From assembly GCA_902587615.1 (NCBI GenBank), contig CACILY010000005.1:1-47218 (forward strand): a DNA stretch of 47,218 nucleotides, in the 5' to 3' direction. The stretch is from an uncultured Prochlorococcus sp. Lineage in GTDB: Bacteria > Cyanobacteriota > Cyanobacteriia > PCC-6307 > Cyanobiaceae. Every line of letters begins with the position of its first letter. The stretch's first letter is position 1. The notes beneath the pieces were generated by a model, which was not told the DNA's origin, did not search any database, and saw nothing but the letters and a program-made list of their open reading frames with translations. A program made the position numbers and the translations under genes. Shown piece by piece: positions 1 through 47,218 of the stretch.

Positions 1-57
1 ATATATAGGTTTTAATTCATATGAATCATTTTAAGTAATTTATCGGCAGATTTTTCA

Positions 58-1080
58 TTATTTAGCCCTGCAAGATCTACCTTTTTCATTATAGCTATTT
101 TTTTTAAGTTGATAGTCATAGCATTTGTCATAATAGTGAAGCATCTCAAGGCAAGCCCTTTCCCAGTCTTTCTCTTTGATAGCTTTGATGGCCAACTGAG
201 TCCTTTGGTGGCCTAACCTTTTTCTTATACGTATAGTTGCTTCTTCCAGTTTTGATTGAGGATGTACTCCGTAAATCTCAATAAGTCTTTTTAATCTCTC
301 GTTTTTTGATCTAACGATTTCAATAACTGGTGAATTTTTCATCTGTTTGTATAAATCATTAGGTACTCGGCATTTACCTAAAGTTGGATTTTCGTCTTCA
401 ACCCATATGCCTTCGTTACTAGGAGCATTTTTATTAAATTTACTTAGTGACTCTGCAATTAAATTCTCAAAATGCTCTGAGGTTGGTTGAGAAGGCAATC
501 CAAGTGATCCAAAGCTACTACCACGATGGTTAGCTAATCCCTCCAGATCAATTATGTGAACATTTCTTTTTTCAAGAGCTAAAAGTAGGTCTGTTTTTCC
601 TGTCCCTGTTCGTCCACCTATTATTTTTAGCGGCCATTCCTTCTTAAATTGCTCTAAAACCCACCTTCTATATCCTTTGTACCCTCCATTAAGTTGAACT
701 GCATTTATTCCTAATTGATTTGAGAACCACACAACACATTTAGATCTAAGTCCACCTCTCCAGCAATAGACTCTAAGAGATTCATCGCAGTTGATATTTA
801 TGCTTTTATTTAGCTCTTCTATGGTTTCTTTTAACTGAGGAAGCTTTGGATAGATTAATTTCAGACCTTCTTTGATCGCAATTAAGCTTCCCTTGTTTTT
901 ATAAGTTATTCCTACTAGTGATCTTTCATGATTATTCAACAAAGGAACATTTATTGACTCAGGCCAATGTCCTTGTGCAAACTCTCTTTCACTTCGAATA
1001 TCAATAATTGGACCGTTGCTATTTCGAAACTTTTTAAAAGTTAGAGAAGTAGAGTATCCCAAGTCTGACATAGTGATCAA
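58..1080 (-). CDS. selU: tRNA 2-selenouridine (geranyl-2-thiouridine) synthase, rhodanese + P-loop
   Basis: Rhodanese-type N-terminus (IDIRSEREFAQGHWPESINVPL), catalytic-type Cys in VYCWRGGLRSK, Walker A-like GGRTGTGKT; SelU/YbbB/MnmH architecture. Confidence 0.9.
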   Translation of the reverse strand: MITMSDLGYSTSLTFKKFRNSNGPIIDIRSEREFAQGHWPESINVPLLNNHERSLVGITYKNKGSLIAIKEGLKLIYPKLPQLKETIEELNKSININCDESLRVYCWRGGLRSKCVVWFSNQLGINAVQLNGGYKGYRRWVLEQFKKEWPLKIIGGRTGTGKTDLLLALEKRNVHIIDLEGLANHRGSSFGSLGLPSQPTSEHFENLIAESLSKFNKNAPSNEGIWVEDENPTLGKCRVPNDLYKQMKNSPVIEIVRSKNERLKRLIEIYGVHPQSKLEEATIRIRKRLGHQRTQLAIKAIKEKDWERACLEMLHYYDKCYDYQLKKNSYNEKGRSCRAK

Positions 1081-1109
1081 GGTCTCAGTATGAGATGCGC
1101 TAGTAAGTT

Positions 1110-1814
1110 ATGCCTTCTGACAAAACCTATTTAAACATTGAAGAGTTGCTAGAAGATTTCACTAGTGCCTCACCAAGGAAAAAACGTACTTTTGTTGAAT
1201 TAATAGATGAACGTGCTGATGATCTTGCTGTACTTGGATCGAATTTATTAACTTCTTTCGATCCAAATGGTGATGATTGGTCTGTTGGATGGATTTTACA
1301 AGTCATCCAAAAACGTCAGTCAGGTTTACTCGAAAATATTCTTCCCGATTCCTCTGGTTGGTTTACGGCACCTTCTTCAGGGGGAATTGATTATGGTGAT
1401 CTCCAACATAATCTCTTAGAACAAAATTTTGAGGAGGCTGATCGTTTGACAAGTTCATTTTTAAGAGAACTTGCTGGAGAAGGCGCTGAAGCAAGAGGTT
1501 ATGTTTATTTTAGTGAGGTATCCAATATATCTGAACTGGATTTGACAACTATTGATCGTTTATGGATTGCATACTCACAAGGTCGTTTTGGTTTCTCTGT
1601 ACAAGCTCGTCTACTTGCTTCTTTAGGAGGGAGATATGACAAATTATGGCCCAGAATAGGTTGGAAGAAAGGAGGTGAATGGACGAGATATCCCAATTCT
1701 TTTGATTGGAGTCTTGCTGCGCCAGAAGGACATATGCCATTAATTAATCAGCTTCGAGGAGTTCGTTTAATAGATGCTTACCTCAATCATCCTGCGATTA
1801 AGGGTAGAAGTTAG
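1110..1814 (+). CDS. GUN4-domain protein (tetrapyrrole-binding, Mg-chelatase regulator family)
   Basis: GUN4 core motifs: DYGDLQHNLLEQNFEEADRLTSSFL, LTTIDRLWIAYSQGRFGFSVQARLLASLGG, WSLAAPEGHMP; helical N-terminal extension. Confidence 0.85.
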   Translation: MPSDKTYLNIEELLEDFTSASPRKKRTFVELIDERADDLAVLGSNLLTSFDPNGDDWSVGWILQVIQKRQSGLLENILPDSSGWFTAPSSGGIDYGDLQHNLLEQNFEEADRLTSSFLRELAGEGAEARGYVYFSEVSNISELDLTTIDRLWIAYSQGRFGFSVQARLLASLGGRYDKLWPRIGWKKGGEWTRYPNSFDWSLAAPEGHMPLINQLRGVRLIDAYLNHPAIKGRS

Positions 1815-1889
1815 AAATAACTCTTTATTTAAATAGTCACAATAGTCTCATTAACGATTATTTTAAAAAAAAGGGCACTTAGTTTTCTC

Positions 1890-2348
1890 ATGAGCACTGG
1901 CTCATTAGGTAAGGATTTAGCTTTTGAAGTATCTAGACGTTTCTATCAGAAAAAATTCCACTGGGTTGAATTTGTTTCTCCATCTACTCTTCATTTAACC
2001 CCTTTTTTAAAGATTCTTTTAGAACCAATTAAAAGTGAGGAAAGACTAAGTCGCATAGAGTTGGGTCTTCATGAGGCACTAGTAAATGCAGTACAACATG
2101 GAAATAGAGGAGATTTGTCTAGGCAAATAAGAGTTCGGAGAATTCTTACTCCAAATTGGTTTGTATGGCAAATTCAAGATGAAGGGAAGGGAATGCCTTC
2201 GCAATCACGAACTAATACGCTGCCTTCCGATATTGAGGCAGAAAATGGTAGAGGCTTATTCTTAATTCATCAATGTTTTGATGACGTTCGTTGGAGCAAC
2301 AAAGGGAACAGACTTCAACTTGCTTCTAGAAGGAAGTTGAAGAGTTAA
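1890..2348 (+). CDS. Anti-sigma regulatory factor-like Ser/Thr kinase (HATPase, RsbW/SpoIIAB type)
   Basis: N-box-like LGLHEALVNAVQHGNRGD and G-box-like QDEGKGMP / ENGRGLFLIHQCFDDV. Confidence 0.8.
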   Translation: MSTGSLGKDLAFEVSRRFYQKKFHWVEFVSPSTLHLTPFLKILLEPIKSEERLSRIELGLHEALVNAVQHGNRGDLSRQIRVRRILTPNWFVWQIQDEGKGMPSQSRTNTLPSDIEAENGRGLFLIHQCFDDVRWSNKGNRLQLASRRKLKS

Positions 2349-2599
2349 TGTTTTGGACAACCAGGATCTTTTATTTCATTATTTAGCCATTTAAGTGATA
2401 AGGAAATCATTTCTTCTATATCGTTAATTGAACCTCCATTTATTAATTGTGATAAGGCGCTTATTAATAACTCTCCGGTTCTTCTTCTCGAAGAATTTTT
2501 AAGTTCATGCCAGTTTTTGTTAGATAATTTTATTTCGTTATGTAATTCATTAATCAACTCTTTAGCTTCTACTGACCACTCTTGATTCTTTTTAGACAT
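2345..2599 (-). CDS. Small conserved hypothetical protein (84 aa)
   Basis: Intact ORF with ATG start; 4-bp convergent overlap with the previous gene. Confidence 0.6.
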   Translation of the reverse strand: MSKKNQEWSVEAKELINELHNEIKLSNKNWHELKNSSRRRTGELLISALSQLINGGSINDIEEMISLSLKWLNNEIKDPGCPKH

Positions 2600-2654
2600 G
2601 GGATAATAAGCCTTTGGGGTAATTATTTAAATTAATGACTCCAATAATTTAAAT

Positions 2655-2897
2655 CTATTCAATAGGCATTGAATAATAATCATTATGTCTTCTTAACCAT
2701 ACATTATGTAGAGATCTTCTTCTCTTGTCTTCATTAAGAACTAATCTATCTGCTGCCATTTTAGGACTTTCTCCAGGCAGAAGAGACGTTGAAATACTTA
2801 TGCCAAGACCATGAGCCTCTATGTATACATTGGCACCTTCAATGACAATTCTAAACATCCAACCTTTTACCCAATTTAACCTAAATGGATTATCCAT
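2655..2897 (-). CDS. Small hypothetical protein (80 aa)
   Basis: Intact ORF with ATG start filling the gap between neighbours; no recognised domain. Confidence 0.55.
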   Translation of the reverse strand: MDNPFRLNWVKGWMFRIVIEGANVYIEAHGLGISISTSLLPGESPKMAADRLVLNEDKRRRSLHNVWLRRHNDYYSMPIE

Positions 2898-2983
2898 CTT
2901 TTGGTTGATATTATTATTTTATATTATGATTTTTAGAGCCATTGATAAAATAATGTTAGGGAATGGCGATTCGAATCAATAAT

Positions 2984-4045
2984 TTAAAATGGCTTCTTAG
3001 CAGACCATACTCTGGTCATAAAGTGTGATTCAGCTTGTATGTCTATAAAACCTGCCGAATCAAGCCGTGAATCTATATTGTCTTTTATGTAATCTCTGTA
3101 AAAGGGTTCATGAAATACTTTGTGAAAATTTTCAAGTATTGGTATGAAGTCAGGGGAATCGGCTATTTGAATGGAGTCAGCTAATACAAAAATACCTCCA
3201 GGTTCTAGTACTCTAAAACATTCTTTAATTACATTGTCTCGTGCTTCTCTTGGCAATTCATGAAGAAGAAAAACACAAGTAACACCTTGCATACTTTTAT
3301 CTCCAAAGTTCATATGTTCAGCATTTCCTCTTACCAATTGGACCATTTCACCACTTCTACGAGATAAATATTTACTAGCTTGTTTTAAATATGCACCAGA
3401 TAGATCTATTCCATAAAGTTCAATTTTAGGGAGAGCACTTCTTATTTGTTGAAGAGTCCTTCCAGTACCTGTGGCTACATCTAATACACTAATTTGGCTT
3501 TTACTTCTGTCTCTGAAATTGTCAAGACCTTTTTGTAGAGGAGATATAACCCTTCTTCTCATAGAGTCAGCTGTCCCATTAAATAAAATTTCTACTTGTA
3601 TGTCATATAAACCTGCTGAATGGTCGCTTAAGTAACCATCAGTTTGGTGATGGAAATTTTGTAAATAGTATTGTGGGTAAAGTCCTTTATCTATATCTTC
3701 TGGCAGGTCGCGAGTTTTCTGTCTCTTTCGACGTTTCCATGTCGTAGGCATGTCAAGCCAAACTAAAGGATATTTTGTGGCCCATTCCAGCCAAGGTGCA
3801 TCAAAAAGCTGGCTTTTGGGGTAAATACCTTTTTCAGCATCTGACCAGTCTTTCTCTTCTAACTTTGAGATTGAAGTACGTAATTGTTCAAACAGCTCAC
3901 CTTTAATTGGGAAATTATTGTCAAGTAGATCAGGTAGCACTAATTCCATTAATTTTGTACTCAGGCCTTTATGAGCTAATCCTGCTAGGCTTTTACCTTG
4001 TTGAAGAGTGTGATATGCAATTTTCGCGAGATTAGTCGATGCCAT
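2984..4045 (-). CDS. Class I SAM-dependent methyltransferase
   Basis: SAM motif I VLDVATGTGRTLQQIRSALP, downstream YGIDLSGAYLKQAS and FRVLEPGGIFVLADS. Confidence 0.85.
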   Translation of the reverse strand: MASTNLAKIAYHTLQQGKSLAGLAHKGLSTKLMELVLPDLLDNNFPIKGELFEQLRTSISKLEEKDWSDAEKGIYPKSQLFDAPWLEWATKYPLVWLDMPTTWKRRKRQKTRDLPEDIDKGLYPQYYLQNFHHQTDGYLSDHSAGLYDIQVEILFNGTADSMRRRVISPLQKGLDNFRDRSKSQISVLDVATGTGRTLQQIRSALPKIELYGIDLSGAYLKQASKYLSRRSGEMVQLVRGNAEHMNFGDKSMQGVTCVFLLHELPREARDNVIKECFRVLEPGGIFVLADSIQIADSPDFIPILENFHKVFHEPFYRDYIKDNIDSRLDSAGFIDIQAESHFMTRVWSAKKPF

Positions 4046-4133
4046 GAACTTATATCCGATTAGACTATTTCAGCAAATTTATTTGGTTTTTGAGAGTAAA
4101 AAATGATTTGCTAATCTTTGTTGCATTTTTTAT

Positions 4134-4436
4134 TTATTTATTTCTTCTGCAATTTTTATAAGCAGTCTCTTGTAAAGCTGAATTTATTTCGTCCCAGTTG
4201 TAATAAGGCTCTGTTCTTGAAAGATTGTTGAAATGAAGTTGAATTAATGCTGAGGCTTCTTTTGATTCAGAACAAACTTCTGGATAATTCTTTCTTTTTA
4301 ATTGATAATTTAAATTATCAAGATGCTCGTTGAATCTAATTAAAACACTATTAGATTTCTCAGCCTTAATAGCATCATGAGCTTTTGATGTATTAATTAT
4401 TAGTAACTCTAGAAAGAAAATAACTACGATTAACAT
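4134..4436 (-). CDS. Small hypothetical protein with N-terminal hydrophobic segment (start placed at internal ATG, about 100 aa)
   Basis: The ORF-track start (4511) is a TTG whose codons lie inside a perfect inverted repeat; the ATG at 4436 gives MLIVVIFFLELLIINTSKAHD..., a plausible signal/anchor. Confidence 0.5.
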   Translation of the reverse strand: MLIVVIFFLELLIINTSKAHDAIKAEKSNSVLIRFNEHLDNLNYQLKRKNYPEVCSESKEASALIQLHFNNLSRTEPYYNWDEINSALQETAYKNCRRNK

Positions 4437-4447
4437 AATCCAATTAA

Positions 4448-4503
4448 ACTTACCAATAAGAAAGAACTTTACCGAATGGAACAGTTCTTTCTTATTGGTA
4501 AGT
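4448..4503 (-). repeat. Perfect 21-bp inverted repeat (stem-loop, 14-nt loop) downstream of glnA
   Basis: Arm acttaccaataagaaagaact (4448-4468), loop ttaccgaatggaac, arm agttctttcttattggtaagt (4483-4503); arms are exact reverse complements. Confidence 0.95.
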
Positions 4504-4528
4504 CTATACAACAGTTAACTTGATTTAA

Positions 4529-5950
4529 TTAAGCATCGTAATACATGAAAAATTCATGAGGATGAGGCCTTTGTCTTAGTTGCTGGACTTCTTCGTACTT
4601 AATTTCAATCCAATTATTGATGAAATCTTGAGTGAATACACCTCCTTCCGTTAAATAAGAATTATCTGATTTTAGAGCTTCTAAAGCATCATTTAATGAT
4701 GAAGGTACAGTCTTTATATTTGCAAGTTCTTCTGCAGGAAGTTCAAATAGGTCTTCATCTACTCCTACACCAGGATCTATTTGATTCTTTATTCCATCTA
4801 AACCAGCCATCAACATTGCTGAAAATGCTAAATATGGATTAGCTAAAGCATCACCTGAACGGAACTCAAGTCTTTTCGCTTTAGGACTTGGCCCAGTTAG
4901 AGGAATACGCACAGCTGCTGATCTATTCCCTTGTGAATAAACAAGGTTTACAGGTGCCTCAAAGCCAGGGACTAGTCGTTTATAACTATTAGTAGTTGGA
5001 TTTGTAAATGCTAGGAATGAGGGTGCGTGCTTAAGTATTCCACCTATATACCATTTAGCTGTTTGAGATAAGTTTGCGTATGTTCCTTCTCCAAAGAAAA
5101 GTGGCTGGCCAGCTTGCCACAAGCTTTGGTGAACATGCATTCCAGTTCCATTATCATTGAAGACAGGTTTTGGCATGAATGTTGCTGTCTTTCCATATTT
5201 CTTAGCTACATTCCTAACAACATATTTATAAGTCATTACGTTATCTGCAGCATTTATTAGTGGAGCAAATTTCATTCCTAATTCATGCTGACTTGCTCCA
5301 GCAACTTCGTGGTGATGTTTTTCTATGGGTATCCCCAATTGTCCCATTAATAGAAGCATTTCAGATCTAATATCTTGGGCCGTGTCATTAGGCGAAACGG
5401 GGAAATATCCTTCTTTTTCTTGAATTTTGTAGGCTAGATTTCCTCCCTCTTCTATTCTTCCGGTATTCCAAGGCGCTTCAATAGTGTCTACGCTATAAGA
5501 ACAGCCACCCTCGCCTGAGTTATATCTAACGTCATCAAAAAGAAAAAATTCTGGTTCAGGTCCAAAGAAGGCCTGGTCTGCAAGATTCGTACTACTTAAA
5601 TAATTTAATGCTTTTTCTGCTAAGGACCTTGGACATCTTGCATATGGTTCCCCTGTTCTAGGCTCTTGGATTGAGCAAATAAGACTCAAGGTTTTGTGAC
5701 GATAAAAAGGATCTATCCAAGCGGAACTTGAATCTGGCACCATGGCCATATCTGATTCATTAATTGCCTTCCAACCACGAATTGAAGAACCATCAAACGC
5801 AAGACCTTCTTTAAATGATTCTTCTTCGACCATATCCGAAGTGACAGTTAAATGTTGCCACTTCCCGTGTAAATCAGTAAATTTTAGGTCTATTAGTTCT
5901 ATTCCTTCGTCTTTTATTTGACGTAGAACCTCTTGGGGAGATTTGCTCAT
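4529..5950 (-). CDS. glnA: Glutamine synthetase type I
   Basis: [74 protein letters not shown]; 473 aa. Confidence 0.98.
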
Positions 5951-5985
5951 GGTTTTTGTGGATCTTTCTAAAACACATATAACGG

Positions 5986-5991
5986 AACCTA
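5986..5991 (-). promoter_or_regulatory. Candidate -10 box (TAGGTT, fits TAN3T) of the glnA promoter
   Basis: Minus strand TAGGTT, separated by 22 nt from the GTAN8TAC site. Confidence 0.5.
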
Positions 5992-6013
5992 ATAAGCAGA
6001 TGAGACTAGTTTT

Positions 6014-6027
6014 GTATCAACCAGTAC
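6014..6027 (-). promoter_or_regulatory. NtcA-type binding site GTA-N8-TAC upstream of glnA
   Basis: + strand GTATCAACCAGTAC, exact match to the GTAN8TAC consensus, 64-77 bp upstream of the glnA ATG. Confidence 0.7.
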
Positions 6028-6186
6028 TTTTTTAGAGACTTTTCTTGAATAGCACTTAATAACATAAAGATTTGTATGGGGAAAAGAGCCAAAACTTGTA
6101 TAAAAAAGTAGTGAGCTATTGCAATCCCTAAAAAAACTTTCAATTATCATCCCTCGCTTGTTTAGGCTCATATGTAACTAACTGGC

Positions 6187-7359
6187 TTGACCTTGCAGAC
6201 AACTCAATCAATGCTTTCTGTAGATAATCAACATAAGAAAGTTTTTGGACCCACTAAAGTTCCAGATCGGCTTTTATTGGGGCCCGGTCCATCAAACTCT
6301 GATCCTCAAGTTTTAAATGCAATTTCCCTTAATCCAGTAGGTCATTTAGATCCTTTTTATATTGCATTAATGGGGGAGGTTCAGGAACTACTTAGGTATG
6401 CCTGGCAGACAAACAATCGATTAACTTTGCCCATGAGTGGTACTGGCAGTGCTGCAATGGAGGCAACAATGGCAAATATTATTGAGCCAGGAGATACTGT
6501 TTTAGTAGGTATTAAAGGCTATTTCGGTAATAGATTGGCTGATATGGCAGATAGATATAGAGCTAATGTTCAGACAGTAGAGAAGGAATGGGGCGAAGCT
6601 TTTACTCTTGAAGAGATTGAAAACGCATTAATTAAATATCGACCTTCATTGTTTGCGATTGTTCATGCCGAGACATCAACTGGTGTATGTCAGCCGATGG
6701 ATGGAATAGGCGATCTTTGTAGAAAATATAACTGCCTTTTGCTATTGGATACTGTTACTTCTTTAGGAGGTGTCCCTCTCTTTCTAGATTCTTGGAAGGT
6801 TGATCTTGCATATAGCTGTAGCCAAAAAGGACTTAGTTGCCCTCCAGGATTAGGACCGTTCACTATGAATGAACGCGCTGAGGCGAAGTTGGCGGAAAGA
6901 AAAGGTAAGGTTCCTAATTGGTATTTAGATGTATCTTTATTAAATAAATACTGGGGCAGTGATCGTGTATACCATCACACTGCACCAGTAAATATGAATT
7001 TTGGAATAAGAGAAGCTCTCAGGTTGTTAGCTGAGGAGGGTTTGCAGAATTCATGGGATCGTCATAAAAATAATGCTCAGGAGTTGTGGTCTGGGCTAGA
7101 GAATTTAGGATTGAAAATGCATGTCCCTATTGAATTACGCCTACCTACTTTGACTACTGTTTCTATCCCTCCAGATGTTGATGGAAAAGCCTTTACGCTA
7201 CATTTGCTAAATAATTTTGGGGTAGAAATAGGAGGTGGACTCGGAAGTCTTGCCGGCAAAGTGTGGAGAATCGGTCTTATGGGCTACAACTCTCGAACTG
7301 AAAATGTTGAAAAAGTCCTAAGCCTTTTTAAGTCAGAACTTCCAAAATTTAGAAATTGA
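6187..7359 (+). CDS. Serine--glyoxylate/alanine--glyoxylate aminotransferase (class V PLP enzyme)
   Basis: LLLGPGPSNSDPQVLNA, HAETSTGVCQPM, LLLLDTVTSLGGVPL, PLP-Lys region SCSQKGLSCPPGL; TTG start at 6187 or ATG at 6211. Confidence 0.9.
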   Translation: MTLQTTQSMLSVDNQHKKVFGPTKVPDRLLLGPGPSNSDPQVLNAISLNPVGHLDPFYIALMGEVQELLRYAWQTNNRLTLPMSGTGSAAMEATMANIIEPGDTVLVGIKGYFGNRLADMADRYRANVQTVEKEWGEAFTLEEIENALIKYRPSLFAIVHAETSTGVCQPMDGIGDLCRKYNCLLLLDTVTSLGGVPLFLDSWKVDLAYSCSQKGLSCPPGLGPFTMNERAEAKLAERKGKVPNWYLDVSLLNKYWGSDRVYHHTAPVNMNFGIREALRLLAEEGLQNSWDRHKNNAQELWSGLENLGLKMHVPIELRLPTLTTVSIPPDVDGKAFTLHLLNNFGVEIGGGLGSLAGKVWRIGLMGYNSRTENVEKVLSLFKSELPKFRN

Positions 7360-7837
7360 TCCTTCTTTTATTTTTAAACCAATCTTTTAATTGTTTTTTA
7401 ATTTCTTCCTGCATTATTCCACCATGAACGATTGTTTTGTGATGTGCACTTTTATCTAAATATAAATTTATTGCTCCTCCTAATGCGCCTCTTTTGCTAT
7501 CGGCTGCACCATATATGATTTGCCCCATCCTCGCTTGGATTAATGCCCCAGCGCACATTGGGCAGGGCTCTAACGTCACAATTAAGGTGCAGTCATTAAA
7601 TCTCCAATCATTTTTAATGTATGTAGCCTGTTGAAGAGCAATGATTTCTGCATGCCCAAGAGGATTCCTATCTTTATTTCTTCTATTACTTCCATGACCA
7701 ATACATCTTCCATCTTTATCTAAAATGACTGCTGACACGGGAACTTCTCCTGAAGATCCAATTACCTTGGACCTTTGAATTAGTCTCCCCATCCACTCTT
7801 TGCATTTCCTTTCACTTAGTTCGATTGGTTTTGTCAA
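7349..7837 (-). CDS. tadA: tRNA-specific adenosine deaminase (cytidine/deoxycytidylate deaminase family)
   Basis: Zn motifs HAEIIALQQA and LEPCPMCAGALIQARMGQIIYGA. Confidence 0.92.
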   Translation of the reverse strand: MTKPIELSERKCKEWMGRLIQRSKVIGSSGEVPVSAVILDKDGRCIGHGSNRRNKDRNPLGHAEIIALQQATYIKNDWRFNDCTLIVTLEPCPMCAGALIQARMGQIIYGAADSKRGALGGAINLYLDKSAHHKTIVHGGIMQEEIKKQLKDWFKNKRRINF

Positions 7838-7946
7838 TTTTCTATTTAGTAGTTTGAGTCTGATTAAATAAATATCTAAGGAGGGACATTCATTTATATA
7901 ATTTTCAACTGTTACTGGCTTACCACATATAAACCCATCTGCTTCA

Positions 7947-9326
7947 TTGGAACCTTTTGCGTCACCAGATCAACTTGATCCCAAGTTGTTGATATTTCTC
8001 GAAGAAGCTTGTCAAAGCCTTTGCTCTTGGTTTTCTCAAACTGAAAAGTATGGTCCATTGCCAGTGGCAAATGAATTTCCAGATGTAGCTCCTAATCTTT
8101 GTGGCCTTTCTAAAGACGAACTTTTAAGAGATTTGCAGTTGATTATGAGTGGAGCTTATAGACCATCTCACCCTGGAGCTCTTGCACATTTTGATCCACC
8201 TCCGTTAACTGCATCTATAGTTGGTGATCTTATCTGTGCAGGCCTTAATAATAATCTTTTAGCTAATGAACTTTCACCAAGTCTCTCAAAACTAGAAACA
8301 CAGCTTTGCTTCTGGTTTTCACAACGTCTTGGAATGCCTCCTGAATCAGGAGGTGTTGCTGCAAGTGGAGGCACTCTTAGTAATTTAATGGCTCTTGTCA
8401 TAGCTCGTAAACAGGCTGATCTTCAATTTGATCCTGATGCAGTCGTTATTGCGAGTGCAGATGCACATATCTCTATTCCTAAGGCTATTAATATAATGGG
8501 ACTCAGACCTGAGTCATTTATTAAGATCCCAACAAATGAAGATGGTCAGATCTGTCTGGACCGTTTACACAATTTGTTCAGCAAACTGCGAATCAATAGG
8601 CGTAAATGTTTCGCTGTTGTTGCAACAGCGGGCACTACTGTTAGAGGAGAAATTGATCCGATAAAGGAACTTTCCGAATTTTGTCTTAATCAGGGTATTT
8701 GGTTTCATGTTGATGCTTCTATTGGAGGTGCGTTTGCTTTATCTAAGGCTACATCTCATTTAGTTAAAGGGATCTCCTGCGCTAATTCTGTTGCTGTAAA
8801 CCCACAGAAAGTATTGGGAATATCAAAAGCATCATCTTTGTTGTTAGTAGCGAATAGACAAACACTGAAGTCTACTTTTGGTACAGGAATACCATATTTG
8901 GAACCTTTGGCTGGAGATGAGGAGCATGGTGGAGAGATAGGTCTTCAAGGAACAAGACCTGGAGAAGTTTTAAAACTTTGGATTGGGTTACGTCAACTAG
9001 GAGAGAGAGGTATAAACAAACTTTTACAAGAATCAATCGAAAGACGTATATATTTGCAAGATAAATTAGACAATAAGCGATTTGAGATTCTTACAGGACC
9101 TCTTCATCTTCTTGCATTGACTCCGAGAGAGAGGTATGGAAAAATTAATGAAGAATGGTCAATCAAGACTCGAAATGATTTATTATCTAAAAACTTCATG
9201 CTTTCCAGGCCTCTATATCAGGGGAAATACTATTTAAAAATAGTCTTAGGGAATCCACACACCAAAACATCTCATTTAGACAAGTTATCAGAACTTATTA
9301 ATGATTCACTATCCCATTATCAATGA
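7947..9326 (+). CDS. PLP-dependent group II amino-acid decarboxylase (glutamate/diaminobutyrate/aromatic decarboxylase superfamily)
   Basis: VAASGGTLSNLMAL, ATAGTTVRGEIDPI, WFHVDASIGG, PLP-Lys region SVAVNPQKVLG; TTG start. Confidence 0.88.
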   Translation: MEPFASPDQLDPKLLIFLEEACQSLCSWFSQTEKYGPLPVANEFPDVAPNLCGLSKDELLRDLQLIMSGAYRPSHPGALAHFDPPPLTASIVGDLICAGLNNNLLANELSPSLSKLETQLCFWFSQRLGMPPESGGVAASGGTLSNLMALVIARKQADLQFDPDAVVIASADAHISIPKAINIMGLRPESFIKIPTNEDGQICLDRLHNLFSKLRINRRKCFAVVATAGTTVRGEIDPIKELSEFCLNQGIWFHVDASIGGAFALSKATSHLVKGISCANSVAVNPQKVLGISKASSLLLVANRQTLKSTFGTGIPYLEPLAGDEEHGGEIGLQGTRPGEVLKLWIGLRQLGERGINKLLQESIERRIYLQDKLDNKRFEILTGPLHLLALTPRERYGKINEEWSIKTRNDLLSKNFMLSRPLYQGKYYLKIVLGNPHTKTSHLDKLSELINDSLSHYQ

Positions 9327-9520
9327 ATCAATCCAACTCTAGGCAAAAAATAATAGCAACAATAACAGCAACTATCTCTATATTGATTGGAGTTATTTAT
9401 CTAATCATAATCACGGTCATGGATACCCGGGGGGCCATTCTTCCTCCTCCTCCCGAGGCCTTTGGCGAGGTGGAAGTTGTTTGTTTTGACTTTTCCTTAA
9501 TGGAGAAACAACTCTTTTAA
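9323..9520 (+). CDS. Putative small single-TM protein (65 aa)
   Basis: ATG overlaps the upstream stop by 4 bp (ATGA, translational-coupling geometry); hydrophobic helix IIATITATISILIGVIYLIIITV; C-terminus overlaps the convergent GTPase gene. Confidence 0.55.
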   Translation: MNQSNSRQKIIATITATISILIGVIYLIIITVMDTRGAILPPPPEAFGEVEVVCFDFSLMEKQLF

Positions 9521-10973
9521 TTGCTTTTTCTATAAACTCATTTAAATCTTTCTCACGTCGATTAATATCATATTGTCTTTGTACTTCTTCTTGCATACCA
9601 CCATCCCCCCAATCCTGATCTCTTTTGAAGTAGCTAATGAAGCTTTTACCTGCTACTCGTGTTAGCCATGCAGCTGTAACACTTTGGATGACTCGGCCTA
9701 CTACAAATGTTGGTATATGAAGAGATAATGATGAACTTACTAGTGATACACCCCCCTGTACTATCCCTAAACCAGTTAATGTTTTGCCTACTGATAAAGC
9801 TAGTTCCTTAGCTCTTTTCCTTGTCATGTCAACACCATAGATTTTTGCTATATCCATTACCATTTGAGCATTCACAGCAGCAGTCCCTAGAAGTTCAATT
9901 CCAGGTAGGGGGGTTATTATTACAACCCCACTGCTAATCCAGCTATAGCGATCTACACACTTCTGGGAGGCGTTCTCTCGTTGTTCATCAAGGAGTTGTT
10001 TCCCAGCTCTGTCTAGATTGCGACATTGAATAAGAATGTTATCTGCAAGCAATTCTTCTCCGTCCTCATAAAGAACTCTGGCGAGTCTACCTACTAAATT
10101 GTCTATATCAGGTAGTGGTTGTAGAGGTCGACCTCCTGGAATTGGAATTGATTGTGGTGAGGAGGTTGTTGTGACTACGTCAGGATATTCTATTAAGCCT
10201 TTGGTTCGTGCTCTTAATAAGGCCAATAGGTGTTCTTCTTCTTCTTCTGTTCTTAAATCGATTTTATTAAGTACGAGAAAGATTCTTTTACCAACGTTAG
10301 CTAGACCTTTAATTATTTTAAATTCAGCTTCTCTCAGATCATTATCTATAACAAAGATAATTAGGTCAGATCGACCAGCTTTCATTAGAGCCTCTTTCTC
10401 TCTTGTCCGACCATTACTTCCACCTTCTAGAATCCCAGGAGTGTCTATTAGTTGAATACCTCTATCTAAGCCTTTTAATCTTAGGCGGTAAGACATACTT
10501 TTTGCTGTTGATCCCATCCGAGCAGAGACATTGCCAACTATTTCATTTAAAAGTGCTCTTATCAGTGAAGTTTTACCGCTAGAACCTGTCCCGAATATAA
10601 CAACTTCTAAGTCTCTTCTCTGTAGTTCATTCTCTACACGTTCTTTCTCTTGTCTAAGCCCTTCAGTTCCTACTTTGTTTTGAATACTGTTCAGTACCTT
10701 ATCAATACTTTCTAAGCTTTTTGCGGCAGCTTCCTTTTTACTTAAGGGTAAATTGATAAATTGACTTCTATTTGACTTATTTCCTAAGCTATTTCTCAGG
10801 AGATATTTCCATCTTTTCGGATTCCTTTGAATAAATATTGGTGTTATTATTAAAGCTGTAATTATTAATGCTTGAAGGGTTATTAAACGTAGCAAAGCTC
10901 CAATTATCCCTGCGAAGACTATCCCTGCTAGAACAGTTATACTTAATAATATTAGTTTTTTTTGAGGTTTCAT
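9417..10973 (-). CDS. Membrane-associated Era-like GTPase / DUF697-type (YcjF-like) protein
   Basis: P-loop GTGSSGKTSL, DTPGILEGG, LNKID; N-terminal TM segments; C-terminal GIELLGTAAVNAQMVMDIAKIYGVDM typical of the DUF697 region. Confidence 0.85.
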   Translation of the reverse strand: MKPQKKLILLSITVLAGIVFAGIIGALLRLITLQALIITALIITPIFIQRNPKRWKYLLRNSLGNKSNRSQFINLPLSKKEAAAKSLESIDKVLNSIQNKVGTEGLRQEKERVENELQRRDLEVVIFGTGSSGKTSLIRALLNEIVGNVSARMGSTAKSMSYRLRLKGLDRGIQLIDTPGILEGGSNGRTREKEALMKAGRSDLIIFVIDNDLREAEFKIIKGLANVGKRIFLVLNKIDLRTEEEEEHLLALLRARTKGLIEYPDVVTTTSSPQSIPIPGGRPLQPLPDIDNLVGRLARVLYEDGEELLADNILIQCRNLDRAGKQLLDEQRENASQKCVDRYSWISSGVVIITPLPGIELLGTAAVNAQMVMDIAKIYGVDMTRKRAKELALSVGKTLTGLGIVQGGVSLVSSSLSLHIPTFVVGRVIQSVTAAWLTRVAGKSFISYFKRDQDWGDGGMQEEVQRQYDINRREKDLNEFIEKAIKRVVSPLRKSQNKQLPPRQRPREEEEEWPPGYP

Positions 10974-11035
10974 TGGTTAGCTTTTAATTAGAAGAAAGGC
11001 GTTAGAATAATGTAAAGCTCTTGATTCCCAAATCA

Positions 11036-11509
11036 TCATTCCATCCTTTTATTTATATTAAGTGCATCAATTATTAAGCAGACTATTGAAATGTTGATTG
11101 CTATATCGGCTATATTAAATATAGGGAAACTAAATATAGAGAGATCTAGAAAATCATTGACATAGCCAAGCCTCCATCTGTCTATACCATTACCAATTGT
11201 CCCACCCAGGAGAAATGCTAAACCTAGCCCTTTCCAGTATATAAAAGAAGAATTTATAAACAAGAATATAATTAATACCATAGAAACTAGTAGACTCAAC
11301 AATGATAAAAGATAAGTAGAATTGGAAAACAAACTAAAAGCTGCACCCGTATTCTTTACAGGTGTAAAGTTAAGAAGCAATGGAATAAATTGTTGTGAAG
11401 TGTTGTAATCTATTGATCTTATAATTAACATTTTTGATATTTGATCAATTACTATAATTAAAATACTTATCGCTATTATTTGTCCTTTGTTGATTAGTTT
11501 ATTGTTCAT
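11036..11509 (-). CDS. lspA: Lipoprotein signal peptidase (signal peptidase II)
   Basis: Membrane protein with KNTGAAFSLF, GGTIGNGIDRWRLGYVNDFLDL and NIADIAIN. Confidence 0.95.
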   Translation of the reverse strand: MNNKLINKGQIIAISILIIVIDQISKMLIIRSIDYNTSQQFIPLLLNFTPVKNTGAAFSLFSNSTYLLSLLSLLVSMVLIIFLFINSSFIYWKGLGLAFLLGGTIGNGIDRWRLGYVNDFLDLSIFSFPIFNIADIAINISIVCLIIDALNINKRME

Positions 11510-12081
11510 TTTATAAGAAGAAATCTTTTCATGGTTATTGCAATTAATCCTATTGCAGGACAGAGCAACAATTGTGAGGTCCCTGGTATAAGTGAGTATT
11601 TAAGCAATAGAACCGGTAATAGTTCAGCCCATCGGGAGACCAGTGTCCCGATAAGTAAATTTAATATGCCTGTTGCGTGCAATATCAATACCCCACTTAT
11701 CGCTGCAATAGTTTGTCCTATTAAACCTTTCATCTCCTTCCTGCTCGCAAGTTTTCCACATATCAAAGATGCTGGTAGAAAGCCAATTAGATATCCAAAA
11801 TCAGGTGTCAATAAATAACCAATGCTTCCTCCACCATGAAATACAGGTAGATAAAAAAGTCCAATGGTTAAATATGCGATTGCTGCGATTACAGCAGACT
11901 TTGGCCCGCTAATTAACGCACATAATAATAATGATGGTATTTGCCATGAACTTGTTAAATTCAAGACTTGAATTGGCAATTGAGGAATCAATATTGCTGA
12001 GGGAGTCATTGTCCCTACAAGGATCATGAGGAGACCAGCAAGTGCTCCGCTCCAAATGCTTACAGCCCGCACATAGAACAA
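11506..12081 (-). CDS. bioY: Biotin transporter BioY
   Basis: Polytopic; PVFHGGGSIGYLLTPDFGYLIGFLPASLICG is typical of BioY; 4-bp overlap with lspA; start codon (TTG at 12081) uncertain. Confidence 0.9.
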   Translation of the reverse strand: MFYVRAVSIWSGALAGLLMILVGTMTPSAILIPQLPIQVLNLTSSWQIPSLLLCALISGPKSAVIAAIAYLTIGLFYLPVFHGGGSIGYLLTPDFGYLIGFLPASLICGKLASRKEMKGLIGQTIAAISGVLILHATGILNLLIGTLVSRWAELLPVLLLKYSLIPGTSQLLLCPAIGLIAITMKRFLLIK

Positions 12082-12096
12082 ATAACTTGTTCTATG
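12072..12096. promoter_or_regulatory. Perfect 10-bp dyad (CATAGAACAA-ATAAC-TTGTTCTATG) between divergent bioY and sipA; candidate operator
   Basis: Arms 12072-12081 and 12087-12096 are exact reverse complements separated by 5 nt. Confidence 0.5.
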
Positions 12097-12194
12097 CTGC
12101 TCTATTTAATTAGTATGTGCTAGTTGCAAAAGACAATACTATTTTTGACAAATCTTTTCCTATAAGTAGGTTACTTTCTTTTGATGAAAAGTTT

Positions 12195-12410
12195 ATGGAA
12201 CTTTCTATTGGCGACAAGGTTTATATAAATTCTGCAATACCTTATTTGAAAACGACGGATCCTATGCCCATGCTGCGTCCTCCAGATCTTGTGTCTATTG
12301 ATGAGATTGGTATAGTTGTTGGATTAAGAGCGATGGGTTTGGTTGAAGTTCGTTTTAGGAGAGGTACCTTTCTATTTTCAGTAGAGAATCTTTCTTTACA
12401 GTCTGATTAA
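12195..12410 (+). CDS. sipA: SipA-like (NblS-interacting, DUF3148) regulatory protein
   Basis: SIGDKVYINSAIPYLKTTDPMPMLRPPDLVSIDEIGIVVGLR..VRFRRGTFLF; ORF open from GTG at 12117 but the SipA core begins at the internal ATG 12195. Confidence 0.8.
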   Translation: MELSIGDKVYINSAIPYLKTTDPMPMLRPPDLVSIDEIGIVVGLRAMGLVEVRFRRGTFLFSVENLSLQSD

Positions 12411-12420
12411 ATTAGAAAAT

Positions 12421-13677
12421 TTAGGGCTTCCATTCTTTTGAGAGTTCCATAAGGATTTTCTTAGGACCACAAAGGCTTAGTAATGGGTTCTTAAGATGTT
12501 TATTTGCTGCTCTTTGTAAGTCCTCTTTAGTTATGGATCTAATCCTTAGAAGGTTTTGTTTATCATAGTCACGAGGTAAATTCCTTCCTAAGATCAGAGC
12601 CCTTCTTTCTGCTCTTTGTGCAATGCTTTGAGAAGAATGTGCTAACAATCCATGGTATTTGGATTTTGCAAGTGATAAGTTTTCTTTTGAAATAGTTTTA
12701 TTTAACATGTTTTCCCAAATATCACTTAAAAGTCGAAGAGTAAGAACTGCTTTACTAGCACTAGTTGAGGCATGCAGTAGAAAAGGCGATTGAGCTTCTC
12801 TCATTGGGTGATGAACTCCTACGTCATATGCGACACCATGTTCTTCTCTTAACTTTAAAAATAATAGACTGGACATTCCTGAGCCTAGGTAAATGCCTAG
12901 AAGGCGAAGTAATAAATCATCTGGATGACAACATGATATTGTAGGTAATCCCAGAATTATGACTACTTGTAGGGTGTTTTCGAATTCAAGATTTATATTT
13001 CTTGTCGGACTACTGTGGTTTACAGGTGTAATGCATTCATCAATTTTGTAATTTTTAGCAACCCTATTTTCTATCAATTGACCAAATGGCTCAATATTAT
13101 TGATTTCCGTTTTAAGGTCATCCGGTAACATCCCTGTAACAACAAGTGTCTTTGTACGAGTGATGATTTTTGTTGAAAGACTTAATAATGCTTCTTTATC
13201 TATGACTTCTAAATCTTTAATCAAGCCAAGTGGATCATGACCATATGGCCCATTGGAGTAGGCAAGATTTCTCCAACCATCAAAGGCTAGATAAAAAGGA
13301 TTTTCTTTTTGCCTTTTAATAGCTTTAATCGTTAGTGCCTTTTCTAAGGCTATTTGATTATCTTTAAGATGAGGTTCAATAATCATCCATCCTAATATGG
13401 GTAAAAGCTTGGCAAAATCATTTGCCATAGATTTAAGACTTATTAATATTCCATCTTCATATGTTTCACATTGAAGGCTTGCTCCACATCCTTCAATTAA
13501 ATCACCTAACTCAGAATAGTCATATGGTCCACACCCCCTAGTAAATAATGATCCAAGCAGTTGATGTAAGCCTTTATAATTATGAGGGTCTGATCTACTG
13601 CCTTCTCTGATCCACAATTTCGAGGAAACTACTCCAGGAGAATTTATCTTCTCTATGTCTATATTGAGATGATGCAT
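12421..13677 (-). CDS. M16-family peptidase, likely partner subunit lacking an intact HxxEH
   Basis: M16 fold similarity; no HxxEH in the N-terminal half (LHQLLGSLFTRG at the equivalent position); C-terminal GMSSLLFLKLREEHGVAYDVG. Confidence 0.85.
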   Translation of the reverse strand: MHHLNIDIEKINSPGVVSSKLWIREGSRSDPHNYKGLHQLLGSLFTRGCGPYDYSELGDLIEGCGASLQCETYEDGILISLKSMANDFAKLLPILGWMIIEPHLKDNQIALEKALTIKAIKRQKENPFYLAFDGWRNLAYSNGPYGHDPLGLIKDLEVIDKEALLSLSTKIITRTKTLVVTGMLPDDLKTEINNIEPFGQLIENRVAKNYKIDECITPVNHSSPTRNINLEFENTLQVVIILGLPTISCCHPDDLLLRLLGIYLGSGMSSLLFLKLREEHGVAYDVGVHHPMREAQSPFLLHASTSASKAVLTLRLLSDIWENMLNKTISKENLSLAKSKYHGLLAHSSQSIAQRAERRALILGRNLPRDYDKQNLLRIRSITKEDLQRAANKHLKNPLLSLCGPKKILMELSKEWKP

Positions 13678-13684
13678 TAATAGA

Positions 13685-14974
13685 CTATTTAGGCCTTGCT
13701 ATAAGAGTGCAACTTTTATCAGGGTGTAAGTTTTGTAAAATCTCTTTTTGAAGCTTTTCTTTTGACCAATAGTCGATGTGTTTTATCGGTTCTAATAATT
13801 CTTGCTCTCGTCCCCAAAGAATATGTGCTCCGGATACTGATGCTATTTGACCACTTGTCTCCAGGCTGAAGCATAGATAATTTTTTACTAGTTGGTATGC
13901 ACGATTAATTTCATTACTACTAGGAACTGTTAGGCTTGATTCACTCAGTACTTTATTAATTTCCTTTTCCACTTGTTCAACTTGCTCCTCTAGGCAGCAT
14001 GCTTCTAACATAATTAACCCTCCTTTTTCAAGGATAGTTATATCCATATCGATTGACTCCACTATTTGCAATTCTTCTCTTAAGCGTTTTACAAGTCGAC
14101 TCCTTCGACCTTCTGATAAAAATGAGGTTGCAATGTCTGCACCCATGATTTCTAATTGCTCATTAGCTGGAGGAATTGGCCATGCCATAATTACTCTTGC
14201 TGTCTCTAGCCTATTGATATAAATCTCTTTTCGACCAGTTTGAAAACATAAAGTTGAGTTATTTTCTAGAGACAAATTTGTGTTTCTATCACTTTCAAGA
14301 GATGCTAGAAGGCTTTCATCAAGTATCTTTTCCATATTATTTGGATAATTTCCAGCTATCGCAATAGTGCAATTATCTCCTTGATATCGTTGTTTATGAA
14401 AATTCTTCATTTGTCTTGGACTAATTGATTTAAGACTTCTTTCCCAACCTAAAATTGGTCTGCCATATGCGTGCTTAGGCCAGCAGGTTTCTAAAAGTTT
14501 TTGAATTATTTGTTCATCAGGTTGGTCATTATGTTGCGCTATCTCTTCTAGGACCACTTGTCTTTCAGTCTCAAAGGCATCTTCATTAATTAATGGGGTA
14601 ATAACAAGACTTAATAGGAGTTCAAGGGCTGGTTCAATTACATTGGATGGAACACTTACGTAATAATGCACGTCATCAAATCCTGTCTCTGCATTGCTAT
14701 TCCCTCCAAGTGCCTCAATCTTTTTATCGAATTCTCCTTCTTTTAGATTTTTACTACCTTTAAAGACCATGTGTTCAAGAAAATGTGCAAGACCTTCTTC
14801 TCCAGATCTTTCACAAATGCTTCCAGCCTTTACCCATATATCTAGGCTTGTTAATGAAGCGTCAGGCATTTTTGCAGTGACGCAACGCGTATTGTTTTGA
14901 AGAGACCAAATATTAAGTTTTGGTCCTTGAATAGAACTCTTCAGGGTTTTTTCTAAAAGTCTCGTTCTTTCCAT
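13685..14974 (-). CDS. M16-family zinc peptidase (processing protease)
   Basis: HxxEH in GLAHFLEHMVFKGS and downstream Glu region ETERQVVLEEI. Confidence 0.93.
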   Translation of the reverse strand: MERTRLLEKTLKSSIQGPKLNIWSLQNNTRCVTAKMPDASLTSLDIWVKAGSICERSGEEGLAHFLEHMVFKGSKNLKEGEFDKKIEALGGNSNAETGFDDVHYYVSVPSNVIEPALELLLSLVITPLINEDAFETERQVVLEEIAQHNDQPDEQIIQKLLETCWPKHAYGRPILGWERSLKSISPRQMKNFHKQRYQGDNCTIAIAGNYPNNMEKILDESLLASLESDRNTNLSLENNSTLCFQTGRKEIYINRLETARVIMAWPIPPANEQLEIMGADIATSFLSEGRRSRLVKRLREELQIVESIDMDITILEKGGLIMLEACCLEEQVEQVEKEINKVLSESSLTVPSSNEINRAYQLVKNYLCFSLETSGQIASVSGAHILWGREQELLEPIKHIDYWSKEKLQKEILQNLHPDKSCTLIARPK

Positions 14975-14984
14975 TCTCTCAGTT

Positions 14985-15725
14985 GTGTTGCTGTCTTCCT
15001 TTATTAACGGAAAAGGTCTTCATCCTCTTTTGGACTCTGTAGCTGATCTTATTAGACTAAGCAGAGTTGAATTGCCTGATTTAAACCCTCTTGACCTAGA
15101 TCTTGAATTACAAAGCATATACAAGAAAGTGGATGGCGAGGATTTGTTCATTGTTAATGAATTACATAAAGCCAGAGGATTTCGCAAACTTCATCTTGAA
15201 ATAGCCCGGATAGGCTCTACTTTGCAGATACTGCATTGTGTGTTCTTTCCAGAACCAACCTATGATCTGCCCATATTTGGTGTTGATCTTGTAGTTTCTA
15301 ACGATAAGGTTTCTGCTGCCATAGTTGATCTTTCACCAGTAAGTGACGTTTTCCCTGCCTCATTAAAAAGTGGTCTTGAGGAAATAGATATGCCTGACTT
15401 TCAAGATTCACGAAAATTACCTGAATGGGGAAGTATTTTTTCTTCTCAAGTATGTTTTATAAAACCCAACAACAATGAAGAAGAGGAGCAATTTCTTCAA
15501 ATCATTGATCAATATATGAAGTCGCTTATTGCGTTCTCTTTGACAATTGAACCTGATTCGCCTCTGTCACCTTTTACAATTGCTAGACATAAAGGTCAAC
15601 ATTACTATTGTCAACAGCAAAAACTAAATGACAAAACTAGGAATGTTCTGTCCAAGACTTTCAGCCCTAAATGGGCAGACCGATATATAGATGTAGTTCT
15701 TTTTGAATGTCCTTCCATTCCTTGA
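14985..15725 (+). CDS. pcyA: Phycocyanobilin:ferredoxin oxidoreductase
   Basis: HKARGFRKLHLEIARIGSTLQILHCVFFPEPTYDLPIFGVDLV and C-terminal YCQQQKLNDKTRNVLSKTF; GTG start. Confidence 0.92.
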   Translation: MLLSSFINGKGLHPLLDSVADLIRLSRVELPDLNPLDLDLELQSIYKKVDGEDLFIVNELHKARGFRKLHLEIARIGSTLQILHCVFFPEPTYDLPIFGVDLVVSNDKVSAAIVDLSPVSDVFPASLKSGLEEIDMPDFQDSRKLPEWGSIFSSQVCFIKPNNNEEEEQFLQIIDQYMKSLIAFSLTIEPDSPLSPFTIARHKGQHYYCQQQKLNDKTRNVLSKTFSPKWADRYIDVVLFECPSIP

Positions 15726-16630
15726 CTTTTAAATTTCTAATTAATCGACAAGTTCGAGCAATATTAGTTTGTCTTTTTTTAATAGGGCTTTGTAGTTGCA
15801 AAAAAGATTCATACTCTGATTATCCACTCTCTTCTGAATTGGAAGAAGTAAAGCCCCTAGAAGGAGTTGCAGCATTAGGACAATTGTCTCCCAGAGGAGA
15901 AATACGAAGTCTGGCTTCTCCTGTATCTAGTTCTGGCGGGACTCCACGGGTATCAAAATTATTAATAAAAGAGGGCGATTTTGTAAAAAACGGTCAGGTA
16001 CTTGTTGTCTTTGAAAGTCAAAAAAGGATTCAGGCAGATTTAGCAAAAATCAAAGCAAGACTTGAGACTATTAACAAAAAGATCAATATGCAAAGCAAAG
16101 AAGTCTCAAGATATCAAGAAGCAGCAAATCAAGGTGCTTATCCACTTGTATTGTTAGAAGAAAAGCAAGATGAAGTAACAGATTTACAAAGTAGAAAGAA
16201 TGAGATTTTGGCTGAAATTCGTGTTTTGGAAGTTGATTTATTAGATAGTCAATTAATTAGCCCTATTGATGGTTTAGTTCTTCGCTTGCATACGCTTGTA
16301 GGAGAAAGAGAAGGTCCCGATGGTGTTCTGGATGTTGGTGCAGCTGAATTTATGGAAGCACTTGTCGAGGTGTATGAATCAGATATTTCACGTATAAAGA
16401 TTGGCCAGTCTGTTTCTTTGACTAGCGAAAACGGCGGCTTTAAAGGTACTTTGAATGGAGTTGTTGTAAGAATCAGTCCTCAAGTTAGACAACGAATGGT
16501 TTTGTCTACGGATCCAACTGGAGATGCTGATGCAAGGGTTGTAGAAGTACAAGTAAAACTAGATGACTCATCTGCTTCATCAGTTATTCGATTAACGGGT
16601 ATGAAAGTTATTGCCAGATTTATTCCATAG
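15707..16630 (+). CDS. devB: DevB-type membrane-fusion (HlyD family) subunit of an ABC exporter
   Basis: Biotinyl-lipoyl-like halves (ASPVSSSGGTPRVSKLLIKEGDFVKNGQVLVVFES; SPIDGLVLRLHTLVGE), coiled-coil, N-terminal hydrophobic segment with possible lipobox. Confidence 0.85.
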   Translation: MSFHSLTFKFLINRQVRAILVCLFLIGLCSCKKDSYSDYPLSSELEEVKPLEGVAALGQLSPRGEIRSLASPVSSSGGTPRVSKLLIKEGDFVKNGQVLVVFESQKRIQADLAKIKARLETINKKINMQSKEVSRYQEAANQGAYPLVLLEEKQDEVTDLQSRKNEILAEIRVLEVDLLDSQLISPIDGLVLRLHTLVGEREGPDGVLDVGAAEFMEALVEVYESDISRIKIGQSVSLTSENGGFKGTLNGVVVRISPQVRQRMVLSTDPTGDADARVVEVQVKLDDSSASSVIRLTGMKVIARFIP

Positions 16631-17802
16631 TGGAAATATTTTTTTGGAAAGATCGAAAAATACCTCTTGCATGGTTATTACTTACAAGGCAACCTTTAAG
16701 GCTTTTTGTTGCACTTGCTGGAATTTGTTTCGCCGGAATTTTGATGTTTATGCAGTTGGGATTCCGTGATGGTTTGTTTGATACAAGTGTCACTGTGCAC
16801 AAATTATTTGATGCAGACATTGTTTTGATTAGTCCTCGCTCCAAGAGCTCAATAAGTATGAGTGGATTTCCGCGTAGGAGACTTGTACAGGTAATGGCTC
16901 ATCCCAATGTTGTAGGAACTACTCCAGTTAATTGGACTTTTCTTTTATGGCGTAATCCTGAGACACTATCAACAAGATCTATTTTGGCTCTAGGTTTTGA
17001 GCCGAATAATCCACTTTTAAATGATCAAAACTTTTCTACTAAAGCTAAGTTATTAACAAATCCTGGTCGAGTTTTATTTGATCAGCTTTCTAGGGATGAG
17101 TTTGGTCCGATAGCTAAATGGTTTAAGGAGGGGAAAACTGTTGAGACGGAAGTAGCAGGGAAAAGAGTTCGTGTTGCAGGAATGGTTAGTTTAGGCCCTT
17201 CTTTTGGTGCTGATGGAAATTTAATAACTAGCCGTGAAACTTTTCTAAAATTATTGCCAAGTAATCCTCAGGGGAGTATAGAAATTGGTCTCGTTAGAGT
17301 TTCTCCAGGTGCTGATGTACGAAAGATAAGTCAATCTTTACAAATTAGTCTTCCTAATGACGTTAAGGTTTTAACTAAAAAGGAATTTATTGAATTTGAA
17401 AAAAGTTATTGGAGAAATAGTACTTCTATAGGTTTTATTTTTACTTTAGGGGCAGCTATGGGGTTTATTGTTGGCTGTGTAATTGTTTATCAAATACTTT
17501 ATACAGATGTAAGTGATCATTTGGCTGAATATGCCACATTAATGGCTATGGGTTATAGGTTAAAAACCTTATTGGGTGTTGTAGCCCGTGAAGGAGTAAT
17601 GCTTTCAATAATGGGCTATGTACCCGCTTATATAGCTGGAGAAGGTCTTTATGCTTTGGTTAGGAATTCTACAAAATTACCTGTTGCAATGGATTTTGAA
17701 AGGGCTTTTATTGTCTTTTCACTGATTCTAATTATGTGCATGGGATCCTCTTTTATTGCTATGAAGCGATTGGTTGATGCTGATCCCGCGGAGATTTTTT
17801 AG
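16630..17802 (+). CDS. devC: DevC-type ABC transporter permease (FtsX/MacB-like)
   Basis: Starts IPLAWLLLTRQPLRLFVALAGICFAGILMFMQLGFRDGLFD, typical of DevC; GTG start overlapping the devB stop. Confidence 0.9.
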   Translation: MEIFFWKDRKIPLAWLLLTRQPLRLFVALAGICFAGILMFMQLGFRDGLFDTSVTVHKLFDADIVLISPRSKSSISMSGFPRRRLVQVMAHPNVVGTTPVNWTFLLWRNPETLSTRSILALGFEPNNPLLNDQNFSTKAKLLTNPGRVLFDQLSRDEFGPIAKWFKEGKTVETEVAGKRVRVAGMVSLGPSFGADGNLITSRETFLKLLPSNPQGSIEIGLVRVSPGADVRKISQSLQISLPNDVKVLTKKEFIEFEKSYWRNSTSIGFIFTLGAAMGFIVGCVIVYQILYTDVSDHLAEYATLMAMGYRLKTLLGVVAREGVMLSIMGYVPAYIAGEGLYALVRNSTKLPVAMDFERAFIVFSLILIMCMGSSFIAMKRLVDADPAEIF

Positions 17803-18539
17803 TGAATATTGTATCTTCACAAAATGATTATTATGGCAATTGCACTATTCAAGAAATAAAACCAACTGTCCAAATTAATTCTCTTTCTCATTGGTTTGGA
17901 CAACGAACAATGAGACGAAAAGTTCTTGAATCGATATCAATGCAAATTGCTCCAGGTGAAGTCATTCTTTTAACAGGACCCTCAGGATGTGGAAAGACTA
18001 CTTTACTTACGCTTATCGGAGCACTTAGAAAAGTTGAAAAGGGGGATCTTTTTGTATTTGGTAAACAATTAAATGGAGCGAATCGCCAAACCAGACAACT
18101 TCTAAGACGCAAAATTGGCATGATTTTTCAGGGACATAATCTTCTTAGATGTCTTACTGCTGAGCAAAACGTTCAGATGGGGGCAGATTTATTAAAAGAT
18201 CTGTCTTATCGTTCTCGCCGAAATCAGGCTAGAGAATGGTTAAGAGCTGTTGGATTGGATGATCATATGAATAAGTTTCCTCATGATCTTTCAGGGGGCC
18301 AAAAACAAAGAGTTGCAATAGCAAGGGCTCTTGCTGCTCGCCCAAAATTATTACTGGCTGATGAACCTACTTCCGCACTTGATAGCATTACTGGTAGAGA
18401 AATTGTTGATCTGCTTAAAAAATTAGCCCTTGAACAATCTTGTTCAGTATTGATGGTTACGCATGATCCACGAATTCTTGATATAGCAGATCGTCTCTTA
18501 AAAATGGAAGATGGTAAATTGATGTCCTCGATTCGGTAA
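17802..18539 (+). CDS. devA: DevA-type ABC transporter ATPase
   Basis: Walker A GPSGCGKTT, signature LSGGQKQRVAIARAL, Walker B LLLADEPTSALD. Confidence 0.95.
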   Translation: MNIVSSQNDYYGNCTIQEIKPTVQINSLSHWFGQRTMRRKVLESISMQIAPGEVILLTGPSGCGKTTLLTLIGALRKVEKGDLFVFGKQLNGANRQTRQLLRRKIGMIFQGHNLLRCLTAEQNVQMGADLLKDLSYRSRRNQAREWLRAVGLDDHMNKFPHDLSGGQKQRVAIARALAARPKLLLADEPTSALDSITGREIVDLLKKLALEQSCSVLMVTHDPRILDIADRLLKMEDGKLMSSIR

Positions 18540-18574
18540 GTTAGTAATAGCTAATCTCAACTAAATCTAAAAGC

Positions 18575-18730
18575 ATGGCCAAGAGAAGAAACCTCAAAAA
18601 GGAAAAGCAAGAGCGAAATCGAGCATATGCTAGAAAATTTAAAAAGCGTAAACTACGTAATGATGGGCGAGGTGAAGGAGCTGGTAACGGTGTTACTGGA
18701 ACAGCTAACAATGGTGGGGCTGCAGATTAA
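18575..18730 (+). CDS. Small highly basic protein (51 aa), not in the supplied ORF track
   Basis: ATG..TAA gives MAKRRNLKKEKQERNRAYARKFKKRKLRNDGRGEGAGNGVTGTANNGGAAD; 35 bp after devA; more plausible than the overlapping out-of-frame ORF 18627-18821. Confidence 0.7.
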   Translation: MAKRRNLKKEKQERNRAYARKFKKRKLRNDGRGEGAGNGVTGTANNGGAAD

Positions 18731-18811
18731 TAGATTCCTTATAGAATCTGATTGCTTACTAAACTTAGGTCAGATCAACTGTCTACACTTTCATGAAAGT
18801 AGCTTTCTAGA

Positions 18812-19744
18812 ATGTTTATAAGTGTCATAATTCCAACTTATAACCGTAAGCCGATTCTAGAGAAGTGTTTACGAGCTCTAGAAAAGCAGAGATTAATCCA
18901 ACCGATTGATAAATATGAAGTAGTTTTAGTTGACGATGGCTCAACTGATGGGACTCCTTTATGGATTAACCAAACCAAACAGCAATTCCCACATGTTCGA
19001 TTAATACAACAAGATCATGGGGGTCCAGCTGCTGCGCGTAATTGTGGTGTCAAAGCTAGTTTAGGAGATTTAATTATATTTATAGATAGTGATCTTGTCG
19101 TTACAGAGAGTTTTTTAATTAGCCATGTTCGAGCCATTACTAAATTTTGGCACCGTAGAAATGATCGACGATGCTTTACTTACGGATCAGTTATAAATAC
19201 AGCTAATTTTGAAAATCCAACTTCTGAATCTCATAAATTACAGGACAATTCATGGGCTTATTTTGCTACAGGGAATGTAGCTATCGATAAGCAAGTCCTT
19301 CTTCAATCTGGACTTTTCGATACATCTTTTTATTTATATGGATGGGAAGATTTGGAGCTAGGAGAACGTTTAAGAAATATGGGAGTTAAACTTATAAAAT
19401 GTCCTAAAGCTGTTGGTTACCATTGGCATCCCCCCCTAAACATTGAACAAATACCTGATCTGATAAGAGTAGAAAAAGAAAGAGCTAAAATGGGCTTGGT
19501 TTTTTATAGAAAACATCCAACTCTTAGAGTTAGATTCATAATTCAATATACATTTTTACATCGCACCCTTTGGGAACTTTTGACATTGGGGGGCTTGTTA
19601 AATGAAAAAACACTGAGACCCTTATTCGCATTTTTAATCCGACGAGGTCACTCTGGATTGGCAATGGAGGTTCTTCGAATACCTTTAAATTTGATAGGTG
19701 TGAGAGCAATTTATAGAGAAGCTAGGTTAATTGCTCTTGGTTGA
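18812..19744 (+). CDS. Glycosyltransferase family 2
   Basis: FISVIIPTYNRKPILEKCLRAL, VDDGSTDGT, GGPAAARNCGVKASLGDLIIFIDSD. Confidence 0.93.
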   Translation: MFISVIIPTYNRKPILEKCLRALEKQRLIQPIDKYEVVLVDDGSTDGTPLWINQTKQQFPHVRLIQQDHGGPAAARNCGVKASLGDLIIFIDSDLVVTESFLISHVRAITKFWHRRNDRRCFTYGSVINTANFENPTSESHKLQDNSWAYFATGNVAIDKQVLLQSGLFDTSFYLYGWEDLELGERLRNMGVKLIKCPKAVGYHWHPPLNIEQIPDLIRVEKERAKMGLVFYRKHPTLRVRFIIQYTFLHRTLWELLTLGGLLNEKTLRPLFAFLIRRGHSGLAMEVLRIPLNLIGVRAIYREARLIALG

Positions 19745-19888
19745 GCAGATTTTTTGATAAATTGGTTGAGTACACAACAACCGCACACCTGATCGTTTCG
19801 GGTGATGATTGATTAACTTAAAAATCTTTGTGATTTTTATCTCATTTCATCCCTGTCAGGTGGAGGCCAACCCGAAACCCTAAAAAAC

Positions 19889-20608
19889 ATGGCTGTAGTT
19901 TCTCTTTCAGAGATGATGGAAGCTGGTGCGCATTTCGGCCACCAGACAAGGAGATGGAATCCCAAGATGTCTCGCTATATTTATTGCGCGAGAAATGGTA
20001 TCCACATAATCGACCTGGTTAAAACTGCTGTTTGTATGAATAGTGCCTATAAATGGACCAGATCAGCTGCAAGAGGAGGTAAAAGATTTCTTTTTGTAGG
20101 TACTAAAAAGCAAGCCTCTGAGGTAATTGCTCAAGAAGCCTCTAGATGCGGTGCTTCTTATGTCAATCAAAGATGGTTGGGTGGCATGCTTACCAACTGG
20201 ACAACAATGAAGGCCCGTATCGATCGATTGAAAGATCTCGAGAGAATGGAATCTAGTGGTGCTATAGCAATGAGACCTAAGAAAGAAGCTGCTGTTCTTC
20301 GTCGTGAACTGGAAAGACTTCAAAAATATCTTGGAGGTCTAAAAGGAATGAAGCGTCTGCCTGATGTTGTTATTTTAGTTGATCAGAGACGTGAAACTAA
20401 CGCTGTTCTCGAAGCAAGGAAGTTAGATATCCCTTTGATTTCCATGCTTGATACTAATTGTGATCCTGATCTTTGTGAGGTCCCGATTCCTTGTAATGAT
20501 GATGCGGTTCGTTCAGTTCAACTTATTCTAGGGAGGTTGGCTGATGCCATTAATGAGGGTCGTCACGGATCTAATGATCAAAGAAACCAAGATAGCAACA
20601 AGCGATAA
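19889..20608 (+). CDS. rpsB: 30S ribosomal protein S2
   Basis: [53 protein letters not shown]. Confidence 0.98.
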
Positions 20609-20690
20609 CTATCTTATAAAATTATTTGTAATTTCTAGCCAGCCCTTTTAATTAGGCGCTTGGCCTATTCCACCAATCTCACTAATCAAA

Positions 20691-21347
20691 ATGTCGGCAA
20701 TAACAGCCAAACTCGTTAAAGAACTGCGTGACAAAACCGGCGCAGGAATGATGGATTGTAAGAAGGCTCTTGGAGAAACCTCTGGTGATCTTGAAAAAGC
20801 AATCGAATGGTTGAGGCAAAAGGGAATTGCAAGTGCAGAAAAGAAATCAGGAAGAATTGCTGCTGAAGGTGCAATAGGTAGTTACATTCATACAGGGGCA
20901 AGAGTAGGAGTACTTTTAGAGGTGAATTGCGAAACAGATTTTGTTGCTAGAGGTGAGCTCTTTCAAGGACTATTACGAGACCTCGCTATGCAGATTGCGG
21001 CTTGTCCAAATGTCGAATATGTATCTGTTGATCAAATACCTAAAGAAATTGCAGATAAAGAAAAATCTATAGAAATGGGTAGAGATGATCTCGCTGGTAA
21101 GCCAGATCAAATCAAGGCAAAGATAGTTGAAGGAAGAATTGGTAAACGATTAAAAGAATTAGCGTTACTTGAACAACCCTTTATTCGAGATAGCTCCAAC
21201 ACAGTAGAAGAGCTTGTTAAAGAAGTTGCAGGTCAAATAGGAGAGAATATACAAGTGAGACGATTTACTCGTTATACTCTTGGCGAAGGAATTGAAGTCG
21301 AAGAATCTGACTTTGCCGCTGAAGTTGCATCTATGAAAGCTTCTTGA
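20691..21347 (+). CDS. tsf: Elongation factor Ts
   Basis: [54 protein letters not shown]. Confidence 0.98.
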
Positions 21348-22579
21348 TTTTGCCCTCACAAAATAATCAAACAACAAAATATGAACCAAACGAGCAACTT
21401 GAATACTTGCGACTGCAATGCAATTCATTAAAGAAAGATCTTTATAAAACTAATGCTTTATATTTGAATTTAACAAGAGATATTCTGCCTAATTCAATTA
21501 GACATGCAGTTTTTTTATTGATAACTGATAATAGTGAGTATCAATTAAATTTCTCTTCTCCAGAATCAAGGAAAATATGTTTTGAGAAAATTGATAAGAT
21601 AGCTTCTAAATATAACTCTTTCTTAACTATAGAGCATTTAATGAATATAGCTGAAGAGATAGAGAAAGAAAAACAAGAAGATCAGTTAAATAAAAACAAG
21701 GAATTCCTATCTGATAAAGTTCAATCGTCAGAAAATAAATCGTCAAAGTTAGATTTAACCAATATAGATTCTATAGATTTAAGTTCGAAGCCACCAATTG
21801 AAAATACTAAGTTGATCTATCAAAACTTCAAAGGCAAGATTTTATCTTCTTCGGATGATTTGAATTTCGAACTGCTAAATAAACAAGAAAACATCTCCAA
21901 TAATGCGGAGAATGATAATAGTAATTTAGGCTTCAAAAGCATTCAAGACCAGCATAGCAATAATTTACCTCATAATAAAAATGAAGGTATAACAGTCTTC
22001 AAAAAATTACTGATGATGGCCGGTGATATTATTAATAAAGAAAAAACATCTGAAGATAATCAGGAATCTCCTTACTTAAATAATAAATCACAACAAGAAG
22101 AACATGATTCTGCTGATATTTTTTTACCTGAAACCCCAATTGAACTCTACTATTGGATGAACTCAATAGAAATCGCTTTTGACAGGATTCTTCGTGATTT
22201 ATCTAATTCTATAAATATTGAATTATTGCGTTCAGGTTTAATTAATAACCTTATGCCAGTTAAGCTTTTAGATGCTGCTATCTCTGGTGAATTGGACTCT
22301 GAAGATTCTCATTCAAATCTCCTTAAATTGAAAGTTCCTTTAGGAAATTCCAGTCCAAACGAGAATATGCATATGTCATGTCTTCTTGTTAGAGCAACTG
22401 ACTTGGAATTTGATAATCCTAGACTGAAGAAATATAAGTCTTATTTAATACAACGTCGTAATCTCTTAGTCACAATGGTTAAGAAGCAACGCCATTGGCA
22501 GAATCGTTCATTGGCTAACGAGGTAAATCAACAATGGTTGAAAACCCCTCTAGGGAAAACAAAGACAGATTCCCTTTAA
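21344..22579 (+). CDS. Hypothetical 411-aa protein with low-complexity N/S/K/E-rich central region
   Basis: Long ORF between tsf and recG; TTG start overlaps the tsf stop; ordered-looking ends flank a low-complexity middle. Confidence 0.75.
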
Positions 22580-25071
22580 GTCTCACCGTTGAACAAGTTC
22601 AATCTTTTCAACACTGGTTACGCGTTTTGCAAAAGGCTTTAACGTTAGAAGTAGAGTCTGGCTTTAATAATCTACAAGGGCGTCATGAATTATTCCATTC
22701 ATTTATCTCAAAACAACTTTTACTTTCTCCCTTTTCCCTTTCCGGCGAAAACCATTACAGAATTAAGAAATTTTCTCAAAAATTTAATGAATACCCACAA
22801 ACCTCTCTTGGTGAAAATCGTCGTTTAGTTATTGATACCCGAAAGTTTTTATATGAATTAAGTAAACAATATTCAGAAGATCCTATTGCCCATAAAATTA
22901 GATTAAAAACTTATCAACTTAACGTCTCTAATCGAGTAGCTATCAAACCGTCAGATAAACTACTAACTCTGAATACACCCGTATCAGAAATTAAAGGAAT
23001 AGGACTAAAACTTGCAGAGAGGCTTTCTGCATTAGGTATTCTTGTGGCAGGTGATCTATTAACCTATTACCCGAGAGATTATGTAGATTACTCTAATCTC
23101 ATTAATATTAATTCTTTAGAGGTTGGTGAAGCAGCAACAATTGTTGGAACTGTACGACGAACTAGTGCTTTTACCAGTCCTAAAAATCCTAACTTATCAA
23201 TACTAGAGTTATACCTTCAAGATAAAACTGGAAGGATTAAAATTACCAAATTTTTTGCTGGACGTCGATTTAGTAATATGTCCTATCTAAAATCTCAACA
23301 AAGTTTATATCCGTCAGGGTCTACTGTTGCAATAAGTGGATTGGTTAAAGAAGGTGTGTATGGGAAGAGTGTCTCTGATCCTATTATTGAAGTTATAGAA
23401 AATACAAATTCTCAATTGAAGTCCAAGTGTATAGGACGTCTACTACCTGTTTACTCTCTAACTGATGGTATTAACTCAAATAGATTTCGTGATTTTATTG
23501 AGATCGTCTTACCATTAAATAAAAGTTTTGTAGAGCCTTTGCCTTCTTCGATTCTGGAAACACTTCCATTTCCAGTAAAGAGTCAGGCGATTCATGATAT
23601 TCATTTTCCTTCCGATAAACAATCATTAGATAAGGCAAGAAGAAGGTTGGTTTTTGATGAATTTTTTATTTTTCAATTGAGTCTACTTTTTAAAAAGGCT
23701 CAGTTGAAAAATAAGATTGCTCCAACTTTAGATACTTCCCTAATTCAAGAAAGTTTATGTAGATCTTTTCTTGAATTATTACCTTTTTCTCTTACGAAGG
23801 CTCAGCAACGAGTTCTGTCTGAAATTGAGTCTGACCTCAAAAAATCGAAACCAATGGCTAGGCTTGTACAAGGTGATGTTGGCAGTGGTAAGACTGTAAT
23901 TGCGATTGCTTCGCTTCTAAGTGCTGTTCAAGCTGGATGGCAAGGAGCCTTGATGGCTCCAACGGAAGTTCTGGCTGAGCAACATTATCGGTCTCTATGC
24001 AAATGGCTACCTCAATTGAATGTCACAGTTGAGTTGTTAACTGGGTCGTCAAGCCGTAGTCATCGTAGAAGAATACTTGATGATCTTATTAATGGTTCAT
24101 TAAAAATATTAGTTGGTACCCATGCTCTAATAGAGGCACCTGTTTCGTTTTCTCGTTTGGGACTAGTCGTTGTTGATGAGCAACATCGATTTGGTGTTCG
24201 CCAACGTAATCTTCTTCTTGATAAGGGTATTCAACCTCATTTGTTAACAATGACTGCTACTCCTATTCCGCGAACCCTTGCACTATCTCTCTACGGAGAT
24301 TTAGATGTGAGTCAAATTGATGAGATGCCACCTGGTCGTGCCACTATTAATACTCAGTTAATTTCTAGGTCCTGTATCGAGGATGCTTACCAGTTAATTA
24401 GAGAGGTTACTTCCTTAGGCCAACAAGCTTATGTTGTTTTGCCTTTGGTGGAAGAGTCTGAAAAACTTGAATTGAGCTCAGCAAAAAAAGTATATAAAGA
24501 GTTTTCTCTTGATATTTTTCCAGAATTGAAAGTAGGTTTATTGCATGGACGAATGACGGGGATAGAGAAGCAATCTGTTATTCAGAAATTTCGTTCTATT
24601 GAATTCAATATTCTTGTATCAACTACTGTTATAGAAGTTGGAGTTGATGTCCCTAACGCGACTGTAATGCTGATAGATAATGCCGAACGTTTTGGTCTGG
24701 CTCAACTACATCAATTACGTGGACGTGTCGGCCGTGGTATATCTCAATCTCATTGTTTGCTTATTTATGATGGTAATAATAGTCAATCAAAACAAAGGTT
24801 GAATGTACTCGCTCAATCCAATGATGGATTTGAAATTTCAGAAATTGACTTACGTTTACGAGGACCAGGACAAGTTCTTGGTACTAGACAGTCTGGTCTT
24901 CCTGATTTTGCCTTGGCTAACTTGATTGATGATACTGAGATACTTGAACTTGCAAGGAAAAAAGCTTTACAAGTTTTAGAGGAGGATCCTGAGTTAATAA
25001 ATTACTCTAATTTGAGAAAATTAGTTGAAGCTCATAGGAAAAGTATTACTCTTAACTCTCATTTGAATTGA
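22534..25071 (+). CDS. recG: ATP-dependent DNA helicase RecG
   Basis: RLVQGDVGSGKTVIA, VVDEQHRFGVRQR, TMTATPIPRTLALSLYGDLDVSQIDEMPPGR, LHQLRGRVGRG; N-terminal extension of about 150 aa. Confidence 0.97.
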   Translation: MVENPSRENKDRFPLSLTVEQVQSFQHWLRVLQKALTLEVESGFNNLQGRHELFHSFISKQLLLSPFSLSGENHYRIKKFSQKFNEYPQTSLGENRRLVIDTRKFLYELSKQYSEDPIAHKIRLKTYQLNVSNRVAIKPSDKLLTLNTPVSEIKGIGLKLAERLSALGILVAGDLLTYYPRDYVDYSNLININSLEVGEAATIVGTVRRTSAFTSPKNPNLSILELYLQDKTGRIKITKFFAGRRFSNMSYLKSQQSLYPSGSTVAISGLVKEGVYGKSVSDPIIEVIENTNSQLKSKCIGRLLPVYSLTDGINSNRFRDFIEIVLPLNKSFVEPLPSSILETLPFPVKSQAIHDIHFPSDKQSLDKARRRLVFDEFFIFQLSLLFKKAQLKNKIAPTLDTSLIQESLCRSFLELLPFSLTKAQQRVLSEIESDLKKSKPMARLVQGDVGSGKTVIAIASLLSAVQAGWQGALMAPTEVLAEQHYRSLCKWLPQLNVTVELLTGSSSRSHRRRILDDLINGSLKILVGTHALIEAPVSFSRLGLVVVDEQHRFGVRQRNLLLDKGIQPHLLTMTATPIPRTLALSLYGDLDVSQIDEMPPGRATINTQLISRSCIEDAYQLIREVTSLGQQAYVVLPLVEESEKLELSSAKKVYKEFSLDIFPELKVGLLHGRMTGIEKQSVIQKFRSIEFNILVSTTVIEVGVDVPNATVMLIDNAERFGLAQLHQLRGRVGRGISQSHCLLIYDGNNSQSKQRLNVLAQSNDGFEISEIDLRLRGPGQVLGTRQSGLPDFALANLIDDTEILELARKKALQVLEEDPELINYSNLRKLVEAHRKSITLNSHLN

Positions 25072-25805
25072 TGGACGATACTTTAATTAGGCCTTGGAAT
25101 AAAATTAAAATTGATGAGTGTTCAGAGCCTCTCTCTTCTATCCCTACCGACTTATACCGGTTAGAACCTCATCCATATCTAGCATTAGGTGCTCCTTATG
25201 GTGAACGTATTAGTCCATGGTTTTTAAGGAATGGTGTTATTAGACGCTTGATTCTTGCTCAAGAGTACCTGCAATTGGAAGATAGTGATCTAATTCTGGC
25301 AATATTTGATGCATGGCGACCTATAGCTGTCCAAGCTTTTATGGTTGATCATGAGATTAATCAACAATGTAAATTACGCGGAATTAATCGCTATGCTCCC
25401 AATGATCAAATTAGATTGCAGCATGCAATTGCAGATGTTGAGACGTTTTGGGCTAATCCTACTAATAACCCAAAATGTCCTCCCCCGCACAGTACTGGAG
25501 GTGCAGTTGATTTAACTCTTGCCGATCGCTTTGGTAATCCGTTGGATATGGGTGGTGAAATAGATGAAATAGGACCAGTGTCTAAACCTGAGTATTACTT
25601 CGAATGTCCTAGTAATGACGATCCATTATTTTCAGAAATTTTGAACTCCCGTCGTATGCTTTTGGCTAAAGTTATGAAACTAGCTGGTTTCGTTCAGCAT
25701 CCTCTTGAATGGTGGCATTTTAGTTTTGGGGACCAATTGTGGGCTTGGAAGACTACTTCTCTTGTAGCAATCTATGGCACATGGTTTGATGACAGAATTT
25801 CTTGA
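25068..25805 (+). CDS. D-alanyl-D-alanine dipeptidase (VanX/DdpX family, M15D)
   Basis: FDAWRP, SxHxxGxAxD-type PPHSTGGAVDLTLAD, EWWHFSFG; actual start may be ATG 25071. Confidence 0.9.
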   Translation: MMDDTLIRPWNKIKIDECSEPLSSIPTDLYRLEPHPYLALGAPYGERISPWFLRNGVIRRLILAQEYLQLEDSDLILAIFDAWRPIAVQAFMVDHEINQQCKLRGINRYAPNDQIRLQHAIADVETFWANPTNNPKCPPPHSTGGAVDLTLADRFGNPLDMGGEIDEIGPVSKPEYYFECPSNDDPLFSEILNSRRMLLAKVMKLAGFVQHPLEWWHFSFGDQLWAWKTTSLVAIYGTWFDDRIS

Positions 25806-27550
25806 ACATTCTTGTCACCGAGGTTTTCAATATGATCGCCAAAACCGACATTTCCTCCAGCTTCTTTCCAGCTAATAAGTAAAGGTTTTAACGTTTTTTC
25901 TAAATTATCTAAGGACATACGTTGTAAGTAAGGTCTAGCTAGTCGTTGTAAATTACGGCTACCTCCTAACCAGAGTTGATATTGATTCTTACCACTCCCA
26001 ACTAATGCTAGCTCTGCCATATATGGTCTAGCACAACCATTAGGACAGCCAGTTATACGAATTAGAATAGGTCTTTTGATTTTAAGTTCTGTTAGTTGTG
26101 AGTTTATTCGATCAAGTATTGATGGAAGAAATCTTTCTGCTTCAGTCATGGCTAACCCACATAAGGGTAGTGCTGGACAAGCAAGTGCATGCCTAGTAAG
26201 TGGATCAATATTGTCTAAATTATCGATACCAATGTTTTTCAATGCTTTGCGAACACTGCTTCGCTGATGATTGCCAATGTTGCATAGTAAAAGGTCTTGG
26301 TTTGGTGTTAATCTAATATCTAATTGAAAAGATTCCACTATCTTTTTTAGTCCACTTTTTACGTTGCCTGATAATCTTCCTGAGATTAAGGGAATACCTA
26401 CAAACCAAAGCTTATTGCTCTGGCGATGCCAACCCAGGTAATCTTCTAACTTTGCCTTTGGCTCGGCTTTTAATGGTTTTATAGTTTTGAAAAAGTAATT
26501 ACTTTTAAGTTCCTGAAGGAACCAATCTATACCCATGTCCTGAAGCACATATTTCATGCGTGCAAGCCTTCTGGTTTTACGATTTCCATAGTCTCTTTGC
26601 AGGGCTAGAATTGATTGAACTAAATCTAAAATATCTGCACTTTCAACATAACCAAGAGGATCTGCTGTCCTCGCGAATGTTTCATCTAGATTATGAGTTC
26701 TTCCCATACCTCCACCAACATAGACATTACATCCTTCAAGCTCACCATTTGATTTAGTAAAGGCTACTAGACCTATGTCATGAGTAAGAAGATCAACTGA
26801 ATTATCTCCTGGAACCGTTACGGCACATTTAAACTTTCTTGGAAGATACGTTGTTCCATATAACGGCTCTTTTTTATTCCCACTAAATGTTCCACCTTTT
26901 AATTGCCGTTTTCTAACTTCTCGGACTGTTTCAGATGGTTTGATTCTGTAACTAAGGTCACCATTAACCCACATGTCTAAATAAGTCTTTTCAGCAGCGA
27001 CCGGACTCAGCACGTCTGCAATATTATTCGCCAGTTTTCTGACGGCAGGATAGGCACCTGTTTCATATGGGGCAGCAGGAGCCATTACGTTTCGATTTAT
27101 ATCACCACAAGCGGCGAGAGTAGAACCCATTGAGCGAATAATTGTACCAATTACTTCCCGAAGGTTTTCTTTTCTAATGCCATGCATTTGAAAAGCCTGT
27201 CGAGTTGTGGCTCTTAATGTCCCATTTCCTAGGTTATTGGAAAGATCATCTAGAGCGACAAATAAAGATGGTGAGATTCGGCCTGCTGGACTTCTTAATC
27301 TGAGCATCAGTTGCCAATCTTTTCCTTTTACTTCCCTATTGTCTTGTTGATAACTTCCGTGAAACTTAAGCAATTGAACAGCATCATTCGTGAAATGGTC
27401 TGTATCATTCGCAAGTTCTAGAACAAGTGGATTCTCTAAGTAATTGCTGTCTGCCTTAAATTGCTCAAATTTAACCCTCTCTGCTCCATTCGCAATGCAG
27501 GGAGCATTCCTTGGGTTATCTTCTTTTGTGAATCCTCCTTCTTCAGTCAC
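25772..27550 (-). CDS. sir: Sulfite reductase (ferredoxin)
   Basis: Siroheme/4Fe4S motifs ACPALPLCGLAMTEAER and ITGCPNGCARPYMAELALVG; ATTRQAFQMHGI. Confidence 0.92.
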   Translation of the reverse strand: MTEEGGFTKEDNPRNAPCIANGAERVKFEQFKADSNYLENPLVLELANDTDHFTNDAVQLLKFHGSYQQDNREVKGKDWQLMLRLRSPAGRISPSLFVALDDLSNNLGNGTLRATTRQAFQMHGIRKENLREVIGTIIRSMGSTLAACGDINRNVMAPAAPYETGAYPAVRKLANNIADVLSPVAAEKTYLDMWVNGDLSYRIKPSETVREVRKRQLKGGTFSGNKKEPLYGTTYLPRKFKCAVTVPGDNSVDLLTHDIGLVAFTKSNGELEGCNVYVGGGMGRTHNLDETFARTADPLGYVESADILDLVQSILALQRDYGNRKTRRLARMKYVLQDMGIDWFLQELKSNYFFKTIKPLKAEPKAKLEDYLGWHRQSNKLWFVGIPLISGRLSGNVKSGLKKIVESFQLDIRLTPNQDLLLCNIGNHQRSSVRKALKNIGIDNLDNIDPLTRHALACPALPLCGLAMTEAERFLPSILDRINSQLTELKIKRPILIRITGCPNGCARPYMAELALVGSGKNQYQLWLGGSRNLQRLARPYLQRMSLDNLEKTLKPLLISWKEAGGNVGFGDHIENLGDKNVQEILSSNHVP

Positions 27551-27666
27551 GGCATCATATTTTCACTAAAGTAACGTACATAATGAACACTACTAAGGTA
27601 CCTAAACAACATTACTTTTTAAGGTTATTGTTCAATAAAATGTGCACTTTGTAGTTCTAGGTTATT

Positions 27667-29835
27667 TTGGCCAATTTTCTTCTTGAAATAGGAACCGAGG
27701 AGCTACCAGCTGATTTCTGTAGGCAGGTTATCGCTCAATTAAGAGAGAAAGCCCTCGCTGATTTTCAGCAGTTTCGCTTATCCCATTCTAGTCTTTTATG
27801 CACTAGTACCCCTAGACGAATTGTTTTATTCGTAGAAGGGTTGGCTGATGTGGCGGAAGATATTATTGAAGAACGAAAAGGACCTCCTGCCTCACAGGCA
27901 TTTAAAAATGGGTCTCCCACAAAAGCTGCAAGTGGATTCGCTACAAGGTGTGGAATTCCAATCGAAGAATTAGAGATTCGTGAAACGTCTAAAGGCTCAT
28001 TCGTTTTCGGAAAAACCATTGAGAAGGGGAAGACTTCTAAGGATTTATTGGTAGAACTTATTCCTCAATGGCTTGATGGATTTCAAGGAAAGCGTTTTAT
28101 GCGATGGAGTAATGGAGAGAGTAGATTTTCACGTCCAGTCAGATGGATCGTTTCACTTTTGGATGACGAAGTAGTAGATGTAAATCTTTTAAATTGTGAT
28201 CCTGTTATTAAATCAAACAACATAACTCAAGGGCATCGTCTCTATTCAGATTCCTTGCGAATTAATTCAGCCAATCAATATTATTCAATCATGCGAGAAT
28301 CTGGAGTAGAGGTGGATCGAAATAATCGTAAATCAATTATAAAAAGATTGATAGATCAAGCGGCAAGTGACTTTAACTGCTTTCCAGATATTGCTGAATC
28401 ATTATTAGAAGAACTTACTGATTTAGTAGAATCACCCTCATTGATTTCAGGTGAATTTGATGACATATTTCTGAACTTACCTCCAGAAGTGCTTACTACA
28501 GTAATGAGAGTTCACCAACGTTATGTGCCTTTATATTTATCAGATGAATCAAGTAGAGATCCTCTTTCTTTAGATTCAAAAGATTCATTGCTTCCGTCCT
28601 TTTTATGTATAAGTAATGGACTCTCCAGTGCTAGTAAAAATATTAAGGTAGGAAATGAAAGAGTACTTAGGGCAAGGCTCTCTGATGCTAAGTTCTTTGT
28701 AAAATATGATCTTTCAATTCCTAGTAATCAGAGAAACAAGTTACTAGATAATGTTGTTTTTGCTGAAGGACTTGGGACTCTACTTGATAGAGTCAATAGG
28801 ATTGAATGGCTTGTAAGTTTACTCTTAAACAAAATTGATTCATATCAGTTTGATGTTACTAACACTAAAAGAGCAGCATCTTTATGTAAGCATGATTTAG
28901 TAAGTCAAATGGTTGGTGAGTTTCCAGAATTAGAAGGTATTATGGGCGGAAAGTATCTGCTTAAAGAAGGAGAGCCAAGAGAAGTAGCTTTGGCTGTTTT
29001 AGAACATTATCTACCAAGAGGTTCTAAAGATTCTCTTCCTAAATCTGATTCGGGTTCTATACTCGCAATTGCAGATAAGTTTGAACTCTTATTGAGTATT
29101 TTTTCAAAAGGTCAACGTCCTAGTGGTTCTTCTGACCCTTTTGCTTTAAGAAGAGCAGGGAATGGTATTTTGCAAATCTTATGGTCTAAATCATGGCGCT
29201 TTAATATGAATCAATTCCTTATTGAATCTATAAAATATTGGTCTAACTTATTTCCTGAATTTAATATCGAATCTTCAAAACTTTTCGACGATCTTTCGGA
29301 GTTTTTCCGGCAAAGAATAATTAGTCTTCTTGAAGAGAATGGTATTGATATCGATATCTCTCAGGCTATAGCGGGAGCAAGTATTCCAATCAAATCTCTA
29401 CTTTTGGATCCTTCTGAGATCCAATTGCGAGCAAACCTGCTCTCTCAAATGAGACTTGATGGTACTTTAAATTCTCTTAATTTAGTTGTCACTAGAGCGT
29501 CCAAGTTGGCTGAAAAAAGCTCTATAGGATCAGATATTCTGAGCTCGTCTAATGTAATTAACCCATCATTATTTCAAAAAAGTTCAGAATATCAATTATT
29601 AGATGTCATAAACTCTATAGACCCCATTGTTAACAGTACTTCTCCTAATAGATATCTAAAATTGGCTGAGATTCTAATTTCTGGAGAAGAAGCCTTAGCT
29701 GCTTTTTTTGATGGTGAAGATAGTGTTATGGTTATGGTCGATGATATCCATATTAAGACTAATAGATTAAATCTTCTCGCAATACTAAGAAATCAAGCTT
29801 GTATTCTTGCCGACTTTAGTCAAATTTTACTGTAA
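27667..29835 (+). CDS. glyS: Glycyl-tRNA synthetase beta subunit
   Basis: FLLEIGTEELPADF, TPRRIVLFVEGLAD, EGIMGGKYLLKEGEPREVALAVLEHYLPRG; TTG start. Confidence 0.97.
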   Translation: MANFLLEIGTEELPADFCRQVIAQLREKALADFQQFRLSHSSLLCTSTPRRIVLFVEGLADVAEDIIEERKGPPASQAFKNGSPTKAASGFATRCGIPIEELEIRETSKGSFVFGKTIEKGKTSKDLLVELIPQWLDGFQGKRFMRWSNGESRFSRPVRWIVSLLDDEVVDVNLLNCDPVIKSNNITQGHRLYSDSLRINSANQYYSIMRESGVEVDRNNRKSIIKRLIDQAASDFNCFPDIAESLLEELTDLVESPSLISGEFDDIFLNLPPEVLTTVMRVHQRYVPLYLSDESSRDPLSLDSKDSLLPSFLCISNGLSSASKNIKVGNERVLRARLSDAKFFVKYDLSIPSNQRNKLLDNVVFAEGLGTLLDRVNRIEWLVSLLLNKIDSYQFDVTNTKRAASLCKHDLVSQMVGEFPELEGIMGGKYLLKEGEPREVALAVLEHYLPRGSKDSLPKSDSGSILAIADKFELLLSIFSKGQRPSGSSDPFALRRAGNGILQILWSKSWRFNMNQFLIESIKYWSNLFPEFNIESSKLFDDLSEFFRQRIISLLEENGIDIDISQAIAGASIPIKSLLLDPSEIQLRANLLSQMRLDGTLNSLNLVVTRASKLAEKSSIGSDILSSSNVINPSLFQKSSEYQLLDVINSIDPIVNSTSPNRYLKLAEILISGEEALAAFFDGEDSVMVMVDDIHIKTNRLNLLAILRNQACILADFSQILL

Positions 29836-29847
29836 TTAAAGTATATT

Positions 29848-31206
29848 TTATAATACTTTCTCAGCTAACTTTTTATTCTTTTTAATATTAATACCTCCTT
29901 TTATTGATCTTTTAGAAAGCATTTCATTAACTTCTTTCTCTTCTCTAACTGCACTTGGAACAGGCTTATAGGTTTTAGGAGCTAGTGCGCCACCTCTTAG
30001 GACAGATCCAATTGTAAGGAAGGTAAGTTTAAGTTGTTGAAGAGGCTTCATAGCTACAACGGTTTTATAAAGATAACTATCAAAAGTCATTCTTTGAACG
30101 TCCATGTCATCACACATTTCAACGAAAGCTTCCCTGGCGGAGTCACTGGTATAAAAAATTCTTTGGAGAATATCTAAAACTTTATAAGTTGCACCATATT
30201 TTTTATCCCATTTTGCTAGATATTTTTTCAGATCTTTTTCAGTGGGAATAACTTTCCCTCCTTTACTCGCTTCTACTATTTCTTCTGCACACATTCTTCC
30301 GCTTTTAGCTGCAAAATATATACCTTCTCCAGAACTTTTGGTAACGTATCCTGCGGCATCTCCCACTAAGGCCATTCTCCCTACTACACGCCTTGGTCGA
30401 GGATGTTCTGGTATTGGGTGAGCTTCTATTTTAATAACCTCTCCATTTACAAGTCTTTTTTTAGCTCGTTCTCTTACACCTGCCTGGAGACTCTTTATTA
30501 AACTTCCATTATCTTTCATTGTTCCTGTTCCAGCAGCCACATGATCATATTTTGGAAATACCCAACCATAGAAATCTGGTGAAACGTCATTCCCTACGTA
30601 CATTTCGGCGCGATCTTCATAGTATTTCATCTCTTCAGGGGGTAGTTTTATTCTTTCTTGTATCGCTACGGCATAGTTGTAATCACCTGCGTCCATAGCC
30701 TTCGCTACACGACTAGTTGCTCCATCAGCTCCAATAATTAAATCAACCTCTAATGTTTTTGTAGTATCCGTTTCATTCCCAGAAGTATTTTCAGAATAGG
30801 TAAGTTTATAAGGACCTTGACGATTGTTTCCTGTATCAATATTGCTAACTAAGCCATTTACTAAAGTTGCTCCAAGATCTGCTGCACGATTTCTCATGAA
30901 AGCATCCATAACTTCTCTTCTGCACATGCCTATATATTCTTTTTCACTCTTTTCGTAAATTTTATCTAGTCGAATATCTACCTCCCTATTAGAGGGTGAG
31001 ATCATTCTCATATTCCGCACTTTTCTATCGATAATTGATTCTGGAAGATCAAATTCTTCAACCATGCAAAGTGGTATTGCTCCTCCACAAGGTTTTGCAT
31101 TATCAAGCTTTCTTTCGAATAACCATGTTTGAATTCCAGCTTTTGCAAGAATCTCAGCAGCACAGGAACCACTTGGTCCACCACCAATTACTGCGACACG
31201 CAACAT
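29848..31206 (-). CDS. chlP: Geranylgeranyl reductase
   Basis: FAD motif LRVAVIGGGPSGSCAAEILAKAGIQTWLFERK, KPCGGAIPLCMVEEF, GRMALVGDAAGYVTKSSGEGIYFAAKSG. Confidence 0.97.
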   Translation of the reverse strand: MLRVAVIGGGPSGSCAAEILAKAGIQTWLFERKLDNAKPCGGAIPLCMVEEFDLPESIIDRKVRNMRMISPSNREVDIRLDKIYEKSEKEYIGMCRREVMDAFMRNRAADLGATLVNGLVSNIDTGNNRQGPYKLTYSENTSGNETDTTKTLEVDLIIGADGATSRVAKAMDAGDYNYAVAIQERIKLPPEEMKYYEDRAEMYVGNDVSPDFYGWVFPKYDHVAAGTGTMKDNGSLIKSLQAGVRERAKKRLVNGEVIKIEAHPIPEHPRPRRVVGRMALVGDAAGYVTKSSGEGIYFAAKSGRMCAEEIVEASKGGKVIPTEKDLKKYLAKWDKKYGATYKVLDILQRIFYTSDSAREAFVEMCDDMDVQRMTFDSYLYKTVVAMKPLQQLKLTFLTIGSVLRGGALAPKTYKPVPSAVREEKEVNEMLSKRSIKGGINIKKNKKLAEKVL

Positions 31207-31320
31207 TTGTTTAAGGCCTTGACTAGGTATTCGTATCTAAAAACTTACATCCTCATAAGTATTATCGAAGCTAGTATTTACTAATGTCGTTACGATCGAA
31301 ACATCGATTGGTTTAAATAC

Positions 31321-32055
31321 TTGCCTCGAGCCAAAAAAACTCGAATCTCTGAAGGAGATGAAATACCTCTTGCTTACAGGCCTAATCCCATTAGGATTCG
31401 GTTTGGAACAAATAGATTTACAGCTTTTTTTTCTTTTGTTTTAATAATTTCAGTTGTACTTTTTTTCTCAAATATAAAATCTGAGATCTTTTTTAATGAA
31501 GGTTCTATACCTGCCGATGATGGTCGATTACTAGGACATTTCCCTTATAAAGAGGCTCAACAAGCAGATTTAATTAGTGTATATCCTGGCTTCAAAGTTC
31601 ATAGAGATGTAATAAAGGATCTTCAGGCTATGAGAAAGGCAGCATTCAGAGAAGGGATTGAATTGGTTCTCTTGAGTGGGTATAGATCTATACCTCTTCA
31701 AAAAGAGATTTTTTATGAAAACAAATCAATTAGGAATCAAATAGCTATTGAGAGGGCAAGGGTTTCAGCCCCTCCTGGATATTCTGAACATAGTACTGGC
31801 TTTGCAATTGATATTGGAGACAGAACGATGCGTAAGACAGATTTTGAAGTTGAGTTTGAAAATACTCCCGCATTTAATTGGCTAAAGAAAAATGCTGCCA
31901 GGTTCCACTTTGTTTTATCTTTCCCTGAAGGCAATTCACAAAATGTTAGCTATGAGCCCTGGCATTGGAGATACGAAGGCTCAGTTAATGCTTTAAGGGA
32001 GTTTGAACCGGCTAATAAAAGGCAAATAGAGTGGAAACAAAATCAAGATTATTAA
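31321..32055 (+). CDS. D-alanyl-D-alanine carboxypeptidase (VanY family, M15B), membrane anchored
   Basis: LLSGYRSIPLQKEIF, GYSEHSTGFAIDIGD, YEPWHWRYEG; N-terminal TM helix; TTG start. Confidence 0.92.
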   Translation: MPRAKKTRISEGDEIPLAYRPNPIRIRFGTNRFTAFFSFVLIISVVLFFSNIKSEIFFNEGSIPADDGRLLGHFPYKEAQQADLISVYPGFKVHRDVIKDLQAMRKAAFREGIELVLLSGYRSIPLQKEIFYENKSIRNQIAIERARVSAPPGYSEHSTGFAIDIGDRTMRKTDFEVEFENTPAFNWLKKNAARFHFVLSFPEGNSQNVSYEPWHWRYEGSVNALREFEPANKRQIEWKQNQDY

Positions 32056-32201
32056 TAAAATTAATAATTTAGAAGAGTTATCCACATGCTCGAATAAGTG
32101 CTAAAACTTTTGTTTCTGACAAATCAAAGAATTAAGCTCGTATTGAGATATTCTTTCGGAATTACGCTTAATTGCGTCATACTCTTTAGAAATAATCAAC
32201 A

Positions 32202-34004
32202 ATGAGTTTGAAAACTCAATCGATCCGAAATATTGCAATTATTGCGCATGTTGATCATGGCAAAACTACTTTGGTAGATGCTCTTCTTTCTCAATCAGGG
32301 ATATTTCGTGATAACGAAGCTATACCCACTTGTGTGATGGATTCAAATGACTTGGAGAGAGAAAGAGGTATCACTATTTTGTCTAAAAACACTGCTGTCA
32401 ACTACAAAGATACTCGCATCAATATTGTTGATACTCCTGGACATGCAGATTTTGGTGGAGAAGTGGAGAGAGTTCTAGGCATGGTAGATGGCTGCTTATT
32501 GATTGTTGATGCAAATGAAGGTCCAATGCCTCAAACTCGTTTCGTTCTAAAAAAAGCGCTTGAACAAGGCTTAAGACCAATTGTCTTTGTTAATAAAATT
32601 GATCGTTCCCGTGTTCAACCAGAGACTGCTGTCGATAAAGTTCTTGATCTTTTTTTAGAGTTAGGAGCTGATGATGATCAATGTGATTTTCCTTACTTAT
32701 TTGGAAGCGGATTAGGTGGCTTTGCTAAATCAGATATGGCAAATGAAAGTGATAATATGAAGCCACTATTTGATGCGATCTTAAGACATGTTCCGCCGCC
32801 AGTAGGTGATAAAAATAAACCACTTCAACTACAAGTTACGACATTAGATTATTCAGACTTCTTGGGCAGGATTGTTATTGGAAGGGTTCATAATGGAATT
32901 ATCCGTAATGGTCAAAATGCTTCCTTAATTAAAGAAAATGGCAATGTGAAAAAAGGGAGAATCTCAAAGTTACTAGGTTTTGAGGGGTTACGACGAATAG
33001 AAATTCAAGAGGCATTTGCAGGGGATTTAGTTGCTGTAGCTGGCTTTAATGAGGTGAACATTGGAGAAACTATTGCTTGCCCAGATGAGCCAAAAGCACT
33101 GCCTCTTATTAAGGTAGATGAACCTACTTTGCAAATGACATTTGTCATAAATGATTCACCTTTTGCTGGTAAAGAAGGTAAATATGTAACTAGTCGTCAA
33201 TTAAGAGATAGGTTGTATAAAGAATTACTTACAAATGTTGCTTTAAGGGTAGAAGATACTGACTCTCCTGATCGTTTTGCAGTTAGTGGAAGAGGAGAGC
33301 TTCATTTGGGAATATTGATCGAAACGATGAGAAGAGAAGGTTATGAATTTCAAGTTTCTCAACCTCAAGTAATTTTCAGAACTATTGATGAAATAATTTG
33401 TGAACCTGTTGAAACTCTTGTTATAGATGCTCCCTCTCAATCTGTAGGACCTTGTATTGAAAAATTAGGAATTCGTAGAGGCGAAATGCAAAACATGGAA
33501 ACAGGAACTGATGGCAGGACTCAAATTGAATTTATTGTCCCTTCTAGAGGATTAATTGGATTTAGAGGCGAATTTATTAGAGCAACAAGAGGTGAAGGAA
33601 TTATGAGTCACTCTTTTTATGAATATAGAAAAATGATAGGTGAATTTGAAACCCGTCGAAATGGTGTATTAATTTCCTTTGAAGAAGGAGTATCTACTTT
33701 CTATTCTTTGAAAAATGCTGAAGATAGAGGCCAATTTTTTATAAAGCCAGGTGTAAAAGTTTATAAAGGAATGATTATTGGCGAGAATAATAGACCGCAA
33801 GACCTGGAAATAAATGTTTGTAAGGCAAAGCAATTAACAAACATGAGGTCAGCAGGAGCTGAAGAACTAGATACTCTTCAATCTCCTATAGAAATGACTC
33901 TAGAACGAGCTTTGGAATATATTGGTCCTGGGGAGATGCTTGAAGTTACTCCTGAATCTATAAGACTTAGGAAGTTATCAACTAAGAGATCTGCTAAGAA
34001 ATAA
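32202..34004 (+). CDS. typA: Translational GTPase TypA/BipA
   Basis: [59 protein letters not shown]; 600 aa. Confidence 0.98.
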
Positions 34005-34009
34005 GTCTT

Positions 34010-34384
34010 ATGAATCGAAGTAATATTGATTTAATTATTGCAGATTCCCGTTTTAATAAAGCCATGCATTATTTCAATTCTGCTGATTGGTATTCAGCTC
34101 ATGATTGTTTTGAAGAATTATGGCATGAATCGGTAGATCCCGAAAGGCAAACTCTTCAGGGCTTGTTACAAATTTCAGTAGCTCAATTACACTTGGAAAA
34201 AGGAAATAAAAATGGCGCCATGATCCTTTATGGAGAAGGTTTAGGTAGATTAAGAAAAATTGGATCACCAGATCTTGGATTAAATGTGAAAAGGTTATGC
34301 AAATCAGTTGAAGCTAGACTTAGTGTTTTGCAACATGATGGGAATCTTGATTTATCTGAATTACCTTTTCTAGAGAGAAAGTAA
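34010..34384 (+). CDS. DUF309-family protein
   Basis: AMHYFNSADWYSAHDCFEELWHESVDPERQTLQGLLQISVAQLHLEKGN. Confidence 0.85.
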   Translation: MNRSNIDLIIADSRFNKAMHYFNSADWYSAHDCFEELWHESVDPERQTLQGLLQISVAQLHLEKGNKNGAMILYGEGLGRLRKIGSPDLGLNVKRLCKSVEARLSVLQHDGNLDLSELPFLERK

Positions 34385-34440
34385 GAAATTAATGCAAAAA
34401 GAATTCTTTTATCTCAAGTTCTATTAATATCCCTATTTCA

Positions 34441-35169
34441 ATGAATTTATCACTACAACAAGTATCAATTATATTAAATGGAATCTCGATTGTTAAAGAT
34501 ATCTCACTGTCAATTACTGCAGGTGAAGTTGTTGGCCTTTTAGGTCCTAATGGTGCCGGAAAAACTACAACTTTTAATTTATTAATTGGTTTACTTACTC
34601 CTGACTCTGGGAGGGTTTTGTTAAACGGAAATGATATAGCAAGGTTTTCTATGCCTCGAAGAGCAAGATTGGGTATTGGTTATTTACCTCAAGAGCCTAG
34701 TGTTTTTAGAAATCTTACAGTCCGGGAAAATCTTGATATAGCTTTGAACCAAAGTAAGTTATCAAAATATCAGAGTATGAAAAGGCGAGAATGCCTGATC
34801 GATGATTTCAATTTAGGAAAATTTGTAGATCGTTTTGGCTATCAACTTTCTGGAGGAGAGAGACGTCGCTGTGAAATTGCGAGAGCTTTAGCGGTGGGTT
34901 CGTATGGACCAAAATATTTACTTTTAGATGAACCATTCGCTGGAGTTGATCCTATGGCCGTAGCTGATTTGCAAAATCTAATTCAAAAGCTTAGGGATAG
35001 AGGGATGGGAGTCCTTCTTACAGATCATAATGTGAGAGAAACTCTTGCTATAACTGATCGATCGTACATACTTAGTGAAGGGAAGATTTTATCTTCGGGC
35101 CACTCTGATCAGGTTGCTAATGATCCTTTGGTAAGGAGTAATTATTTGGGTGAGGCATTTAAGCTTTGA
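34441..35169 (+). CDS. lptB: LPS export ABC transporter ATP-binding protein
   Basis: GLLGPNGAGKTTTFNLLIGL, GIGYLPQEPSVFRNLTVRENL, LSGGERRRCEIARALA, LLLDEPFAGVDP. Confidence 0.95.
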   Translation: MNLSLQQVSIILNGISIVKDISLSITAGEVVGLLGPNGAGKTTTFNLLIGLLTPDSGRVLLNGNDIARFSMPRRARLGIGYLPQEPSVFRNLTVRENLDIALNQSKLSKYQSMKRRECLIDDFNLGKFVDRFGYQLSGGERRRCEIARALAVGSYGPKYLLLDEPFAGVDPMAVADLQNLIQKLRDRGMGVLLTDHNVRETLAITDRSYILSEGKILSSGHSDQVANDPLVRSNYLGEAFKL

Positions 35170-36365
35170 TTTCTTTAAACATATCCAATTCTTTAATACG
35201 CAAATCTTCTAAATATTTGAATTCTAAATGGCGTTTGTTACCTCTTTTAGATAGATGGCTTTTAACTGAATTAATTCCACCGCTTTTATTTGCAATTGCA
35301 GCCTTCACTGTGGTTTCTCTTTCTCTTGGTGTGATTTTTGATTTAGTGAGAAAAATTGTTGAATCTGGTCTTCCCTTTCAAACAGCTTTAAGAGTTTTAA
35401 TCCTTCGATTGCCTGGTTTTCTTGTTGTTTCTTTTCCTATGGCCATGCTTATGGCCACATTGCTATCTTTTAGTCGCTTGTCTTCTAATAGTGAGATTAA
35501 AGCCCTTAGAAGTATTGGAGTATCAGCTAAAAGAATGGTTCTCTCAGCTTTGGTTTTGGGAGTCTTAATGACAGGTATTACATTTTTGTTTAATGATTTT
35601 GTAGTTCCTAGATCTAATCGCAATGCAGAAACAACATTGAGGCAAGGTCTTCAGGTTTCTATGCATTCAGATTATGGAACTGACATTATGTATTCAAGAT
35701 TTGGAAAGATATTTGATCCATCAGATTCTGTTAATACTAGAGATGGTTTAACTCATTTGTTCTATGCAAAAGAATTTCAAAACAATCAAATGGTTGAAGT
35801 AACAGTTTTAGATTTCTCTCGATTTGGTTATAAGCAAATGCTTGTTGCTGAAAATGCCTTTTGGAATAAAAAAGAGGCTAAATGGCAATTTGTTAATGGG
35901 AAAATCATTACTTTGTCTCCTAATAATACATCTACTTCTGTTAATTTTGACAGTTATATTTATCCTTTAGACTCTGGTCCGCAAGAAATTGCGAAGATAC
36001 CTCCTGATGCCAATAATATGAGTGTGTCTCAAGCTTTAAAAGCTCAAAATTTATACAAGAAGTCAGGGAATCTTAAAGAAGAAAGACGAATGAAAGTCAG
36101 AATTCAGGAGAAATTTACTTTGCCAATTGCATGCATAGTCTTTGGATTAATAGGAAGTAGCTTAGGATCGAAAAGCAATATCAGAACAAGCCAGAGCCAA
36201 AGTTTCGGTTTAAGTATTCTTTTAATATTAATATATTATGTATTAAGTTTTAGTTTCAGTTCCTTAGGAGTTACTGGGGCAATTAATCCTTTTCTAGCAG
36301 CGTGGTTCCCTGTCTTAATATCATTTGGAGTTGGTGGATTTTTTCTCAAACAAGCTGACCAATGA
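35166..36365 (+). CDS. LptF/LptG-family (YjgP/YjgQ) permease
   Basis: [78 protein letters not shown]. Confidence 0.93.
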
Positions 36366-37336
36366 ATAACTTAATATTAATTACGAGCATAAATACTATC
36401 GACCTTTTTGCCTTGTTTGGTGACCCAGTTATATCTCTGGGACTTATATCTTTCTTTTTACTTTTGATTTCACTTCCAATTGCTTTTTGGTCCGTTGGAA
36501 ATGGTCATCCTTCATCTTTCGTAAGAGTTTGCATTGCTCTTGCAAACCTTGTTTTAGCAACCCAGCTTATTTTGAGATGGTCACAGTCTGGACATTTTCC
36601 AATAAGTAATCTTTATGAATCTCTTTGCTTTTTGACTTGGGCGCTTACTCTCTCTCAGCTTTTGGTAGAGCGATTGTGGCCTTCTCCGTTAATTTCTTCT
36701 GTCTCCACTCCAGTATCACTTTTGTTAATAGCCTTTGCGAGTTTTGCGCTGCCTGAATATTTAAAACAGTCTTCTCCTCTTGTCCCTGCACTTCGATCTA
36801 GTTGGCTTGTAATGCATGTAAGTGTAATTATGTGCAGTTACGCAGCATTGCTTCTTGGCTCTTTGCTTTCTGCTGCCGTTCTTTTTGTTGATACAAAAAA
36901 TGACCTTCAAATTAGAAGTAGTTCAACTGGTATTGGAGGCTTTAGAAATTTATCTCTAATGTCATTTTCAGATGAAAATTCAGATACAGATTTAAGACCT
37001 ATTGTTCTTAATAATGCGGAGCAACTAGATGCACTTAGTTATCGAGTGATTACTTTAGGTTTTTTATTATTAACAGTTGGTCTTATAAGCGGAGCAGTCT
37101 GGGCTAATGAGGCTTGGGGAAGTTGGTGGAGTTGGGATCCAAAGGAAACCTGGGCCTTGATATGTTGGCTCGTTTACGCCACCTATCTTCATCTAAGGCT
37201 CATAAGAGGTTGGCAAGGCAGAAAGCCTGCACTAATAGCCTCTTCTGGCTTATTTGTTATTTGTTTATGTTATATAGGAGTGAATCTTTTAGGAGTTGGT
37301 TTACATAGCTACGGATGGTTCTTGACTTTTAATTAA
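36362..37336 (+). CDS. ccsA: Cytochrome c biogenesis protein CcsA
   Basis: [17 protein letters not shown] and heme-handling motif [28 protein letters not shown]. Confidence 0.95.
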
Positions 37337-37358
37337 TAAATATTTTATTTATTAATTA
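37330..37358. terminator. All-A/T perfect 13-bp inverted repeat (3-nt loop) between convergent ccsA and rpe; candidate bidirectional terminator
   Basis: taattaataaata-ttt-tatttattaatta; spans the ccsA stop and abuts the rpe stop. Confidence 0.55.
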
Positions 37359-38105
37359 CTATAGGAGTTTTCCTGCTTGAGCCTCTAAAGCAATTTTTCG
37401 TAGCTCATCACAACCTTCTTTCAATGATGGATATGCAAACATCCCACTTCCAGCGATGAAGCAATTTGCACCTGCGGCGCAACATTGGGACAAGGTCCAA
37501 TCAGCTTTAATTCCTCCGTCAACCTCAATATCTATGTCATAGTTATTGTCAATAATTGTATCTCTTAATTCTTTTATTTTATTTAGCATCGTTGGAATAT
37601 ATGCCTGACCTCCAAAACCTGGATTCACGGTCATAACCAGAACATGATCAACCATATCTAGTACATTCTTTACCATTTCCATTGGTGTATGAGGATTCAT
37701 AGCAACAGATGGTGAACCGCCTAGTTGTCTTATTTTTGCAAGTATTCGATGCAGATGAACGTTCGCTTCTACGTGTGCAATAACCACTCCAGGCTCTCCG
37801 TTGGGACCTTTTGTTGCATTCACATATGCCTCTAGCATTGTCTCGCAATTGTATTGACTAACCATCAATTGAGTCTCAAAAGGAACATTGCAATACTTTC
37901 TGCATGCAGAGATCATCTCTGGTCCAAATGTAAGGTTTGGAACAAAGTTCCCATCCATTACGTCAAATTGGATTCTGTCAACTCCTGCAAGCTCAAGATC
38001 TTTTACACATTGCCCCATATTTGCCCAGTCTGCTGGAAGGACTGAGGGAATGATTTGAACAGGTCTATGACCTGATTTGGTTGATGATTGATTGGACAAA
38101 CTCAT
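37359..38105 (-). CDS. rpe: Ribulose-phosphate 3-epimerase
   Basis: IIPSVLPADWANMGQ, DRIQFDVMDGNFVPNLTFGP, VMTVNPGFGGQ, IEVDGGIK. Confidence 0.97.
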   Translation of the reverse strand: MSLSNQSSTKSGHRPVQIIPSVLPADWANMGQCVKDLELAGVDRIQFDVMDGNFVPNLTFGPEMISACRKYCNVPFETQLMVSQYNCETMLEAYVNATKGPNGEPGVVIAHVEANVHLHRILAKIRQLGGSPSVAMNPHTPMEMVKNVLDMVDHVLVMTVNPGFGGQAYIPTMLNKIKELRDTIIDNNYDIDIEVDGGIKADWTLSQCCAAGANCFIAGSGMFAYPSLKEGCDELRKIALEAQAGKLL

Positions 38106-38305
38106 GAAAAGGATACATAGCTTTTGATTCTATAAATCTAAGTGCCTTCATCTTCAGATAGGCTGCACTGATAAAGTTGTCCCCGCTTTACCTTCTAGTT
38201 CTACTGCGATTCGTCTAAAACGTTTTGGTGAAGACCATTCATCAAAAATTCGAAGTAATTCTAGGGTTTATAAAAGCGGTACTATTTCCCAAAGCTCTTT
38301 AAACA

Positions 38306-39310
38306 GTGGATCGCACTCTTATTCAGGAAATTCTAGAAGTCGTAGAACAAGCGGCCATTGCCTCTGCTCATCTAACCGGTTTAGGTAAAAAGGATGAGGC
38401 AGATGCAGCTGCAGTTGAGGCCATGCGTAAACGCATGGGCCAAATCCAAATGCAAGGTCGAATTGTTATTGGAGAAGGAGAGAGGGATGAAGCACCTATG
38501 CTTTATATAGGAGAGGAAGTTGGATCTGGTAGTGGACCAGGCGTTGATTTTGCAGTTGACCCATGTGAAGGAACGAATCTTTGCGCTAATAATCAGCGTG
38601 GTTCAATGGCTGTCTTGGCCGCTTCAGATCGAGGAGGATTATTTAATGCTCCTGATTTCTATATGAATAAACTTGCTGCTCCTCCTGCAGCAAAAGGAAA
38701 GGTAGATATTCGCAATTCTGCTACTGAAAACATCAAAATACTTAGCGATTGTCTTGGATTGTCAGTTAGCGAATTAACGATTGTTGTAATGGATAGGGCA
38801 AGACATAAAAATCTTGTTTCTGAAATTCGATCCACTGGAGCAAGGGTCCAACCTATTTCAGATGGTGATGTTCAAGCAGCAATAGCATGTGGATTCGCAG
38901 GTACTGGGACTCATTGTTTGATGGGTATAGGAGCTGCTCCAGAAGGTGTTATCTCTGCTGCAGCCATGCGGGCCTTAGGAGGACATTTCCAAGGGCAGTT
39001 GGTTTATGACCCAGCTATTGCTCAAACGAAGGAATGGGCTGATTACACTAAAGAAGGCAATATTGCTCGTTTAGGAGAGATGGGAATTACTGACGTAGAT
39101 AAAATATATGAGGCTAATGAGCTTGCTTCTGGCGAAAATGTAGTTTTTGCAGGAAGTGGAATTACTGATGGACTTTTATTTAATGGAGTTAAATTTGAAC
39201 AAGATTGCACAAGAACAAGCAGTCTTGTAATTAGCACTCTTGATAGCACTGCTAGATTTACAAACACAGTTCACATCAAAGATGGTGCGAAAAGCATCTC
39301 TTTGAATTAA
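38306..39310 (+). CDS. glpX: Class II fructose-1,6-bisphosphatase / sedoheptulose-1,7-bisphosphatase
   Basis: [56 protein letters not shown] start preceded in frame by TAA. Confidence 0.96.
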
Positions 39311-39342
39311 TTAATTGATTGTAAAAATATGCAGGAAATTTT

Positions 39343-40653
39343 ATGCACATTGTTGTCGTCGGTCTAAGCCATCGGACGGCACCAGTCGAAGTCCGAGAAA
39401 AACTCAGTATTCCTGAGGAAAGTGTAGAAAAATCTTTTGTTGATTTGAAAGCAGTAGATCAAGTGATAGAGGTTTCAATCCTTAGCACTTGTAATCGATT
39501 AGAGATTTATACATTGGTTAAACATCCTGAATTAGGTGTTGCTTCAATTAAAGATTTTTTGAAAACTTATTCTGGGCTTTCAGAGAGTGATTTATTTCCA
39601 CATCTTTTCATCTATAACCAAGAAGAGGCTGTGGCTCATGTAATGAGGGTTGCTGCTGGCCTAGATAGCCTTGTTTTAGGAGAAGGCCAAATTCTCTCAC
39701 AGGTTAAAAAGATGGTAAGGCTTGGGCAGGATAATCAAGCAATGGGTCCCATCCTAAATCGTTTGCTTACTCAAGCAGTAAGCACAGGAAAGCGAGTTAG
39801 AACTGAAACTAACCTTGGTACAGGAGCAGTATCTATAAGTTCAGCCGCGGTTGAATTGGCACAATTGAAACTTGGTCAGTCTCTAGGTCAAGACAAACTT
39901 TTGTCTCTTGAATCTGAAAAGATTGCTGTAGTTGGTGCTGGCCGAATGAGCCGACTGCTTATTCAGCATCTTCAATCTAAAGGCTGTTCAGAGCTTCTAC
40001 TTCTAAATAGAACGTTAAAAAGAGCAGAGGATTTGGCTTCTGATTTCTCTAATCTTGAGATTGACTGCTGCCTTTTAGATCAACTTGATTCTTGTCTTTC
40101 TAATTGCTCTCTAGTTTTTACAAGTACTGCTTCAAATGAACCAATTATTACTGCTGCAAGATTAAATCAACTATCTAGAAAGAAAGAATTACGTTTAATT
40201 GACATTGGAGTCCCTAGAAATATCTCGGCAGATGCAGGGACTGTAAAAGGAGTTGATTCTCACGATGTTGATGATTTACAAGAAGTCGTTTCAAGGAATC
40301 AGGAGACACGTCAGAAATTAGCTTTAGAAGCTGAAGCTTTAATAAAAGAAGAAGGCCGACTTTTCTTGGAATGGTGGGAAAGTCTTGAAGCTGTTCCTAC
40401 TATTAATTCATTGAGATCAGATTTAGAATCTATTAGAAAAGAAGAATTACAAAAGGCTTTAAGCAGAATGGGGCCAGACTTTTCAGCAAGAGAACGGAAA
40501 GTTGTAGAGGCTTTGAGTAAGGGAATTATTAATAAAATCCTCCATACACCAGTTACTAAATTAAGAGCTCCTCAGGCACGAGAGGATCGTCTTAGATCTT
40601 TAAAATTGATAGAAAATCTCTTTGAATTAGAGGTTTCTCACAAGTCAAAATAA
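39343..40653 (+). CDS. hemA: Glutamyl-tRNA reductase
   Basis: VVGLSHRTAPVEVREKLSI, LSTCNRLEIY, GLDSLVLGEGQILSQVK, DIGVPRNI. Confidence 0.98.
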   Translation: MHIVVVGLSHRTAPVEVREKLSIPEESVEKSFVDLKAVDQVIEVSILSTCNRLEIYTLVKHPELGVASIKDFLKTYSGLSESDLFPHLFIYNQEEAVAHVMRVAAGLDSLVLGEGQILSQVKKMVRLGQDNQAMGPILNRLLTQAVSTGKRVRTETNLGTGAVSISSAAVELAQLKLGQSLGQDKLLSLESEKIAVVGAGRMSRLLIQHLQSKGCSELLLLNRTLKRAEDLASDFSNLEIDCCLLDQLDSCLSNCSLVFTSTASNEPIITAARLNQLSRKKELRLIDIGVPRNISADAGTVKGVDSHDVDDLQEVVSRNQETRQKLALEAEALIKEEGRLFLEWWESLEAVPTINSLRSDLESIRKEELQKALSRMGPDFSARERKVVEALSKGIINKILHTPVTKLRAPQAREDRLRSLKLIENLFELEVSHKSK

Positions 40654-40775
40654 GTTTGCGCCAATAGAATTCTCAATTTAATTCTTAGAAGTCTTAATAA
40701 TTATCCTATTTTTGTTCGCATTTTTGACACTTGTTCCGGTAGGTTTGCTGCATTAAGCCGATTTATAGGTACGGC

Positions 40776-42071
40776 ATGAAGCGTGTTTTAGCGATCATTC
40801 TTGGCGGTGGCAAAGGATCTCGCCTTTATCCTTTAACAAAAATGAGGGCGAAGCCTGCTGTCCCTTTGGCTGGCAAATATCGCCTGATCGATATCCCTAT
40901 TAGTAATTGCATAAATTCGGATATCAATAAGATGTATGTCCTAACCCAATTTAATAGTGCATCTCTTAATAGGCACATAGCACAGACATACAATCTTAGT
41001 GCCCCTTTTGGCCAGGGCTTTGTAGAGGTTTTAGCTGCTCAGCAAACTCCAGAAAGTCCTTCTTGGTTTGAAGGAACAGCTGATGCTGTAAGAAAATATC
41101 AATGGCTATTTCAAGAGTGGGATGTAGACGAATATTTAATTCTTTCTGGAGACCAGTTATACCGAATGGATTACAGCCTTTTTGTTGAACATCATCGAGC
41201 TAATAATGCTGATCTAACAGTTGCTGCGTTGCCTGTTGATGCAAAACAAGCTGAAGGTTTTGGATTAATGCGAACTAATAATGAAGGACTTATAGAAGAG
41301 TTTAAAGAGAAGCCTTCTGGTGATTCATTAAAGGCAATGGCTGTTGATACATCAAGGTTTGGATTGTCAAAAGAATCTTCTGATGAAAGGCCATATCTTG
41401 CCTCTATGGGTATTTATGTTTTCAGTAGATCCACTTTATTTGACTTATTAAATAAAAACCCTTCACATAAAGATTTTGGTAAAGAGGTAATCCCTGAGGC
41501 GCTTAAAAGAGGGGATAAGTTACAAAGTTATGTTTTTGATGATTATTGGGAAGACATTGGAACTATTGGAGCATTCTTTGAATCAAACCTTGCTCTTACT
41601 CAGCAGCCAAAACCACCATTTAGTTTTTATGATGAGAAGTTTCCTATTTATACAAGACAGAGATATTTGCCACCTTCCAAGTTGGTCGATGCTCAAATTA
41701 CCAATTCTATTGTTTGCGAAGGTTCGATCTTGAAATCATGCAGTATTCATCATTGTGTTTTAGGCGTTAGAAGCAGAATAGAAAGTGATGTAGTGCTTGA
41801 AGATTGTCTGGTTATGGGATCTGACTTTTTTGAATCTTCTGAAGAGAGAATTGAGCTTAGGAAAGGGAATGGAATCCCTCTAGGAGTTGGCAAAGGAACA
41901 ACTGTAAAAAGAGCCATCCTCGATAAAAATACTCGTATTGGGGATGACGTAAAAATTGTTAATAAGGATAGAGTTGAAGAAGCCGATAGGGCGGATCAAG
42001 GTTTTTATATTCGTAATGGAATTGTCGTAGTAGTTAAGAATGCCTCTATTCCTGATGGTGTTGTTATTTAA
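40776..42071 (+). CDS. glgC: Glucose-1-phosphate adenylyltransferase
   Basis: [65 protein letters not shown]. Confidence 0.98.
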
Positions 42072-42218
42072 ATTATGTTGGCCATTCTCAGAGCTTTTAC
42101 TTGTTATAACTAGTGCCAGTTTAAAAAATAATTTTTCAATCCTGACATTCAGGTTAGAAATACAGCGAATTTAATCTTCAATCGCCACACTGGCTCAAGT
42201 GAAGTTTGTGCCGATTCA

Positions 42219-43637
42219 ATGTCCAAGGCTCATTTTGGTTTGATCGGTTTAGGGGTTATGGGTGAGAACCTGGTCCTTAATGCTGAAAGAAATGGATTTT
42301 CAAGCGTTGTATACAACAGGACTTTTTCTAAAACACAGGATTTCCTGAATGGACGAGGCGCTGGTAAATCTATTCAAGGGGCTAAGGATTTGCAAGATTT
42401 TGTAAATAAGCTCGAGAGACCCAGACGAATCTTAATGATGGTTAAAGCAGGGGCTGCAACTGATGCTGTTATTCAGAAAATATCTCCTTATCTTCAGGAA
42501 GGTGATCTTCTTATAGATGGAGGTAATTCCCAATTTGCAGATACAGAAAGAAGAGTCGCCGAACTAGAGAGTAAAAGCTTTGGCTATATAGGTATGGGTG
42601 TCTCTGGAGGCGCAAAGGGAGCATTAGAAGGTCCCAGCATGATGCCAGGAGGAACTAAATCTTCATATGACGCTATAGAAAGTTTATTAAATAAAATGGC
42701 AGCTCAAGTCGATGATGGAAGCTGTGTCTGTTATATCGGCCCAGGAGGATCTGGACATTTTGTTAAAACTGTTCATAACGGAATTGAATATGGAATTGAG
42801 CAGATACTTGCAGAATCTTATGACTTGATGAAAAGAGTTTCAGGAATGAGTGGGGAACAGATGGCTAATGTTATGAGTTATTGGAACCAAACTGAAGAGC
42901 TCTCCTCTTATTTGGTTGAAATTACTGAGACTTGTTTGAGAACTAAAGATCCTGTTGATGGAGATGATTTGGTTGAAAAAATTATGGATAAAGCTGGCCA
43001 AAAAGGAACGGGTTTATGGACGGTAATTAGTGCTTTGGAATTAGGTGCAGCTGTTCCAACAATTTATGCATCTTTAAATGCTCGTGTAATGAGCTCTATG
43101 AAATCCAAAAGAGAAGAAGCTCAATTAATTCTTAAAGGACCATCTATAGAAAATTTTGACTTAGGAGATATTTCTAATGGTATGTCTCCTTTAATGGATG
43201 CAGTTGTTCTGTCGACAATTGCATCATATGCACAAGGTATGGAAATTCTTTCCATAGCTTCTGCTGAATATAACTACAACTTAGAAATGCCATCTATAGC
43301 TCAAATTTGGAAAGGCGGATGTATTATTCGATCTAAGTTGCTTAAACGTATTCAAGATGCCTTTAATAATGACCCACAACTCTCCAACCTTTTACTTGAT
43401 CCATGGTTCGCCGATCAAATAAATCGTCGCTTACCTGGTTTGGCAAAGGTTATTTCCTGTGCCTCGAATTCAGGAATACCAGTACCATGTTTCAGCAGTA
43501 CTCTTGATTATATAAATAGCTTTAGGACGTCTAGATTACCTCAAAATTTAGTGCAGGCTATGAGAGACTGCTTTGGCTCCCATACCTACGAGAGGGTTGA
43601 TAAAGAAGGTGATTTCCATACTGAATGGCTTAATTGA
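42219..43637 (+). CDS. gnd: 6-phosphogluconate dehydrogenase (decarboxylating)
   Basis: GLIGLGVMGENLVLNAERNGF, MGVSGGAKGALEGPSMMPGG, KTVHNGIEYGIEQ. Confidence 0.97.
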   Translation: MSKAHFGLIGLGVMGENLVLNAERNGFSSVVYNRTFSKTQDFLNGRGAGKSIQGAKDLQDFVNKLERPRRILMMVKAGAATDAVIQKISPYLQEGDLLIDGGNSQFADTERRVAELESKSFGYIGMGVSGGAKGALEGPSMMPGGTKSSYDAIESLLNKMAAQVDDGSCVCYIGPGGSGHFVKTVHNGIEYGIEQILAESYDLMKRVSGMSGEQMANVMSYWNQTEELSSYLVEITETCLRTKDPVDGDDLVEKIMDKAGQKGTGLWTVISALELGAAVPTIYASLNARVMSSMKSKREEAQLILKGPSIENFDLGDISNGMSPLMDAVVLSTIASYAQGMEILSIASAEYNYNLEMPSIAQIWKGGCIIRSKLLKRIQDAFNNDPQLSNLLLDPWFADQINRRLPGLAKVISCASNSGIPVPCFSSTLDYINSFRTSRLPQNLVQAMRDCFGSHTYERVDKEGDFHTEWLN

Positions 43638-43646
43638 TTTAACAAT

Positions 43647-44360
43647 ATGAATACTTATAAAATTAATTCTTTTTCTAATAAAGACGAATTAGCTAATTCT
43701 ACGGCAAAACAAATATCTGACGAGATACAGCAAATCTTAGCTGTTAAGGAACGAGCTCAAATTGCATTGTCCGGAGGTACGACTCCTTCTAATGCTTATA
43801 AGATCCTTGCGAAATATGATCTTCCTTGGCATCGGGTTGATATTTTTTTAGGTGATGAAAGATGGGTTGACTCTACTCATGAGTCAAGTAATGCTCTTAT
43901 GTTGAAGAAGACACTTCTTTCGGAGTCCCCTGGCTCTAAAGCATGCTTCCACCCCACATTAACTAATAAGCTAGACACTCCTGAAGAAAATTCCACGGAA
44001 TTTCAGACCTTATTAAAATCTATTTGTCATGGTCATCCACCTGTTTTCGATTTGATATTACTTGGTCTAGGTGAAGATGGTCATACAGCATCACTTTTCC
44101 CTTATAGTGATGCTCTAAGTATTACCGATAGATATGTTGCCGTAGGATACGGTAAAGGTCAGGCCCGCATTACTCTGACGGCTCCCGTAATCTGTGCAGC
44201 GAAAAAAATAATATTTTTGGTAAGTGGTTCTTCTAAAAAAACGGCCCTAAAAAGATTAATAGACCCCATGGAACCACCTGAGAGAACGCCAGCAAAACTA
44301 GTAAAAACATCCAATCAAATTTTGGTGCTAGTTGATGTTGATGCAGCTTCATTGCTTTAG
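43647..44360 (+). CDS. pgl: 6-phosphogluconolactonase
   Basis: ALSGGTTPSNAYKIL, VDIFLGDERWV, LLGLGEDGHTASLFP. Confidence 0.95.
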   Translation: MNTYKINSFSNKDELANSTAKQISDEIQQILAVKERAQIALSGGTTPSNAYKILAKYDLPWHRVDIFLGDERWVDSTHESSNALMLKKTLLSESPGSKACFHPTLTNKLDTPEENSTEFQTLLKSICHGHPPVFDLILLGLGEDGHTASLFPYSDALSITDRYVAVGYGKGQARITLTAPVICAAKKIIFLVSGSSKKTALKRLIDPMEPPERTPAKLVKTSNQILVLVDVDAASLL

Positions 44361-44408
44361 CTGATATTTCATTCATAATGATTTATATCAGCAGATTCTT
44401 ATAAGAAT
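44360..44408. repeat. Two adjacent dyad elements between pgl and the CIA30-like gene
   Basis: Arms gctgatat (44360-44367) / atatcagc (44385-44392), then a 14-bp perfect palindrome attcttataagaat (44395-44408). Confidence 0.6.
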
Positions 44409-44409
44409 T

Positions 44410-44946
44410 TTGTTAGCAAGCAATATCTCTTTTTCTGATTGGACTACCCTTAACGACACTATTATGGGAGGTTTGAGTAATTCATCTTGTGAGACAACAA
44501 GTGATGGTCTTATCTTTAGTGGCAATTTAGTCGAAAAAGGAGGTGGTTTTATCAGTTGCCGATCTCCTTTATTCTGCCCCCCATTGAATTTTTCTCGTTG
44601 CCAGGGATTTAAATTAGAAATTGATGGAGATGGTCGAACACTCAAGTTAGCGGTTTCGTGTCAATTTTCTAATCCAATCATTTCTACCCTTATTTCTGGT
44701 CGACTTAAGTGGGTGGCTTCGATTCCTACTGAAAATACAGGCACTTCAGCTATTCAAATTCCGTTTTCACATCTTGAACCAGCTATACGCGCTAAATCAG
44801 TTTCGTTACCGGTTGAATTTCAACCTTCTTATATAACTCGTATTCAACTATTGCATTCAAAATTTGGTCAACCCGGTCAATTGAATTCTGGCTTCCGTTG
44901 TGGAGCTTTTCGAATACTCCTTCGATCAATAAGCACCTATGCATAA
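44410..44946 (+). CDS. CIA30-family (complex I intermediate-associated protein 30-like) protein
   Basis: DWTTLNDTIMGGLSNSSCETTSDGLIFSGNLVEKGGGFISCRSP matches CIA30 N-terminal pattern (DxVMGGxS); TTG start. Confidence 0.85.
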   Translation: MLASNISFSDWTTLNDTIMGGLSNSSCETTSDGLIFSGNLVEKGGGFISCRSPLFCPPLNFSRCQGFKLEIDGDGRTLKLAVSCQFSNPIISTLISGRLKWVASIPTENTGTSAIQIPFSHLEPAIRAKSVSLPVEFQPSYITRIQLLHSKFGQPGQLNSGFRCGAFRILLRSISTYA

Positions 44947-45343
44947 TGCTTATAGCGAGATCTTTGCTGAAATCGCTAAAATTGCAGATTTATGCTTAAA
45001 GCCTTATAGATACTCTGTCTTATGTCCGTTAATTGATTCTGGTGATGTATTTATGAGTGAGACGTTTATCGAATTACTAATTAGACTTGAGTGTAGGACT
45101 GCTTTAGGAGAAAGATGTTCCCATAATGATTTAGAAGTTGAAATTTATCGCAGTAGTGATCAATTAAATATTACTTTGGCTAGATATGAAAACCCTGATG
45201 CACCTATTCTATGGCAAGGTAAATATAGTTTGTGGATGGATGGAAATAGTGGTAAACGCTGTGAGGCACCTGTTGACTCGACTTCTATAGAAGCCCTCGC
45301 GAGGCGTCTAAGGGCCATGTTTACCTCAATGGCTACCCCTTGA
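44939..45343 (+). CDS. Conserved hypothetical protein (134 aa)
   Basis: Intact ORF overlapping the preceding gene by 8 bp; no recognised domain. Confidence 0.65.
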   Translation: MHNAYSEIFAEIAKIADLCLKPYRYSVLCPLIDSGDVFMSETFIELLIRLECRTALGERCSHNDLEVEIYRSSDQLNITLARYENPDAPILWQGKYSLWMDGNSGKRCEAPVDSTSIEALARRLRAMFTSMATP

Positions 45344-45353
45344 CTAGTGTTGT

Positions 45354-47024
45354 TTAACCTTGATCGGTAACGGCTCCTTTGCTTGAACTGCTCACAAGAC
45401 GAGCATACTTACCAAGAATACCTGTTGAATATCGGGGTTTTGGTTTTATCCAACTTTTTCTTCGCTTGGCTATCTCTGATTCATCAACATTCAATTGTAT
45501 TAATTTTTGATGCGCATCAACTGTAATACTATCTCCTTCTTTTACAAGACCTATATTCCCTCCTACTGCTGCTTCTGGTGCCACATGACCTACAACTAGA
45601 CCATATGATCCACCGCTAAACCGACCATCTGTTATTAAGGCTACTTCTTCACCTAACCCTTGACCAACGATGGCTGAAGTTGGCGAGAGCATTTCACGCA
45701 TTCCAGGTCCGCCAACCGGACCCTCATATCGAACAACTACAACATCACCAGATTTAACTTTGTTCTCCAATATTGCAGAGAGACACTCTTCTTCACTTTC
45801 AAAGACTCTCGCGGGTCCAGTTAGAACAGGAGTTTTTACCCCGCTTATTTTAGCCACACTCCCTTCGCTAGCTAGATTACCTTTTAATATTGCTAGGTGT
45901 CCTTTTTTATAAATAGGATTAGTGAGTGGTCTTATAACTTCCTGATTAGGAGAGGCACTTTTTGGAACATCTTTCAGGATCTCTTCTATTGTTTTCCCTT
46001 CGATAGTTAGGCAATCTCCATGAAGTAATCCACCTTCAAGTAATATTTTCATCACTTGAGGAATACCTCCTGCTTTATGGAGGTCTACAGTTACATACTT
46101 TCCACTTGGTTTTAAATCACAAAGTACTGGTACTTTCTGTCTTATTACTTCAAAATCGTCGATAGATAGTTCGATTCCTGCAGTTTTCGCGATTGCAAGT
46201 AGATGTAATACAGAATTAGTCGAACCACCAATAGCCATTACTACAGAAATCGCATTCTCAAAAGCTTTTCTAGTAAGTAAATCTAATGGCCTGATGTTAT
46301 TTTTTATTGCTTGAACAAGTATCTTGGCACTTTCTGCTGCGTTATCTGCTTTCTCATCATCCTCGGCGGCCATGGTTGAGCTGTAGGGAAGGCTTAAACC
46401 CATTGTCTCTATAGCCGCTGACATTGTATTTGCAGTAAACATTCCTCCGCAGCTACCTGCACCCGGAATAGCATTTTTTTCAACGGCTAGTAATCTTTCC
46501 TCGTCAATTTTCCCACTTGTCAATTGGCCTACTGCCTCAAATGCACTAACCACTGTTAAATCGGATCCGTCTAGACGCCCAGGTTTTATTGTTCCTCCAT
46601 ATACAAATATTGAAGGAATATTCATCCTAGCTATTGATATCATTGCTCCTGGCATATTTTTGTCACATCCGCCAATAGCTAAAACTCCATCCATACTCTG
46701 AGCGTTGCATGCAGTTTCAATTGAATCAGCAATGACTTCTCTCGAAACTAATGAATATTTCATTCCTTCTGTTCCCATTGATATACCATCGCTAACGGTG
46801 ATGGTTCCAAACATTTGGGGCATTGCCCCAGCTATTTTCACGGCCTCCTCAGAGCGTTTAGCTAAATCCATAAGGCCCATATTGCATGGGGTAATAGTGC
46901 TATAACCATTGGCTATTCCAATAATTGGTTTATTAAAGTCATGGTCACCAAAACCAACAGCTCGTAGCATGGCTCGGTTGGGAGACCTTTGAATTCCTTG
47001 TGTTATTGCGCTGGATCTAAGCAT
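45354..47024 (-). CDS. ilvD: Dihydroxy-acid dehydratase
   Basis: [70 protein letters not shown]. Confidence 0.98.
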
Positions 47025-47066
47025 GAATAAATAAAATAAACTTTTTTGAGAAAATTTCGGTATTAC

Positions 47067-47218
47067 TTAATTACGTGCACCTAGATCTTCAAGTTGCTTC
47101 CTTACATCAGCTATGGCTGCATTTAGTTGCTCAACTCTTTGTTCAAGGTGCTCACTATTTTGATTTTCTAAGGAAGGAGTAGTGCTATCAAGAGCTTCTG
47201 AACCATCCTGAATTCTAG
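47067..47218 (-). CDS. C-terminal fragment of a hypothetical coiled-coil-like protein, truncated by the window edge
   Basis: Minus-strand open frame ending at TAA 47069-47067: ...RIQDGSEALDSTTPSLENQNSEHLEQRVEQLNAAIADVRKQLEDLGARN*. Confidence 0.6.
   Translation of the reverse strand, partial: RIQDGSEALDSTTPSLENQNSEHLEQRVEQLNAAIADVRKQLEDLGARN

Follow-up and report, generated by a model that had tools for sequence, protein, structure and literature searches.

The closest described counterpart of the hairpin that follows glnA in the Prochlorococcus DNA considered here is the intrinsic (Rho-independent, L-shaped) terminator at glnA of high-light and NATL-like Prochlorococcus and of marine Synechococcus. 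It has the same place, G+C towards the loop and U on the 3' side, but the present hairpin has no free U-tract, only a weak apical stem precedes its U-rich stretch, and its stem is A/U-rich and 24 bp long. The hairpin can further be likened to the I-shaped terminators, a class named in PMC7406221 and defined by prediction, which are also long hairpins without a U-tract after a stop codon; to the inverted repeats at the 3' ends of chloroplast mRNAs, with which it shares an A/T-rich stem-loop at an mRNA 3' end and a cyanobacterial line of descent; and to the SRPS intercistronic stem-loops of the cip-cel operon (PMC4423207) and of E. coli (PMC10667835), with which it shares a stable stem between co-directional genes.

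These systems differ in what the hairpin does. Plastid 3' inverted repeats process and stabilize mRNA without terminating transcription, according to Stern and Gruissem (1987) as they are cited in PMC2758277, while stem-loops between cistrons determine the ratio of the transcripts (PMC4423207; PMC10667835). Hairpins of Synechococcus PCC 7002 were tied to longer half-lives when they had a U-tract but not when they lacked one (PMC7406221), which counts against stabilization by the glnA hairpin. The glnA 3'UTR of E. coli and Salmonella, with a terminator and the GlnZ sRNA, likewise has a 3'-end hairpin between glnA and the downstream gene; the terminator of E. coli is moderately strong, and deleting it lowers GlnA slightly (PMC9731577). 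Lineage and downstream gene are however unrelated, and the present locus has no conserved sequence that could serve as sRNA seed. A hairpin plus U-tract ends only 22% of the transcription units of Synechococcus elongatus, and the origin of the remaining ends is an acknowledged gap (PMC13289151). The hairpin behind glnA is of a known general kind.

A long perfect stem behind glnA

In the window, i.e., the whole stretch of 47,218 nt that was analysed, glnA (glutamine synthetase, 473 aa; 4529..5950, minus strand) is followed after 25 nt by a perfect 21-bp stem. In the sense of glnA its 5' arm, which is rich in purines and in A, lies at 4483..4503, its 14-nt loop at 4469..4482 and its 3' arm at 4448..4468 (all minus strand), the two arms being exact reverse complements. 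As RNA on the glnA strand the whole stem-loop extends over 4445..4506 (minus strand) and has 24 pairs including G-U. Another 11 nt separate the stem from the ATG at 4436 of a small ORF, so that the geometry described in an earlier note on this DNA, including a location between glnA and a small ORF with a membrane anchor, is borne out. Within the 3' arm lies a U-rich stretch, TTCTTTCTTATT (4455..4466, minus strand; 9 of 12 T), a candidate degenerate U-tract that the earlier note had passed over.

The 121-nt region folds with -45.5 kcal/mol (z = -9.1), and none of 200 shuffles folded equally well. By chance, perfect 21-bp stems (28 loop sizes) would be expected about 1e-6 times in the window and about 3e-5 times in 1.1 Mb. 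The genome is a 60%-complete draft from a genus represented by three genomes, and the scan of gene ends covered 1.0 of its 1.1 Mb. The hairpin has the longest perfect stem within 444 kb and the top stem score among 831 gene 3' ends, and it deserves its earlier description as the strongest non-coding structure. The score threshold is reached by 12 of the 831 ends, which rules out that every gene end in this genome carries such a stem. Among the other high-scoring 3' ends are those of psbA, psbC, pcb and amt genes, which are counted as highly expressed. The second-strongest gene-end stem (25 bp with G-U; L092:11690-11746) lies between convergent HflC-like and hemL genes.

A genome-wide search for the 21-mer, as had been proposed, found no second copy at up to three mismatches, and as a single-copy element the hairpin is not a remnant of a REP-like or MITE-like repeat. 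The imperfect direct repeat shared by loop and arm, earlier taken to suggest local duplication, is not significant (shuffle p = 0.085). Rfam gave no match at the gathering cut-off, only generic hairpin matches below it; Plastid-psbJ-2 3'UTR scored 24.4 bits against a cut-off of 65.6, and as microRNA hairpins likewise scored below their cut-off this is not homology. In a scan of viral contigs the stem pattern matched once, on a contig of 673 kb, and the match was taken as coincidence.

Recurrence of the stem, with and without a free U-tract

The sequence 3' of glnA was gathered from 77 distinct members of the taxonomic family, 41 with the small gene behind glnA and 36 without. A strong stem, defined as a score of at least 29 within 130 nt, was present at 26 of the 41 junctions between glnA and the small gene and at 15 of the 36 glnA ends lacking it, and a stem unmatched by any of 100 dinucleotide shuffles was found at 30/41 and 21/36, respectively. 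As background, with glnA counted in, seven of the compared genomes had such a stem at 16 of 689 gene ends. A stricter control, co-directional gene ends with a gap of at least 70 nt, gave 7/279 (Fisher p ~2e-21 against 26/41), and the 3' end of the small gene itself never had a strong stem in the same genomes (0/33). The junctions with the small gene are essentially unalignable with each other (E 1e-4), and the recurrence of the stem is therefore not a matter of inherited sequence.

Where alignment is possible, the stem covaries: in G200, G212 and G250, a trio that was chosen for having stems and is small at three sequences, 5 of 15 pairs had changed on both sides and none of 45 cells was broken. 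An alignment of NATL-like sequences held one compensated pair and little signal. The refutation that the earlier note had set up, absence from relatives and lack of covariation, thus fails, since most relatives have a strong stem and the trio covaries. Judging from these comparisons, the structure is selected and the sequence free, and the hairpin is a real, selected gene-end signal. Many of the orthologous stems are only 13–18 bp. Perfect stems of 27 and 30 bp without a T-run were also seen elsewhere, after an unnamed gene in G082 (L113:1531 onward) and after petH in G076 (L116:18633 onward), respectively. One draft genome (G161; 78% complete, 3% contaminated) has two glnA copies on separate contigs (C55 and C74), possibly an artefact of binning.

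High-light and NATL-like Prochlorococcus and many, if not most, Synechococcus genomes have an ordinary hairpin followed by a T-run at the same position behind glnA, a relation that had gone unnoticed in the earlier note. At least four T among the six nucleotides after the stem were found in 6 of 35 genomes with the small gene and in 20 of 34 without it (p = 5e-4), a comparison that counts genomes and not independent events. Of the two other genomes of the genus, G002 has the stem alone and G001 lacks both the strong stem and the small gene, so that the pairing of the two is not obligatory. As the stem is also kept without the small gene in G082 and G028, the hairpin belongs to glnA and not to the small gene.

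The hairpin lies 3' of a coding sequence, as a canonical intrinsic terminator does, and as a U-tract-less hairpin after a stop codon and a stable stem between co-directional genes it also has the form of an I-shaped terminator and of an SRPS or stabilizing stem-loop. It differs from the canonical form in having neither a free U-tract directly after the stem nor a strong G+C-rich stem directly before the U-rich stretch. No T-run follows, T occurs at two of the six nucleotides after the 24-bp stem, and a consensus scan detected no terminator-like site after it; the earlier judgement that this is not a textbook terminator stands. Simple counts of T after the stem miss U-tracts that are paired with upstream A-runs, as at psbA and psbC, and since the tail count understated these, buried U-tracts were then tested. 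The apical stem ahead of the buried TTCTTTCTTATT has only -5.9 kcal/mol, compared to -9.7 to -14.3 kcal/mol for five hairpins of the same genome (psbA, psbC, pcb, porin and amt) that precede real T-runs. The pairing of an upstream A-run with the terminator T-run was observed at psbC, psbA, porin and pcb 3' ends (L187:346-386, L089:19828-19865, L202:12869-12906, L094:2936-2973 and several in L183). At the small-gene junctions the arms are polar as in terminators, with T exceeding A in the 3' arm (p = 0.009) and G+C biased towards the loop (p = 0.007). By position and polarity the glnA hairpin is a derived relative of a terminator, not a canonical one.

The small gene behind glnA

The small ORF (4134..4436, minus strand; 100 aa from the ATG at 4436) is followed by the next co-directional gene, which encodes a methyltransferase domain (2984..4045, minus strand). 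It belongs to a conserved family, overlooked in the earlier note, that is present in 42 of 400 genomes of the taxonomic family and is nearly always found directly behind glnA. A profile search with the small ORF gave nine loci, all Prochlorococcus, in named single-cell genomes, and scans of genome contigs and viral contigs with the single protein gave no matches. A weak relative with one internal stop lies in genus g17 (G413:C3:18159-18446), with no glnA end within the examined flank (L173). The protein matches no Pfam or NCBIfam family. It has an N-terminal hydrophobic, transmembrane helix and a three-helix bundle, an EPxYNWxEI motif and invariant C, EP, Y, W, E, L and C positions, two of these being cysteines. 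A confident AlphaFold2 model (pLDDT 90.6) consists of a long helix and three more helices, and it had no fold match in the PDB at E 0.001.

The start of the small gene is uncertain, because no stop interrupts its frame across the hairpin as far upstream as an in-frame TTG (4509-4511, minus strand) and a start at ATG 4436 would give a hydrophobic N-terminus without basic residues. The ORF may begin at TTG 4511, which would place the whole hairpin in the coding region. Two other genomes likewise have an open frame across the hairpin, and of the 20 genomes that have both the small gene and a strong stem, 15 carry an in-frame stop between hairpin and start. A scan for one promoter type revealed no sigma-70-like site between hairpin and small gene.

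Probable leaky termination and protection, and possible processing, of the glnA mRNA

It is on balance probable that the hairpin is a derived, leaky terminator that also protects the 3' end of the glnA mRNA, the small gene being transcribed by read-through. The hairpin would then be a 3'-end element of the glnA mRNA and the positional counterpart of the intrinsic terminator of other marine picocyanobacteria, drawn out here so that the stem is long, perfect and A/U-rich and no free U-tract follows it. As RNA polymerase copies the stem, some molecules would stop at or just past the U-rich 3' arm and the remaining ones would continue into the small membrane-protein gene that starts 11 nt further on. 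The 24-bp stem would bar 3'-to-5' exonucleases such as PNPase and RNase II, the glnA segment would thus accumulate and the downstream segment would remain scarce. RNase III, which is encoded in the genome, may cut the duplex and help to part the two segments. Leaky termination, read-through, stabilization and RNase III cleavage are steps that we infer from a structure, a conserved position, a covariation and an arm polarity that are seen in the DNA itself. Against this explanation stand the stem and small gene that need not go together in the genus (G001 and G002) and the association with the U-tract that is counted in genomes, and translation from TTG 4511 could melt the hairpin. Of the roles listed in the earlier note, 3'-end stabilizer, processing site and attenuator fit the comparative evidence; that of a repeat remnant does not, given the single copy.

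It is conceivable, although rather unlikely, that the hairpin is an efficient non-canonical intrinsic terminator, acting through the apical stem and the U-rich 3' arm or through the long stem alone, which ends nearly all transcription and leaves the small gene to its own promoter. The polarity of the arms and the canonical terminators at the same position in relatives would agree with this, as would the common and unexplained U-tract-less ends of cyanobacteria (PMC13289151), but the apical stem is weaker than the five hairpins ahead of T-runs, and the 11 nt between stem and ATG 4436 hold no match to the one promoter type that was scanned. We regard it as unlikely that the element is chiefly a processing site at which RNase III cuts the 24-bp duplex and parts the glnA mRNA from that of the small gene. 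Twenty-four continuous pairs suit RNase III and the genome has the enzyme, but the short stems of many orthologs and the persistence of the element where the small gene is missing make it improbable that cutting is the conserved function.

Control of small-gene translation, by a leader hairpin, an attenuator or a hairpin that is part of the coding start, would account for a hairpin placed directly ahead of the start and for a frame that is open through it here and in two other genomes. It is nevertheless very unlikely, given the in-frame stop in most small-gene genomes with a strong stem, the widely varying distance from hairpin to start and the hairpins that occur without the gene. Most improbable is a neutral palindrome whose perfection is maintained by template-switch (quasipalindrome) correction, or a remnant of a small repeat. 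Perfect arms and fast turnover of the sequence would fit such a mutation process, but the element is single copy, has polar arms and is strongly enriched at one place in many genomes compared to 2–4% elsewhere.

Rho was not found in the genus. How cyanobacteria that lack Rho end and protect their mRNAs, especially at ends without U-tracts, is unsettled, and the leaky terminator and 3'-end protector favoured here bears on this question. Since lineages differ at this one gene end, some having a U-tract and others a long stem that lacks it, with the structure kept while the sequence turns over, the locus offers a comparative system, and it points to an unnamed family of small membrane proteins behind a central gene of nitrogen assimilation. 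It is tempting to speculate, and we do so tentatively, that several Prochlorococcus lineages have converted the glnA terminator, along with the presence of the small downstream gene, into a class of long-stem 3' ends without a U-tract. These may form and protect mRNA ends by a non-canonical route, i.e., pausing, RNase III or trimming by exonucleases, and would represent a sequence-free, structure-only gene-end signal in bacteria that lack Rho.
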